Below, one piece after another: positions 1-64,000 of a stretch of 64,000 bases of DNA; the stretch's first letter is position 1, and every line of letters starts with the position of its first letter. The notes beneath the pieces were generated by a model, which was not told the DNA's origin, did not search any database, and saw only the letters and a list, made by a program, of their open reading frames with translations. The stretch is from contig JAJYYE010000001.1 in NCBI GenBank assembly GCA_021801265.1, forward strand, positions 248,001-312,000, in the 5' to 3' direction. This stretch comes from Pseudomonadota bacterium. Its GTDB lineage: Bacteria; Pseudomonadota; Gammaproteobacteria; Halothiobacillales; Halothiobacillaceae. Made by a program: the position numbers and the translations under genes.

Positions 1-936
1 ATATACTTCAGCTTCAAACTTGGTGTGGGGCTTGATGCTGCCCGGCTTGCACAGTACCTGACCGCGCTCGACGTCATCACGCTTGGTGCCACGCAGCAGG
101 ATACCAACGTTGTCGCCTGCCATGCCCTGGTCGAGCAGTTTGCGGAACATTTCAACGCCAGTGACGGTGGTTTTGACGGTGTCGCGGATGCCGACGATTT
201 CAATTTCCTCGCCCACCTTGATGATGCCGCGCTCAATTCGGCCAGTCACTACGGTGCCACGGCCAGAAATTGAGAATACGTCTTCCACAGGCATCAAAAA
301 GGTGCCGTCAATGGCACGTACGGGTTCGGGGAAGTATTCGTCCATGGCTTTAACCAGCCGAACAACTGATGGAACGCCAATTTCGCTGGTGTCGCCTTCA
401 AGGGCCTTAAGCGCTGAACCGGTGATAATGGGGGTGTCGTCACCAGGGAATTCGTATTGGGTCAGGAGGTCACGGACTTCCATTTCCACGAGTTCAAGCA
501 GTTCTGCATCATCCACCATGTCGGCCTTGTTCAGGAACACGACCATGTAGGGTACGCCGACTTGACGCGACAAGAGGATATGTTCGCGGGTTTGGGGCAT
601 CGGGCCATCAGCCGCCGAACACACGAGAATCGCGCCATCCATTTGCGCCGCGCCGGTAATCATGTTTTTAACATAGTCAGCGTGGCCGGGGCAGTCAACG
701 TGGGCGTAATGACGGTTGTCTGATTCGTACTCAACATGGGAGGTGTTGATGGTGATGCCGCGCGCCTTTTCTTCGGGCGCCTTGTCAATTTGGTCATAGG
801 CCAGTGAAGCGCCACCATGCAATTCGGCCATCACTTTGGTGATCGCCGCTGTCAGGGTTGTCTTGCCGTGATCAACGTGGCCAATCGTACCTACGTTGAT
901 ATGCGGTTTGTTCCGTTCAAATTTCTCTTTTGCCAT
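1..936 (-). CDS. tuf: Elongation factor Tu, copy 1 (3' end beyond window)
   Basis: EF-Tu brings aminoacyl-tRNA to the ribosomal A site as a GTP complex. The first 312 codons are present, with the P-loop GHVDHGKT, the DCPGH switch motif and NKAD of the GTPase domain, and part of domain 2. The C-terminal third lies outside the window. It is the last gene of rpsL-rpsG-fusA-tuf, 37 bases after fusA. The sequence is identical to the tuf copy at 16541-17476 except at base 889, a synonymous Gly codon change (GGT versus GGC). Similarity stops at the start codon; the upstream bases of the two copies are unrelated. Confidence 0.98.
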
Positions 937-973
937 GATAAAAGCCTCAATAATTTAATACAGTGAATAAGAT

Positions 974-3073
974 TTAAGCAGATTGGCCCTTAATGACCGC
1001 ATCAGCAACATGTTTTGGCGCTTCAGAGTAATGCGCAAATTCCATCGAGTAGGTCGCGCGACCTTGTGTCGCAGAACGCAGATCGGTCGCATATCCAAAC
1101 ATTTCAGATAAGGGAACTTCAGCCCTAACCTGCTTGCCACCACCTGTGGTGTCATCCATGCCCTGAATAATGCCACGACGACGATTCAAGTCACCAATCA
1201 CATCACCCATGTAATCTTCCGGTGTTTCGACCTCGACTTTCATCATCGGCTCAAGCAATACCGGTTTGGCCTTGGCTGCGCCTTCCTTGAAAGCCATGCT
1301 GCCGGCGATTTTAAACGCCATTTCATTTGAGTCTACTTCGTGATAAGAACCATCGAACAACGTCACCTTAACATCGACCACAGGGAAACCCGCGATAACA
1401 CCATTCTTAATTTGTTCTTGAATACCCTTATCCACAGCCGGAATGTATTCGCGCGGCACCACGCCGCCGACGATCCCATTGACAAATTCATAACCACCAC
1501 CGACTTCAAGTGGCTCGATCCGAATTTTTACATGGCCATATTGACCCCGGCCACCCGACTGACGCACAAACTTGCCGTCCTGCTCAACCGTGCCACGAAT
1601 CGTTTCACGATAGGCAACCTGGGGCTTGCCAATATTGGCCTCAACTTTGAATTCGCGACGCATTCGGTCAACAAGAATCTCAAGATGCAGCTCACCCATG
1701 CCCGCGATGATCGTCTGACCAGACTCTTCGTCGGTGCGCACACGGAACGATGGATCTTCTTGCGCCAATCGGCCCAGAGCCATACCCATCTTTTCTTGGT
1801 CACCCTTGGTTTTGGGTTCAACTGCGACAGAAATGACGGGCTCCGGGAAAATCATGCGCTCGAGAACGATAGGGTCACTTAAATCACACAGGGTATCACC
1901 CGTAATGACATTCTTAAGACCGACCGCAGCAGCAATATCGCCCGAGTAAACTTCTTTGATTTCTTCACGCGTGTTGGCATGCATCTGCAAAATACGACCC
2001 ATGCGCTCTTTGCTGTCTTTGGTTGAGTTTAAGACCGCATCGCCCGCGTTGACCACGCCGGAATAAACACGGAAAAATGTCAACGAGCCCACAAAGGGAT
2101 CCGTCATGATTTTAAACGCCAGCGCGGAGAACGGCTGGTCATCGCCCGTTTTACGGACCGACGGCTCACCATTAGGCAACTCACCCTTGATCGGGGGAAC
2201 CTGCAAAGGAGAAGGCAAATAATCAATCACCGCATCCAGCATTTTCTGCACGCCTTTATTCTTGAAGGCGGTGCCACACAAGGCGGGAATAATCTCGTTG
2301 CGCAAGGTTCGCGCCCGCAGACCTAAAACGATCTCATCATCATTCAGCACACCCGTTTCGAGATACTTTTCCATGTACTCTTCATTGGCTTCAGCGGCCG
2401 CTTCAATCATTTGCTCGCGATAAGTTTCGGCTTTAGCCCGTAATTCAGCAGGAATTTCCTTGGCGTCATAGGTCATACCCATGTCGTCGGTATTCCAGTA
2501 AATTGCCTTCATGCGGAGCAGATCAATAACACCCTCGAAGCCTTCTTCCGCACCAATAGGCAGAACTACGGGCACGGGGTTTGCCCCAAGACGCTTCTTA
2601 AGCTGCTCGATCACACGGTAAAAATCGGCGCCCTGACGATCCATTTTATTCACGAATGCCAGGCGGGGAACGGAGTACTTGTTCGCCTGGCGCCATACGG
2701 TCTCGGATTGTGGCTGAACACCACCCACAGCGCACAAAACGAATACGGCACCATCAAGAACGCGCAATGAACGCTCAACTTCGATCGTGAAATCTACGTG
2801 ACCCGGAGTATCGATAATGTTGAACCGATGGGGTTCAAATTGTTTATCCATACCACCCCAGAAGGCCGTGGTTGCAGCAGAGGTAATCGTGATGCCACGC
2901 TCCTGCTCTTGCTCCATCCAGTCCATGGTGGCAGCACCATCATGGACTTCGCCGATTTTGTGCGAAACACCGGTATAGAACAGGATGCGTTCGGTGGTGG
3001 TCGTTTTTCCAGCGTCAATATGCGCCATGATGCCGAAATTACGGTAGCGCTCGAGCGGGGTGGTTCTGGCCAC
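974..3073 (-). CDS. fusA: Elongation factor G
   Basis: EF-G is the translocase GTPase of the ribosome and also acts in ribosome recycling. The 699-residue product is the usual length. The N-terminus has the P-loop AHIDAGKT (about residues 17-24), then DTPGH and NKMD, followed by domains II-V. The start is a GTG at 3071-3073, preceded by an AGAGGT ribosome binding site; the peptide [12 protein letters not shown] fits the family start. It is third in the str operon, 17 bases after rpsG, with tuf following. Confidence 0.98.
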
Positions 3074-3090
3074 AGGGTTTACCTCTTAAA

Positions 3091-3561
3091 TTACCAGCGG
3101 AAATGCGCAAATGCTTTGTTAGCTTCTGCCATTCGATGTGTATCTTCACGTTTCTTCACAGCTGAACCACGGCTATCTGCCGCATCCATAATCTCACCGG
3201 CCAGCTTGGCTGCCATGGTCTTTTCCCCCCGCTTGCGCGCGGCGTCAATCAACCAGCGCATGGCAAGAGAAGAGCGGCGAACCGCGCGCACTTCAACTGG
3301 TACTTGGTAGTTGGCACCGCCCACACGACGAGACTTAACCTCGACCGATGGCGCGACATTCTCCAGCGCACGCTCGACCAATTCTACCGGGTGACCCTTG
3401 CCTTTTCCTTCAGCAATAGTCATGGCACCGTATAAAATCGACTCGGCAACAGATTTTTTTCCGCTCAACATGATCATGTTGATGAATTTTGCGACTGTGG
3501 TATTGCCGTATTTTGGATCGGGCAAAATTTCACGCTTCGCGACTTCTCTTCTTCTTGGCAT
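3091..3561 (-). CDS. rpsG: 30S ribosomal protein S7
   Basis: S7 is a primary 16S rRNA binding protein that nucleates the 30S head and contacts tRNA at the E site. The 156-residue protein begins [13 protein letters not shown] and has the conserved KFINMIM and [12 protein letters not shown] segments. Length matches the E. coli K-12 class within normal variation. It sits between rpsL (14 bases) and fusA (17 bases), so it is surely co-transcribed. In enterics S7 represses the str operon translationally; I did not identify its operator here. Confidence 0.98.
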
Positions 3562-3575
3562 TTCAAATCCAACCG

Positions 3576-3953
3576 TTATTTAGCTTTAGGACGCTTAGCG
3601 CCATATTTTGAACGACCTTGACGGCGTTTATCGACACCCTGGGTATCCAGGCTACCGCGAACGACGTGGTAACGAACACCGGGTAAATCTTTCACACGGC
3701 CACCACGAATCAGCACGACGGAGTGCTCTTGGAGGTTATGGCCTTCACCACCAATGTAGCCGGTCACTTCGAAACCGGATGTGAGGCGCACCCGCGCCAC
3801 TTTACGCAAAGCCGAGTTAGGCTTCTTCGGTGTCGTGGTATAAACACGTGTACACACACCACGACGCTGCGGGCAGCCTTCGAGTGCAGGTACTTTGGTC
3901 TTTTCGACCAGTCGCTTGCGCGGCTTGCGCACGAGCTGATTTACAGTAGCCAT
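3576..3953 (-). CDS. rpsL: 30S ribosomal protein S12
   Basis: S12 lies at the decoding centre and controls translational accuracy. The 125-residue reading starts [13 protein letters not shown] at 3953; the frame is open 7 codons further upstream, but homology and length support this ATG. The streptomycin-critical lysines in [13 protein letters not shown] and [11 protein letters not shown] are both wild type, so no streptomycin resistance change is seen. It is the first gene of rpsL-rpsG-fusA-tuf and follows a near-consensus promoter at 4016-4044 in the rpoC-rpsL gap. Confidence 0.98.
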
Positions 3954-3983
3954 GGTTATGTCTTCTCCGACCAAAAACTAGCA

Positions 3984-4003
3984 CGACGGGCTGATACCCG
4001 TCG
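3984..4003 (-). other. Hairpin in the rpsL leader
   Basis: A 7-bp inverted repeat (CGACGGG, loop TATCAG, CCCGTCG on the minus strand) lies just after the expected transcription start of the str promoter. It lacks a directly following U-run (TTTTT comes about 6 bases later), so I read it as a leader structure rather than a clear terminator of rpoC. Confidence 0.4.
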
Positions 4004-4015
4004 CAAAGGGCAATG

Positions 4016-4044
4016 ATTTTAAGCAGTGTTCGAGATTCTGTCAA
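4016..4044 (-). promoter_or_regulatory. Strong sigma-70 promoter for rpsL-rpsG-fusA-tuf
   Basis: On the minus strand TTGACA (4044-4039) is followed by a 17-base spacer and TAAAAT (4021-4016): a perfect -35 and a 5/6 -10 at the optimal distance. It lies in the 107-base gap between the rpoC stop and rpsL start, so the str operon can be expressed independently of rpoBC. Confidence 0.8.
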
Positions 4045-4060
4045 TCCAATCAGTAACAGA

Positions 4061-7000
4061 TCACGCGACGTTCTCTCCCTCATCCACACGCGACTCGGTA
4101 GAATCGTTGTCCATGAATAAGGAATTTGCCGAGTCGATCGTCAGATGACGACGTCGACGGCGTTCTTGGTGGTAAGCCAAGCCAGTCCCTGCAGGGATTA
4201 AGCGCCCCACAATGACGTTTTCTTTCAGGCCACGCAATTCATCGCGCGCACCGCGAGTCGATGAATCCGTAAGCACTCGTGTTGTTTCCTGGAATGAAGC
4301 CGCAGAAATAAATGACTCGGTGACCAGGGATGCCTTGGTGATACCCAGCAACATGGGGTCAAACTTGGCCGAAAATTTACCGGCAAGGTCGAGATTGCGA
4401 TTTTCTTCCAACAATCGGGCCTTATCGACTTGATCGCCGCGCAGGTAACCCGAATCACCGGTTTCAGTAATTTCGACCTTACGCAGCATCTGACGCACAA
4501 TCACTTCAATGTGTTTGTCGTTGATGATCACCCCTTGCAACCGGTATACATCCTGAATTTCTTTAATGATGTAGGCCGCCAGATCAGGAATGCCGCGCAA
4601 CCGCAGAATATCGTGTGGCGTCAATTCACCGTCTGCGATCACTTCGCCCCGTGCGACATGCTCACCTTCGAAGACGTTAATGACGCGATACTTCGGAATC
4701 AGCTCCTCATGGGCTTCGCCGTGTTCATCGGTAATCACCAGACGCTGCTTACCTTTAGTTTCCTTACCGAAACTGATGGTACCGGTATATTCCGCCAGAA
4801 TCGCAGGTTCTTTCGGCTTACGCGCCTCGAACAAGTCGGCGACGCGCGGCAAACCACCGGTAATATCGCGGGTTTTTGATGATTCCTGAGGGATGCGCGC
4901 AATGATGTCGCCCACTTGGACCATGGCCCCGTCTTCAATCCCGATAATGGCGCCCGCAGGGAGTACATAGAACGCAGGAATTTCGGTACCAATCAAGCAG
5001 ATGGGATTACCTGAACCATCCACGAGCGAAATTGCTGGCCGCATTTCTTTAGCCGCTGCCGTACTGCGGTGCTTAGGATCGATAATGATGAGTGCGGATA
5101 AACCCGTGATTTCATCGGTCTCTAATTTGACTGACAACCCATCGGCGAAATCGGAGAACCGTGCCTGGCCTTGCATTTCGCTGACCACGGGATGCGTATG
5201 TGGATCCCATGTAGCCAACGTGGTGCCCGCCGCCGCTTTACTGCCTTCTTTGACACGAATCACCGCGCCATAGGGCACCTTGTAACGCTCACGCTCACGG
5301 CCCTGATCATCAACCATGCCGAGTTCGCCCGATCGCGTGACCGCGACAAGATCGTTATCCCGGTTGATTACGGTTTTCAGATTATGCATCCGCACAATGC
5401 CTGCCGCTTTATTCTGCACTGAGCTAATGGCCGCCGAACGCGAGGCCGCGCCGCCAATGTGGAATGTCCGCATCGTGAGCTGGGTTCCTGGCTCACCAAT
5501 CGACTGCGCCGCAATAACGCCCACCGCTTCACCAATGTTGACGATTTTGCCGCGGGCGAGATCCCGACCGTAGCATTTCTGGCAAATACCATGCCGTGCT
5601 TCGCAGGCAATCGGCGTGCGAACCCACACTTCGTCGACACCTGATTCCTCAAGACGAACGACCAAGAGTTCGTTGATAATCGTACCCGATGCCACCAGCA
5701 CTTCATTAGAACCGGGCTTCAACACATCCTGTGACGTGGTGCGCCCCAGAATTCGTGCGCCAAGACCCTGAACCACATCACCGCCTTCAATCACGGCGGT
5801 CACTTTTAGGCCGGGCGCTGTCGTGCCGCAATCTTCTATCGTCACGACCAAATCTTGCGCCACATCGACCAAACGACGGGTGAGGTAACCCGAGTTTGCG
5901 GTTTTCAATGCGGTATCGGCCAAGCCTTTACGCGCACCGTGGGTTGAAATGAAGTATTGAAGTACATTCAAACCTTCACGGAAGTTCGCGGTAATCGGCG
6001 TTTCAATGATCGAGCCATCCGGCTTGGCCATCAAGCCCCGCATCCCGGCCAATTGACGAATCTGCGCGGCCGAACCCCGCGCACCCGAATCCGCCATCAT
6101 AAAGATCGCATTGAACGAGCTTTGTTTGACAGTTTCACCGTGACGGTCAACCACTTTCTCGGAACCCAACTGCTCCATCATCGCGCGTGAAATTTGATCA
6201 TTCGCCCGCGACCAGATATCAACCACTTTATTGTAGCGTTCTTTTTCGGTCACCAAGCCCTGAGAATACTGAGTCTGGATCTCTTGAACCTCGGCCTCGG
6301 CCTTCGCGAGTTCTGCAGGTTTGGATGGCGGTACCAGCATGTCATCGGAGCAAATCGAGATGCCAGAGCGGGTAGCGAACCGGAAACCGGTGTACATCAT
6401 CTGATCCGCAAACAGCACCGTATCTTTCAGCCCCAACTGCCGGTAGACATAATTCAACAAGGCAGAGATGGCCTTTTTACCCATATCTTTATTGATTTGT
6501 GCAAACGGCACACCGACAGGCAAGGTGCGGAATAGAAGCGCCCGACCGACGGTTGTTTCAACGATCTGACGCACCGACTCGGCACGGCCATCGTCATAAC
6601 GAATCCAGTCGTTGACTCGAACCTTGATCTGCGCACCAATTTCTGCCTGATGGTTATCGTACGCGCGCTGTACTTCGTCGAGGTCGGCAAACACCATGCC
6701 TTCACCGCGACCGTTCACCTTCGCGCGGGTCATGTAATAAATCCCGAGTACGATATCCTGCGAGGGCACGATGACCGGATCGCCGTTGGCTGGCGACAGA
6801 ACGTTATTCGTCGACATCATCAACGTGCGCGCCTCGGCCTGCGCTTCCAGTGATAACGGCACGTGTACGGCCATCTGATCACCGTCAAAGTCGGCGTTAT
6901 AGGAAGAGCAAACGAGTGGATGCAACTGGATCGCTTTACCTTCGATCAGGATCGGTTCAAATGCCTGGATACCCAACCGGTGCAGCGTAGGTGCGCGGTT

Positions 7001-8269
7001 CAGCAACACCGGATGCTCGCGAATCACTTCTTCGAGTACATCCCATACTTCCGGGCCTTCCCGTTCAACCAGTTTCTTGGCCGCTTTAATTGTAGTGGCC
7101 AAGCCACGACGATGCAGTTTTCCGAAAATGAATGGCTTAAACAATTCAAGCGCCATTTTCTTCGGTAGACCGCACTGATGCAGACGAAGGGTCGGGCCTA
7201 CCACAATCACTGAACGACCCGAGTAGTCAACGCGCTTACCGAGCAAGTTCTGACGGAAACGACCCTGTTTACCTTTAATCATGTCCGCCAGTGATTTCAG
7301 CGGACGCTTGTTGGTACCGGTTACGGCGCGGCCACGACGACCGTTATCCAGCAACGAATCCACTGATTCCTGCAACATCCGCTTTTCATTGCGCAGGATG
7401 ATATCCGGCGCATTGATTTCAAGCAGACGCTTTAAGCGATTGTTACGGTTAATGACCCGCCGATATAAATCGTTGAGATCGGAGGTCGCAAACCGACCGC
7501 CATCCAAGGGAACCAAGGGACGTAAATCAGGTGGCAATACCGGCAACTGGGTTAATACCATCCACTCAGGACGATTACCGGACTCTTTAAAGGCTTCCAA
7601 TAATTTTAAGCGCTTGGATAACCGTTTAATTTTGGTTTCCGAGCCGGTCTCAGCCAGCTCATCTCGCAGGCTGATGATTTGCGAATCAAGCTCGATGTCT
7701 TTGAGCAGCTTCTGAACCGCTTCAGCGCCCATATCGGCTTCAAACTCGTCACCGAACTGCTCTAGGGCATCAATGTACATCTCATCTGTCAGCAGACTCC
7801 CTTTGGTCAGGGTCGTCATGCCCGGATCAGTCACCACAAACGCCTCGAAATAGAGGACTCGCTCAATATCCCGGAGGGTCATGTCCAGTAACAAACCAAT
7901 TCGCGAGGGCAGCGATTTGAGATACCAAATATGCGCAACAGGGCAGGCGAGCTCAATATGACCCATCCGCTCACGGCGGACCTTGGATAAAGTGACTTCA
8001 ACGCCACACTTTTCGCAGACCACACCCCGGTGCTTCAACCGCTTATATTTACCGCACAGGCATTCATAATCGCGCACAGGGCCAAAAATTTTGGCGCAAA
8101 ACAAACCATCACGCTCCGGTTTGAAGGTGCGATAGTTGATGGTCTCTGGTTTTTTGACTTCACCATAAGACCATGAACGGATCATTTCCGGGGAGGACAG
8201 TGAGATTCGAATACCATCGAAGTCATCATCGGTCACTTCACGACTCATTAGATTGAGTAATTCTTTCAT
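4061..8269 (-). CDS. rpoC: RNA polymerase beta' subunit
   Basis: Beta' carries the catalytic magnesium site and clamp of RNA polymerase. The 1402-residue protein has the N-terminal zinc cysteines C70, C72, C85 and C88 (same numbering as E. coli), the absolutely conserved NADFDGDQM active-site motif near residue 460, and the second zinc cluster including CQKC. It lies 94 bases after rpoB in the same direction. The str promoter sits immediately after its stop codon. No terminator is obvious, so read-through into rpsL is likely. Confidence 0.99.
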
Positions 8270-8363
8270 TGAGTTCTTACCTGCCTTGCTATTAAGACAA
8301 CATATCTAGTAGGACCATAGGGGCCAGTGGGAAAAATCGCCGGGCACAAACCCCGGCCTGCAC

Positions 8364-11300
8364 TTATTCTTTACCCAGCTCCAGCTCGACATTAATCGCG
8401 AGTGATCGGATTTCCTTGAGGAGCACATTAAAGGATTCCGGCATACCTGCATCCATTTTGAGATCGCCGTCAACAATGTTTTTGTACATTTTGTTCCGGC
8501 CATTCACATCATCGGATTTAACCGTGAGCATTTCCTGCAAGGTATATGCTGCGCCGTAGGCTTCAAGTGCCCACACTTCCATTTCCCCAAAACGCTGACC
8601 ACCAAACTGCGCCTTGCCACCCAGGGGTTGCTGCGTCACCAGCGAGTAGGGGCCAGTCGAACGAGCATGCATTTTGTCATCGACCAAATGGTTCAACTTC
8701 AGCATGTACATATAGCCCACCGTGGTCTGACGCTCGAACGGTTCACCCGTTCGGCCATCAAACAGTTGAACCTGCCCGGAAGTTGGCAGATCAGCCAGTT
8801 TCAGCATGTACTTGATATCTTCTTCAGCGGCACCATCAAACACCGGTGTTGCCATGGGCACACCACCGCGCAGATTCCGAGCCAGCTCAATCAACTCATC
8901 ATCGGTGAGCGCGTTTAGATCCACGCGTTTGTGTGCTTTGTGGTTATACACCTGCTCAAGGAATGCGCGCAGTTCGACGAGTGCCTTGGCGCGCTCAAGC
9001 TTGAGCATCTGCTCAATCTTCAGGCCCAGTCCCCGCGCAGCGAAGCCCAGATGGGTTTCCAGAATCTGGCCAATATTCATCCGCGAAGGTACACCCAGTG
9101 GATTCAAGCAGATATCAACCGGCTGGCCATTTTCCATGTACGGCATGTCTTCTTCGGGCACGATCATGGAGACCACACCCTTGTTACCGTGGCGACCCGC
9201 CAATTTATCCCCCGGTTGAATCCGGCGCTTAACTGCCACAAATACCTTAACCATTTTCAACACGCCGGGCGCCAGATCGTCGCCCTGCTGGATTTTCTTC
9301 TTCTTCTCTTCAAAGCGTTTGTCGATATCGGCTTGAGCTTGCTTCAACTGTGCGTTGTACTCTTCCAGTGCCTGAGCTGCTTCCTCGCCTTCTACACGGA
9401 TCTCAAGCCATTTTGCCGAGTCAATTTTTTCCAGCTGGGCAGCAGTGATTTTACTGCCGGCTTTGACGCCAAGGCCGCCCACAGCCACCTGGCCGATCAG
9501 TACCGATTTAACCCGCGCATAGATATCCCCCTCGATAATCCGCATCCGATCTTTAAGATCTTTGCGGACGGCTTCGAGATCAGCTTCTTCAATTGAACGA
9601 GCGCGGCTATCTTTTTCAATGCCATCACGCGTAAATACGCGGACATCAATGACGGTACCTTCCATCCCAGGGGGTACCCGCAGGGAGGTGTCTTTCACAT
9701 CCGACGCTTTCTCACCGAAAATCGCGCGCAGGAGTTTTTCCTCTGGCGTGAGTTGGGTTTCACCTTTCGGTGTCACTTTACCGACCAGAATGTCACCCGG
9801 ACGCACTTCGGCGCCGACATGCACCACACCAGCCAAATCCAGCTTGTTCAGCAGGCTTTCGGCGACATTGGGAATATCTGCGGTAATCTCTTCAGAGCCG
9901 AGCTTGGTATCCCGCGCAATGCAGTTCAATTCTTCAATATGAATCGTGGTCAAACGATCTTCACGAACCACCCGTTCAGACAAGAGAATGGAATCTTCGA
10001 AGTTATAGCCATTCCACGGCATGAACGCGCACAGGATATTTTGTCCTAATGCCAATTCGCCCATATCCACCGATGGCCCATCGGCCAGAACATCACCCTT
10101 GGCGATGACATCACCCGCTTTCACCAGCGGGGTTTGATTAATGCAGGTGTTCTGATTTGAACGGGTGTATTTAGTGAGGTTATAGATATCTACCCCAACA
10201 TCACCCTGACTCGCCTCTAATGCGTTCACCCGTACAACAACCCGAGCCGCATCCACCCGATCCACCACACCACCACGGCGCGCAACAACGCAAGAACCCG
10301 AGTCTGTTGCAACCACACGCTCCATCCCCGTCCCCACCAGCGGTTTGTCCGCACGGAGTGTGGGTACGGCCTGACGTTGCATGTTCGAGCCCATCAAGGC
10401 ACGGTTCGCATCATCATGCTCCAAGAACGGAATAATCGACGCCGCGATTGAAACGATCTGCTTGGGCGATACATCCATATACTGGATTTCCGCCGGGCTG
10501 GCGAGCATGAACTCACCCGCACGGCGCACGGAAATCAGGTTTCCTTGCAAAACTCCGTTGTCGTCTAGCGGCGCATTGGCCTGGGCAATCGTGTATTTCT
10601 CTTCTTCATACGCCGAAAGCCAGTCAACCTCCTTACTGACCACGCCATTTTTAACGGTGCGGTAGGGGGTTTCGAGGAAGCCGTAATGGTTTGTACGGGC
10701 ATAGGTTGCCAGCGAGTTAATCAAACCGATGTTCGGGCCTTCCGGTGTTTCAATCGGGCAGACTCGACCATAGTGCGTGGTATGCACGTCGCGCACTTCA
10801 AAACCGGCACGCTCACGGGTCAAGCCACCGGGACCTAACGCAGAAATACGGCGCTTATGCGTGATTTCCGACAGGGGATTGTTTTGATCCATGAACTGCG
10901 ACAGCTGACTCGAACCAAAGAACTCTTTGATGGCTGCTGCGACGGGTTTGGCGTTAATGAGATCCTGCGGCGTTAACCCTTCAGATTCTGCCTGAGTCAG
11001 CCGCTCCTTAACCGCACGCTCAACACGCACCAGTCCAATACGGAAAACGTTCTCGGTCATCTCGCCCACGGAACGAATTCGCCGATTACCGAGGTGATCG
11101 ATATCATCGGTTTTGCCGTTGCCATTTCGAATGTCAATCAGCGTTTTCATGACATCGAGAATGTCTGAAACATCACCTTGCTCTTTATAAATCTGTTTTG
11201 CAGATTCATTACCCTGTGAAGCGAGATGCGCAAAATATTTACCGTCATACAGCACACCGGGACCGACATCGGTGCCCCGTTCAATGCGGCGGTTAAATTT

Positions 11301-12530
11301 CATCCGCCCCACATCAGATAAGTCGTAGCGGTCTTCGGTGAAGAACAAACCATAGAACAAACCTTCTGCAGAATCCTTCGTCGGCGGCTCACCGGGGCGC
11401 ATCATCTTGTAAATTTCGACCATGGCTTCTAAAGGCGTCGTTGACGGGTCAGCACGCAATGTCAGCGACATAAACGGACCACGATCGACATCATTGAAAT
11501 ACAACGTCTTGAAGGAAGTAATACCCGCCTTGGCGAATTTCAATACCAAATCCTGGGTCAGCTCGTCATTACCCCGCGCCAATAATTCGCCAGTATTACG
11601 GTCAATAACATCTTCGGCCAACGCACGCCCAACAATGAATTCAAGCGGCACAGGCAAACTGGTCACATTAGCCGCAACCAAAGCACGCACATGCCGCGCC
11701 GTAATACGTTTACCCGTTTTAATCAGGTTTTCACCATCCACATCAATATCAAATGCCGCATCCGTACCTTTTAAGCGGTCGGCAACCAGGGTCAGCGCCA
11801 AGCCCCCCGCAGGATCAACGCGAAACTCATCATGCTCAAAAAAGATATTGAGCATATCGCCATTGGTATAACCCAATGCGCGTAGAATGATTGACGCTGG
11901 GATTTTACGACGACGATCAATCCGTGCATAAAGAATATCTTTTTGATCGAATTCAAAATCCAACCAGGAACCGCGATAAGGAATCACCCGCGCCGAAAAT
12001 AAAATTTTCTTGGAACTGGATGTCTTGCCTTTATCGTGATCAAAAAATACGCCCGGTGAGCGATGCAACTGGGAAACGATCACACGTTCCGTGCCATTGA
12101 TGACAAACGTGCCGCTTTCCGTCATCAATGGGATTTCACCCAGATAAACGTCTTGCTCTCGAATATCCTTCACGACTTTGGCGCCCGCTGGCGCTTCACG
12201 ATCATAAATGACCAAACGCAACTTCGCCCGTAGCGGCGCACCATAACTTAAACCACGGATCTGGCATTCACGCACATCAAAAGCGGGCTCACCGAAGTGG
12301 TAGTCCACATACGCGATTTCTGCGCTGCCCGAGTGGCTTCGAATCGGGAAAACTGAACTTAACGCGGCATGCAAACCAGCGTCAGCCCGGGCTTTAGCCG
12401 GGATGCCCCGTTGCAAAAATGCTTTATAAGACTCAACTTGAGTCGCCAGCAAATACGGTACCGGCAGGATATCGGCACGGTGGCCGAATTCCTTGCGGAT
12501 TCGCTTCTTTTCAGTAAATGAATAGCTCAT
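8364..12530 (-). CDS. rpoB: RNA polymerase beta subunit
   Basis: Beta forms the other half of the polymerase active cleft. I take the ATG at 12530 ([16 protein letters not shown], 1388 residues), preceded by a good AGGAAGG site; the frame is open 37 codons further upstream but that stretch looks non-coding. The rifampicin cluster ([18 protein letters not shown] and following) is wild type at the positions usually mutated in resistance. It is slightly longer than E. coli RpoB (1342). It follows rplL across a 214-base gap that contains a hairpin attenuator. Confidence 0.99.
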
Positions 12531-12670
12531 CTGCCTTCCTCGTCGGAAAAAACGGATTGCGCGGCGCACAGTGGCGCTTAGCAGGGGGATTGCCAGGTAC
12601 TTTTTAGGGTTCCTTTGGACTTTTCTTAAGTAACGCGCCACGCAGATCCTAATGTAGGCGCATTACTTCA

Positions 12671-12713
12671 GAAAAAACCAACGGAGAAAGGCCAGCAGTT
12701 TTCACTGCCAGCC
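12671..12713 (-). terminator. Attenuator hairpin between rplL and rpoB
   Basis: On the minus strand a 10-bp stem (GGCTGGCAGT / ACTGCTGGCC, two G-T wobbles) closes a GAAA tetraloop at 12690-12713 and is followed by T-rich sequence including a run of six T. The position matches the known partial terminator between rplL and rpoB in enteric bacteria, which lowers polymerase relative to ribosomal protein output. Function here is inferred from position and structure. Confidence 0.75.
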
Positions 12714-12744
12714 GAACAAATCAAGCCTTATCGCTTGATTTCAA

Positions 12745-13119
12745 TCACTTGATTTCGACCGTTGCGCCTGCTTCAGTCAATTTTGCTTTAATGCTCTCAG
12801 CATCGGCCTTGTTCGCGCCTTCCTTAACGGTAGCGGGAACTGCTTCAACCATGTCTTTGGCTTCTTTCAAGCCTAAACCGGTTAATTCGCGCACTGCTTT
12901 GATCACGCCAACTTTGTTCGCGCCGAATGAAGTCATTACGACGTCAAATTCAGTTTTCTCTTCTTCAACCACTGCAGGACCGGCCGCAGGACCGGCCGCA
13001 GCGACCGCTACCGCGGCAGTGACACCAAATTTCTCTTCCATTGCAGAAATTAAATCAACCACTTCCATCACAGTCATGTTAGAGATGGTATCGAGAATAT
13101 CGTCTTTTGAAATTGCCAT
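12745..13119 (-). CDS. rplL: 50S ribosomal protein L7/L12
   Basis: L7/L12 forms the dimeric stalk that recruits translation GTPases. The 124-residue protein has the N-terminal dimerisation helices, an Ala/Gly/Pro hinge and the C-terminal factor-binding domain ([20 protein letters not shown]). The hinge is encoded by a short DNA tandem repeat (two copies of a 12-base GC-rich unit near 12970-12996), giving a repeated Ala-Ala-Gly-Pro. It lies 28 bases after rplJ. Confidence 0.98.
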
Positions 13120-13147
13120 GTTAAAAATCCTAAAAGTTAAATGTTAA

Positions 13148-13675
13148 TTAAGCTGCTTGCTTTTGATTGCGTACGGCATCGACCGTTCGAACCAACTTGC
13201 TCGGCACCTCGTTGAGGATGCGTGCGAGTTTGCCGATTGGCGCCTTCATGACAGAGAGAAGTTGCGATAACGCTTCTTCACGCGTCGGCAGGCTGGCCAC
13301 ACGGTCAATATCAGTCACAGGAACGAGCTTGCCGCCCAAGGCGATAACCTTGATGTCCAGTTTGGCAAAATCTTTAGCAAAATCGCGCATCAGCCGAGCA
13401 GCTGAACCGGGATCTTCCATCGAAAACGCCAGCAATAATGGGCCAGTCAAGGCCTCGGACATGCAAGAGTACGGGGTATCTGCCATTGCACGACGCGCCA
13501 GTGTATTTTTAATGACGCGCAAATAAACACCACTTTGACGTGCTTTTACACGCATCGCAGTCATTTGGGCGACCGTCAATCCACTATTCATCGCACCCAC
13601 AGCAGACATCGCCTTACCGGCAACCTCTGAAACTTCAGCAACAATTAACTGCTTCTGATCAATGGTTAAAGCCAC
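13148..13675 (-). CDS. rplJ: 50S ribosomal protein L10
   Basis: L10 anchors the L7/L12 dimers on the 50S stalk base and autoregulates its own mRNA. The 175-residue product begins MALTIDQKQLIVAEVSEVA. The start codon is GTG (13673-13675), weaker than the usual ATG and consistent with leader-controlled translation. It follows a 237-base gap after rplA holding structured leader RNA. rplL follows directly. Confidence 0.97.
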   Translation of the reverse strand: MALTIDQKQLIVAEVSEVAGKAMSAVGAMNSGLTVAQMTAMRVKARQSGVYLRVIKNTLARRAMADTPYSCMSEALTGPLLLAFSMEDPGSAARLMRDFAKDFAKLDIKVIALGGKLVPVTDIDRVASLPTREEALSQLLSVMKAPIGKLARILNEVPSKLVRTVDAVRNQKQAA

Positions 13676-13800
13676 GTGTTTTACCTACGGTTGCTTGGGG
13701 ATCTCCCCAGTTACCTTTCGCGGTATTTCAGCTGAAATACCGCACCTTCACACGGCCAGCCAGACAAATAAATATCAAACTGGTACCGTCTGCGTCGGCG
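13676..13800 (-). ncRNA. L10 leader: structured 5' region of rplJL
   Basis: This leader contains a GACGCAGACGGT segment (about 13783-13796) resembling the L10-binding site of enteric rplJ leaders, a perfect 24-base palindrome at 13720-13743 (12-bp arms), and a second GC-rich palindrome at 13696-13709 just before the GTG start. In known systems the L10-L12 complex binds such a leader and represses rplJL translation. The assignment rests on position plus the partial motif; a covariance-model search for the L10 leader family would decide. Confidence 0.6.
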
Positions 13801-13912
13801 GTGGGTTTAAGTCAATCCGAAATTGACACCGACGGTCTTTGACGCCGCTGCATCATCACAATGAGATGACAGCAGACCAAAGATTTTGCCCACAACTGCG
13901 GGCACATAATCA

Positions 13913-14608
13913 TTAAGCGGATAGTGAGCCCAAATCCACCACCAGGCCAGGGCCCATCGTGCTGGAAACACTCACACGCTTCATATAAATACCTTTTGAG
14001 GCAGCAGGCTTGGCTTTATTCAAATCCGCAAGCAGCGCATTTAAGTTCCCGATCAAGGCGTCAGGGGTAAAATCAACTTTACCGATGGTGCAATGAATAA
14101 TGCCGCCTTTCTCCGTCCGATAGCGAACCTGGCCGGCCTTCGCGTTGCGGACTGCGCCGGCCACGTCAACCGCTACTGTACCCACCTTGGGGTTTGGCAT
14201 CAAACCGCGCGGTCCAAGAATTTGGCCCAGCTGCCCCACGACACGCATGGCATCGGGTGAGGCAATAACCACATCAAAATCCATCCGACCCTGCTTAATT
14301 TCGGCAGCCAGATCTTCAAAACCAACCACTTCAGCCCCAGCGGCTTTTGCGGCCTCTGCATTCGCGCCTTGCGCAAACACGGCAACCCGCACCGACTTGC
14401 CCGTGCCGTTGGGCAGAACGGTAGCACCGCGAACCATTTGATCCGAACGACGGGGATCAACACCGAGCTGTACTGCCACATCAACCGCCTCATTAAATTT
14501 CACACTGGAAACTTCTTTCAGCAATTCAAACGCTTCCGCAGCGAGGTAGGTATGATTAGGTTTTACCTTGGCCGCAATCGCCTTCTGACGTTTTGATAAC
14601 TTAGCCAT
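13913..14608 (-). CDS. rplA: 50S ribosomal protein L1
   Basis: L1 forms the mobile L1 stalk at the E site and represses the rplKA mRNA in enterics. The 231-residue protein has the [20 protein letters not shown] core and C-terminal GIYMKRV segment. I choose the ATG at 14608 rather than the GTG one codon upstream: it overlaps the rplK stop as TGATG and follows a GGAGGG site, a coupled start. Confidence 0.98.
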
Positions 14609-15039
14609 CACACACCCTCCACAGTCAGACCCATACTCCGGGCACTACCAGCAATTGTTCGCACCATTGCTTCCATATCTTTCGCCGTGAGATCCGGCTG
14701 CTTGATTTTGGCAATATCTTCCAGCTGAGCGCGCGTCAAGGAACCCACCTTGGTTTTGTTCGGAATCGCGCTGCCTGCCTTAATGCCAGCAGTTTTCTTT
14801 AACAAGAAACTGACGGGCGGTGTTTTCATAATGTAGGTGAAGGATTTATCGGCGTAGACCGTAATCACCACAGGTGTTGGCGTGCCCAACTCAATACCTT
14901 GGGTTGCCGCATTGAATTCCTTACAGAACGCCATAATATTGACGCCCTTTTGACCCAGGGCCGGACCAATTGGCGGCGATGGATTCGCCTGACCGGCCTT
15001 AACCTGGAGCTTGATGTAACCCGTAACTTTCTTAGCCAT
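14608..15039 (-). CDS. rplK: 50S ribosomal protein L11
   Basis: L11 binds the GTPase-associated centre of 23S rRNA and is needed for RelA-type stringent signalling. The 143-residue protein has the proline-rich N-terminal [19 protein letters not shown] segment and the C-terminal RNA-binding domain. It is coupled to rplA. In the 85-base gap upstream a perfect TTGACA exists (15080-15075) but at 17-18 bases only a poor -10 (CCCAAT), so I do not call a promoter. Confidence 0.98.
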
Positions 15040-15124
15040 AACACCCTCGCATTGGGTTCAAGCGCTGCCGAACATGTCAAACAGCTCCCCATTCATGAAA
15101 AATCAGGCCGCAATACCTTTAAAA

Positions 15125-15658
15125 CTAAGTTTTAGCAACCTGATCAAAACTGAGCTCAACCGGAGTTGAGCGTCCAAAAATACTCACGGCCACATGCAGA
15201 CGAGATTTTTCGTAGTTAACCTCTTCAACGACGCCTGTAAAGTCGTTGAACGGGCCATCACATACCCGAACCATTTCACCGACATCGAACAATGTCTTGG
15301 GCTTCGGTTTGTCCGCAGAGTCCTTAACACGCGCCATGATGGCATCCGCCTCACGACTGCTGATTGGGGTTGGCTTACCACCGGAATCACCAACGAAACC
15401 CAAAACGCGCGGCACAGAATTGACCAGATGCCAAGCCTCATCGGTCATATCGATCTGAACCAGTACGTAACCAGGATAAAACTTTCGCTCAGATTTACGT
15501 TTGACGCCATCACGCATCTCAACAACTTCTTCTGATGGAACTAAAATCTCGCCAAACAAGGATTGAAGATTCTCACGTTCAATACGCTCTTCCAAGGCTT
15601 TCTTCACGCTATTTTCAAATTGTGAAAACGCCTGTACAACATACCACCGCATGGCCAT
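15125..15658 (-). CDS. nusG: Transcription antitermination factor NusG
   Basis: NusG binds elongating RNA polymerase and links it to Rho or to ribosomal S10. The 177-residue reading starting [12 protein letters not shown] at 15658 fits the family start; the frame is open 18 codons upstream but would overlap secE. The N-terminal NGN domain is followed by a KOW domain (near [18 protein letters not shown]). It lies 10 bases after secE with a GAGGGA ribosome binding site. Confidence 0.97.
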
Positions 15659-15668
15659 CCGTCTTCCC

Positions 15669-16043
15669 TCAGCCCGCAATACTGCGAACAATCCAAGCCA
15701 GGAGCGAATCAACGCCCCACATAAACAGACCGATCACAACAATCAGCAGAACAACAACTAAAGTAGTCTGGGTTGTTTCTTGCCGAGTGGGCCAAACCAT
15801 TTTGCGCACTTCCACTCGAGAATCGAAAGCAAACTGCCAAATGCTTTTACCAACCGCGGTCATATACATCACACCGACAGCCGCCAACAGGGCTGCCAGC
15901 AAAGCGCCAACGCGCATAAACAAGGGCTGCTTGTCCAGCAAATAAAACGCTGCAATACCGCCGACCAACAGAATGATCGCAAGCCCAATCTTGGCTGACT
16001 CCAACCCGGAGGATGCGGATGGCTCTATCGTTTTTTCCGACAT
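15669..16043 (-). CDS. secE: Preprotein translocase subunit SecE
   Basis: SecE clamps SecY in the inner-membrane protein-conducting channel. The 124-residue protein has two N-terminal hydrophobic segments, an amphipathic stretch ending in [13 protein letters not shown], and a third C-terminal membrane helix, the three-helix architecture of enteric SecE. The KxVWPTR motif is diagnostic. It follows tRNA-Trp and precedes nusG by 10 bases. Confidence 0.96.
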
Positions 16044-16131
16044 TATTGTGGCTCACATTAATCAACTGAACGATAAATTCAATCGCCTCGCCTTATTTAG
16101 ATAAAACGCTGCTACTTGACGGCATAATAAA

Positions 16132-16207
16132 TGGCAGGCCAGGAGGGAATCGAACCCCCAACCTACGGTTTTGGAGACCGTCGCTCTACCAATTGAGCTA
16201 CTGACCT
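16132..16207 (-). tRNA. tRNA-Trp (CCA anticodon)
   Basis: The 76-base cloverleaf has CCA encoded at the 3' end, acceptor stem AGGTCAG/CTGGCCT with one G-T pair, anticodon loop CTCCAAA and a normal GGTTCGATTC T-arm. It sits between tufB and secE, a conserved gammaproteobacterial position. Confidence 0.97.
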
Positions 16208-16231
16208 AAAATTTTTTCTTTTTCCACAGAT

Positions 16232-16266
16232 GAAAAAAGAGCGCGAAGTCTACACGACTTCGCGCT
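16232..16266 (-). terminator. Rho-independent terminator of tufB
   Basis: On the minus strand an 11-bp perfect stem (AGCGCGAAGTC / GACTTCGCGCT) with a GTGTA loop (16240-16266) is followed by C and TTTTTT. It lies 20 bases beyond the tuf stop and closes the tRNA-tufB transcription unit. Confidence 0.9.
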
Positions 16267-16275
16267 TCATGACAA
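16247..16275 (-). promoter_or_regulatory. Candidate promoter for tRNA-Trp-secE-nusG inside the terminator
   Basis: TTGTCA (16275-16270, 5/6 to consensus), 17-base spacer, TAGACT (16252-16247, 4/6) on the minus strand. The -10 overlaps the terminator loop, so transcripts from it would begin in the descending arm and could not form the hairpin. This neatly supplies a start for the downstream genes; it is a sequence match only. Confidence 0.4.
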
Positions 16276-16285
16276 CCCGTGTGAG

Positions 16286-17476
16286 TTACTCGATAATTTT
16301 AGAAACGACGCCCGCACCGACGGTACGGCCACCTTCACGAATCGCGAACCGCAGCCCATCTTCCATCGCAATCGGGGCGATCAGGCTGACGGTCATGGCA
16401 ACATTGTCACCGGGCATGACCATTTCGGTCCCTTCAGGCAATACACATGAGCCCGTTACGTCGGTGGTGCGGAAGTAGAACTGGGGACGATAGCCATTGA
16501 AGAAAGGGGTATGACGACCACCCTCTTCTTTGGACAGAACATATACTTCAGCTTCAAACTTGGTGTGGGGCTTGATGCTGCCCGGCTTGCACAGTACCTG
16601 ACCGCGCTCGACGTCATCACGCTTGGTGCCACGCAGCAGGATACCAACGTTGTCGCCTGCCATGCCCTGGTCGAGCAGTTTGCGGAACATTTCAACGCCA
16701 GTGACGGTGGTTTTGACGGTGTCGCGGATGCCGACGATTTCAATTTCCTCGCCCACCTTGATGATGCCGCGCTCAATTCGGCCAGTCACTACGGTGCCAC
16801 GGCCAGAAATTGAGAATACGTCTTCCACAGGCATCAAAAAGGTGCCGTCAATGGCACGTACGGGTTCGGGGAAGTATTCGTCCATGGCTTTAACCAGCCG
16901 AACAACTGATGGAACGCCAATTTCGCTGGTGTCGCCTTCAAGGGCCTTAAGCGCTGAACCGGTGATAATGGGGGTGTCGTCACCAGGGAATTCGTATTGG
17001 GTCAGGAGGTCACGGACTTCCATTTCCACGAGTTCAAGCAGTTCTGCATCATCCACCATGTCGGCCTTGTTCAGGAACACGACCATGTAGGGTACGCCGA
17101 CTTGACGCGACAAGAGGATATGTTCGCGGGTTTGGGGCATCGGGCCATCAGCCGCCGAACACACGAGAATCGCGCCATCCATTTGCGCCGCGCCGGTAAT
17201 CATGTTTTTAACATAGTCAGCGTGGCCGGGGCAGTCAACGTGGGCGTAATGACGGTTGTCTGATTCGTACTCAACATGGGAGGTGTTGATGGTGATGCCG
17301 CGCGCCTTTTCTTCGGGCGCCTTGTCAATTTGGTCATAGGCCAGTGAAGCGCCACCATGCAATTCGGCCATCACTTTGGTGATCGCCGCTGTCAGGGTTG
17401 TCTTGCCGTGATCAACGTGGCCAATCGTGCCTACGTTGATATGCGGTTTGTTCCGTTCAAATTTCTCTTTTGCCAT
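16286..17476 (-). CDS. tuf: Elongation factor Tu, copy 2 (complete)
   Basis: Complete 396-residue EF-Tu, with GTPase motifs [13 protein letters not shown] and NKAD, domain 2 ([12 protein letters not shown]) and the C-terminal domain ending [11 protein letters not shown]. It lies behind four tRNA genes exactly as tufB does in E. coli and is closed by a strong terminator. The 936 bases shared with the copy at the window start differ at one synonymous position (17429), although the two genes are about 16.5 kb apart. Confidence 0.99.
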
Positions 17477-17535
17477 GACTTTACTCCACCAACGCCCGTT
17501 AAGTTAAACCAATCACATACTTGGCATCACGCATT

Positions 17536-17611
17536 TGGAGCTCATGAGCGGAGTCGAACCGCTGACCTCGTCCTTACCAAGGACGTGCTCTACCAACTGA
17601 GCTACATGAGC
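17536..17611 (-). tRNA. tRNA-Thr (GGT anticodon)
   Basis: 76-base cloverleaf with acceptor GCTCATG/CATGAGC, anticodon GGT in the loop CTTGGTAAG and encoded CCA with discriminator U. It is the last tRNA before tufB, equivalent to enteric thrT. Confidence 0.97.
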
Positions 17612-17636
17612 AAATATTTTCCAAACTTTTATCATT

Positions 17637-17710
<74 letters not shown>

Positions 17711-17746
17711 AAACATTTGCCGCCCCGATATTCAGGGCGGCGAAAT

Positions 17747-17831
17747 TGGTGGTGGGGGAAGGATTCGAACCTTCGAAGGCTGAGCCGGCAGATTTACAGT
17801 CTGCTCCCGTTGACCGCTTGGGTACCCCACC
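17747..17831 (-). tRNA. tRNA-Tyr (GTA anticodon)
   Basis: 85-base class II tRNA with long variable arm, acceptor GGTGGGG/CCCCACC, anticodon loop CTGTAAA and encoded CCA. Equivalent to enteric tyrU. Confidence 0.97.
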
Positions 17832-17935
17832 GAGATCGCGCAATTCTTCATGAGCCCATAACGCAAGTCAATTCACTTGACCCAAATTGATGGTTGAAGA
17901 CTCTTTAACTTAAGCCCTGCGCGCCAGGCTTAATT

Positions 17936-18011
17936 TGGTGCCGCTTGTCGGATTCGAACTGACGACCTACCGCTTACAAGGCGGTTGCTCTACCAACTGA
18001 GCTAAAGCGGC
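17936..18011 (-). tRNA. tRNA-Thr (TGT anticodon)
   Basis: 76-base cloverleaf with acceptor GCCGCTT/AAGCGGC, anticodon TGT and encoded CCA. First gene of the thrU-tyrU-glyT-thrT-tufB unit, starting about 12 bases after a candidate promoter. The T-stem has an A-C mismatch, which I recall also from E. coli thrU. Confidence 0.96.
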
Positions 18012-18022
18012 AATGGGCGCGC

Positions 18023-18052
18023 ATTCTAATCGCAGTTGTTATCACTTGGCAA
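18023..18052 (-). promoter_or_regulatory. Promoter of the tRNA-tufB operon
   Basis: TTGCCA (18052-18047), 18-base spacer, TAGAAT (18028-18023), then a GC-rich discriminator (GCGCGCCC) typical of stringently controlled stable-RNA promoters. It overlaps the 3' end of coaX. Confidence 0.65.
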
Positions 18053-18904
18053 TAGGTTTATCACCCCTTGATCTTTTTCTGATGTCTTTTTCGTTTTCGT
18101 GGGTAGCGGTTGACGCGCGGCAAGGCGGATACCTTCCATCACAAGATCCGGCATCCAATGCGCGGTTGGGCTGAGCAAGGGCATTAATACCGTCGCGCCG
18201 CCGCCACTTACCACGGTGGCTGGTGCTATTGATTCGGCGAGCTCTTGCTTCGCCCCATCACTCAGGGCCTCGACAATCTGGGCGAGCGCACTGGCCAACA
18301 TCCAACGACATCCAAGCTGTAACGCGCCTGCCGTATTGGTCGCCAGCATTTTCCCCTCTCCCATTCCCCCAGCCCCCGATTGCGGCCCTTGCGTCCAAAA
18401 CGGTGCGAGATTTGGGGCCAGCTGATTAAGCCCCGCAGCCATAGCAGCCATCGATGGCATGATCACACCACCTTCATGCACCCCATCCGTCCGCAGATAA
18501 TCAACCGTGACAGCAGTCCCTGCGTTAATCACAATCACTGCCTGCCGAGGATAACGGCGACGCGCGGCAACCAAGGCACAGAAACGATCCACACCAAATT
18601 GCGTCATATCCGGATAAGCGAACTGAATCCCGCAACACCGTGCGCGGCTCTGAATCCATTGCACGGGCACATGGGGGAAATGCTGCGTAATGGTTTCGGC
18701 TAATTGCGTTTGCCGAGCCGGTGGCACGACGGAAGCGATAATAAAACGATCGACCACCGGCTTGCCCTGAGCCCGCGTGTTCAAACGATCAACCCAAAGA
18801 TCCAAGCCTACGTCCCATTCAGACCATGCAAGTGACTGCATCACAGCTTTGGGACCAATTTGCCATTTTATGCGGGTGTTGCCCGCGTCGATATAACACT
18901 TCAT
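18026..18904 (-). CDS. coaX: Type III pantothenate kinase
   Basis: CoaX phosphorylates pantothenate, the first step of coenzyme A synthesis, using the ASKHA fold. The protein starts MKCYIDAGNTRIKW at 18904; the DxGNTxxK phosphate motif, GVDRFCALVAAR and NAGTAVTVDYL are all present. At 292 residues it is somewhat longer than many CoaX. The ATG overlaps the birA stop as ATGA; birA-coaX is a common bacterial pair. A longer open frame upstream is the birA region in another frame. Confidence 0.92.
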   Translation of the reverse strand: MKCYIDAGNTRIKWQIGPKAVMQSLAWSEWDVGLDLWVDRLNTRAQGKPVVDRFIIASVVPPARQTQLAETITQHFPHVPVQWIQSRARCCGIQFAYPDMTQFGVDRFCALVAARRRYPRQAVIVINAGTAVTVDYLRTDGVHEGGVIMPSMAAMAAGLNQLAPNLAPFWTQGPQSGAGGMGEGKMLATNTAGALQLGCRWMLASALAQIVEALSDGAKQELAESIAPATVVSGGGATVLMPLLSPTAHWMPDLVMEGIRLAARQPLPTKTKKTSEKDQGVINLLPSDNNCD

Positions 18905-19767
18905 GTCAGCACTCTCACGCTGAACGCGCCACCAATCTGGTGTGTACGGCCCTCGTCGGTTATTAAGGTTAATTCCCCGCTGGGCAGGATATCGGTAGCC
19001 ACACCCTGGAAAAGGGGGCGATCGGATTCCCACACCTGAATCCGTCGTCCTGACAACACGTTAAATTGATTGATATGACGCATGGACTCTTGCCATTCAT
19101 CGGGTGACTGAACGATAGCCATCGTCCGATGAATCAGGGCAATCGATAAATCTTCTCGTGAAATATTCGGTCGCAATGATTCATCCAGCAACCCGGTTAC
19201 AGCGGGGATGACGCCTGTTTTATCTCCCATCAAGCCCACGGGGGCGTGCCAATTAATCCCCACCCCCACCAACCAGTAACGCGCATCGGCGCGCCCTAGC
19301 TGCTCGATCAGCAAACCACCCACTTTTTTTCCGTGCAGCCAGAGGTCATTCGGCCATTTCAGGTTGACCGGAAAATGGGTGCTGCGTAGCGCTTGGATCA
19401 ACTCGGCAGCCAGTACCAAACTCAGCGGTGGTGGCGCATTGGCCGCACTTGGCGCGGCAACGGGAACTGCCAGAGAGAACCACAACCCGGCGCCCGGATC
19501 GCTTTGCCATATATGACCGTGCCGTCCGCGGCCTGCGGTTTGCGCTTGCGCCACGCACACCGACCATGCGGCACCCGATATTGCCTGCTGGGGCCAATGT
19601 TCGCGCAAATAATCGCTGGTGGAAGCGACTTCGTGCCACACCGCCACCTGCCCATTCAAGGGTGCGGCCCAAGTTGCCAACCGCACGCGCAATTCGGCGT
19701 AATTCATATCCTTATTGGCGCAACGGGTTGTGTTGGCGCTTAAATGACCGGGAAGGGGCACGGTCAC
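18901..19767 (-). CDS. birA: Biotin-acetyl-CoA-carboxylase ligase (no repressor domain)
   Basis: Attaches biotin to the AccB carrier protein through biotinyl-AMP. The biotinyl-AMP loop is seen as GRGRHGHIW (usual form GRGRxGRxW) about residues 79-87, and KWPNDLWLHGKKVGGLLIE is the conserved catalytic segment. There is no N-terminal winged helix, so it should not be the bifunctional repressor form. Two starts are possible: GTG at 19767, overlapping the upstream stop (TAGTG), or ATG at 19707 (MNYAELRVRLATW), which fits homology better but has poorly spaced AAGGA. Coupled to coaX. Confidence 0.9.
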   Translation of the reverse strand: MTVPLPGHLSANTTRCANKDMNYAELRVRLATWAAPLNGQVAVWHEVASTSDYLREHWPQQAISGAAWSVCVAQAQTAGRGRHGHIWQSDPGAGLWFSLAVPVAAPSAANAPPPLSLVLAAELIQALRSTHFPVNLKWPNDLWLHGKKVGGLLIEQLGRADARYWLVGVGINWHAPVGLMGDKTGVIPAVTGLLDESLRPNISREDLSIALIHRTMAIVQSPDEWQESMRHINQFNVLSGRRIQVWESDRPLFQGVATDILPSGELTLITDEGRTHQIGGAFSVRVLT

Positions 19768-21572
19768 TAGATCCCGTCATCTACGATCAACCACGCCGCG
19801 CGCCGTTGCCGCGCGCATGCTGCGACAACGGGAGCGGGGCGCAACCGCCATTGGTTTAACACGGGCGGGGCAAGTTCAATTGTCCATTGCTGGAACCGAC
19901 CTTGGCGAAATCCGTGAACAGACACCTGATCCCCCGCCTGATATCGGCGAATTCGCTCACCCCAATTCACGCCCGCAATCGCCCAACCATCCAGCGCCAC
20001 CAGTTCATCACCCACCGCCAGCCCCGCGCGCGCAGCCGGCCGATCTTCAAATACAATCTGTACTTTAGCGATGCGCGGATCATCACCGCCGACCACGGCG
20101 CCAAAATCATTCGCTGCAAACGCGGGTTCCGCGACGGGTTCGGCGGTGATACCGAACTCAGCAAGCAATGGACTGAAATCCAAGGGTTCATGACCGCGTA
20201 GCGCGCGCTCAAAAAAATCGTTCACTGCGCCCTCACCCAGCGAATGAGGTGCCAACGCCGCGATAAATCGCTCAATCACTTCCCCTTCTGGCAGCGGATT
20301 TACACCGAAGTCATGCCACAGTTGCCGCATGACTTCGGCCAAACTGCCACCATGACGCCGAAAGTTCAAATCAAGCATCAATGCGACCAACCCGCCACGC
20401 GTGTAATAACTCACGATGGCATTCACGGCGTTTTCATCTTGTTGATAAAACCGCGTCCACGCATAAAAACTTGATTCTTCCAGCGTTTGCCGCGACCACC
20501 CCTTGCCGCGCACGGCCCGATTGATGGTTTGTGCCAACGCATCCAAATAGGCTGATTCGTCGATTAAGCCCGCACGCCGTACCAGCCAATCATCAAAATA
20601 ACTGGTAAACCCTTCAAATAACCACAATAACCGGGTAGGGGCTGGACGCGACAGCGGCAACCCGGTAAACGCCAGAGGTCGGATCCGTTTGACGTGCCAG
20701 GCATGAAAGTACTCATGCGCGCACAGACTCAAAAAACGCTGATAGGCGGGGGGCATGCCCGTTTCACCAAGCAAGGGCAAATCATGGCGAGGGAAGATCA
20801 ATGCGGTGGAATCCCGATGCTCCAGTCCGCCAAAACCTTGCGCATCCAGTGCGACTAAAAACAGATAGTGCGTGAATGGGGCTCCGTCAAAAAAACGAAT
20901 TTCAGTCGAACAAATACGGGCAACATCACAGGCAATGCGCGCGAAATCGGTTTTTGGATGGGGGTTGCTGAACACCATGCGATGCGGCACACCCAAGGTT
21001 TCCCAGCGAATGAGTTCAAATCGGCCCATCTCGACGGGATAATCAATCAGGGCTTCGTAGTTGTCCGCCTTAAAATGGCCGAAGCCCCGCTCATCCGTGT
21101 TAATGGGCGGCAACGAGGTCGCAACGTGCCAGTGCTCGGGTGCGCCGACGTCATCCAGAAAAACCAAATGCGGCACAGACTCCAAGCCATGCAGCCGCAA
21201 AAAAACGCTGCTGCCATTAAAAAAAGCATGATTTAAATCCACATGCGCGGTACGCACGGAAAAATCGGCGCAATACACTGAATAGTCAATCACGATCGGC
21301 GAGGATTGCCGTGAAATTTGCCAGGTTTGCTGATCCAGAGCCGTGATGGGAACAGGGGTCCCGCCCACGGTTCGGGCGGTCATGCCAACGAGGTTTTTGG
21401 CAAAATCCCGAATGAGGTAGCTGCCCGGAATCCAGGCTGGCAAGCTGAATACCCATGCGAAATCTTCTTGCTGGTCGGCGCTGGGGAAATCGACGGGCAA
21501 GGTCATGCGCACATCAATGTAGCGCGATACGGCCCTCGCGAAGCTGAGCGTGTATTGCACCGAGTTCGTCAA
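19767..21572 (-). CDS. M61 glycyl-aminopeptidase family protease with PDZ domain
   Basis: A 601-residue zinc peptidase of family M61. HEYFH (residues 286-290) supplies the zinc ligands and base, with the third ligand probably E320 in LLWLFEGFTSYFDD. A PDZ domain occupies roughly residues 500-580. The N-terminal beta domain starts almost at residue 1 and no signal peptide is visible, suggesting a cytoplasmic enzyme; substrates of this group are poorly known. The start appears to be TTG (21570-21572), overlapping the FKBP stop as TTGA and preceded by GAGGGG. It overlaps birA by a few bases. Confidence 0.88.
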   Translation of the reverse strand: MTNSVQYTLSFARAVSRYIDVRMTLPVDFPSADQQEDFAWVFSLPAWIPGSYLIRDFAKNLVGMTARTVGGTPVPITALDQQTWQISRQSSPIVIDYSVYCADFSVRTAHVDLNHAFFNGSSVFLRLHGLESVPHLVFLDDVGAPEHWHVATSLPPINTDERGFGHFKADNYEALIDYPVEMGRFELIRWETLGVPHRMVFSNPHPKTDFARIACDVARICSTEIRFFDGAPFTHYLFLVALDAQGFGGLEHRDSTALIFPRHDLPLLGETGMPPAYQRFLSLCAHEYFHAWHVKRIRPLAFTGLPLSRPAPTRLLWLFEGFTSYFDDWLVRRAGLIDESAYLDALAQTINRAVRGKGWSRQTLEESSFYAWTRFYQQDENAVNAIVSYYTRGGLVALMLDLNFRRHGGSLAEVMRQLWHDFGVNPLPEGEVIERFIAALAPHSLGEGAVNDFFERALRGHEPLDFSPLLAEFGITAEPVAEPAFAANDFGAVVGGDDPRIAKVQIVFEDRPAARAGLAVGDELVALDGWAIAGVNWGERIRRYQAGDQVSVHGFRQGRFQQWTIELAPPVLNQWRLRPAPVVAACARQRRAAWLIVDDGI

Positions 21573-22141
21573 TCTGGTCGCCCCCCCTCACCGACCTCAT
21601 CATGGGCATGATTTTCAGGTTGCCCCTCATCCACCCAATCGCCCATGTAGGTGGAATCGCCCACCATTAGATGATGCCCACCGGGGTGAACGCGTCCATG
21701 CTTGATTTCATCGGGATGCGCCGCGCGCAACACGCCAACCGTTCCAGAAAAATTCAGGCGCAACCCCGCCAGCGGGTGATTCAAATCGACGGTCACCTCA
21801 TCATCCGCCACCGCGAGAATCAGCAACTCAATTCGGCCATCGGGGCCAAGAGTTTCGACCATATTGCCTGCAACCAACGCAACCTCTGGCGCAAACTGCG
21901 CGCGCGGCACGGTAATTACCGCACTGTCATCATGCAAGCCGTATGCGTCTTCTGGCTCGACGGTGAGTTGAAATGCATCCCCTTCCCGCTTGCCGGTGAG
22001 CTCGGCTTCTAACGGGGCAATCAAATTGCCGTAGCCATGAATATATTCAAACCCCCGACCTTCGGTGGTATCAATCACTGCCGCGTCATCATCGGTTAAA
22101 ACATACTCGAGGCGAACAACCACATTTTTTTCAATTTGCAT
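21569..22141 (-). CDS. FKBP-type peptidyl-prolyl isomerase, SlyD-like
   Basis: A 190-residue SlyD/FkpA-type cis-trans prolyl isomerase with an IF chaperone insert. GRGFEYIHGYGNLIAPLE and VDLNHPLAGLRLNF are the family landmarks. The C-terminal tail has scattered histidines (HPGGHHLM, NHAHDE) but not the long metal-binding tail of E. coli SlyD. I choose ATG at 22141 (MQIEKNVVV), 6 bases after AAGGTG, over a GTG three codons upstream. It is the upstream partner of the M61 gene. Confidence 0.88.
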   Translation of the reverse strand: MQIEKNVVVRLEYVLTDDDAAVIDTTEGRGFEYIHGYGNLIAPLEAELTGKREGDAFQLTVEPEDAYGLHDDSAVITVPRAQFAPEVALVAGNMVETLGPDGRIELLILAVADDEVTVDLNHPLAGLRLNFSGTVGVLRAAHPDEIKHGRVHPGGHHLMVGDSTYMGDWVDEGQPENHAHDEVGEGGRPD

Positions 22142-22165
22142 CGATAACACCTTACAAACTTATTT

Positions 22166-23080
22166 TTAGATGAGGAAATGGTGCCACAGGGGTAAAGTCA
22201 GCAACACCAATAAAGTCGAGGCGGTGGCCGTGGTGGCATACATTTCCGTATCCAGCCCAAATCGATCACAGAGCACCAACCCCAAAACCATTGTCGGTGT
22301 GGCGGCTTCCAGCACGACCGCAATACGGGTATCACCCGACAAACCCAAGGCCGTCACCATCAGCAGCACCGCCAGCGGCATGAGCACCAGCTGGATGGAC
22401 AACGCAGGGCTGACTTTCAGCAAATGCTTCGGCGTAAGCGTTGCCAAACGCAAACTCATCCCCAACGCAATCAGCATAATCGGCACTACCGCCGCACCCA
22501 GCCGATCTAAAAAGGCACCCGCCCAATCAGGCTGCGACACACCGACCAAATTTAGCAGTGTACCAATTACGGCGGCCCACAACGGCGGCACCTTGAGCAG
22601 CGATTTAAGCGGATGAATGGTTTCCTGATGCGTGCCAAATCGCGCCGCCAGTAAAATACCTAACGAAAGCAAGAGCGGCGTGCAAGCGAACAGATCATAT
22701 TGAATCGCAATGGCTCGGCCTTCGTCACCAAACAAACTGGCCAACAAGGGCAATCCCATATAGGTTGCGTTCGGGAAGCTGGCCGCCAACAACAACGCAC
22801 CATATTGGCCTCGGGACACGTGCATCCAACGCCCAACCACGGCCATCGCAGCCATTGAGACCAGCACACCGGTGGCCGCCGCTAACGCAATTTTAACGGT
22901 GTCCACGCCCAGTGGCGCACGCCATAAAACCGCCAGCACCAGTGCGGGCAGAAACACGTAATACACTGCCGTGGTTAATGCCCCACGGGCTCGCTCGGCC
23001 GTCCATCCGCCAAAACCAAAATACCGCCAGAGCACCCCCAAACCGATGGTGAATGCCATTTGCGCGATGACACTCACCAT
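22166..23080 (-). CDS. AEC-family permease (auxin-efflux-carrier fold)
   Basis: A 304-residue inner-membrane protein with about ten hydrophobic helices in two halves, matching the AEC family (MdcF/YfdV-like). Landmarks are LLAASFPNATYMGLPLLASLFGD in the first half and LGLVLCDRFGLD near the end. Bacterial members move small organic acids or malonate; the substrate cannot be read here. ATG at 23080 follows GGAG at good spacing. Same strand as the FKBP gene, 24 bases away. Confidence 0.85.
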   Translation of the reverse strand: MVSVIAQMAFTIGLGVLWRYFGFGGWTAERARGALTTAVYYVFLPALVLAVLWRAPLGVDTVKIALAAATGVLVSMAAMAVVGRWMHVSRGQYGALLLAASFPNATYMGLPLLASLFGDEGRAIAIQYDLFACTPLLLSLGILLAARFGTHQETIHPLKSLLKVPPLWAAVIGTLLNLVGVSQPDWAGAFLDRLGAAVVPIMLIALGMSLRLATLTPKHLLKVSPALSIQLVLMPLAVLLMVTALGLSGDTRIAVVLEAATPTMVLGLVLCDRFGLDTEMYATTATASTLLVLLTLPLWHHFLI

Positions 23081-23140
23081 GCCCGAGCTCCTTCGCTATT
23101 TTTAATGCCGACGCTTGATGCGCAGGCTTATTTCCCAGGT

Positions 23141-23518
23141 TTATTGCTGCTGGCTTTCGGCTTGAGATTGCGCAATTTCGGTCCGTACTTGATCCATATC
23201 CAGCGCTTTCACTTTGCCGATTAACTCATCCAAGGCCTGGCGCGGCAACACACCGGCCTGGTTGAACAGCAGAATTTTTTCGCGAAACACCATCAAGGTC
23301 GGAATTGAGCGAATCTGGAAATAGGCGCCTAATTGCTGATCAGCTTCGGTATTGGCTTTGGCAAACGCCACATCAGGATGCGCTTCGGCCGCTGCTTCAA
23401 ATATCGGCGCGAACGAACGGCAGGGCCCACACCACGGCGCCCAAAAATCGATAATCAGGACATCATTATCGCTAATCAAGCGGTCAATCGTGGCGAAGGT
23501 GGCTTCATGAATGGTCAT
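23141..23518 (-). CDS. Thioredoxin-family protein
   Basis: A 125-residue thioredoxin fold with the canonical active site WCGPC (C30, C33) and cis-proline in SIPT (P73). No signal peptide, so it is a cytoplasmic disulfide reductant. It diverges from housekeeping TrxA in the C-terminal 30 residues (an acidic/Gln-rich tail ending QSQAESQQQ), so it is more likely an accessory thioredoxin. ATG at 23518 follows GGAGA. Confidence 0.9.
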   Translation of the reverse strand: MTIHEATFATIDRLISDNDVLIIDFWAPWCGPCRSFAPIFEAAAEAHPDVAFAKANTEADQQLGAYFQIRSIPTLMVFREKILLFNQAGVLPRQALDELIGKVKALDMDQVRTEIAQSQAESQQQ

Positions 23519-23591
23519 TAGCAGGTCTCCAAAAGCTAAAAATTGCGTTAAGATTTGGGCTTAACTTGGGGTAAAAATTTAAGCAGTGCCA

Positions 23592-24203
23592 TTATTCGAA
23601 GGCGGCAATCATCGCAGAAAGATGTCGCACCGTCAGATCAAGCCGCTCGGCGCCCAGCACTCGCTGACGATCTGTAAACTTAATTGGCAGACGCTCCACC
23701 AGACGGTACACCACCCAAACGGGGTCATCCCAGCGGGAATCCTCCCGTTGCATGGGTTCGGGTGCTGAGTCGTCAGCGTTCATAATCCGCCGTAAAAAAC
23801 TGCGCAACCGATCCACTGCCTCGGCAGATTCAGTCAACTGTGCGACCGGCAATAGCGTTACCTCTGCCTGAATCAGGCCATCCCGCTCAATCCAGGATCG
23901 GTTCACCCGGAAACGCCTCAATCCCTGCGTATCAATATGCAGCATGCCATCGGCGGCTAAATCGGTATCCACGATCTCCGCCGTAGTACCTACCGGATAA
24001 AACTCGGTGGCATCAAAGTCGGCCTCGCCGGACAGCACTTCACCGCCCTGCATGATGAGCACCACCCCGAAGGGGCGCGATTCTCGCAGACTCGCCCGTA
24101 CCATGTCGATATAGCGGGTTTCAAAAATTCTCAAGGGCAAATAGCTGCCGGGGAATAAAACGGTATGCAGCGGGAACAAGGGCAGAATTTGGGGGGTAGT
24201 CAT
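23592..24203 (-). CDS. LON N-terminal-domain protein
   Basis: A 203-residue stand-alone LON substrate-binding domain (start MTTPQILPLFPLHTVLFPG, then PLRIFETRYIDMV). There is no ATPase or protease domain. Such proteins are common in proteobacteria, often next to mpl as here (36 bases), but have no established role. ATG at 24203. Confidence 0.88.
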   Translation of the reverse strand: MTTPQILPLFPLHTVLFPGSYLPLRIFETRYIDMVRASLRESRPFGVVLIMQGGEVLSGEADFDATEFYPVGTTAEIVDTDLAADGMLHIDTQGLRRFRVNRSWIERDGLIQAEVTLLPVAQLTESAEAVDRLRSFLRRIMNADDSAPEPMQREDSRWDDPVWVVYRLVERLPIKFTDRQRVLGAERLDLTVRHLSAMIAAFE

Positions 24204-24238
24204 GCCAGCACATCCTCAGTCATCGGCAAGCGTAAACT

Positions 24239-25609
24239 TTAGCCCGCCACCACCAAACCTGCTGCTCCGGCGGCCAAGGCATCCAGCAAACGCTGATGCA
24301 CACCATCGAAGCTCCCATTGCTCATCACCAATACCCGATCACCCGGTCGGCACAGGGCCAACACGGCAGCCAGCACACCGTCCACCGTGGACGGAAACTG
24401 GGCGCGCGCGCCCAGTTCGGCCAATGCCGTTTGCGGCGACCAATCCAAATTTTCCGGACTATGAAACACGACGGCATCGGCATCGTTGAGCGCGCTCGCC
24501 AAGGTATCTTTGTGAACACCCGCCCGCATGGTGTTTGAACGGGGATCGACCACCGCGATCAACCGTCCCGGTTGTTGCTCAAACCCCTCGCGCAGGGCCG
24601 AAATGGTTTCAACAATGGCGGTGGGATGATGCGCGAAATCATCAAACACCGTAACGCCCGCTGCTGTCCCACGATTTTGCAAACGCCGTGCCACGCCGGT
24701 AAATTCTGCCAGGGCCGCCAGTCCTTGCGCTGGCAGTACGCCCGCAAACCGCGCCAAAGCCAGCGCCGCCAAGGCATTGAGCCGATTATGCCGCCCCAAA
24801 ATGCTGGGCGGCATGTCACCTAGCGGCTGATTATTTAACCAGACTGTACGGCCCGCTAATCGCCAGGGCTGCGCCGATTCCGCACTGCCAAACCGTTCTA
24901 CCGGCGACCAGCAACCCTGTGCCAGCACCCACTCCAAGGCAGGGGTTTGATCCACCATCACCACCAAGCCCTGGTTTGGAATAATCCGCAACAAGTGCGC
25001 AAACTGCCGCTCAATCGCGGCCAAATCAGGAAAAATGTCAGCATGATCAAACTCAAGATTATTCAGAATTGCACCGCGTGGCCGGTAGTGCAGAAATTTT
25101 GAGCGCTTATCGAAAAACGCTGTGTCATATTCATCGGCTTCAATCACAAAAAAGGGCGTTTGCCCCAAGCGTGCGCTGACGCCGAAGTTCGCCGGCACAC
25201 CGCCAATCAAAAAGCCCGGTTTCATCCCCGCGAACTCCAACATCCAAGCCAACATCGCGCTGGTCGTGGTTTTACCATGGGTACCCGCCACCGCCAGCAC
25301 AAATTTATCCCGCAGAACTTCTTCGCCCAGCCATTGCGGGCCAGAACGATACCGATAGAAACCGGACAACATCTCGTTAATCACCGGCATATCGCGGCGC
25401 ATCACGTTACCGACGATAATTTCCGCATCGTGCGGCAAGGGGGCATTCATCTCGGTTTGCACGGCAATGCCCGCCTGAGCGAGCTGGTCACTCATCGGTG
25501 GATAAATTGCATGATCGCGACCAGACACCTCATAACCCATTGCCTTGGCGATCTGCGCCAACGAGCCCATAAAGGTGCCCGCAATCCCTAAAATGTGAAT
25601 TTTTTTCAC
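24239..25609 (-). CDS. mpl: Murein tripeptide ligase Mpl
   Basis: Mpl ligates recycled L-Ala-gamma-D-Glu-meso-DAP tripeptide to UDP-MurNAc, a murein-recycling step. The Mur-ligase ATP motif GTHGKTTTSAM is at about residues 109-119, with DEYDTAFFDKRSKF and NLEFDHADIF downstream as in Mpl rather than MurC. The start is GTG at 25607-25609 (KKIHILGIAGTFMG follows); an open frame upstream overlaps the neighbouring gene and is not homologous. 456 residues, normal length. Confidence 0.93.
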   Translation of the reverse strand: MKKIHILGIAGTFMGSLAQIAKAMGYEVSGRDHAIYPPMSDQLAQAGIAVQTEMNAPLPHDAEIIVGNVMRRDMPVINEMLSGFYRYRSGPQWLGEEVLRDKFVLAVAGTHGKTTTSAMLAWMLEFAGMKPGFLIGGVPANFGVSARLGQTPFFVIEADEYDTAFFDKRSKFLHYRPRGAILNNLEFDHADIFPDLAAIERQFAHLLRIIPNQGLVVMVDQTPALEWVLAQGCWSPVERFGSAESAQPWRLAGRTVWLNNQPLGDMPPSILGRHNRLNALAALALARFAGVLPAQGLAALAEFTGVARRLQNRGTAAGVTVFDDFAHHPTAIVETISALREGFEQQPGRLIAVVDPRSNTMRAGVHKDTLASALNDADAVVFHSPENLDWSPQTALAELGARAQFPSTVDGVLAAVLALCRPGDRVLVMSNGSFDGVHQRLLDALAAGAAGLVVAG

Positions 25610-25643
25610 AATACGCTCATCCCAGTACCCATAAAATGGTTGA

Positions 25644-26180
25644 TCAAAACAGCGAGTTTGCCAGTAAAACAACCAATGCAGAAATAATGTAATAACCCAG
25701 CGCGATGAATATACCCGGCCCAACACCTACCTCCAGCGTGCGCCGGTAAATCTGCCCCACCACCACCAGGTTCCAAATAAACAGGCCCATCATCAGCCAT
25801 TCACTCACGCCCATGGTGTCAGGCAGCGCGGCTGGCATCGGCACCACGAGCCACATCAGGGCCAATACCAAACCCAGCATGCCGAGTGCACCGAGCAGGG
25901 CAGTCAAGAGTTGCGCCAATCGTGCAGAGCGCTGCCGAAAAAACACCCAGCTCCCTGAGTAAGCGCCGATTAACGCCATGTCGAGCACATTATCGAGCAC
26001 GCCTTGCCCTGCCGTGTTTACCCAATCGGCCGACTCGTCTTGATTGACAAACCCTAAGATCAAGCCGCAAAGCACAAACCACAACGCCGCCCACGTCGTC
26101 ATCCGCCAGCCGACAGGCATATCCTGAGGCCCTACACGCAGCAGCAAAAGCAGTGCGAACTGCCGTAGCACGTCAAACAT
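25644..26180 (-). CDS. Small inner-membrane protein of unknown function
   Basis: 178 residues from the ATG at 26180, which has AAGGA seven bases upstream. About five hydrophobic helices; the middle carries [12 protein letters not shown], likely a cytoplasmic loop, and the C-terminal part [23 protein letters not shown] resembles Yip1-type membrane proteins. I do not recognise a specific family. It lies 34 bases upstream of mpl and divergent from recQ, so it may be co-transcribed with mpl. Confidence 0.75.
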
Positions 26181-26298
26181 CCGAAAGTCCTTGCGCAAAG
26201 AAACAGCACCACAAATTCACGTCAAAACAGCATGCTATAGTACACGCGCAACCCGAGCGATTTACCGTGAAACCGACTGCTCGTGGTGTAATACCGCC

Positions 26299-28464
26299 AT
26301 GAATCAACGCTCAGCCATCGAAATCCTGCACACCATTTTTGGTTACACCGTCTTTCGCGAACCGCAAGATGCCGTCATCAATACGGTCATGAGCGGCCGC
26401 GACGCACTGGTGATCATGCCCACCGGTGGCGGTAAATCGTTATGTTATCAAGTGCCTGCGATTGCCTTGCCCGGAACGGCGATTGTGGTTTCCCCGCTGA
26501 TCGCTCTGATGCAGGATCAAGTCGCGGCGCTCACCCAAGCAGGGGTGGTTGCGGCGTTTCTGAATTCAACCCAAACCGCCGAACAATCGCGCGCCGTGCA
26601 AGCCCAGTTACGCGCCGGTCAATTGGATTTGCTGTATGTTGCGCCGGAACGGTTGCTGCTACCCGCCACACTCGCCCTGCTCAGTACGGTAACAATCAAC
26701 CTGATTGCCATTGACGAGGCCCATTGCGTTTCACAATGGGGGCACGATTTCCGCCCCGAATACATTCGCCTGGGTGAACTGGCCGACCATTTTCCCAACG
26801 TGCCGCGCATCGCACTCACCGCCACAGCCGATGAAACCACGCGCGACGAGATGAATCAGCGGCTGCGTTTAACGAATGCCCGTGTGTTTATCAGCGGATT
26901 CGATCGCCCCAACATCCGCTATCACATCGACCAAAACAGCGGCAAGATCGGTGCACGAGAACAACTGCTGCAGTTCATCCGCGGCAACCACGCGGGCGAG
27001 GCGGGTATCGTGTACTGCTTATCGCGCAAGCGCGTCGAAGAAATCGCCGTGTGGCTAAGCAACCAAGGGTTAACCGCCCTGGCCTATCACGCTGGCCTGC
27101 CGTCGGCGCAGCGCGAACGCTGCCTGCGGCGCTTTCTGGATGAAGACAGCGTCATCGTTGTGGCCACGATCGCCTTTGGCATGGGCATCGACAAACCCGA
27201 TGTGCGGTTTGTGGCTCACTTGAATTTACCCAAAAGCATCGAAGCCTATTATCAAGAAACGGGACGCGCCGGACGTGATGGCCTGCCCGCCGACGCGTGG
27301 ATGCGCTATGGCTTGCAAGATGTGATTACCCTGCGCCAAATGATGGCCGAGTCCACCGCCGAGGAATCCATCAAGCGCATTGAGCAACACAAACTCGATG
27401 CCATGCTGGGCTTATCCGAAGCGACTGCCTGCCGCCGCCAGACCTTGCTGGGTTATTTCGGCGAACACTTGGCCGAACCCTGCGGCAATTGCGATAACTG
27501 CCTAAACCCGCCCGAAACCTGGAATGCCAGCCTACCGGCGCAACAGGCGCTTTCCTGCGTGCATCGCACGGGGCAACGCTTCGGCGTGAATTATTTGATT
27601 GATGTCCTGCGTGGTAAAATCGATGCGCGGATTCGCCAGTTCGGTCACGATCAACTGGGCGTGTTTGGTATCGGCCATGCGTTATCTGCAGATAGCTGGC
27701 GCGGCCTGTATCGCCAATTGATTGCCCAAGGCTTGCTCATCGTCGATACCCAGGGCCATGGCGGCCTGGCCTTGGCCGAGCGTTGCCGCCCGGTATTACA
27801 AGGGCGAGAAGCCGTTTGGCTGCGCCGCGACACCAAATCCACCGAAAAAACCGCTCGCCCACCGCGTGGCAGCATTCAGTTCGCCTCGCCCCAAGATACC
27901 GCGCTGTGGGAAGCGTTGCGCGCCTGCCGCAAAGCCTTGGCTTTGCGGCAGGGCGTGCCGCCGTTCACCATTTTCCACGATACCACCTTGCTCGACATGT
28001 TGAATGCGCGCCCCGCAACGCCTGCCGAATTTGCCCGCATCTCTGGCGTCGGAGCGCGCAAACAGGAAGCCTACAGCGCAGCCTTTTTAGCCGTTATCAC
28101 GCCCTTTGTCGATCAACCCGGCGCAGGGGCAACCCCTGTCAAAACCGCCTTGCGCGAAACGACCGAGGAAACGCTCGCCCTATTTCGCAGCGGCATGAAT
28201 ATCCCCGCCATTGCCCAGCATCGCGGGCTGAAACCCACCACCATCTATACGCATTTGGCTGAATTAATTCAGAAAGGCGATGCAACGCTGGCGGAAGTCG
28301 TCGAACTTTCGCCCGAAGAAATTACCCGCATCATTTCGGTGATGCGCGTGCAAACCGAACCCGGGGTGAAACCCGTTTTCGACGCGCTGCAGAGTGCCTA
28401 TTCCTATGATATTTTGCGCTGCATTCAGGCATCGAAAGCCCACTGGGATAACGGTGGGCAGTAA
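26299..28464 (+). CDS. recQ: ATP-dependent DNA helicase RecQ, long form
   Basis: RecQ is a 3'-5' superfamily 2 helicase for recombination and fork repair. GGGKS (residues 43-47), DEAH (137-140) and [10 protein letters not shown] are the helicase motifs; the zinc cysteines follow in CGNCDNC; then RQC, and an HRDC domain around residues 545-620. The protein has 721 residues against about 610 in E. coli: the last 80 residues form a further helix-turn-helix ([20 protein letters not shown]), matching the HTH_40 type found in some RecQ. ATG at 26299 by homology; 36 more codons are open upstream. Confidence 0.95.
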
Positions 28465-28499
28465 AAAACCGCCGCCCCATGCCGGGGCGGCGGTTTTTT
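28463..28499. terminator. Bidirectional terminator between recQ and the flavoprotein gene
   Basis: A GC-rich stem (CCGCCGCCCC / GGGGCGGCGG around a four-base ATGC centre) is flanked by A6 on the left and T6 on the right. It begins at the recQ stop codon and serves both convergent genes. Confidence 0.92.
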
Positions 28500-28510
28500 A
28501 CTGATGATGC

Positions 28511-29665
28511 TCAACGAATGGCGCGCAAATACCACCATTCGAACAACCGCTTACCATAATGCAACAAGCGGCATGGTGGCGAGATGAATTGGCGTTTTTC
28601 GTTGCGGAACACCACCACGGCACGATCGAGCATATCCATCACGCAAATCAATTCCCATGCGAAGGTTTCATTCGCGGGTTTGCCCGCGAACTCCGCCCGC
28701 AAATTCTTCGCGGCGACCACCGCCATTAAATCTGCCATATGCGCTTGTTTGGGTGCCCAATCGGGGGCGGGGTAACTGCCCGAATCCCCCACCACATACA
28801 CCCGCTCGAAACCTGCGACCTGGGCGGTGGCCTCGGCCCGAATCATGCCGCCCGGTGATTTCGGAAACGGCGCATTGTCCAGCCAGGCGGGGCCGGTCAT
28901 ACCGGGCATAAACAAAATCAGATCAGCCGCGAACTCACTGGCTTCTGTGACGATTTTATCGGCCTCAAATCGCACCATCTTTGCGCCGAGCTGCGTCTGG
29001 ATATCGAATTTCTTCATGCGCGCCAAGAGGTGGTCGACCACCGCTTCGCCCAGCCGATTACCTGGCCGAAACGAGGGATTAAAAAACACCAGTTTGAATT
29101 GATCCCGGCGGCCTTGCTGACGCAGTAGTCGATCGATGCCGAACAAGAGCTCAAACATTGGCCCGCCCCGCACGGCCGAAGGCTCGTTCGGGTTAGTCCC
29201 AAACCCCAGCGCAATCGTGCCGCCAGTCATGGTGGCCAGTCGATCGCGGATCGTTTCAGCGGCATCAATCCCTTCACACACGGCAATGGCATGCTCAATC
29301 CCCGGCAGGCGCTTCAGGAATCGCCCGCCGCTCGCGATGATTAAGCCATCATTATCTACCGCTGAGGTAACACCGTCGTGTTCCACCATGACGCGCCGAC
29401 CTTCGGCTTCCACCCCAACCACCCGACCGGGTTGATACTGCACATTCAGTCGCGCCAGTAACGGTTTTAAATTCACCATGATGTCGGCGCGGCTGCGCAG
29501 CTTGGCGGGCACCCAAATGAGACTGGGGTAATATTGCAAGGTCGGGGCGGGCGCAATCAAGGTGATGCACACATCAGGGCTGTGCTTACGCAACATTTTA
29601 ATGGCGGTGACGGCACCAAAGCCTGCACCAATCACGCTGATGCGTTTATTCATAGTCACGTTCAT
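28511..29665 (-). CDS. Sulfide:quinone-oxidoreductase-like FAD flavoprotein
   Basis: A 384-residue two-dinucleotide-fold flavoprotein (GAGFGAV at residues 13-19; second binding region near VYVVGDSGSYPAPDW) most like the SQR/FccB group, with a hydrophobic/aromatic C-terminus (LFEWWYLRAIR) suited to membrane attachment. Of the three SQR catalytic cysteines it keeps counterparts of the first (C130) and last (C341), but the middle position, in the GFGTNPNEPS region, has no cysteine. The ATG at 29665 overlaps the stop of the persulfide dioxygenase gene (ATGA); ATG at 29653 is an alternative. Sulfide oxidation is inferred from fold and neighbour. Confidence 0.75.
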   Translation of the reverse strand: MNVTMNKRISVIGAGFGAVTAIKMLRKHSPDVCITLIAPAPTLQYYPSLIWVPAKLRSRADIMVNLKPLLARLNVQYQPGRVVGVEAEGRRVMVEHDGVTSAVDNDGLIIASGGRFLKRLPGIEHAIAVCEGIDAAETIRDRLATMTGGTIALGFGTNPNEPSAVRGGPMFELLFGIDRLLRQQGRRDQFKLVFFNPSFRPGNRLGEAVVDHLLARMKKFDIQTQLGAKMVRFEADKIVTEASEFAADLILFMPGMTGPAWLDNAPFPKSPGGMIRAEATAQVAGFERVYVVGDSGSYPAPDWAPKQAHMADLMAVVAAKNLRAEFAGKPANETFAWELICVMDMLDRAVVVFRNEKRQFISPPCRLLHYGKRLFEWWYLRAIR

Positions 29666-30381
29666 GCGGCTTCTGTCTCGCCCGGTACGCGCGGCGCCGC
29701 GGCACCGCCGCAAAGCACATTCGCCGGTACGGCCACGTCAATCCGGTGCGGCTTGGGTAAATTGAGCGCCTGCATTTTCGCCACAAAAGCAGCCAAATCC
29801 AAACCCGCAATATACGGGTTGATGGTTTGCTCCTGCCCGACACTGCTCACCCGTTTGCCGTTGTAATCGTGACCGGGATAAATCAGTGTTTCATCGGGAA
29901 ACGCGAGCAGCTGTTGAATGCTGCGATAGAGCGATTCAGGCGAGCCTTGCTGAAAATCGGTACGGCCACAGGCATCAATCAAAATCGTATCACCGGTAAA
30001 CAGGCGATCTTCCCAACGATAGCTGGTGCAGCCATCGGTATGACCGGGGGTTGCCAGTGCGTGAATGCTGATGGAATCCATCTGAATGGTTTCACCGTTG
30101 GCAATCAAGCGATCCGCGCAATCAAGACCGGTACCTTTGCCCGCCACAAATTCAGCAGATGTCGCGTGACGCAAACGCCCGCCGCCGGTGATGTGATCGG
30201 CGTGCACATGGGTTTCCAGCACATATTTCAGCGTAAGCCCCAGTTCGGCCAACACCGACATATCGCGGTCGAACTGCTCATGTACCGGGTCAATCAACAG
30301 GGCCGACTTAGTCTGCTCATCAGCAATGAGGTAGGTGAACGTCGATGTGGGTTCATCAAATAACTGTTTGAAAATCGCCAT
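29662..30381 (-). CDS. Persulfide dioxygenase (ETHE1-type metallo-beta-lactamase fold)
   Basis: 239 residues. The iron site is visible as THVHADH (H58, H60, D62, H63), H114 in TPGHTDG, D131 in FTGDT and H171 in YPGHDYNG; GRTDFQQGS is the typical ETHE1 signature. Family members oxidise glutathione persulfide to sulfite. The overlapping downstream SQR-like gene would produce the persulfide, so the pair forms a sulfide detoxification or oxidation module. Divergent from the kinase gene at 30560. Confidence 0.9.
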   Translation of the reverse strand: MAIFKQLFDEPTSTFTYLIADEQTKSALLIDPVHEQFDRDMSVLAELGLTLKYVLETHVHADHITGGGRLRHATSAEFVAGKGTGLDCADRLIANGETIQMDSISIHALATPGHTDGCTSYRWEDRLFTGDTILIDACGRTDFQQGSPESLYRSIQQLLAFPDETLIYPGHDYNGKRVSSVGQEQTINPYIAGLDLAAFVAKMQALNLPKPHRIDVAVPANVLCGGAAAPRVPGETEAA

Positions 30382-30559
30382 GCCCTGCCCCTTGGTGTGT
30401 TTATGGGTGTATCAGTTATTTTATACACAAAATAACGCATTGCCTACCTACTTTTCCCCTATTTTTTCTTCAGTGGCCAATAGTTTTTCCCGGCAATTCC
30501 AAAGCCCGCTATGCTGTATATCTTGCCTCATTCAAAGAACCACCCTGCAAAGAACCACC

Positions 30560-31582
30560 ATGCCTCATTCATCGCGCGCTTTGATTGATTCCCGTATCCC
30601 TGCCTTAACGCAGTTTCTACACGAGCACCTGCCCAATGCGGCGGCACCACCGGTGTTGGCCTCCGCTGATGCCAGCGCCCGTCGCTACTGGCGGGTGCGG
30701 ATGGCGGATGGCAGCACCCGCATGATTATGGATGCCCCACCGCCCGGCGAAAATATCACCGGGTTTATCGCCATCCAAAAGCGCTTGCGGGCAGCGAATG
30801 TGCCCGTGCCGCAGGTATTTGCGCAAGATTCAGTACAGGGGTTCCTGATTCTCGAAGACCTCGGCGACTGTACGTTTTATCAATGGCGTCATGGGCATTC
30901 CACCACCGCAGTCAACGCGCAACTGCAAGCCGCAGTACGTTTATTGCCGAGCATTGCGGCCGCCGATGAGGCCGGTCTGCCTGAATTTGATCGCGCACGC
31001 CTCAATACCGAGATGGATCTCCTCCCCACGTGGTATATCACGCAGTATCACGGTCAGCCCTTTTCAGCCGAGCACAGCCAGCAATGGCAGCGTCTGCGTG
31101 ATGGAATCAGCGCCAAACTACACACCATGCCGCAGGTGTTTGTACATCGAGATTATCACAGCCGCAATTTAATGGTTCAGGACGAGCGCGCACAAGGCCA
31201 GCTCGTGACGATTGATTTTCAGGATGCGGTGCGTGGGCCCTTGGCGTATGACTTAGTATCATTACTGCGTGACAGCTACATCGACTGGCCCGCCGAGCAA
31301 GTCGCAGCCATGCAGGAACTATTTTGGAACAGCCTGCCCGCGCCATTACAGCAGGCGCAATCGCTGACCCAGTTTCGGCACGATTTTGCGTGGGTGGCGG
31401 TGCAGCGGCATTTGAAAGTATTAGGGATTTTCGCGCGGTTGAGTATTCGCGATGGTAAGCACGGTTATCTCAAAGACCTGCCGCTTACCTGGAAACATGT
31501 GCAGCGTGCTTTGGCGGACATCCCCGAATTGGCGCCACTAAGCGAGCTCCTCGCACCCTACGCCCCTAAAACCTCGACCTAG
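30560..31582 (+). CDS. AmgK-like anomeric sugar kinase (aminoglycoside phosphotransferase family)
   Basis: 340 residues from ATG 30560. The kinase catalytic loop reads HRDYHSRN (H196-N203) and the metal aspartate D219 is in TIDFQDAVRGPLAYDL, both very close to AmgK, which phosphorylates MurNAc/GlcNAc at C1 in cell-wall recycling. AmgK is usually beside the nucleotidyltransferase MurU; no murU is next to it here. A 12-base direct repeat (CAAAGAACCACC at 30533 and 30548) abuts the start codon; the frame is open for 75 codons upstream but that part looks non-coding. Confidence 0.8.
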   Translation: MPHSSRALIDSRIPALTQFLHEHLPNAAAPPVLASADASARRYWRVRMADGSTRMIMDAPPPGENITGFIAIQKRLRAANVPVPQVFAQDSVQGFLILEDLGDCTFYQWRHGHSTTAVNAQLQAAVRLLPSIAAADEAGLPEFDRARLNTEMDLLPTWYITQYHGQPFSAEHSQQWQRLRDGISAKLHTMPQVFVHRDYHSRNLMVQDERAQGQLVTIDFQDAVRGPLAYDLVSLLRDSYIDWPAEQVAAMQELFWNSLPAPLQQAQSLTQFRHDFAWVAVQRHLKVLGIFARLSIRDGKHGYLKDLPLTWKHVQRALADIPELAPLSELLAPYAPKTST

Positions 31583-31604
31583 GGACTGCCGACAAAACCA
31601 GTGC

Positions 31605-32201
31605 TTATTTTCGTTGAAAATTCGAGCCCGTTGAACCCGGCGCACCACCGGGGAATTGGCCTGAAATGCCGGGGTCCTTATACACATAAGGCTCGGGCGG
31701 GACGGGATTGTGTTGGTAGGGGGGCGGATAACTGCCCGCGCCAATTGACCAGCCCCCGGCACCCCCATTCACCCGCCACGAGGTACCCGTTGAGCCGCTA
31801 CCGGGGTAATACCCGGGTGCGGGGTAGCCGCCGTACGTGTTGTCGAGAATGAGGGGGGGCTGAAAATACTTTGGGCGTGCGGCCTCGGCCGCTTGGGCGG
31901 CGGCTTGCGCCCGGGCGGTTTTAGCCGCCTCTTTCGCCGCCAGCTCACGGCGCTGATCATATTGTTTGGCGAGGCTGTTAATCCCCTGATTATCACCGCC
32001 CGTGCCCGCGTTCGGTGCATCAATCACCCGCGTCCTGGCATCGACGCCACAAGGCGACCCCGAAAAAATCACCAAGCCATTTTTGTCTTTGCACTGATAT
32101 ACCGTGGTCTCTTCGGCCAAAACCACGCGAGAGAAAACACCGACACACAGGAAAACACCCACCAGACGCGATAATCCCCAAACAGGCAAATGTCGGCTCA
32201 T
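31605..32201 (-). CDS. Secreted DUF4124-domain protein
   Basis: 198 residues with an N-terminal signal peptide (hydrophobic core LVGVFLCVGVF, cleavage near VLAEE). The mature N-terminus is a DUF4124 domain (VYQCKDKNGLVIFSGSPCG, two cysteines likely bonded). The rest is low-complexity: Ala/Lys-rich, then Gly/Pro/Tyr-rich. GGAGG precedes ATG 32201. It is convergent with the kinase gene (22 bases). The function of DUF4124 is unknown; an envelope role is inferred. Confidence 0.8.
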   Translation of the reverse strand: MSRHLPVWGLSRLVGVFLCVGVFSRVVLAEETTVYQCKDKNGLVIFSGSPCGVDARTRVIDAPNAGTGGDNQGINSLAKQYDQRRELAAKEAAKTARAQAAAQAAEAARPKYFQPPLILDNTYGGYPAPGYYPGSGSTGTSWRVNGGAGGWSIGAGSYPPPYQHNPVPPEPYVYKDPGISGQFPGGAPGSTGSNFQRK

Positions 32202-32339
32202 GATCCACCCTCCTCCCCAGTTGATGCGTTAAATATGCGGCATCGCCCAGCGGGCCGCAAGCGATTCACCGAAACATCAGCCAAACGCAATCTGGAGAAT
32301 CACCCCGCGTCGCCGAAGGTTCCGCTCGGTTGATTTGAA

Positions 32340-35300
32340 CTACGTACCTGCCAATGCTTTCAGCGCCTGCTCGATTTCCTTCGCACTCGGCGCAGCTTTA
32401 CGCGCCAACTCCTGGGCGAACGTGGAAACACGCCACTCTTCGAGCTGTTCTTGCAACAACGACAATTGTGCGAATTGCGCGGGGTCTTTGCTGCTGCTTT
32501 GAATCCTTGCCATGACCTGGGCGGCCAGCGGCATGAACTGCACCCGCAGCATGCGATCGCGTTCGGGGTGGCGGTCGATTTTTTCCAGCCGTTTTTCGGC
32601 AGCGGTGAGATAACGCGGCAATTGTGCAAACAGGGGTGCGGGCGTGTGCCAGAGCATACCGGGGTAGAACAAGGCATCGAATTGTTCGGCGATTTCGCGC
32701 GCGGCCTCAATCTGCGAGAGCGGCAAGCGGCCTTTGAGTTTGCCGCGCAAGGTTTGATGCTGGGTGAACACCTGCCGCGTCTGGCTGGCCAATTGGCGAA
32801 CCGCCTCATCCAAAGCGGGTTTAAGTAGCAATACCCGCGCGGCAAGTGTCACTGCATCCCGCACGCGGGGTTGCCCATCCACTGCCAGCTGAGCTACGGC
32901 GCGGGCAATTAATTCGGCATCAAAGGCAGTATCGCGCCGACTCGGCAACACGAGGCCAAACTCCGGCAAAGGACGATTCACCGACCATTGGGCGTATTGC
33001 AAACGCGCCGCATCCAAACTGCGTTCTTGCTTTAAATATTGCGTTAAATGCCGAACCTGTTCCGGCAAAGCCAAAAGCAGCAAGCGAGTAACCCCGCTGC
33101 GGTGCGCCCCAGCGGCACGCGCCAGAGAATCCAACAACACGACCCGCACCCGCTCGCCACGATCAACCAATGCCGGATACGCGGTCAGCGCCGCGCCCTG
33201 CTCATCGACGATCAATTCTTCGGGCAAATCGCCCAGCGACCAATCGGTTAAGTCGTCCCGTTCAAGCCGATGACGGGTACGCTCGGTGAAGGCTTGCTCG
33301 GCAGCCGCTTGATGACGTGCCACCAATACCGCTAAATCCCGATCCGCATCCATGATCTCGCCTGCGGTATTCACCACCGCGAAGCGCATCCGCAAATGCG
33401 TTGCCAACTTGCGTTCATCAAACGATTCCGGCGCGAATTTATGCCCGGTCATGCGCTGTAATTGCTCGGCCAATTGCGGGATCAGTGCGCCCTTCTCCAT
33501 GCCGATGCGCTCAACCACCGCCGCTGCGAACTCCGGCGCGGGCACACAATGCCGCCGGTCGGCTTTGGGCAGGCCGCGAATCAGTGCTTCGATTTTCTCG
33601 CGACGCAAGCCGGGAATCAGGTGGCTCGCGCGGTCGGCATCGATCTGCGTGAGCGCGGCCAACGGCAGGCGCAGGGTCACACCGTCATCGGCGCTGCCCG
33701 GCGCAAAGTGATAGCTTAAGGGCAAGCTGAATGCACCCATCTGCAGGCGGTCAGGGAAGCCCGCCGGATCGTGCCGATCCGGTTCGCGCGCCATTAAATC
33801 TTCGCGGGTCATGCACAAGATATCGGGTTGCGTCGGCGTCACGGTTTTCAGCCAGCGGATTAAGCCCGGCGTGTCGAACACATCGACAGGCAGGCGCGTG
33901 GCATAAAAATCGAACAGGGTTTTATCGTCGATCAGTAAATCCGGACGACGACTGCGGGCTTCAATTTCCCGAATTTCATCAATCAGGGACTGATTGTCGC
34001 GCCAAAATTTCAATGTGCTCTCGAACGCACCTTCCACCAGTGCAGCGCGGATAAAAATCTCCCGGGCGGCCAGCGAATCGATGCGGCCAAAGTCGATACG
34101 CCGTTTGGTCACAATCGGCAAACCGAATAACCTTACTGTTTCAAAGGCGGCCACGCGGCCTGCGCGCTCATCCCAACGGGGTTCGCTATGCTCCACCGTG
34201 GTCAAATGCATCGCCAGCGCTTCGATCCAACGCGGATTAATCGCCGCGCCCATGCGGGCATACACCCGGCTGGTTTCAACAATTTCAGCGCTCATCAGCC
34301 ATTTGGGCTGGGTTTTGGCGAGTGCCGAACCGGGGAAAATCTGAAAGCGGCGGTTGTTCGCGCCGATATACATCGTGGGCGTGCGCTGTTTTTTGCCGCG
34401 ATTGTCTTTACCATCGTTTGTCTCGTTTTTATCGGTGCGGGTGGCCTCGTCACGCAGGCCGATATTCGCCAGCAAACCGGGCAAAATCGCTTGATGCAGG
34501 GCATCCAACCGTGCACGCAGCGGGGCTTCATCGCCCGCCACAATGGGTGGCAAGGGTATGGGGTCTGGCAATTTGGTTTTACCCAATTCATCGGCCTGCT
34601 CGCGCAGTTGGCCGAATAAATCATGCCATTCGAGCAGCCGGTTATATGACAGAAAATGCTTTTTCGCCCAGGTGCGACGCTGGCCTTGATTCTCGTGCCG
34701 CACGACCGCATGCCACGCATGCCACAGTGCCAGAATGCCGCCAAAATCAGAATCCGCCACCCGAAAGCCCTGCTGGGCCTGGTCGGCGGCTTGGGCGTGT
34801 TCAGCCGGGCGCTCGCGCGGATCTTGAATCGATAAAAACGAAACCACAATCAGCACATCCGCCGCCGTGGTATCCGTACCGACACGTGAATCCGGCAAAG
34901 CCGCCAGCAGCATGCGCCCCAGTGTGGGGTCAACTGGCAAACGCGCCAATTGCCGCCCCAGGCTGGTAATGCGCTGATGGGCATCCAGCGCGCCCAATTC
35001 AAACAGCAACCGCCGCGCCGCTGTCAGTTGCCGCGAATCGGGCGGTTCGATAAAGGGGAAATGTTCCGGCTCACCGAGTTTGAGCTCAATCAACCGCAGC
35101 ACGACCGAAGCGAGGTTGGTACGCAAAATCTCGGGATCGGTAAACGCCGGGCGGGCGGCAAAATCGGTGGCATCGTATAAACGAATGCACACGCCCGGTG
35201 CAATGCGCCCGCAGCGCCCCGTGCGCTGGTTGGCCGATGCCTGAGAAATGGCCTCGACCTGCAATTTCTGCACCCGAGAGCGTGGGCTGTAGCGGGCGAT

Positions 35301-36521
35301 GCGCGCCAGCCCCGAATCGATCACATAATGAATACCCGGCACGGTGAGCGAGGTTTCAGCGACGTTGGTCGTCAGCACCACGCGCCGCCCGGTGTGCGGG
35401 GAAAAAATCCGCTGCTGTTCGGCCGCCGAAAGCCGCGCAAACAGGGGCAGAATTTCAGTGTGGCGCAAACCGTGGCGGCTTAAACGCTGCGCGCAATCGC
35501 GGATTTCCCGCTCGCCAGGTAAAAACACCAGAATATCGCCATGACCATGGCTTTGTAGTTCATCGACCGCTGCCACAATCGCCGTCGCCAGATCCTGTTC
35601 TTCGGCTTGTTTTTCACCGACATCGTCATTGTTTCTGCGTGCAGTATCCAAAGGGCGGTACAACACTTCAACGGGGAAACTGCGACCCGCCACCGTCACA
35701 ATCGACGCATTCTGCCACGTACCGTCAGCATTTTTTTGCGCGAAATGGGTTGCGAAGCGTTCAGTATCAATGGTGGCGGAAGTAATCACCAGCCGAAATT
35801 CGGGGCGGCGATCGAGCAAACGACGCAAAATGCCGAGCAGAAAATCAATGTTCAGGCTGCGCTCATGCGCCTCGTCGATGATCAGCGCGTCGTACCGCAG
35901 CAAATCCGGATCGCTGTGAATTTCTGCCAACAAAATCCCATCGGTCATCACCGCCACGCGGCCCTCATGGCGGGTTTGATCGGAAAACCGCACCTTGTAG
36001 CCGACTACGCCTGCGCCTACAACACCGAGCTCTTCCGCCAAACGGCTGGCCACATTGCGCGCCGCAATCCGCCTCGGCTGGGTATGACCAATCTGCCCTG
36101 TGATGCCATAGCCCAATTCGAGCAGCATCTTGGGCAGTTGCGTGGTTTTGCCCGACCCCGTTTCGCCCGCAACGATCACGACTTGGTGCGCACGCAGCAA
36201 ATCCATAATGGCAGCACGCTGACCACTCACCGGCAAATCATCGGGATAATCGAACACCACCGCCGCCGCACGCCGCGCACTGATGAGCGCCGCGCTGGCT
36301 TCAAAGGCATCAACCAAGGCAGTGATCTGAGCGCTATCGAGCCGATGCTGGCGCAACTCGCGCTCGGCACGGTCGACGCGGCGGGTTAAAGCGGCCTGAT
36401 CACTCAGTGGCAAATCATCCAAATGCGCGCGCAAAAACGCGATAACATCCGCAGATGATGTGGAGATCGGCTCAGGTGCCGTGAGCAAAGGGGGTCTGGG
36501 TTCAGGTTGTGGCATAGTCAT
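32340..36521 (-). CDS. hrpA: ATP-dependent RNA helicase HrpA
   Basis: A very large DEAH-box helicase, 1393 residues, like E. coli HrpA (1300). GETGSGKTT near residue 116, DEAHERS near 215, SAT and QRTGRCGR motifs are present, then the HA2/OB segments and the long C-terminal domain special to HrpA. HrpA acts on mRNA and resolves stalled ribosomes. ATG at 36521 is the first in frame. Divergent from the TauE/SafE-like gene; 138 bases downstream (32202-32339) show nothing clear. Confidence 0.95.
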   Translation of the reverse strand: MTMPQPEPRPPLLTAPEPISTSSADVIAFLRAHLDDLPLSDQAALTRRVDRAERELRQHRLDSAQITALVDAFEASAALISARRAAAVVFDYPDDLPVSGQRAAIMDLLRAHQVVIVAGETGSGKTTQLPKMLLELGYGITGQIGHTQPRRIAARNVASRLAEELGVVGAGVVGYKVRFSDQTRHEGRVAVMTDGILLAEIHSDPDLLRYDALIIDEAHERSLNIDFLLGILRRLLDRRPEFRLVITSATIDTERFATHFAQKNADGTWQNASIVTVAGRSFPVEVLYRPLDTARRNNDDVGEKQAEEQDLATAIVAAVDELQSHGHGDILVFLPGEREIRDCAQRLSRHGLRHTEILPLFARLSAAEQQRIFSPHTGRRVVLTTNVAETSLTVPGIHYVIDSGLARIARYSPRSRVQKLQVEAISQASANQRTGRCGRIAPGVCIRLYDATDFAARPAFTDPEILRTNLASVVLRLIELKLGEPEHFPFIEPPDSRQLTAARRLLFELGALDAHQRITSLGRQLARLPVDPTLGRMLLAALPDSRVGTDTTAADVLIVVSFLSIQDPRERPAEHAQAADQAQQGFRVADSDFGGILALWHAWHAVVRHENQGQRRTWAKKHFLSYNRLLEWHDLFGQLREQADELGKTKLPDPIPLPPIVAGDEAPLRARLDALHQAILPGLLANIGLRDEATRTDKNETNDGKDNRGKKQRTPTMYIGANNRRFQIFPGSALAKTQPKWLMSAEIVETSRVYARMGAAINPRWIEALAMHLTTVEHSEPRWDERAGRVAAFETVRLFGLPIVTKRRIDFGRIDSLAAREIFIRAALVEGAFESTLKFWRDNQSLIDEIREIEARSRRPDLLIDDKTLFDFYATRLPVDVFDTPGLIRWLKTVTPTQPDILCMTREDLMAREPDRHDPAGFPDRLQMGAFSLPLSYHFAPGSADDGVTLRLPLAALTQIDADRASHLIPGLRREKIEALIRGLPKADRRHCVPAPEFAAAVVERIGMEKGALIPQLAEQLQRMTGHKFAPESFDERKLATHLRMRFAVVNTAGEIMDADRDLAVLVARHQAAAEQAFTERTRHRLERDDLTDWSLGDLPEELIVDEQGAALTAYPALVDRGERVRVVLLDSLARAAGAHRSGVTRLLLLALPEQVRHLTQYLKQERSLDAARLQYAQWSVNRPLPEFGLVLPSRRDTAFDAELIARAVAQLAVDGQPRVRDAVTLAARVLLLKPALDEAVRQLASQTRQVFTQHQTLRGKLKGRLPLSQIEAAREIAEQFDALFYPGMLWHTPAPLFAQLPRYLTAAEKRLEKIDRHPERDRMLRVQFMPLAAQVMARIQSSSKDPAQFAQLSLLQEQLEEWRVSTFAQELARKAAPSAKEIEQALKALAGT

Positions 36522-36605
36522 GCCGCCAGTGTTGGGGATAGACCGGAGCGAATCAAGCCCGCCCGCCGGTAAATGATGCCTGCAAATTTTTATCGAGGAG
36601 ATTTC

Positions 36606-37304
36606 ATGCCCGCAGATATGACTTTTTGGGCGGCCTTACTGGTCGGATTTTTTGGCGGCGTGCACTGCATCGGCATGTGCGGTGGCATTGTGGGCGCGCT
36701 TACCTTCGGCTTGCCCCCCGAAAAACGCGCCACTGCCAAGCAGCTGATGCCCTATTTACTGGCCTACAACCTCGCCCGCATCAGTTCGTATGTACTCGCC
36801 GGGGCGATTGCCGGATTAATCGGCGCGCTGGGGTTATCACTCATCCCCATGCAACACGCCCAGCTGTATTTACTGATGATTGCTGGTGGCTTCATGGTGC
36901 TGATGGGGCTGTATGTCGGCGGCTGGTGGTTTGGCCTAACGCGCATTGAACGTGTCGGCTCTCGGCTATGGCGCTATATCGAACCGTTTGGCCGCAAGCT
37001 CATGCCGGTAAAAAACCCGAAGCAAGCGTTATTGCTCGGCTTTGTGTGGGGCTGGCTGCCCTGTGGCTTGGTGTATAGCGTATTGATTTGGGCCCTTTCA
37101 GCAGGCAGTGCCACCCAAGGCGCGCTGCTCATGCTGGGCTTCGGCCTCGGCACCCTGCCGAATTTACTGCTCATGGGCGCATTCGCCGCCCAGCTTTCCG
37201 CCCTCACCCGCCAAAAATGGGTGCGCTGGATTGCTGGCGCCGCCGTCACCGGCTTCGGGCTTTATACCATGGGCATGGCAATTTGGAATATTCAGGCAGG
37301 TTAA
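36606..37304 (+). CDS. TauE/SafE-type (DsbD-like) membrane protein
   Basis: 232 residues, about six membrane helices. GVHCIGMCGG at the first helix, with its paired cysteines, and LGFVWGWLPCGLVYS in the middle are diagnostic of the UreH/DsbD-like sulfite-exporter-type family often found by cbb3 oxidase maturation genes. Probable role in thiol/metal transport or cytochrome maturation; no cbb3 genes are in this window. ATG 36606 follows GAGGAG; the earlier in-frame ATG at 36573 lacks a site. Confidence 0.85.
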   Translation: MPADMTFWAALLVGFFGGVHCIGMCGGIVGALTFGLPPEKRATAKQLMPYLLAYNLARISSYVLAGAIAGLIGALGLSLIPMQHAQLYLLMIAGGFMVLMGLYVGGWWFGLTRIERVGSRLWRYIEPFGRKLMPVKNPKQALLLGFVWGWLPCGLVYSVLIWALSAGSATQGALLMLGFGLGTLPNLLLMGAFAAQLSALTRQKWVRWIAGAAVTGFGLYTMGMAIWNIQAG

Positions 37305-37330
37305 TTCCTTCACGGTACAAGAAGGCTACG

Positions 37331-37387
37331 CGCCACACTGAAGCGGGTTTAAACACAGGACCATCGTGCTTCGCCTGGCGGTTTTTT
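37331..37387 (+). terminator. Possible terminator after the TauE/SafE-like gene
   Basis: Imperfect long stem (CGCCA with TGGCG, GAAGC with GCTTC inside) ending in GTTTTTTC. The loop is large, so the call is weak. Confidence 0.35.
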
Positions 37388-37447
37388 CATGATAAATCAG
37401 CGAGGCCTCTCAGGAAACGCCCCTTGGCACCCAGTAACAAAATATCG

Positions 37448-38275
37448 TTACTGGCCGTCCATCATTGCCTGGGCCCCGCCGCGAACAAACCAGTAATTAT
37501 GCACGCCATGCGCGCGCAGAAAATATTGCAAGGCCCGAACCTGTATACCTTTGACATCAATGAAATATAACGCCACGCCATCACGCTTGGCCTGCTCGAT
37601 GGCGGCAGCGAGCGCTGCCTCGTCCTGCAATGGAATATTCTGATCCCGCATCTGGAATAAAGAAATCCCCGCCCTTTGCCACGGCGCACGGATATCGATA
37701 ACCACCGCCTTCGGATCATTGTTTAGTTTGGCTAAAATTGCATCCGGCCCGAGAAGATGGGCACCGAACTCCTCATCTGAGATCAGCTGATCCGCCGAGC
37801 GCATTGGTTCGCCATTCAACACACACTCGGTCGGATGGGTATGCGCAAAAGCGTAAACGCCCGCATCAAAGACTCGCACATCGGGAATACCCGCCTGTGT
37901 GGCCAGCACCGCTGCCTTGAACGCCATAATGCAAACAGGTCCGATGCAATAAAACACCACCGGTTTTTTGGAGTTGCCGATGATGTGGCGCACGGCTGCC
38001 AGAAATTCATCCTTGGGTAAAATCACGGGGGCTGATTGCGCCCCGCGGATGTGCAGCACGTTGTAACTAAACGTGGATCGAGTATCGATAATCGTATACG
38101 CGTCCGGATTTTTTGCCAGATCGTCAGCGCTGATATATTTCAGGTTGAACGGCGCATACACCACTCTCGGCGGGGTCTGGGTTTGTTTGGCTGGCGACAT
38201 TTGATCCGCGTTCAGGGGCTGTACCGCAGCAAGCGCTGCAACGATAGATATCAGCGCTATAGAATAAATTTTCAT
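37448..38275 (-). CDS. Periplasmic tandem rhodanese-domain protein
   Basis: 275 residues with a signal peptide (cleavage near residue 23). The first rhodanese domain (about 45-150) has DTRSTFSYNVLHIRGA and a cysteine active loop starting at C110 (FYCIGPVC). The second (about 165-270) keeps the fold (VVIDIRAPWQRAG) but has no cysteine where the loop should be, so only the first can carry sulfane sulfur. It fits thiosulfate/persulfide handling in the periplasm. Between the TauE/SafE-like gene and the metal-efflux operon. Confidence 0.82.
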   Translation of the reverse strand: MKIYSIALISIVAALAAVQPLNADQMSPAKQTQTPPRVVYAPFNLKYISADDLAKNPDAYTIIDTRSTFSYNVLHIRGAQSAPVILPKDEFLAAVRHIIGNSKKPVVFYCIGPVCIMAFKAAVLATQAGIPDVRVFDAGVYAFAHTHPTECVLNGEPMRSADQLISDEEFGAHLLGPDAILAKLNNDPKAVVIDIRAPWQRAGISLFQMRDQNIPLQDEAALAAAIEQAKRDGVALYFIDVKGIQVRALQYFLRAHGVHNYWFVRGGAQAMMDGQ

Positions 38276-38450
38276 CCTAAATCCATTCCTGTTGATTGAT
38301 AGGCTTATTGATTAATCGGCATACGATTTTCATCCTGCTGCAGAGTACCCTCTCAATCCAGGATTGTAAAACATGGGGCGGGAATAGGGATCATCGTGAA
38401 TTTATAACGGGGGCGATGGGGCGGCTGGGCTTATTGTATCTTCGGCCAGC

Positions 38451-38503
38451 GCCAGGTTCGCACGGACTGTGCCCTGGCGAGTAGCCCGGATGAAATCCGG
38501 GGA
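38451..38503. repeat. REP-like paired palindromes
   Basis: Two adjacent hairpins: GCCAGG...CCTGGC with inner GCAC/GTGC (38451-38478) and CCCGGA-TGAAA-TCCGGG (38485-38501). The second belongs to the GTAGCCCGGATG...ATCCGGG type of repeat that is scattered in many proteobacterial genomes. It fills the gap after cusA; nothing else is seen in 38276-38537. Confidence 0.45.
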
Positions 38504-38537
38504 TTCCGTTACCGCGCCATCCGAGCCACTTGAGCGC

Positions 38538-41500
38538 TCAACCACCCGCGCTGGGCAAACCCCTTCGCTGCCACAGCCAATAAATCACCGGCAACAGGAA
38601 CATCGACAAGAGCGGTGCGGTAATCATGCCGCCGATCATGGGGGCGGCGATGCGCGACATCACTTCCGACCCCGTCCCGTGGCCGATCAGAATCGGGATG
38701 AGCCCGGCGAGAATCACCGCTACGGTCATGGCTTTGGGGCGCACCCGCAGCACCGCGCCTTCCATGATGGCACTGGCTAAATCGGCGCGGGTATTGAGTG
38801 TGCCGTTGCGGCGGCGATCATCAATGGCATGATCCAGATAAATCAGCATCACGACGCCAAATTCCGCCGAAACGCCCGCCAAGGCGATAAAGCCCACCGC
38901 CACCGCGATGGACAACTCAAAATTGAGCGCCCACAACAGCCAGAATCCGCCCACCAGCGCAAACGGCAAACTGCCCATAATCATCACGGCTTTGCCCCCA
39001 TGGCGGAAAATCAAGAACAGCAGCACGAAGATAATCGCCAAAGTCAGCGGCACCACTTGCTCCAGTCGTTTGCTGGCGCGTTGCAGGTATTGATATTGCC
39101 CCGTCCAATTGATGGCATAACCCGGCGGCAGGGCGACCTGCGCATCAACAATCCGCCGTGCACTGCTGACATAACCGCCCAAATCCACACCGTGGGTAGT
39201 GACAAATACAAACCCGGCTGGGCGGCTGTCTTCAGAGCGAATCATCGGTGGGCCATCAGTGACAGCGATGCTGGCAACCTGCCCCAAGGCCACGGTGGCA
39301 CCAGCAGGCGTCACAATCGGCAGGTCTTTCAGCGCCTCGATGCTGTCGCGGTCGGCGCGCGGATAACGAATGCTTACGGGAAAGCGCTCCAAACCTTCGA
39401 CGGTTTGCGTGACTTCCGCGCCACCGACGGCGAAATTAATCACATCCTGAATATCGGCGATATTGAGGCCAAAACGCGCCGCCTTGACGCGATCGGGCGT
39501 GATCTCGATATAACGCCCGCCGGTGGTGCGCTCGGCATACGCGGTGCGCGTGCCCGGTACACTATGCAACAACACCGATTCGACCTGCTGGCCAATGCGG
39601 GCAATTTCACCCAAATCGGGTCCGGTGATTTTCACGCCAATCGGCGTTTGAATGCCCGTGGTTTGCATGTCGATACGGGTTTTAATCGGCATCACCCAGG
39701 CGTTATTCAAGCCGGGAAACTGGATCTTCGCATTGAGATTATCAATGAGTTTGCCCAACGTCATACCCGCTGCCCATTCGCTGCGCGGTTTAAGCTGGAT
39801 GGTGGTTTCGATCATCTCCAGCGGCGCGGGGTCGGTGGCGGTATCGGCGCGACCAATTTTGCCAAATACCGATTTCACTTCCGGCTCCTGCGCGATGAGG
39901 CTATCTACTTGCTGCAAGAGCAGGCGCGCATCGCCAATCGATAACCCTGGCGCGGTGGTGGGCATGTACAGCAAATCACCTTCATCCAGTGTGGGCATAA
40001 ATTCGCTACCCAAACCCCGCCCCAGTTCCGCGATTTTCGGTACAGCGGCGAAGCTGTTTTCCCAACCCTTCGCCCAATCGCTTTGCCAATGGGTGACGCG
40101 CAACTGCCAATCGGCGCTGCCCGCCCACTTGAGCGGGGCAAGCAACCCGCCGATGCCAGACAGTGGCAATACCATCGACACCACAAACACCAGACTCAGG
40201 GCGATCAGGGTTTTCGGGAAGCGTAAGGCGACACGCAGGGCCGGGCGATATAACCCGATCAAGGCGCGATTGAGGGGGTTTTTGGTCTCCGGTGGAATTT
40301 TTCCGCGAATAAAATACCCCATCAGCACCGGCACCAGCGTCACCGCCAAGCCGGCGGCGGCGGCCATCGCATAGGTTTTGGTGAAGGCGAGTGGCGCGAA
40401 CATCCGACCCTCTTGCGCCTGCAGGGTGAACACTGGCATAAACGACAGCGTAATAATCAGCAACGAGAAAAACAGCGCCGGACCGACTTCGCCGGAGGCT
40501 TTCGCAATCAGCCGCCAATGATCCTCACCGGTTGGCGGGCTACCGTGTTCTTCCCGCCAAGCCGCCAAATGCCGATGCGCGTTTTCAATCAGCACAATCG
40601 CCGCATCGACCATCGCGCCAATGGCAATCGCAATGCCGCCGAGCGACATGATATTGGCATTGATGCCTTGGGCGTGCATCACAATAAACGCCATCAATAC
40701 CCCGAGCGGCAGGCTGACAATCGCCACCAGCGCAGAACGGAAATGCCACAAAAACACGATACACACAAGGGCAACCACGAGGAATTCTTCCAGCAACTTG
40801 CCGCTCAACGTGTCCACCGCGCGGTCAATCACACCGGAGCGGTCGTACACCGGCACAATCTCCACCCCCTTGGGCAGGCTGGGTTTGAGGTGGTCGAGCT
40901 TGGTTTTCACCGCTTCGATCACCGCACGGGCATTTTCCCCCGAGCGCATCACAATAATGCCGCCCACCACCTCGCCCTTGCCATTCAAATCGGCAATGCC
41001 GCGCCGCCCGGCAGGACCCAGACGCACGGTGCCCAAATCACGCACCAGTATCGGCGTGCCGCTTGCGGTGACACCCACCGGGATGCGTTCTATATCGGCT
41101 ACGCTTTTCAAGTAGCCGCGACTCGTCACCATATATTCCGCGCCGCCCAATTCGAGCACGCCTCCGCCCACTTCCTGATTACCCGCCGCCACGGCCGCCC
41201 TCAGCGTGTTGAGCGAAACCCCAAACGCACGCAGTCGATCGGGATCCACCACGATTTGATACTCCTGCACCATGCCGCCGACGGTGGCGACCTCAGCTAC
41301 ACCTGGCACCGTTTGCAACTGGAACTTCATGAACCAGTTTTGCAAGGTCGTGAGTTGCGACAAGTTCATGGTGCCGGAGGGATCGGTGAGCGCGTATTCA
41401 TACACCCAACCCACGCCGGTGGCATCCGGCCCGAGCTGCGGTTGCACGCCGGCAGGCAGGCTGGCTCTGGCTTGATTCAAATATTCCAGCACCCGTGCGC

Positions 41501-41819
41501 GCGCCCAATACAAATCGGTGCCGTCCTTGAAGGTGACATAAATATACGAATCACCATAAAACGAATAGCCGCGCACGGCGGTTGAACCGGGCACGGAAAG
41601 CAGGGTCGTGGTGAGGGGATAGGTGACTTGATCCTGCACCACCTGCGGCGATTGGCCGGGGTAGCTGGTTTTGATAATCACCTGCGTATCGGATAAATCC
41701 GGAATGGCATCCAAGGGCGTGGCGCGCCAGGAATACCAACCGACCACGGCCAGAATTGCCGCCAGCAAGAGCACCAGCACGCGGTTTTTAATCGAGGCTT
41801 CAATGATGGATTTAAGCAT
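38538..41819 (-). CDS. cusA: Heavy-metal efflux RND pump, CusA-type
   Basis: A 1093-residue proton-driven RND transporter with two sets of six membrane helices and large periplasmic loops. PLDAIPDLSDTQVIIKT and the GYSFYGDSYIYVTFKDGTD stretch are typical of monovalent copper/silver pumps; methionines lie around FMPTLDEGDLLYMPTTAPG, where CusA binds Cu(I)/Ag(I). The ATG at 41819 follows a G-rich site; a TTG two codons upstream is possible. Last gene of the operon, 14 bases after the adaptor gene. Confidence 0.9.
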   Translation of the reverse strand: MLKSIIEASIKNRVLVLLLAAILAVVGWYSWRATPLDAIPDLSDTQVIIKTSYPGQSPQVVQDQVTYPLTTTLLSVPGSTAVRGYSFYGDSYIYVTFKDGTDLYWARARVLEYLNQARASLPAGVQPQLGPDATGVGWVYEYALTDPSGTMNLSQLTTLQNWFMKFQLQTVPGVAEVATVGGMVQEYQIVVDPDRLRAFGVSLNTLRAAVAAGNQEVGGGVLELGGAEYMVTSRGYLKSVADIERIPVGVTASGTPILVRDLGTVRLGPAGRRGIADLNGKGEVVGGIIVMRSGENARAVIEAVKTKLDHLKPSLPKGVEIVPVYDRSGVIDRAVDTLSGKLLEEFLVVALVCIVFLWHFRSALVAIVSLPLGVLMAFIVMHAQGINANIMSLGGIAIAIGAMVDAAIVLIENAHRHLAAWREEHGSPPTGEDHWRLIAKASGEVGPALFFSLLIITLSFMPVFTLQAQEGRMFAPLAFTKTYAMAAAAGLAVTLVPVLMGYFIRGKIPPETKNPLNRALIGLYRPALRVALRFPKTLIALSLVFVVSMVLPLSGIGGLLAPLKWAGSADWQLRVTHWQSDWAKGWENSFAAVPKIAELGRGLGSEFMPTLDEGDLLYMPTTAPGLSIGDARLLLQQVDSLIAQEPEVKSVFGKIGRADTATDPAPLEMIETTIQLKPRSEWAAGMTLGKLIDNLNAKIQFPGLNNAWVMPIKTRIDMQTTGIQTPIGVKITGPDLGEIARIGQQVESVLLHSVPGTRTAYAERTTGGRYIEITPDRVKAARFGLNIADIQDVINFAVGGAEVTQTVEGLERFPVSIRYPRADRDSIEALKDLPIVTPAGATVALGQVASIAVTDGPPMIRSEDSRPAGFVFVTTHGVDLGGYVSSARRIVDAQVALPPGYAINWTGQYQYLQRASKRLEQVVPLTLAIIFVLLFLIFRHGGKAVMIMGSLPFALVGGFWLLWALNFELSIAVAVGFIALAGVSAEFGVVMLIYLDHAIDDRRRNGTLNTRADLASAIMEGAVLRVRPKAMTVAVILAGLIPILIGHGTGSEVMSRIAAPMIGGMITAPLLSMFLLPVIYWLWQRRGLPSAGG

Positions 41820-41833
41820 GTTCAAAGCCCCCC

Positions 41834-43549
41834 CTAGTGTGCATTCTGATGTGGTGAAGAAGCGGCTTCGGGCGCAACGGCAGGCGGAGCGCCCGTGTCA
41901 CCGGTCATGCGTTCAAATGAGGCTTGCAGACTGCTTTCGGAATCCAGCAAAAACTGACCGGAGGCGACAACTTCGTCCTGGGGCGCCAATCCGCGCTCAA
42001 TCTGAGTGTAGCCATCCGCCGACTGCCCCACGGTCACCAACACCGGCTGAAAACTGCCATCGGCATTTTTGCGCACCACGCGCGCACCATTCGGTGTGGG
42101 GATGACTGCCGATGTCGGCACGGTCAGCACATCGGCCTGCGGCGCGCCGCTGATGCCCACTTCGGCAAACTGATTGGGCTTGAGTACACCATCGGGGTTT
42201 TCAAACACCAATCGGGCTTTGAGGGTGCGCGATTTGGGATCGAGCTCGGGATACACGAAATCCACGGTGCCGTGCCAAATGCGCCCTGGAATACCATCAA
42301 CCGTCATTGTCGTCGGTTGACCAACCGCCACCTGGTTCATATCGCGCGCTAAAATTTCTGCCTGCACCCACACCTTGCTCGCATCGGCGATGGTGTACAT
42401 ATCCAGATCGGGCGTGACATACATGCCATCGCGCAAATTAATCGCCGAAATGTAGCCCGCCTGCGGTGCCAGCACCGGGATGGTGCGTGCCACCTTGCCA
42501 CTGGCCGCGACTTGATTGATGATCGATTCCGGCACATTCAGCAACCGCAACCGTTCCCTGGCGGCATCGCGCAGCTCTGCCATGCCGCTTTTTTGCGCGA
42601 CCAGAAAATCCTTTTCGGCCGACAAAATGTCCGGCGAATAGATGGTGAGCAGCACCTGCCCTTTTTGCACCCTGTCACCCAGCGCGCGCGCATTGAGTTG
42701 CTCCACCCAACCGCTGGCGCGCGGATGCACATGGGCGAGGCGATTTTCATCAAAATCAACCAACCCGACGCTGTGAATTTGCCGCGTCAGATTGCGCCAT
42801 TGCACGGGGGCGAGCACCACATTCATATAGCGCAAGGTCAACGGCGCCACGCTCACGGCAGGCATATTGACTGGCGCGGCAAGTGGTGGGTTCGCGGTGC
42901 TTCGATTGACCTGCGCGATCACGGGATTTCCCGAATGGGCGCTATCTCCGGCGGTATCCTTGGTACCCACTGGAAATAACTTCGGCACCAAGGTCATGCC
43001 GCAAATCGGGCAATGGCCGGGATGATCCTCAATAATTTGCGGATGCATCGGGCAGGTATATTTGGTGACGAACTGGGGCGTAACCGCTGCCCTGGAACTG
43101 GCTTGCGCGGGTTGTGGCGCAACAGCTGCTGGCATTTGCACTTGTGGCGCGGAGGATTGATCCGATCCGCTCATTGCCGCCTCGACCGTACCCCCTGCCG
43201 TATCACGGGTACCCACTGGAAATAACTTCGGCACCAAAGTCATGCCGCAAATCGGGCAATGGCCGGGGTGATCCTCAATAATTTGCGGATGCATCGGGCA
43301 GGTATATTTAGTGACGAGTTTGGGTTCCGCCGCTGTTTTTACGCTCGCTGTAGCGGGCTGATTTGTCACGGTCGGCTTGGCGCCATTGAGCCCGCTTGCC
43401 GCGCCGTCGCTCATATCCATGCCCGGCAGCGCTTCGGCGACCGCCGTGCGGATTGGGGATGCGCCAATCAAGGTATATGTCACGGCACTGGCCGTAACGC
43501 TCGCGACCACGCCGGTGGCCACGAGGCCAATCAGGGTTGCTTTGTTCAT
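41834..43549 (-). CDS. cusB: RND adaptor, CusB-type, with duplicated metal-binding domain
   Basis: Membrane-fusion protein linking the pump to the outer-membrane channel. 571 residues: N-terminal membrane anchor, then two copies of the heavy-metal-binding domain CPMHPQIIEDHPGHCPIC (residues 81-115 and 163-197; Cys/His C84, H87, C98, C101 and C166, H169, C180, C183), then hairpin, lipoyl and beta-barrel domains. Most CusB-like adaptors have at most one such domain. The extra copy arose by a DNA duplication described separately. It overlaps the channel gene by 4 bases (ATGA). Confidence 0.9.
   Translation of the reverse strand: MNKATLIGLVATGVVASVTASAVTYTLIGASPIRTAVAEALPGMDMSDGAASGLNGAKPTVTNQPATASVKTAAEPKLVTKYTCPMHPQIIEDHPGHCPICGMTLVPKLFPVGTRDTAGGTVEAAMSGSDQSSAPQVQMPAAVAPQPAQASSRAAVTPQFVTKYTCPMHPQIIEDHPGHCPICGMTLVPKLFPVGTKDTAGDSAHSGNPVIAQVNRSTANPPLAAPVNMPAVSVAPLTLRYMNVVLAPVQWRNLTRQIHSVGLVDFDENRLAHVHPRASGWVEQLNARALGDRVQKGQVLLTIYSPDILSAEKDFLVAQKSGMAELRDAARERLRLLNVPESIINQVAASGKVARTIPVLAPQAGYISAINLRDGMYVTPDLDMYTIADASKVWVQAEILARDMNQVAVGQPTTMTVDGIPGRIWHGTVDFVYPELDPKSRTLKARLVFENPDGVLKPNQFAEVGISGAPQADVLTVPTSAVIPTPNGARVVRKNADGSFQPVLVTVGQSADGYTQIERGLAPQDEVVASGQFLLDSESSLQASFERMTGDTGAPPAVAPEAASSPHQNAH
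42962..43317 (-). repeat. 110-bp direct duplication inside the adaptor gene
   Basis: Bases 42962-43071 and 43208-43317 are direct copies, 246 bases (82 codons) apart. I count three differences in 110 bases, all synonymous. The intervening Ala/Pro/Gln-rich linker is not duplicated. Confidence 0.95.
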
Positions 43550-44820
43550 GCGGGGTTCTCCAAAAGGTAACGCAGATCAATCAAGCGACTGGCGCGATCG
43601 ATCGTTAAATCCAGCCGTTGTTGCTGGCCTTGAATGAGTGCTTGTTCAGCATCGATAATCGCCGTGAAATCGCCGCCGCCCGCGCCAAACTGACTTTGCG
43701 CCAATTTCGACACCTGATGCAATTGCGGCAAGATGCGCTCGTCATACCCACGAATGCGCTGGTTGAGGCTGGTAAAATCGCGCTCAAGCGATTGAGCCTC
43801 GGCATGGAGTTGCGCCGCACGATCATCCAGCGCGAGTTGCTGGGCCGCCGCGCGCTGCTGGGCCGCCGCTAAACGCGGCACTTGACGCTCACCGGAGAAA
43901 ATCGGCAGGCTCATCGAGATGCCAATCGAGCCGGTATTGGGCATCGTGCCTGCGTTCACGCCATAACCGACTTCCACGCCAAACTGCGGCTTGAAGGCCG
44001 CTTTCGCCACCCCGATATCGGCACGAGCTTCACCGAGCTGTGCCCGCAACACGGCCAGTTCCGGCTGATTGTTGATTGCGCCCTGCGGCGCATCGCGCAA
44101 CCCGGCAGGCAAATCAGCGGGCCACGCAGCCTCGGCTCGATCACCAATCCAGCGCGCAAGACGGGCGCGCGTTGCGGATGCATCTCCTTGCTTCTGTTCA
44201 ACTTGATCATCCAACTCGGCCACCTTCACCTGCAAACGCACCAAATCAGTCGCCCGCGCACGTCCCGCGCTATAAGACGTTTGTGCGCTGCTTAACAACC
44301 GTCGGTACAGGGCTTGTTCATTGCGTAAAAGGGCAACCGTTTGCTCATCCCGATACACCGTCAGCCAAAATCGACGTACCTCCCGTAGCAGTAACTGGCG
44401 CTTCACCGTGATATCAGCGGTTGCCGCTGCCGTGCGCGCATCCGCCGCCAAGGCTTGCTGCGCCAAGGTATCGCCGGGCGGCAAGGTCTGGCTCAAACTC
44501 ACCGCCACCATCGTGGTGGGCAGTCGGGTCATGCTGAAATTATCGAGCGGCAAATTTTGCAGTCCCACCGATACGGTCGGGTCGGGCAACTGATCGGCAG
44601 CGCCCGCATCATGGGCATCGGCGGCGCGGCGGTGCTGCGCCGCTTCAATCCCTTGATCGCTCGTTAAAGCCAACGCTTCGGCTTGTTGCAAACTCAACGA
44701 CGCTGTGCCTGGACTCGGCGGGCCAGCCAAGGCCACACCGGTTAAATTCGACGATACCAACGCCACGCAAATCAAACTGACCCGTGGCGCAAAAAAAACG
44801 CTGCGAAAAAATAGGTTCAT
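43546..44820 (-). CDS. TolC/CusC-type outer-membrane efflux channel
   Basis: 424 residues from ATG 44820, with a signal peptide (cleavage near ALAGPP). The remainder is the repeated coiled-coil/beta pattern of outer-membrane efflux proteins (LSLQQAEALALTSDQGIEAA at the start, a mirrored segment in the second half). In an operon with cusB and cusA, it completes the tripartite metal efflux complex. The frame is open 40 codons upstream but without signal-peptide logic. Confidence 0.88.
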   Translation of the reverse strand: MNLFFRSVFFAPRVSLICVALVSSNLTGVALAGPPSPGTASLSLQQAEALALTSDQGIEAAQHRRAADAHDAGAADQLPDPTVSVGLQNLPLDNFSMTRLPTTMVAVSLSQTLPPGDTLAQQALAADARTAAATADITVKRQLLLREVRRFWLTVYRDEQTVALLRNEQALYRRLLSSAQTSYSAGRARATDLVRLQVKVAELDDQVEQKQGDASATRARLARWIGDRAEAAWPADLPAGLRDAPQGAINNQPELAVLRAQLGEARADIGVAKAAFKPQFGVEVGYGVNAGTMPNTGSIGISMSLPIFSGERQVPRLAAAQQRAAAQQLALDDRAAQLHAEAQSLERDFTSLNQRIRGYDERILPQLHQVSKLAQSQFGAGGGDFTAIIDAEQALIQGQQQRLDLTIDRASRLIDLRYLLENPA

Positions 44821-44988
44821 GATTAACCCCATCAAAAGCCAACAATCAATTAACGCCTTCGGCACCGACAGCAAGGCCTGCCCGAATTTTTGCGCTAACT
44901 GCCGCGAAATCGCACCGATAACCTGGATAAATCCAAGCAACCCAAAGGGCGTTTAGGGCGAATTTTGGGCGTAGTAGCCCGCTGTGGA

Positions 44989-45402
44989 TTAACCGATGGG
45001 GGGACGAAAGAGGATAGCGGTCACACCTTGATGTGCGTGCGCCAATGCAGCAGATAGTTTTTCAGAAAGTACCGGCGACACGACAGGCACCGTGTTATAC
45101 GAGGGGAGCGCTACCGAACCCAGTAATAAACACAGGCTGCAATGCTCGCAACCATTCACACAGTGGTAAGCCACAGGCTGCGCGTTGTCATCGCTCATCA
45201 CCATGGCGCCAGCCAAACCCGACTCATGACAATGAGGCTGCTGTGGTGCGGGTTGAGGCTGCCACGTATTTTGCCAGCCCCGCGCAAACGCATCAGACAT
45301 CATCGGGCAGCCCTCAATGACCGCAGCTGCCAGCGCGTTGTCGAGCGGGAGCCAGACAGCGAACAGCAGCATAATCGACGAAATGAAGCGTCTGAGGTTC
45401 AT
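44989..45402 (-). CDS. Small secreted Cys/His-rich protein
   Basis: 137 residues with an N-terminal signal peptide (cleavage near ALAAA). The mature part has Met (CPMMSD), His/Cys (QPHCHESG) and a cysteine knot-like HCVNGCEHCSLC cluster. I do not recognise the family for certain; the layout recalls DUF2946-type proteins seen by copper genes. It is the first gene of the cusCBA unit (168 bases upstream of the channel), so a periplasmic metal-binding role is inferred. No ribosome binding site stands out. Confidence 0.65.
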   Translation of the reverse strand: MNLRRFISSIMLLFAVWLPLDNALAAAVIEGCPMMSDAFARGWQNTWQPQPAPQQPHCHESGLAGAMVMSDDNAQPVAYHCVNGCEHCSLCLLLGSVALPSYNTVPVVSPVLSEKLSAALAHAHQGVTAILFRPPIG

Positions 45403-45482
45403 GAGTCAGAGTATCGATGAGCTTCAAGACATTTGCAATCCCGACTCCATCACAATGACTATGCAGCAATCGAGGAATCCAC

Positions 45483-45511
45483 TTGACGGCGCCTCGATGT
45501 GCCGCTAATAT
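45483..45511 (+). promoter_or_regulatory. Sigma-70 promoter for rplU-rpmA
   Basis: TTGACG (45483-45488), 17-base spacer, TAATAT (45506-45511), followed by a GC-rich discriminator (CCGCCGCC) as in growth-rate-controlled promoters. It is about 87 bases upstream of the rplU start. Confidence 0.75.
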
Positions 45512-45597
45512 CCGCCGCCTTTCCATAAGATCACAGTGCGTGTCTGGCTGACATAACAAGCTAGCGTGCGCGACCTGAACAAAGGTTAAATACCAAC

Positions 45598-45909
45598 ATG
45601 TACGCAGTAGTAGTCACCGGCGGTAAACAATATCGCGTAGAACCTGGCGAATGGCTCCGGGTTGAAAAATTAGAAGGCGAAGAAGGCACCGCAATCACTT
45701 TGGATCGCGTGTTGATGATCGCTGACGGCGAAGCCATCAAAGTGGGCTCGCCCACCTTGGCTGGCGCCACCGTCACCGCTGAAATTATTGGCCAGGGCCG
45801 CGGCAAGAAAATTGATATCATCAAGTTTCGTCGTCGTAAGCATCATCGCAAGCATCAAGGTCATCGCCAAGCGTTCACCGAGATCAAGATCACCAGCATT
45901 AATGGTTAA
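45598..45909 (+). CDS. rplU: 50S ribosomal protein L21
   Basis: 103 residues, [20 protein letters not shown] at the start and [16 protein letters not shown] in the rRNA-binding tail. First gene of the conserved rplU-rpmA-obgE order. Confidence 0.98.
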
Positions 45910-45963
45910 TTTCGCGTAAGGCGGCGCCTCTGCCCGCCTTAATGCACTGTTTGGAGTTTTGTC

Positions 45964-46224
45964 ATGGCACATAAAAAAGCAGCCGGCTCGTCACGCAACG
46001 GCCGTGATTCCGAAAGCAAACGCTTGGGCGTTAAACGCTACGGCGGCCAAGTCATCAACGCGGGTAGTATCATTATTCGTCAACGGGGCACCCAGTTTCA
46101 CCCGGGCGCGAATGTGGGCTGTGGTCGTGACTACACCCTGTTCGCACTGGTTGATGGCGCGGTGAAATTCGAAGTAAAAGGCGACAAATCGCGTCGCTTT
46201 GTGAGCATCGTACCCACCGTATAA
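45964..46224 (+). CDS. rpmA: 50S ribosomal protein L27
   Basis: 86 residues; the N-terminus [16 protein letters not shown] reaches the peptidyl-transferase centre and needs no processing. A small hairpin (AAGGCGG / CCGCCTT, 45918-45940) lies in the 54-base gap after rplU. Confidence 0.98.
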
Positions 46225-46294
46225 ATGGTGCCGGCCACAGCGGTTCGTCCGTTCGGCTGCGGTGAATTTTTCTTGCTTGGGCAACCAAGTTTTT

Positions 46295-46325
46295 AGCCCC
46301 GTACACTGCGGGGCTTTTGTGTTTT
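46295..46325 (+). terminator. Terminator or attenuator between rpmA and obgE
   Basis: 7-bp stem AGCCCCG / CGGGGCT with TACACTG loop, followed by TTTGTGTTTT. The T-run is broken, so partial read-through into obgE is likely. Confidence 0.6.
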
Positions 46326-46379
46326 CGGCTGCTTTCGGATTGATCCTGTTCATGCCCCGAACCACGGCCTAGGTGATAG

Positions 46380-47510
<1,131 letters not shown>

Positions 47511-47516
47511 TCCCCC

Positions 47517-48665
47517 ATGAGTCGAATCGATCACCCCGTGAGCGCCCGAGCACATCTCAAAACTGATCGTCGCTGGGTGATTAAAATCGGCTCAGCCATG
47601 GTGACGGGTAATGGGGCCGGCTTGGATTTAGCAGCCATCGACCACTGGGCGGGGCAAATTGCAGCCTTAAGGGCGCAAGGCCGGGAAATTGTGATTGTGA
47701 CCTCCGGCGCGGTGGCCGAGGGCATGGCGCGCTTGGGTTGGAAAGATCGCCCCGCTGCCCTGCCCGAATTGCAAGCCGCCGCCGCCGTGGGGCAAATGGG
47801 GTTGGTACAGGCCTATGCGGATGTCCTATTGCGCCACGGCATTCACACGGCGCAAATTTTGCTCACGCACGATGATTTATCCGACCGCCAACGGTATTTG
47901 AATGCGCGCAGCACCTTGCGGGTTTTACTGGATTTAGGCGTGGTGCCGGTGGTCAATGAAAACGATACCGTGGCCACCGATGAAATTCGTTTTGGTGATA
48001 ACGACACCCTTGCCGCACTGGTTGCCAATCTCGTGGAAGCCGATGTCTTGGTGATTCTGACCGATCAGCTCGGGCTTTTTGATGCAGACCCGCGCAAAAA
48101 TCTCGCCGCCCGATTGCTCACCGAAGTCACCGCAGGCGATCCTGCATTAGAAAGCATGGCCTCAGCCGAAGGCGGCAAACTCGGGCGCGGCGGGATGTAT
48201 ACCAAAGTAATCGCCGCCAAACGCGCCGCTCAATCGGGCGCAGTCACCGTGGTCGCTTCGGGGGCGACGCCACAGGTGCTGCTTCAACTGGCAGCAGGCA
48301 AACCGGATGTCGGCACGGTGTTCCAACCAGCGCAGAATCGGCTGGCAGCGCGCAAGCAATGGCTGGCGGGGCAATTGCGCGCACGCGGCACGCTGCATGT
48401 GGATTTTGGCGCGGCAGCCGCTTTGCGCCAAGGGGGGTGCTCGCTTTTACCCATCGGCGTCACTCAGGTAGAAGGCGAGTTTACCCGAGGCGATTTAGTG
48501 CGGATTGTCGATGCATCGGGCCAGGATTTCGCCAGAGGCTTAACCAATTACAGCACAGAGCACGCCCGAAAACTCTGCCGGCAACCCAGCAACGCCATTG
48601 CGGCGCTACTCGGTTTTGTTGAAGAAGACGAGCTGGTTCACCGCGATAATCTAGTTTTACTTTAA
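47517..48665 (+). CDS. proB: Glutamate 5-kinase
   Basis: Phosphorylates glutamate in the first step of proline synthesis. 382 residues: amino-acid-kinase domain ([34 protein letters not shown]) and a C-terminal PUA domain from about residue 285. Feedback inhibition by proline is a family property. Last gene of the rplU-obgE-proB run, convergent with ppk1; the 55-base gap has no clear hairpin. Confidence 0.95.
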
Positions 48666-48720
48666 GCCGGGCACATCCCATCAGCGCGATATGTTTCGCC
48701 CCAACCAGTATCATCCCAAG

Positions 48721-50799
48721 TTATCCGGTTAAATCATCCAGCAGCGATTGCTGCGCGGAGCGTGGCTTGGCATTGTGATGTCGTTTGACCCGATGATACA
48801 ACCCATCCGCCTCAAGCGCCCATGCGCCGGTGTTATCGCTAAGATAACGCTCAAACGCCTCATTAATTACCCGCACCTTCAACTCGGGCGAATCGATGGG
48901 GAAGCAGGTTTCCAGGCGCACGAAGAAGTTGCGTGGCATCCAGTCGGCGCTGGATAAGAACAGTTCATCATCGCCATCATTCAAGAAGTAAAACACCCGG
49001 GGGTGCTCTAAAAACCGCCCCATCACCGAGCGCACATGGATATTTTCGGATAACCCGGGAATACCAGGCTGCAAGCAGCAGACACCGCGCACAATCAGTT
49101 CAATCACCACACCCGCTTGAGAGGCCTGATATAAGGCCTCGATAATCTGGCGGTCGATTAGTGCATTCATTTTGGCGCGGATCAGCGCCTTGCGCCCTGC
49201 CCTTGCGTGCTCCATCTCTCGCCCAATCCGCTCCAACATACCGCTATGCAAGGTGAAGGGCGATTGCAGCAAACGCTTGAGCCGCATGCCCCGCCCCAGC
49301 CCGGTGAGCTGCATAAACAGTTTATTGACATCGTCACCGAAAAACCGGTCATCAGTCAGCAAACCGAAATCCGTATAAATTCGAGCAGTACCGGGGTGAT
49401 AGTTGCCTGTACCCAGATGCACAAAGCGCTTTAAGCGCGAGCCATCGCGACGCAAAACCAGGGTCATTTTACCGTGGGTTTTGTAGCCTACGATGCCATA
49501 CGCCACATAGGCACCCGCTTTTTGCAGTCGCGTGGTGATGTCGATATTTGCCTCTTCATCGAAGCGGGCACGCAACTCAACAACCGCCGTCACTTCCTTG
49601 CCCGCCCGGGCCGCCGCCTCCAATGCATCGACAATCGCCGAGTCACGCCCGGTGCGGTAGAGCGTCATTTTAATGGCCACGACCTTCGGATCGCTGGCCG
49701 CTTGGCGTACAAATTCGACCACGGGCAAAAATGATTCATAGGGGTGATGCAACAAGATTGAACCGCGTTGTTCGATGGTTTCAAAGATATTCGCATCGCC
49801 GCTTAACTCATTTTTAAGCTTTGGCGTAAAAGGGACATCCTTCAGATCCGCGCGATTAACCAAGCCGTACAATGCCATCAAGCGATTCAGATTCACCGGG
49901 CCGTGTACCTGGAATACCGCATGGTTTTCCAATTTGAAGCGGTCGCACAAAAAATCGATCATTTCCTGCGGGCAGTTATCGGCAACTTCAAGCCGCACGG
50001 CATCACCGTAATTACGTTCAAACAATCCGCCCTGCAAGGTTTTGAGCAAATCCTCATCATCATCCAGATCAACGGCCAGATCACTGTTGCGGGTAACCCG
50101 GAACTGGTAGCAGCCCGTCACCGTCATCCCCGGAAACAACTCATGCACATGGGCGTGAATGATTGAGCTCAGAAACACAAAACTCGAAGTGCTACCGGAA
50201 GCCTCTTCATCCATCCGGATAATCCGAGGAAGCGCGCGCGGCGCCTGAACAATCGCCATCCATGCTTCGCGGCCATAATCATCCGTCCCTTCCAGCGAGA
50301 CGACAAAATTGAGCGATTTATTCAAAATGCGCGGGAAAGGATGCGAGGGGTCGAGTCCCAAGGGGGTCAGCAAGGGGAGTAGTTCGCGCCGAAAAAACTG
50401 CTTCACCCATAACGCTTGCGCTTCACTCCAATGGGTACGGCGGAGAAAATCGATCCCTTGTTCGGCCAGTGCGGGAATAATCTCATCGTTGAGCGTGTGA
50501 TATTGGTCGTAAACCAACTCATGTGCTTTCGTGTACACCTGGGTGAGCTGCTCCTCAGGTGTTAAACCGGAATCATCCGGACGGCTCAAACCCACCCGCA
50601 ATTGCTGGGTGAGTGAGCCGATTCGAACCTCAAACAACTCATCCAGATTCGACGACGAAATACATAAAAACTTCAACCGCTCCAGCAGGGGCACACTGAC
50701 ATCCTGCGCCAACTCAAGCACGCGGCGATTGAAGGCAATCAGGCTCAATTCACGATTGATGAATACAGGAGAAATAGATTGTTCTGGGTTTTCAGTCAT
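48721..50799 (-). CDS. ppk1: Polyphosphate kinase 1
   Basis: Makes inorganic polyphosphate from ATP at the inner membrane. 692 residues with N domain (ISPVFINRELSLIAFNRRVLEL), head domain and the two phospholipase-D-like catalytic halves; the phosphorylated histidine is the one in GYKTHGKMTLV, and HHPYESF is conserved. ATG at 50799. Divergent from phoU, with Pho-type heptads in between, suggesting phosphate-starvation control. Confidence 0.96.
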   Translation of the reverse strand: MTENPEQSISPVFINRELSLIAFNRRVLELAQDVSVPLLERLKFLCISSSNLDELFEVRIGSLTQQLRVGLSRPDDSGLTPEEQLTQVYTKAHELVYDQYHTLNDEIIPALAEQGIDFLRRTHWSEAQALWVKQFFRRELLPLLTPLGLDPSHPFPRILNKSLNFVVSLEGTDDYGREAWMAIVQAPRALPRIIRMDEEASGSTSSFVFLSSIIHAHVHELFPGMTVTGCYQFRVTRNSDLAVDLDDDEDLLKTLQGGLFERNYGDAVRLEVADNCPQEMIDFLCDRFKLENHAVFQVHGPVNLNRLMALYGLVNRADLKDVPFTPKLKNELSGDANIFETIEQRGSILLHHPYESFLPVVEFVRQAASDPKVVAIKMTLYRTGRDSAIVDALEAAARAGKEVTAVVELRARFDEEANIDITTRLQKAGAYVAYGIVGYKTHGKMTLVLRRDGSRLKRFVHLGTGNYHPGTARIYTDFGLLTDDRFFGDDVNKLFMQLTGLGRGMRLKRLLQSPFTLHSGMLERIGREMEHARAGRKALIRAKMNALIDRQIIEALYQASQAGVVIELIVRGVCCLQPGIPGLSENIHVRSVMGRFLEHPRVFYFLNDGDDELFLSSADWMPRNFFVRLETCFPIDSPELKVRVINEAFERYLSDNTGAWALEADGLYHRVKRHHNAKPRSAQQSLLDDLTG

Positions 50800-50901
50800 A
50801 AAATCGCAACTTGGTTGAACTAGAATGAGTATAAGGAATTACTGGCGTGCTTATAGTCACACAGAAGGATGCAAATTTCTTCTTTAAGCGCCCATCTCAC
50901 T

Positions 50902-50941
50902 CGTGTCATTATGAAACAGGTCGGTGACAACTCGGTGACGC
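50902..50941 (-). promoter_or_regulatory. Candidate Pho box array between ppk1 and phoU
   Basis: Read on the minus strand, heptads recur every 11 bases: GCGTCAC, TTGTCAC, CTGTTTC, TGACACG, with 4-base spacers CGAG, CGAC, ATAA. The PhoB consensus heptad is CTGTCAT/C with a 4-base spacer; the second unit matches 6/7, the first 5/7, the others less. On the plus strand GTGTCAT (50903-50909) is also 6/7. Confidence 0.45.
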
Positions 50942-50987
50942 GCCCACCCCGCTCGCTTCAACAAACTTTTTGGAGAAAATCGATTTC

Positions 50988-51701
50988 ATGGAATCTTATA
51001 ACGGTACTCCGCACACGCTCACGCGCTTCGACGATGATTTAAACAGCCTACGCACACTCATGATGAATATGGGCGGCATGGCGGAGCAGCATTTTGCCGA
51101 TGCCTTGGCGTATCTACTGGATGCCGATGCCATTCGCGGCGCGCGTGCGATCAGCCAAGATTATGAAATCAATCGCCTAGAGTCCTCTATTGATGAACTG
51201 GCCATTCAGATCATCGCGCGCTACTCGCCCACAGCCAATGATTTACGCACCATCATGTCTGTGGTCAAAACCATCACTGATCTCGAGCGCATCGGCGATA
51301 AATCAGAAAAGCTTGCCCGCATTGCAGAAGAAATCGGCCCGACTCTGCGCACAACGGATTTTGTGAGCCATTTTCGTGTCATGGGGCGCATTGTGAGCGG
51401 CATGCTCCACGATGCGCTGGATGCCTTCGTGCGCTTGGACGCGATTGCTGCCGAGGAGATCATTCGCCGTGATACCCATGTCAACCAGGAATACAACGCA
51501 GTACACGGCATATTGCTGAAATTCATGACAGAAAACCCCAACTCGGCCGAAGTGAGTTTGCGGATGTTAAGTTGCATGCGTGCCATTGAGCGGATTGGTG
51601 ATCACTGCACCAATATCGCCGAATACGTCATATTCCAACAAAAGGGCCATGATGTTCGGCACGGCGAATTGTCGCGCGACAAACAACGCACACAAATTTA
51701 A
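50988..51701 (+). CDS. phoU: Phosphate signalling protein PhoU
   Basis: 237 residues in two homologous three-helix bundles; the metal-binding helix motifs appear as ITDLERIGDKSEKLARIAEE and MRAIERIGDHCTNIAEYVIF. PhoU links the Pst transporter to PhoR and restrains the Pho regulon. ATG 50988; TGGAGA lies 11 bases upstream, and an in-frame TTG at 50970 is less likely. No pst or phoBR genes are in the window. Confidence 0.95.
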   Translation: MESYNGTPHTLTRFDDDLNSLRTLMMNMGGMAEQHFADALAYLLDADAIRGARAISQDYEINRLESSIDELAIQIIARYSPTANDLRTIMSVVKTITDLERIGDKSEKLARIAEEIGPTLRTTDFVSHFRVMGRIVSGMLHDALDAFVRLDAIAAEEIIRRDTHVNQEYNAVHGILLKFMTENPNSAEVSLRMLSCMRAIERIGDHCTNIAEYVIFQQKGHDVRHGELSRDKQRTQI

Positions 51702-51760
51702 GCCGGATTTTGCATTGCGCTTAAAAGAAGTTGTACAACGCGGCTTGCAGCAGCAGATAC

Positions 51761-51789
51761 AAAAAAAAGCCCCGGAAATTGGGGCTTTT
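51761..51789. terminator. Bidirectional terminator between phoU and the cytochrome gene
   Basis: GCCCC / GGGGC core with a GGAAATT loop, extended by A-T pairs: eight A on the left and four T on the right. Confidence 0.85.
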
Positions 51790-51809
51790 GCTTGTGGGTA
51801 ATCCGAGGA

Positions 51810-52148
51810 TTATTTCAGGGTCGCAACGTAGGCAGCCAAGTTATCCATATCCTGCTCAGACAAACCTGCTGCATTTGGCGCCATAATGGCGTAATTAGCG
51901 CCGCCCAGATTACGCTTGTTCAAAGTGGCCATATCGCCAGCTTTGAAAGCAACCAAGGTAGCCTTGGTATCAGCCGCAGTCATGCCTGCCAATTTAGGGA
52001 ACATGCCTTGACCTTGAGCCTGCATGCCATGGCAAGAAGCACAAGAAGCATCAAACAAGGTTTTACCTGCAGCCGCATCACCTGCAGCCATTGCCGCGCC
52101 AGAAGCCATCAAACCAGCAGCCAGGATCATTACAGTCATCTTTTTCAT
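51810..52148 (-). CDS. Small periplasmic cytochrome c (single haem)
   Basis: 112 residues from ATG 52148 with a GGAGA site. Signal peptide cleaved near residue 21 (AMAAGDAAAG). Haem attachment CASCH (C36, C39, H40) and the probable methionine ligand M89 in YAIMAPNAAGLS place it in class I, c5/c553-like. It would carry electrons in the periplasm, for example from sulfur oxidation to a terminal oxidase; the partner is not in the window. Confidence 0.93.
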   Translation of the reverse strand: MKKMTVMILAAGLMASGAAMAAGDAAAGKTLFDASCASCHGMQAQGQGMFPKLAGMTAADTKATLVAFKAGDMATLNKRNLGGANYAIMAPNAAGLSEQDMDNLAAYVATLK

Positions 52149-52358
52149 CAAGTTTCTCCAGAAAAGGGGGGGCGTTGCACTAAACATTAGCGCTCAAACG
52201 GGTGAGCAGTGCGTATTTTAATCCAATTTTCATGCCAAACGGGATCAAAGCAAAAAACCCCCGGGTAATGAGGTCTTGGCACCCCGAACCGACAACCCGC
52301 CCCAGGTGCAAGATTGCAAATTGCACCCATCCAATTCGGCTTGCAATCCGCACTGAGG

Positions 52359-53024
52359 TTAATTTTTGAAATATCGACGATCATCAAAAGATATGACCCA
52401 ATCGGGTCGAAGCAAGGTCAAGCCAAGCATCACCATGCCATTCATCATCGCCTCGGGGATCACTTGGATGGGCAGTAAAGCCAGATAACTATCGACCAAC
52501 ACGGGCCAAGGATAAATCCCGAGCGCCGACATAAGCCCCGCACTGGCCAGCGCCGCCGCAATGAAGCCCAAAATTGCCGCAAAGAAAACATTCACAAATA
52601 AATAGATAAAAAAATTGGGCGGCAGGCACCGTTGCGCGCAACGGTTCACCCAAGTGGTTATCACAATGGGCGGAACCACCATACCCCACACAGCCCACCC
52701 CACCGCAGCGAATCCTGCATGGTTGATGCCAGCAAGCATCAAAACCGCCAGCGTGGACACAAGCAAGGCCAATTGCCAGCCAATCACCAAGGTCACCGCC
52801 GTCAGCCCAAAAAAATGCAGGGATAATCCCGGCAAGGCATCAGCATGGAATAGCCAGAGCAGCAATAAAAACACCCCACTGCCAACCGACAAATTTTGCC
52901 GTACGGATGACTGCCAAAGCGCACGCCAAGGCGCTTTGGCCGTACAGAACCCCAGCAGCACACCAAGGCTTATCCAGCCCAACAATGCCGCCTCGAAAGA
53001 GATCAAACCATCCGATACATTCAA
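52359..53024 (-). CDS. CbiM-like integral membrane protein (COG3235 type)
   Basis: 221 residues, about six or seven membrane helices, with the CbiM/energy-coupling-factor-like end PEAMMNGMVMLGLTLL and the DDRRYFKN tail typical of stand-alone COG3235 proteins. True CbiM has a metal-binding Met-His N-terminus; here it is Met-Asn-Val, so nickel/cobalt import by that mechanism is doubtful. The start seems to be TTG at 53022-53024, seven bases after GAGG, since the only nearby ATG is out of frame. No ATPase partner adjoins. Confidence 0.75.
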   Translation of the reverse strand: MNVSDGLISFEAALLGWISLGVLLGFCTAKAPWRALWQSSVRQNLSVGSGVFLLLLWLFHADALPGLSLHFFGLTAVTLVIGWQLALLVSTLAVLMLAGINHAGFAAVGWAVWGMVVPPIVITTWVNRCAQRCLPPNFFIYLFVNVFFAAILGFIAAALASAGLMSALGIYPWPVLVDSYLALLPIQVIPEAMMNGMVMLGLTLLRPDWVISFDDRRYFKN

Positions 53025-53045
53025 GACCTTGCCTCTTTTTTACTT

Positions 53046-53074
53046 ACTATAAATTAATTTCGGCATCCGATTAA
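53046..53074 (-). promoter_or_regulatory. Possible promoter of the CbiM-like gene
   Basis: TTAATC, 17-base spacer, TATAGT on the minus strand: good -10, weak -35. The leader would be only about 15 bases. Confidence 0.35.
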
Positions 53075-53340
53075 ATCGACAGAGATCCCCGCACCCCATC
53101 TCGCAGCGACCCAAAATACGCGGTAACGCTGAATTAGCCTCTGCGGGAAGTCAATCTACCCGATGTGATATTTTCATCATTTTGTCCGTTAATGGCCGAC
53201 ACGATTAACCCAAAGGATAGAACCACAGACGAGTAGATACATGATTCTTAACAATGATGGCTTGTCAATGGCCATTGCCCCCCTTAATGACCACTTCGCC
53301 TATTCTTGCCTACCCTCCCTCTTTCAATTTGGAGCAAAAA
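53075..53340. other. Intergenic region without recognised features
   Basis: Together with 53025-53074 this makes 316 bases between the CbiM-like gene and the broken SLAC1 gene. No RNA motif or repeat is recognised; only a TTGGAGC ribosome binding site just before 53341 stands out. Confidence 0.5.
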
Positions 53341-54027
53341 ATGTCATTTTCATACGCACACGCGCCAGATACCCACACATCGCATTGTCGCCTTGCCCAC
53401 ATGCCGATTTCGATGTTCGGCATGGTGATGGGCTTGGCGGGTTTCACAATTGCCATGAACAAGGGCGAAATGCTCTTAATATAGTGGACACACTTGGCCA
53501 GCACGGTATTCACGGTCATTACGTATGGCTTATTCGGCCTATTGACCATCGCGTATTTTGCCCAGCTGCTGCGGCACCCCGATGAAGTCCGTGCTGAATT
53601 CAACCACGTGGTGCGTTTAAGTTTTTTCCCCGCTACTTCTACCAGAAGTGCTCCTGTTAAGCATCATCGCACTGACGTTCAACCAGACTTGGCACTTGCT
53701 TTGGGGCATCGGTGCACCCATTCAGCTCGTGTTCACGCTGATTATTTTAAGCGACTGGTTCATCACGAAAGATTCAAGATTCACCATTCAAACCCTGCCT
53801 GGTTCACCTCCATTGTGGGCAATATTTTGGTCCCCAGCGCCGCACCGGTGATGGGACATACTCAGACTTCATGGTTCTTTTTCAGCGTCGGTATTATTTT
53901 CTGGATCGTGCTGTTAACGATCTTAATGAATCGGTATTTCTTCCATGCGCCGATACCCTTCCCGATCGCCGCCATGGCCATGGCCACGCTCACCATGCGG
54001 CGCCCTGACAGGCCAAGTACTTTATAG
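53341..54027 (+). pseudogene. Broken SLAC1/TehA-family channel gene
   Basis: Conceptual fragments match the tellurite-resistance/dicarboxylate (SLAC1, TDT) family: LAHMPISMFGMVMGLAGFTIA, then after an in-frame TAG (53482-53484) FGLLTIAYFAQLLRHPDEV in the same frame, then after a shift near 53630 EVLLLSIIALTFNQTWHLL in frame 2, then after a second shift near 53795 NPAWFTSIVGNILVP and WFFFSVGIIFWIVLLTIL back in frame 1. The frame ends at 54027; weak similarity (ALTGQVLYSDL) continues in frame 2 to about 54090, near a run of eight G. One stop and at least two frameshifts make it non-functional unless the sequence is wrong. Confidence 0.85.
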
Positions 54028-54167
54028 CGACTTAGTCGGTTCTTGTCTGGGTTTTCAGGCCTGTTGATTGCTTATTTGGGGGGGGCAAAACAGTCATTGC
54101 CATACTCAGAAAGGAAATCTGCGTTCCTGAGCAAACTTTGGAATAAAATCAGTGCATATCAATTGTC

Positions 54168-54196
54168 GAGCCCGGCCATTCTGGTCGGGCTCTTTC
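54168..54196 (+). terminator. Terminator after the broken channel gene
   Basis: 10-bp stem GAGCCCGGCC / GGTCGGGCTC with one wobble and an ATTCT loop, followed by TTTC. The T-run is short. Confidence 0.6.
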
Positions 54197-54258
54197 ATTC
54201 CTAAAAATCTTAGTGTTTAATGGGGCGCTTATTCAAATCGCCACCACCGGGAGTGCGT

Positions 54259-54681
54259 ATGACCATCGCCCAACTATCCGTTCATATTCATGGGCTTGCT
54301 GTGCTGCTATCCCTGATTGGTTTTGTGACACGGGGCATCTGGATGCTCCAAGACTCCGCTCGCCTCAAGGCGCGTTGGGTCAAAATTACCCCACATATTG
54401 TCGATACGATTCTGTTACTCAGCGCGCTTGTGGCCAGTTATTTAATGTTTTGGCGTGGCGGCGTGAACCCTAATTACGTCACCGTCATGATGGTGGGCCT
54501 GCTGGCTTATATCGGTATCGGGCTAGTTGCCTTGCGCTTGGGTAAAACCAAAGCCATACGCGGTAGTGCTTGGGTACTGGCGATTGTGCTATTTCTTTAT
54601 ATTTCGGCGGTCGGCATTCTGAAAACGCCGACACCATTCTTCACAGCGCAAGCGGCCACCACAAGCGGATCGGCTGCATGA
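54259..54681 (+). CDS. SirB2-family membrane protein
   Basis: 140 residues, four hydrophobic helices, with [34 protein letters not shown] and [18 protein letters not shown] typical of the SirB2 (invasion up-regulator) family, whose biochemical role is unknown. ATG 54259 has GGGAGTG nearby; an in-frame ATG at 54220 is less likely. Its stop overlaps the purE start (ATGA), so the two are translationally coupled. Confidence 0.82.
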
Positions 54682-55220
54682 GTGTTTCCGCACAGTTAAT
54701 CATCGCACCCAACCACCCAGCGCCCCAGGTGGGTGTGGTAATGGGTTCGCAATCGGACTGGGAAACCATGCAGCACACTTGCGCGGCACTCACCGCGCTC
54801 GAAATTCCATTTGAAGCAGAGGTCGTTTCTGCGCATCGCACCCCCGACCGTTTATTCGACTACGCTGAAACGGCAATTGGACGCGGTTTACGTGTCATCA
54901 TTGGTGGCGCGGGCGGAGCAGCACATTTACCGGGCATGTTGGCTGCCAAAACCCGACTGCCCGTGCTCGGGGTACCGGTGCAATCCAAAACACTGTCTGG
55001 ATGGGATTCGCTCCTTTCAATCGTGCAAATGCCTGCCGGCATTCCCGTCGGCACCTTGGCGATTGGCAAAGCGGGTGCCGTGAATGCGGCGCTACTGGCG
55101 GCGGCGCTATTGGCCGTATCCGATCCACAGCTTGCCGAACGTTTGGATGCCTATCGCGCAACACAAACCGAAACGGTATTAGCCCACACCGACCCGCGCA
55201 TACCCCCCGTTACGCCTTAA
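54678..55220 (+). CDS. purE: N5-carboxyaminoimidazole ribonucleotide mutase
   Basis: Class I PurE of purine synthesis, converting N5-CAIR to [21 protein letters not shown] and [15 protein letters not shown] are the substrate-binding motifs. 180 residues including about 15 extra N-terminal residues. Start ATG coupled to the preceding stop. purK follows by 17 bases. Confidence 0.96.
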
Positions 55221-55237
55221 CCAGATTAATCCACACC

Positions 55238-56371
55238 ATGCACGAACCCGCAAAACACCAACGGACATCAGAATTAACCCAGGCCCATATTGGAATTATT
55301 GGCGCGGGGCAACTCGGCCAAATGCTGGCGTTAGCGGGTATTGCGATGGGGCAGCGGTTTACCTTTCTTGATCCCAGCTCACAGGCACCTGCGGGCAAGC
55401 TGGGCCGGCATATTCAAGCGGAATATGATGACGAATTAGCGCTGAAACAACTCGCGGTTGAATGTGATGTCATCACGCTTGAATTTGAGAATGTGCCGGT
55501 ATCAGCCGTAACCAGCGTGGGTCGGCACAATCAAATCCATCCGGGAGAACGTGCACTGTCCATCGCACAAGATCGCGTGCATGAAAAACAGTATTTTGAG
55601 TCCTTGGGTATTCCGGTAGCGACCTATCAGCCCGTCGATTCTTTGGCAGCGCTTGAGGCGGCTGTGCTCATGATCGGTTATCCAGCAATCCTGAAAACAC
55701 GCCGCCTAGGTTATGACGGCAAAGGCCAAGCGCTGATTCGATCGGCGGCAGATTTAACCGATGCTTGGGCGCAGATGCATAACCATCCCGCCATTTTAGA
55801 AAAAATGGTGCCGTTCATCCGGGAAGTTTCTCTCATCGCGGTACGCGGGCTGACCGGCGAATGCGCATTTTATCCCGTGGGTGAAAACCAACATCGTTCC
55901 GGCATTTTGCAGCGTACAGAAATACATCCAGCGGATCCCGCCCAAGCTGAGGCTGAGGTGTATGCACGCCGGGTGCTGAGTGGGTTGGATTACGTCGGCG
56001 TCTTAGCAATCGAGTTTTTTGAACACAAGGGGCAACTCATCGCCAATGAAATGGCACCGCGCGTACACAACAGCGGGCATTGGACACAAAACGGCGCGGT
56101 CACCTCACAGTTTGAAAACCACCTACGCGCCATTTTAGGTTGGCCTTTGGGCCGCACCGAGTGCATCGGCCACAGCATGATGCTGAATCTGATTGGTAAA
56201 ATGCCATCGCACCGCGCTATTCTCGCGATCCCCGGTGTACACCTGCACGATTATGGCAAAGAGCCCCGCGCGGGACGTAAACTGGGACACCTGAATATTG
56301 TCGGCAACACGCAAACCGAATGTCGCGTGCGCGCTGCGCAAGTTGAACAGCTGATTAGGCACGGCAATTAA
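55238..56371 (+). CDS. purK: N5-carboxyaminoimidazole ribonucleotide synthase
   Basis: ATP-grasp enzyme that makes N5-CAIR for PurE. 377 residues; N-terminal IGIIGAGQLGQMLALAG, ATP-grasp segment LKTRRLGYDGKGQ and C-terminal EMAPRVHNSGHWT. The homologous part starts about 17 residues after ATG 55238. Forms an operon with purE. Confidence 0.96.
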   Translation: MHEPAKHQRTSELTQAHIGIIGAGQLGQMLALAGIAMGQRFTFLDPSSQAPAGKLGRHIQAEYDDELALKQLAVECDVITLEFENVPVSAVTSVGRHNQIHPGERALSIAQDRVHEKQYFESLGIPVATYQPVDSLAALEAAVLMIGYPAILKTRRLGYDGKGQALIRSAADLTDAWAQMHNHPAILEKMVPFIREVSLIAVRGLTGECAFYPVGENQHRSGILQRTEIHPADPAQAEAEVYARRVLSGLDYVGVLAIEFFEHKGQLIANEMAPRVHNSGHWTQNGAVTSQFENHLRAILGWPLGRTECIGHSMMLNLIGKMPSHRAILAIPGVHLHDYGKEPRAGRKLGHLNIVGNTQTECRVRAAQVEQLIRHGN

Positions 56372-56470
56372 TTCAGCCAAAATCAATACGGCTGACTCAA
56401 TAGGATCAGAGGCACCATCAGGGGAACGGTTCTGCTGTATTTACACGCACTGTCAAGGAGCGAGACATCC

Positions 56471-57199
56471 ATGAGCCACATGCAACCACGATTACCCAAA
56501 CCACGACCTAAAACGCTACGGATTCACTTGTTTAACCGAGTGAAGGCTGCCGCAAGCATACTGAGCGTTCTCGCCTGCATCGTTCCCTCCGTGCAGGCTG
56601 AAACGATCTACAAATACACAAATAGCCAAGGGGACACGGTATTTACCGATCAACCCACCCAAGGTGCGCAAAAAATTATCATTGACCCGCCACCGGTTAT
56701 TCCACTCACGCCAATCAACCTTCCGCCGTCCACGCCCATCCCGCCAGCCACCAGCGCCATACCCAATGCACCGCTCGCGCCCTCGATTCAGATACACCCG
56801 ACCCCGCAAGCGGAAACGCCTGCGCCTGCACCGGCCAACATCCCCATGACACCCTCAGCACCGGCACCCGTCTCAACTCAGGTGGACCCTCAACTCACCC
56901 CCAATGGGCACTATCAATCGCTGGCCATCACCGAGCCGCTGAGCGGTCCTGTCGTCGCCCGCGAGGGCGGCACCATTTTCGTGCAAGTCAAACTCACCCC
57001 CGCGCTGGATATCGGCGCGGGCGACCGCATGCGGATTCTGATTGATGGCGACACCCGCATTGATGACTCCACCGGCCAGCGATTTCTCCTCAACGACATG
57101 CGTAATGGCCCTCACAGCATCATTGCCGTGATCATGCGTCACGGACAAAACATCTTTCAGTCCAACCCGGTGAACATTACGCTGGCAGGCGGACGCTAA
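56471..57199 (+). CDS. Secreted DUF4124-domain protein upstream of glnL
   Basis: 242 residues, AAGGAG at optimal spacing before ATG 56471. Signal region to about residue 43 (SVQAE), DUF4124 domain (TIYKYTNSQGDTVFTDQP), a 70-residue Pro/Ala-rich linker, and a C-terminal domain (SLAITEPLSGPVVAREGG, then VKLTPAL) with an immunoglobulin-like look. Such genes often precede glnL in gammaproteobacteria; no function is established. Confidence 0.82.
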   Translation: MSHMQPRLPKPRPKTLRIHLFNRVKAAASILSVLACIVPSVQAETIYKYTNSQGDTVFTDQPTQGAQKIIIDPPPVIPLTPINLPPSTPIPPATSAIPNAPLAPSIQIHPTPQAETPAPAPANIPMTPSAPAPVSTQVDPQLTPNGHYQSLAITEPLSGPVVAREGGTIFVQVKLTPALDIGAGDRMRILIDGDTRIDDSTGQRFLLNDMRNGPHSIIAVIMRHGQNIFQSNPVNITLAGGR

Positions 57200-57297
57200 A
57201 ACCAGGCAGCCCATCGGCCGAACGCGTATCCGAGATGTCCATGCCAGCCATTGGATTGGGCGGAATATCAGCCAATCCCTGCCCAGATCACGGCATA

Positions 57298-57345
57298 TGC
57301 ACCAAAATAATTGAAATTATCGCTCTATCGAACTTTATTGGTGCA
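57298..57345 (+). promoter_or_regulatory. Candidate NtrC enhancer half-sites
   Basis: TGCACCAA (57298-57305) and its complement TTGGTGCA (57338-57345) lie 32 bases apart. NtrC sites have the dyad TGCACC-N5-GGTGCA; each element matches one half. They are about 165-210 bases upstream of the expected sigma-54 start, a normal enhancer distance. The 351-base gap 57200-57550 otherwise holds the palindrome and promoter listed next. Confidence 0.4.
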
Positions 57346-57444
57346 TAAAATCCAAATGAGACAGAAACCGTTGCCACGAAAGCGGGCTTATTCAGGTTTA
57401 AAAAATATCAAGCCACAGAATAAATAAAACAACCTGTTGATTTA

Positions 57445-57468
57445 ACGTATTTTTTATTAAAAATACGT
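57445..57468. repeat. AT-rich palindrome upstream of glnL
   Basis: Perfect 10-bp arms ACGTATTTTT / AAAAATACGT around TATT, 16 bases before the candidate sigma-54 promoter. It could be a protein site (for example a bend site) or a terminator of the preceding gene. Confidence 0.6.
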
Positions 57469-57483
57469 GCTCTGGTGCGCGAT

Positions 57484-57500
57484 TCGGCATATTCTTTGCG
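57484..57500 (+). promoter_or_regulatory. Candidate sigma-54 promoter of glnLG
   Basis: CGGCAT at -24 and TTTGCG at -12 have the invariant GG (57486-57487) and GC (57498-57499) exactly 10 bases apart; consensus TGGCAC-N5-TTGC. The start would be near 57510, about 40 bases before the glnL start. Confidence 0.6.
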
Positions 57501-57550
57501 TTACAAGCATCATCGAACCGTTTCAGGGCAACCGCGCATAAGGAGTTACT

Positions 57551-58699
57551 GTGACCCAGCCCGAAAATCAATCCCCTATCCGCCCTGCGCGCTTGGCTGA
57601 TGCCTTGAACACCGCCATTGTCGTTCTCGACCAAACCGGACAATTGCTCTACCTCAACTCGGCGGCCGAACAGTTTTGGGATACCAGCTATGCCGCCGTG
57701 CTTAAGCAGGGATTTACGCATTTTTTTGCGCATAACCCCGTATTGGCCAACGCCGTGTCCGAAGCCCAGACGACGCAACAAGTCGTCACATTACGCGAAG
57801 CAGAGCTCATTGGCCCACATGGTCAAACCCATATCGCCGACTGCGCCATTACCCCGGATCCCGATATCGAGGGGGCCGCTCTTCTGCTGGAACTCACCGA
57901 TATTGAGCAGCATGTCCGCATTTCCCGCGACGCCCAATTGCATGCCATGCAAATATCTACCCGGCAGCTGGTGCGCGGATTGGCGCATGAGCTCAAAAAC
58001 CCACTGGGCGGCCTGCAAGGGGCGGCGCAACTGCTTGAACGGGAACTCCCGAATGCGGGATTACGGGAGTACACACAAATCATTCTCAATGAAACCCATC
58101 GGTTAAAAAATCTGATTGACCGGATGCTCGGCCCCATTAATCGCCCGCACATAACCCTGATTAACGTGCACGAACCACTTGAACAAGTGCGGCAGTTACT
58201 GGCCATTGAGGCAGAAGAAACCGCTTTCAATACCCCATTGCAGTGGCAGTTCGACTTTGATCCCAGTATTCCCGACATCCTGGCCGACCGTGACCAACTG
58301 ATCCAGGTACTGCTGAATCTCGGACGCAACGCACTGCAAGCCATGAGCGAAAACAAGACCCAGCAGCCCACTTTGCGATTCAAAACTCGCGTATTGCGGC
58401 AATACACCATTCATCAGAAACGTCACCGACTGGTGCTGCGTATTGATTTAGAAAACAACGGTCCCATGGTGCCCGACTCGCTCATTGAAAGCCTGTTTTT
58501 ACCGATGGTCAGCGGTCGAGCACACGGCACAGGCCTGGGCCTGTCCATTGCACAAACCATCGCCGAACAACATCAAGGCATGATTGAATTCAAACAAAAA
58601 CCTGGCGCGGTTAAGTTTTCGCTGGTTCTGCCTATTGCGCAAAATCTGCCCGAACCGAAATCACCTGAACCGCAATCCCAAGAGGCACACTCATCATGA
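57551..58699 (+). CDS. glnL: Nitrogen regulation sensor kinase NtrB
   Basis: Cytoplasmic histidine kinase/phosphatase controlled by PII that acts on NtrC. 382 residues: PAS domain (about 14-120), phospho-acceptor H146 in LAHELKNPLGGL, and ATPase domain with NLGRNALQAM and GTGLGLSIAQ. Start is GTG 57551 after AAGGAG. It overlaps glnG by 4 bases (ATGA). A sigma-54-type promoter and NtrC-like sites upstream suggest autoregulation. Confidence 0.94.
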   Translation: MTQPENQSPIRPARLADALNTAIVVLDQTGQLLYLNSAAEQFWDTSYAAVLKQGFTHFFAHNPVLANAVSEAQTTQQVVTLREAELIGPHGQTHIADCAITPDPDIEGAALLLELTDIEQHVRISRDAQLHAMQISTRQLVRGLAHELKNPLGGLQGAAQLLERELPNAGLREYTQIILNETHRLKNLIDRMLGPINRPHITLINVHEPLEQVRQLLAIEAEETAFNTPLQWQFDFDPSIPDILADRDQLIQVLLNLGRNALQAMSENKTQQPTLRFKTRVLRQYTIHQKRHRLVLRIDLENNGPMVPDSLIESLFLPMVSGRAHGTGLGLSIAQTIAEQHQGMIEFKQKPGAVKFSLVLPIAQNLPEPKSPEPQSQEAHSS

Positions 58700-60177
58700 G
58701 TTTCACCGCACAGCCCCCCCCAAATACCGCGAAAAATTCAGCAAAAATCTGGATAGTGGATGACGATCACAGCATCCGCTGGGTACTCGAGCGCGCATTG
58801 AAATCCGCCGGCTTCACCGTCGAGGCCTTTGAAAGTGCCGCCATGCTACGTGCGCGGTTGCGGATTGGCACACCCGACGTCATTTTTTCGGACATCCGCA
58901 TGCCCGGCGAAGATGGCTTAAGCCTGCTGACCTCGCTTCGCCAAACGCATCCCGACTTGCCAATCATCATCATCACCGCACATTCGGATTTAGACAGCGC
59001 CGTCGGTGCCTTCGAAGGCGGCGCATTCGATTATTTACCCAAACCCTTTGATATTGATGATGCGGTGCGCCTGGCTCAACGCGCTTTGGCTTCGCGCCAG
59101 CCGGCTGAGTCGGCGCCCCTCAGTACAGAAACCCCCGCCCAAACGGCCACCCAAACCGACCTGATTGGCAATGCGCCCGCCATGCAGGAAATTTTCCGCG
59201 CAATTGGCCGCTTGGCGCGCTCGAATGTCACGGTGCTCATTAATGGGGAATCCGGTACCGGCAAAGAGCTGGTCGCCCGTGCCCTGCACCAACACAGCTT
59301 GCGGCGCAGTGGCCCATTTGTCGCCCTGAATACCGCCGCCATCCCGAAAGACTTGCTCGAATCGGAACTGTTTGGTCACGAAAAAGGCGCCTTCACCGGG
59401 GCGGCGGGGCAGCGCATTGGGCGGTTTGAGCAAGCCCATGGCGGCACCTTATTTCTGGATGAAATCGGCGACATGCCGATGGATTTGCAAACCCGCTTGC
59501 TGCGCGTGCTGGCCGATGGCCAATTTTACCGCGTGGGTGGCACCCAACTGATTCGCACCGATGTCCGTATCGTTGCCGCCACCCACCAACGGCTCGAAGA
59601 TCGCGTGGCCAGTGGCCAGTTTCGGGAAGATTTATTCCATCGCCTGAATGTCATTCGCTTAAAACTCCCTGCCCTGCGCGAGCGGCGCGAGGATATTCCG
59701 CAGCTATTGCGGTATTTTTTACAGCGGGCAGCGCAGGAACTGGGGGTCCCCGTCAAATCCATCCACAGCCAAGCGATGGCGCAACTGGCGCAACACGACT
59801 GGCCGGGCAACGTGCGCGAACTGGAAAACACCGCGCGCTGGCTCACCGTGATGGCGCCGGGACACGAAATTGGCGTGGAGGATTTACCCGACAACCTCAG
59901 CCGATTTACCCCTGAAGGCATCGCGCTGACCGATGATGCCCTGCTCACGCAATGGACCGGCGATCTCAAACGCTGGGCGGATGCGCGGCTGGCAGCGGGC
60001 GATCAAGATTTACTCGCCATTGCCGGGCCCACATTTGAGCGCACCTTGCTGAAAGCGGCATTGCATTTTACCGGTGGCCATAAACAGCAAGCCGCTGCAC
60101 TCATTGGCTGGGGACGCAACACCGTGACACGCAAGCTCAAAGAACTGGCCGATGGGGAAGAAGATCAAGCTGAATAA
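58696..60177 (+). CDS. glnG: Nitrogen regulation response regulator NtrC
   Basis: Sigma-54 enhancer-binding activator. 493 residues: receiver domain with phospho-site D66 (FSDIRMPG), AAA+ domain with GESGTGKE (184-191) and the sigma-54 contact loop GAFTGA (231-236), and a C-terminal Fis-type helix-turn-helix ([20 protein letters not shown]). Slightly longer than E. coli NtrC because of an N-terminal extension of about 14 residues. Coupled to glnL. Confidence 0.95.
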
Positions 60178-60263
60178 AGGCTCGGGGCACGCATAACACC
60201 GGGCGGAATTACTGACAAATGCCGTATCATGTCAGCACATTCGCATCCGGTGCAGGCAAACTT

Positions 60264-61013
60264 ATGGCGCAAATCATCGCCCTTTATTCTGTTAAAGGTG
60301 GCGTGGGTAAAACCGCATCCGTCGTCAATCTGGCCGCTTTATCTGCACTTCAAGGTCGAAAGGTGTTGCTGTGGGATCTCGATCCACAAGGTGCCGCCTC
60401 ATGGTATCTGCAGACCGAACCGGAATCAGCCCCCAAGATACAACACCTCCTCAAGGCCAAATCGGTAGCGGAGGGTTTACGCCCGACCAAACACCGCAAC
60501 CTCACCGTACTACCTTCCGACCAGCGCTACCACGACATGGAGCATCGCTTGGCCGAGAAAAAAGACGCGGGTTTTCGCATCGCCAAAGTGCTGGATGGGC
60601 TCACCGAAGATTTTGATGAAATCTGGATTGATACCCCGCCGGGCATCACCTTGCTGGGGGACAACGTCCTGCGTGCTGCCAATCTGGTGCTGGTGCCCAT
60701 CGTGCCCACCCATCTCTCCGAGCGCACCTGGTTTCAGCTCAAAACCCATTTAGTGGCGGAAAAAATCACCCCCGGCAAACTGGCCGGATTTTTAGCCATG
60801 GTCGATCGACGACGCGCCCTACATCGGGATTTTCGCCAAGCGCATCTGCGGGATATGCCGGAACTGATGGATATCGAAATCCCCTACGCCGCCATTGTCG
60901 AACACATGGGCGATAGCCAAGCGCCGATTGTATTCAGCCATGCCAAACACCCGGCCGCTCAAGCGTATTTTCAACTGTGGCAACAGGCGGATCAGGCGCT
61001 CAAAAAACTGTAG
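60264..61013 (+). CDS. Stand-alone ParA/MinD-type ATPase
   Basis: 249 residues from ATG 60264. Deviant Walker A KGGVGKT starts at residue 11 and WDLDPQGAASWYL is the adjoining motif; IDTPPGITLLGDN is the Walker B region. No ParB, chemotaxis or cellulose genes are close, so it is an orphan whose cargo is unknown. It follows glnG in the same direction with an 86-base gap and is convergent with the VOC gene (7 bases). Confidence 0.88.
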   Translation: MAQIIALYSVKGGVGKTASVVNLAALSALQGRKVLLWDLDPQGAASWYLQTEPESAPKIQHLLKAKSVAEGLRPTKHRNLTVLPSDQRYHDMEHRLAEKKDAGFRIAKVLDGLTEDFDEIWIDTPPGITLLGDNVLRAANLVLVPIVPTHLSERTWFQLKTHLVAEKITPGKLAGFLAMVDRRRALHRDFRQAHLRDMPELMDIEIPYAAIVEHMGDSQAPIVFSHAKHPAAQAYFQLWQQADQALKKL

Positions 61014-61020
61014 GGCAAGT

Positions 61021-61422
61021 CTATAAATCCGCGCGCGCCACCAACTCCCAGGCATTGCCATCGGGATCGCGGAAAAACAGGGCATCCCGCCCGGAATAAG
61101 AGCGCGTAAACGGCCAGTTCCGCGCGGTTAAACGCTCGGCAAACGGTGCGGTGGCTGCCACGCGCAGCGCGACATGCCGGTCGCGCCCGCCATGCGTCGG
61201 GCGCTCATGGATGGAATCGGGATTGGGCAGTTGCAGCAAATGCAAATCCACACCATATGCCAGCGTCAACCAAGCACCGGGAAAGCCCAAATCCGGGCGC
61301 GGTACCTCGCTCAAACCCAACACCGTTTGATAAAACTGCGCCGCCGCAACCACATCCGCCACCAGCACGCTCACATGGTCCACCGATTCGATGCGGAGCG
61401 TTGCCGCTGTCTGATTTGTCAT
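61021..61422 (-). CDS. VOC-superfamily (glyoxalase/dioxygenase fold) protein
   Basis: 133 residues with two beta-alpha-beta-beta-beta units: SVDHVSVLVADVVAAAQFYQ and a second half ending ALFFRDPDGNAWEL, where the metal-binding His/Glu pattern is kept. Substrate cannot be told from sequence. ATG 61422, or a GTG one codon upstream. Divergent from dapC. Confidence 0.85.
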   Translation of the reverse strand: MTNQTAATLRIESVDHVSVLVADVVAAAQFYQTVLGLSEVPRPDLGFPGAWLTLAYGVDLHLLQLPNPDSIHERPTHGGRDRHVALRVAATAPFAERLTARNWPFTRSYSGRDALFFRDPDGNAWELVARADL

Positions 61423-61465
61423 CACGTATACTGCCTACCTTGTTTCATCATGTTGACTATTGGCC

Positions 61466-62683
61466 ATGAATCCAGACCTTAACCGCCTGCACCCGTATCC
61501 CTTCGAAAAACTGGCCGAACTCAAGGCCGGCATCACGCCCGCCACTGCTGCCAAGCCGATTGCGCTGTCCATTGGTGAACCGCAACACGCCCCACCGACC
61601 GTGGCCTTGCGCGCCATGGCCGATGCCTTGAGTGGGCTCTCGCGATATCCGCTCACCAAAGGCGAGCTCGCCTTGCGAACCGCCGTTGCCCACTGGATCA
61701 CCCGCCGCTTTGCCTTGGCCACCGGGCTGATCGACCCTGAGCATCAGGTGCTCCCCGTTGCCGGCACGCGCGAAGCCTTGTTCTCCTTCGCTCAAGCCGT
61801 CGTTGCCCGGCCAGAAAACCCGACCGCCCCGCGGCCTATCGTGCTGATGCCCAACCCGTTCTACCAAATTTACGAAGGCGCAGCGTTTTTGGCCGGTGCA
61901 GAGCCGTATTATTACCCGACCACCCGCGATACCGGGTTTTTACCCGATTTTACCGCCATCCCCACCGAAATCTGGGCGCGGGCACAATTGATTTACGTGT
62001 GTTCACCCGGCAATCCCAGCGGCGCCGTCATCGATCGGGCGCGGGTCAAAACCCTGTTCAATTTAGCCGACCAGCATGATGTCATCATCGCTGCCGATGA
62101 GTGTTATTCCGAAATTTATTTCAATGAAGACGCCCCACCGGCGGGTTTCCTGCAAATCGCGCATGAACTCGGCCGAGACGACTTTTCCCGACTCGTCGTA
62201 TTCCATAGCCTCTCGAAACGCTCCAACCTGCCCGGCCTGCGGTCGGGTTTTGTGGTGGGCGATGCCGAGATTTTGAGCCGCTATCTTAAATACCGCACCT
62301 ATCAAGGCTGCGCGCTCTCGCTGCCCGTGCAGATAACCAGCATCGCGGCGTGGAGCGACGAAGCGCATGTGCAGGAAAACCGCCAACACTACCGCGAAAA
62401 ATTTGATGCCGTACTGGATATTCTCGCACCGGTGTTGCCCGTTGTTCGTCCCGATGCGGGCTTTTACCTCTGGACGGATGTGAGCGCACAAGGCAGTGGC
62501 GATGAGCGCGAGTTCACCCGAACCCTGTTCGCCGAGCAAGCCATCACCGTGCTGCCCGGTCGTTACCTCTCGCGTCCTTTCGCCGGCATCGATCCCGGCG
62601 AAGGGTTTATCCGCATGGCGCTGGTAGCAGAACGGGCGGATTGTGTCGATGCTGCGCAGCGAATTCGGGCGTTTTTGAGGTAA
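61466..62683 (+). CDS. dapC: Succinyldiaminopimelate aminotransferase
   Basis: Fold-type I PLP aminotransferase of lysine/DAP synthesis, 405 residues. Start MNPDLNRLHPYPFEKL is the gammaproteobacterial DapC type; SPGNPSGAV, DECYSEIYF and the PLP lysine K251 in HSLSKRSNLPGLRSGF are visible. ATG 61466 is preferred over TTG 61460. The related family includes other aminotransferases, so the name rests on the N-terminal type. Confidence 0.88.
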   Translation: MNPDLNRLHPYPFEKLAELKAGITPATAAKPIALSIGEPQHAPPTVALRAMADALSGLSRYPLTKGELALRTAVAHWITRRFALATGLIDPEHQVLPVAGTREALFSFAQAVVARPENPTAPRPIVLMPNPFYQIYEGAAFLAGAEPYYYPTTRDTGFLPDFTAIPTEIWARAQLIYVCSPGNPSGAVIDRARVKTLFNLADQHDVIIAADECYSEIYFNEDAPPAGFLQIAHELGRDDFSRLVVFHSLSKRSNLPGLRSGFVVGDAEILSRYLKYRTYQGCALSLPVQITSIAAWSDEAHVQENRQHYREKFDAVLDILAPVLPVVRPDAGFYLWTDVSAQGSGDEREFTRTLFAEQAITVLPGRYLSRPFAGIDPGEGFIRMALVAERADCVDAAQRIRAFLR

Positions 62684-62756
62684 CGCGCTGGCCATGAACT
62701 GATTCGACGAGTGCCACGCCTTTGGGGGATTCATCACCGCCATGCACCACCAGCGA

Positions 62757-62812
62757 ATGACAGCAAACTGACAGCCGTTTGAAGGCTCGCTGTCATATAA
62801 ATCACATACAAT
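62757..62812. promoter_or_regulatory. Candidate Pho box array and -10 upstream of the mgtA-type gene
   Basis: On the minus strand CTGTCAG-TTTG-CTGTCAT (62774-62757) matches the Pho box half-sites 13/14 with the correct 4-base spacer. On the plus strand CTGTCAT-ATAA-ATCACAT (62790-62807) has one perfect and one poor half, and overlaps a good -10 (TACAAT, 62807-62812) that has no -35. The rest of 62684-62867 shows no riboswitch I recognise. Confidence 0.5.
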
Positions 62813-62867
62813 AATTCGCCAGTCTAATAAACTGACCCAGCGTGATTTTTGTTTTATGGAGGGAGTC

Positions 62868-64000
62868 ATGTCACTCAATTGGCTCAAAGGGTTATTTGCC
62901 GTTTTTTTACGGACTCGGCATATCGACCGACATTTTCGGCGTTTATTATTACTCGAATCACTCACAAAAACCGGTGTGAGCCGCGAGGCTCCCACTTCGT
63001 TGAGTCAAATACTGATTAGAGCCGCGAATCTTACCCCTGACGATTTATTGAGTGAACTTGAGTCGCATCCTGATGGCATCACCGATAACCAGGCCGAGGA
63101 AGTTCGCGCTAAAGTCGGTAACAACGAAGTCGGTCATGAAAAGCCGCTGCCCTGGTGGTTCCATTTATGGTTTGCGTACCGGAACCCATTCAATATTCTG
63201 CTTTCCATCTTGGCGGGCGTATCTGCACTCACCGGTGATGATACGGGTGCATTGATCATTGGTTTCATGGTGGTGTTTTCCACCCTGTTGCGTTTTTGGC
63301 AGGAAATGAAGGCGAATAAAGCCGCTGATTCCTTGAAAGCCATGGTCAGCAACACGGCCACCGTACTTCGTCGGGATATTTCCACTGAAGCCGCACCGGT
63401 ATTCGCGCAATATTATGGCGTATACCTTCATGCCAAGGCAGCGGCACAACAGGAAATCCCGCTCAAGAACCTGGTTCCCGGTGATATCGTGCTACTTTCC
63501 GCTGGCGATATGATTCCCGCCGACTGCCGACTACTGTCTGCCAAAGATTTATTTATCAGTCAATCAGCCATGACTGGTGAGTCCTTGCCGGTTGAGAAAT
63601 ACGCCACACTAAAAACCCCTGAACAAACCAATCCGCTGGACCTCGATAACATCGTGTTCATGGGCACGAATGTCATATCCGGCTCGGCCACCGCCATCGT
63701 CGTCAATACGGGCGACCGCACCTATTTTGGTGCGTTGGCGCAACGCGTTACCGCCACCGACCGCGCACCGACATCGTTCCAAAGCGGTGTGAACAAAGTG
63801 AGCTGGTTGCTCATTCGGTTTATGTTTGTGATGGCGCCTATCGTGTTACTGCTTAATGGGTTTACCAAGGGCAACTGGACGGAAGCTTTGCTCTTTGCGC
63901 TCTCGGTTGCGGTGGGGTTAACCCCTGAAATGCTGCCGATGATCGTCACGTCGACACTCGCCAAAGGCGCGGTCATTTTATCCCGCAAAAAAGTCATCGT
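62868..64000 (+). CDS. mgtA: MgtA-type P-type ATPase (3' end beyond window)
   Basis: The first 377 codons of a P3B-type magnesium-import ATPase: N-terminal cytoplasmic tail, LPWWFHLWFAYRNPFNILLS before the first helices, actuator motif TGESLPVEK, and GLTPEMLPMIVTSTLAKGA at helix 4, which reads through to the window edge before the DKTGT site. ATG 62868 follows GGAGGG. MgtA is normally about 900 residues, so more than half is missing. Possible control by phosphate via the upstream array. Confidence 0.9.
   Translation, partial: MSLNWLKGLFAVFLRTRHIDRHFRRLLLLESLTKTGVSREAPTSLSQILIRAANLTPDDLLSELESHPDGITDNQAEEVRAKVGNNEVGHEKPLPWWFHLWFAYRNPFNILLSILAGVSALTGDDTGALIIGFMVVFSTLLRFWQEMKANKAADSLKAMVSNTATVLRRDISTEAAPVFAQYYGVYLHAKAAAQQEIPLKNLVPGDIVLLSAGDMIPADCRLLSAKDLFISQSAMTGESLPVEKYATLKTPEQTNPLDLDNIVFMGTNVISGSATAIVVNTGDRTYFGALAQRVTATDRAPTSFQSGVNKVSWLLIRFMFVMAPIVLLLNGFTKGNWTEALLFALSVAVGLTPEMLPMIVTSTLAKGAVILSRKKVI

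Follow-up and report, generated by a model that had tools for sequence, protein, structure and literature searches.

A predicted PhoB-dependent promoter of ppk1, divergent from phoU, in Halothiobacillus-type sulfur oxidisers

In the phoA promoter of Escherichia coli, a gap of 10 bp separates the Pho box from the -10 element. The box, as defined from phoA and pstS, has the consensus CTGTCAT-A(AT)A(TA)-CTGT(CA)A(CT) (PMC3465305). PhoB is described as binding direct repeats head-to-tail (PMC4415409), and its sites have been modelled as covering the -35 region (PMC3348028). Many PhoB sites in E. coli are reported to be transcriptionally inert (PMC10294691).

Phosphate control of ppk is already known from several bacteria and is not universal. 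A review that cites work on Streptomyces states that PpK is induced in most bacteria to store phosphate (PMC4415409), PPK transcripts of Acinetobacter rise on phosphate deprivation (PMC8576328), and ppk is listed among the induced Pho regulon genes of Sinorhizobium (PMC3596328). On the other side, the polyphosphate kinase PA0141, which is of the PPK2 type, falls in abundance when Pseudomonas aeruginosa is limited for phosphate (PMC9769906), and the main text of two papers on the PhoB regulon of E. coli mentions neither ppk nor polyphosphate. The locus considered here would resemble those of Streptomyces, Acinetobacter and Sinorhizobium in bringing ppk into the response to phosphate starvation, but those bacteria belong to other lineages, and the cited parts of the three accounts do not mention a divergent phoU partner.

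The locus lies in a stretch of 64,000 nucleotides, referred to below as the window, that was analysed as a whole. The host genome comprises 2.66 Mb in 12 contigs. Among named organisms, Halothiobacillus MAGs have the PhoU most like its own (95, 93 and 92% identity), which is why it is called Halothiobacillus-type here. Within the window, ppk1 and phoU are divergent and lie 188 bp apart. The features of the region are as follows, ordered by position.

48721-50799, minus strand: ppk1, encoding polyphosphate kinase 1 (692 aa), with all four PP-kinase domains present.
50800-50813, minus strand: conserved ppk1 leader AAGTTGCGATTTT, directly ahead of the ATG, from the alignment of the genus.
50899-50902, minus strand: predicted transcription start of ppk1, about 100 nt ahead of the ATG, placed from the position of the -10 hexamer.
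50908-50913, minus strand: CATAAT, the -10-like hexamer of a predicted promoter from which PhoB would drive ppk1; all 10 genomes of the genus have it unchanged.
50914-50923, minus strand: spacer of 10 bp, fixed in length and unconserved in sequence, from comparisons within the genus and with a second genus (g4).
50924-50941, minus strand: predicted Pho box, direct repeats GCGTCAC-cgag-TTGTCAC with an 11-base period, directed toward ppk1, from matrices and conservation.
50988-51701, plus strand: phoU (237 aa, two PhoU domains), starting at the ATG that follows GGAGA; the open reading frame as listed starts further out, at TTG 50970.

A genome-wide profile search found a single phoU (two domain hits in one frame), and pstS-C-A-B lies on a different contig, without phoU. 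The genome encodes both PhoB and PhoR: only one response regulator exceeds the PhoB cut-off (351.3 bits, as against 296.2), and the histidine kinase that follows its gene is called PhoR here on the basis of position and histidine-kinase domains. Clusters of pstB, phoU and phoB likewise place phoU beside other Pho genes. Among 80 loci from named genomes, these three genes stand in line in 70, all among phoU relatives of about 40% identity. Six have ppk1 divergent from phoU, all of them Halothiobacillus; one has pstB-phoU and three have phoU only.

The initial annotation described four heptads with an 11-base period between the two genes, at 50902-50941, and read them as tandem PhoB sites oriented toward ppk1. 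The coordinates and the sequence are correct: on the minus strand the units are GCGTCAC (50941-50935), TTGTCAC (50930-50924), CTGTTTC (50919-50913) and TGACACG (50908-50902). At most three of them resemble a PhoB heptad, and two are conserved. Compared with CTGTCAT, units one to four match at 4, 5, 4 and 0 of 7 bases, and the scores of 6/7 and 5/7 originally given for the best units are recovered if C or T is permitted at the last base (5, 6, 5 and 0). Four tandem sites are ruled out, with units three and four unconserved and unit four matching the consensus nowhere. What stands of the earlier reading is a PhoB-type box of two heptads facing ppk1, conserved in two genera. Most of the third heptad falls within the spacer, and the hexamer CATAAT, read from 50913 to 50908, opens at the edge of unit three and closes on the first base of unit four. 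On the plus strand there is a lone GTGTCAT at 50903 (6/7).

The two repeats share with the E. coli Pho boxes of phoA and pstS the form of two 7-base direct repeats with an 11-base period. They differ in their target, ppk1, in the weaker heptads GCGTCAC/TTGTCAC, and in the linker CGAG, which is not A+T-rich. By eye, the site has a 15-mer, GTCACCGAGTTGTCA, in common with a PhoB site found by ChIP-seq within eptB of E. coli (PMC10294691, Table 1). The likeness lends weak support, since the eptB site is intragenic and has a ChIP score of 1, the lowest in that table. No Rfam match was found in 50500-51300, and neither a sigma-70 consensus promoter nor a terminator in 50700-51050; the former is expected to be missing if the box replaces a -35 element.

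The box was scored with two matrices, both built without it. One was drawn from 59 ChIP-seq PhoB sites of E. coli (PMC10294691, Table 1). The other, a genus matrix, comprises 58 heptads from seven pstS and ten phoB promoters of the same genus, excluding ppk1 and including the phoB promoter of the window's own genome; the pstS promoters of L051, L053 and L058 are missing from it, the heptad expression having been too strict for three of the ten. The box, read from 50941 to 50924, scores 13.9 bits with the genus matrix and 13.2 with the E. coli matrix, a moderate fit, the latter value being close to the lower quartile (13.3) of the scores of the E. coli sites themselves. Of the 127,966 positions that a pair could take in the window, it ranks fourth with either matrix. 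A PhoB matrix had been suggested as a check on the site, and the scores do rise above background, but a rank of fourth in 64 kb is by itself near chance level. Ranks 3 and 1 with the E. coli matrix belong to PhoB-like pairs set back to back at 62773 (minus strand) and 62790 (plus strand). These precede an open reading frame at 62856, whose product resembles an MgtA-type magnesium P-type ATPase.

Two further scans took in more than the heptads. A pair score of at least 8 with a -10-like hexamer (at least 4/6) 10-11 bp downstream occurs at just two places in the window, and the ppk1 box is the better of them (13.9 with 5/6, as against 11.2 with 4/6). The pattern GTCAYNNNNNTGTCAY matches the 2.66-Mb genome nine times, compared with four times for the backward control. 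Three of the nine matches are upstream of genes (ppk1, phoB and a glycosyltransferase gene), five are inside open reading frames of at least 100 aa (L088, L089, L093, L095 and L096), and one (L094) lies across the start, itself uncertain, of a frame that resembles a permease gene. The pattern overlooks the pstS promoter of the same genome (CTGTCAC/AATTCAT).

To me it is conservation, not score, that convincingly makes the case for the predicted site. The search covered 57 genomes including the window's own; 46 gave a PhoU match, and the 30 best were fetched. In all 26 fetched loci of the family, again counting the window's genome, ppk1 is divergent from phoU, while the fetched flanks of the four loci outside the family gave no ppk1 match. 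Throughout the genus of the window (g1), two heptads, a gap of 10 bp and CATAAT face ppk1 (10/10), which puts the box where a -35 element would be. The alignment of the genus shows no variation in TGTCACC or CATAAT, and among its intergenic stretches only one, across the ppk1 leader and start, is better conserved than the box. L029 has a weak first heptad (GGTTAAT), and in several relatives a ppk1 heptad reads ACTTCAC, which resembles the second heptad of pstS promoters. The box is also present at all six named Halothiobacillus loci, which may overlap with the genomes of the genus already counted.

Outside the genus, the picture varies. In g4, nine of 11 genomes have a ppk1-facing pair with the 10-bp gap, these nine being the ones with a PhoU of 70% identity or more; of the two exceptions, G025 gave no match in the PhoU search, and G026 has a PhoU of 50% identity and lacks the pair. 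The g4 heptads are mostly GCTTAAC or GCTTCAC with CTGTCAT (GCTTAAT, CCGTAAC and one CTGTCAC also occur), and the hexamers CAGACT, CAAACT and CAGGCT match TATAAT at just two or three of six positions. The one genome of g2 (G010) has a weak pair, TGGAAAT-TTGTCAC (6.8, p=0.11), and none of the five genomes of g3, of the same family, has a box facing ppk1.

Taken singly, the genomes give shuffle p values of 0.003-0.14 in g1 (above 0.075 in four of ten) and 0.007-0.05 in g4. The mean best score with the E. coli matrix is 13.1 in g1 and 11.3 in g4, as against 5.7 and 1.6 with the matrix reversed. Of 1000 column-permuted E. coli matrices, none came up to the real mean for g1, one did so for g4, and none did so for both together. 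The genome counts are not independent, since the genomes share ancestry. The heptads of g1 and g4 differ in their letters, yet a PhoB matrix fits both.

The conserved leader of ppk1, AAGTTGCGA..TT (50800-50813, minus strand), lies inside the most conserved 24-column stretch of the alignment of the genus, which includes the first codons. It is traceable in g4, and a classical ribosome-binding sequence is absent. A TATTCTA-like stretch upstream of the leader may be a second promoter.

Other candidate Pho promoters in the same genomes show what such sites look like in this lineage. The pstS promoters have four heptads, typically CTGTCAT, ACTTCAT, TTGTCAT and GTGTCAT, at spacings of 11, 11 and 10 and with a gap of 11 bp after the heptads; the pattern was caught in seven of ten genomes of the genus, and the other three are alike by eye. 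The phoB promoters (10/10) read TTGTCAY-N4-GTGTCAY (ATGTCAC in one), followed after 10 bp by TTAAAT, TTCAAT or TCAAAT. The same 10-bp layout, TCGTCAY-N4-YTGTCAY-N10-TAAGGT (TATGGT in one), precedes an operon of a GT4 glycosyltransferase and then a PAP2 phosphatase (L097:2203-3976; G000:C8, ~558.7-560.5 kb) in all nine genomes of the genus with a match; G008 gave no match to the operon. The corresponding g4 loci have a pair such as GCGACAC or CCGACAC with CTGTCAT, 10 bp and a TAGCGT-like hexamer in eight of ten; the exceptions are L109 and L116, of which L116 is a fragment that lacks the gene start. Remodelling of membrane lipids under phosphate shortage is known from other bacteria, and the GT4-PAP2 operon may serve such remodelling here.

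Two observations concern PstS. A second PstS-like protein (32-36% identical) is encoded at L062-L067, in six of ten genomes of the genus including the window's, with TGTCAT/TTCAT-like repeats upstream of its gene. The nine g4 genomes that were searched with the window's PstS yielded no pstS, and a loss of Pst in that genus was considered and dropped because PstB was found above the cut-off in all nine.

The initial annotation would also have placed phoU in the Pho regulon. This half of the claim is unsupported, because no independent, conserved Pho box faces phoU in the ten genomes of the genus. With the genus matrix, the best phoU-facing pair scores -0.8 to 7.5, as against 8.1-13.9 for pairs facing ppk1, and with the E. 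coli matrix 1.2-7.3, as against 11.9-13.5. In five of the ten, what scores best toward phoU is the ppk1 box itself on the opposite strand (2.8 or 2.9 bits), and in the other five the position of the best pair differs. Higher scores were obtained in g3, where phoU-facing pairs in L041, L042 and L045 reach 13.4-14.4 (p 0.010-0.017; 13.1-14.1 with the E. coli matrix). These were set aside: in the first heptad, GTCAT is the in-frame ppk1 start ATGAC read on the other strand, and the match is partly trivial for that reason, although a genuine site may be present. One genome, G026 (L044), has the phoU-facing pair TTGTCAC/TTGCCAT (15.6, p=0.010). Ahead of phoU in g4 (L031-L039) lies a strongly conserved stretch of the type CACGAGTAAACCCTAGCA..GGGTCGAGACAAGCCG, which does not appear in g1; it is perhaps the phoU promoter of g4.

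I consider it very probable that 50924-50941 together with CATAAT makes up a PhoB-activated promoter of ppk1; from the sequence I infer the binding, the activation, the start and the response to phosphate. By analogy with the known family, PhoR would phosphorylate PhoB upon phosphate shortage. Two PhoB molecules would then sit head-to-tail on the direct repeats from 50941 to 50924, which would stand in for a -35 element, and bring RNA polymerase to CATAAT, 10 bp downstream. Transcription of ppk1 would proceed leftward and give a leader some 100 nt long, equipping the cell for polyphosphate synthesis, and phoU would be transcribed in the opposite direction.

A compatible elaboration, which I regard as possible but improbable, is that the same box serves both genes, PhoB activating ppk1 and also activating or blocking phoU. 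In the window, 46 bp separate the box from the ATG of phoU, so that the phoU transcript may cross the box, and the missing sigma-70 consensus promoter would also be in keeping with a shared element. Moreover, the region of the hexamer is nearly palindromic (TCATAATGA), so a plus-strand CATTAT could serve phoU. That hexamer, however, is CATTAT in eight of ten genomes and AATTAT or GATTAT otherwise, never beginning with the consensus T; the g4 hexamers are not palindromic, and the genus lacks an independent conserved heptad pair directed at phoU. The narrower proposal of a reciprocal switch seems to me unlikely: from its site at 50941-50924, PhoB would activate ppk1 while blocking a phoU transcript that, in this genus, would begin at or to the left of the box, for instance from CATTAT. 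If it were true, less PhoU would prolong the starvation response as polyphosphate synthesis rises.

The repeats might instead be bound by a different regulator of the OmpR/PhoB family, members of which bind similar tandem repeats. The genome encodes four further proteins with nearly full-length matches to the PhoB profile (162-201 bits, below the cut-off), but the heptads match those at the pstS and phoB promoters of the same genomes, and also the E. coli PhoB matrix, and I judge another regulator to be quite unlikely. Slimmer still is the chance that the resemblance is accidental and the conserved element upstream of ppk1 is something other than a PhoB site. Conservation ahead of genes often has other causes, and the score in the window alone is near chance; against this, the differing heptads of g1 and g4 both fit the PhoB matrix at the same 10-bp gap, and permuted matrices do not.

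A search of the open-licence literature found no paper on divergent phoU and ppk in connection with polyphosphate, and none on a Halothiobacillus Pho regulon by title among the matches listed. What is new here is the lineage, the precise position of the predicted site and its setting between divergent ppk1 and phoU. The case may also serve as a worked example of a site prediction in which the score alone is near chance level and the conservation is not. Recovery of Caulobacter from phosphate starvation needs ppk1 (PMC13250506), and for that reason it would make sense for the enzyme to be made during starvation. With the GT4-PAP2 operon sharing the layout, the predicted regulon would be wider than ppk1. 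For Halothiobacillus-type sulfur oxidisers, in which phoU stands outside the pst operon and back to back with ppk1, the site offers a conserved prediction that would tie the synthesis of polyphosphate to the supply of phosphate.
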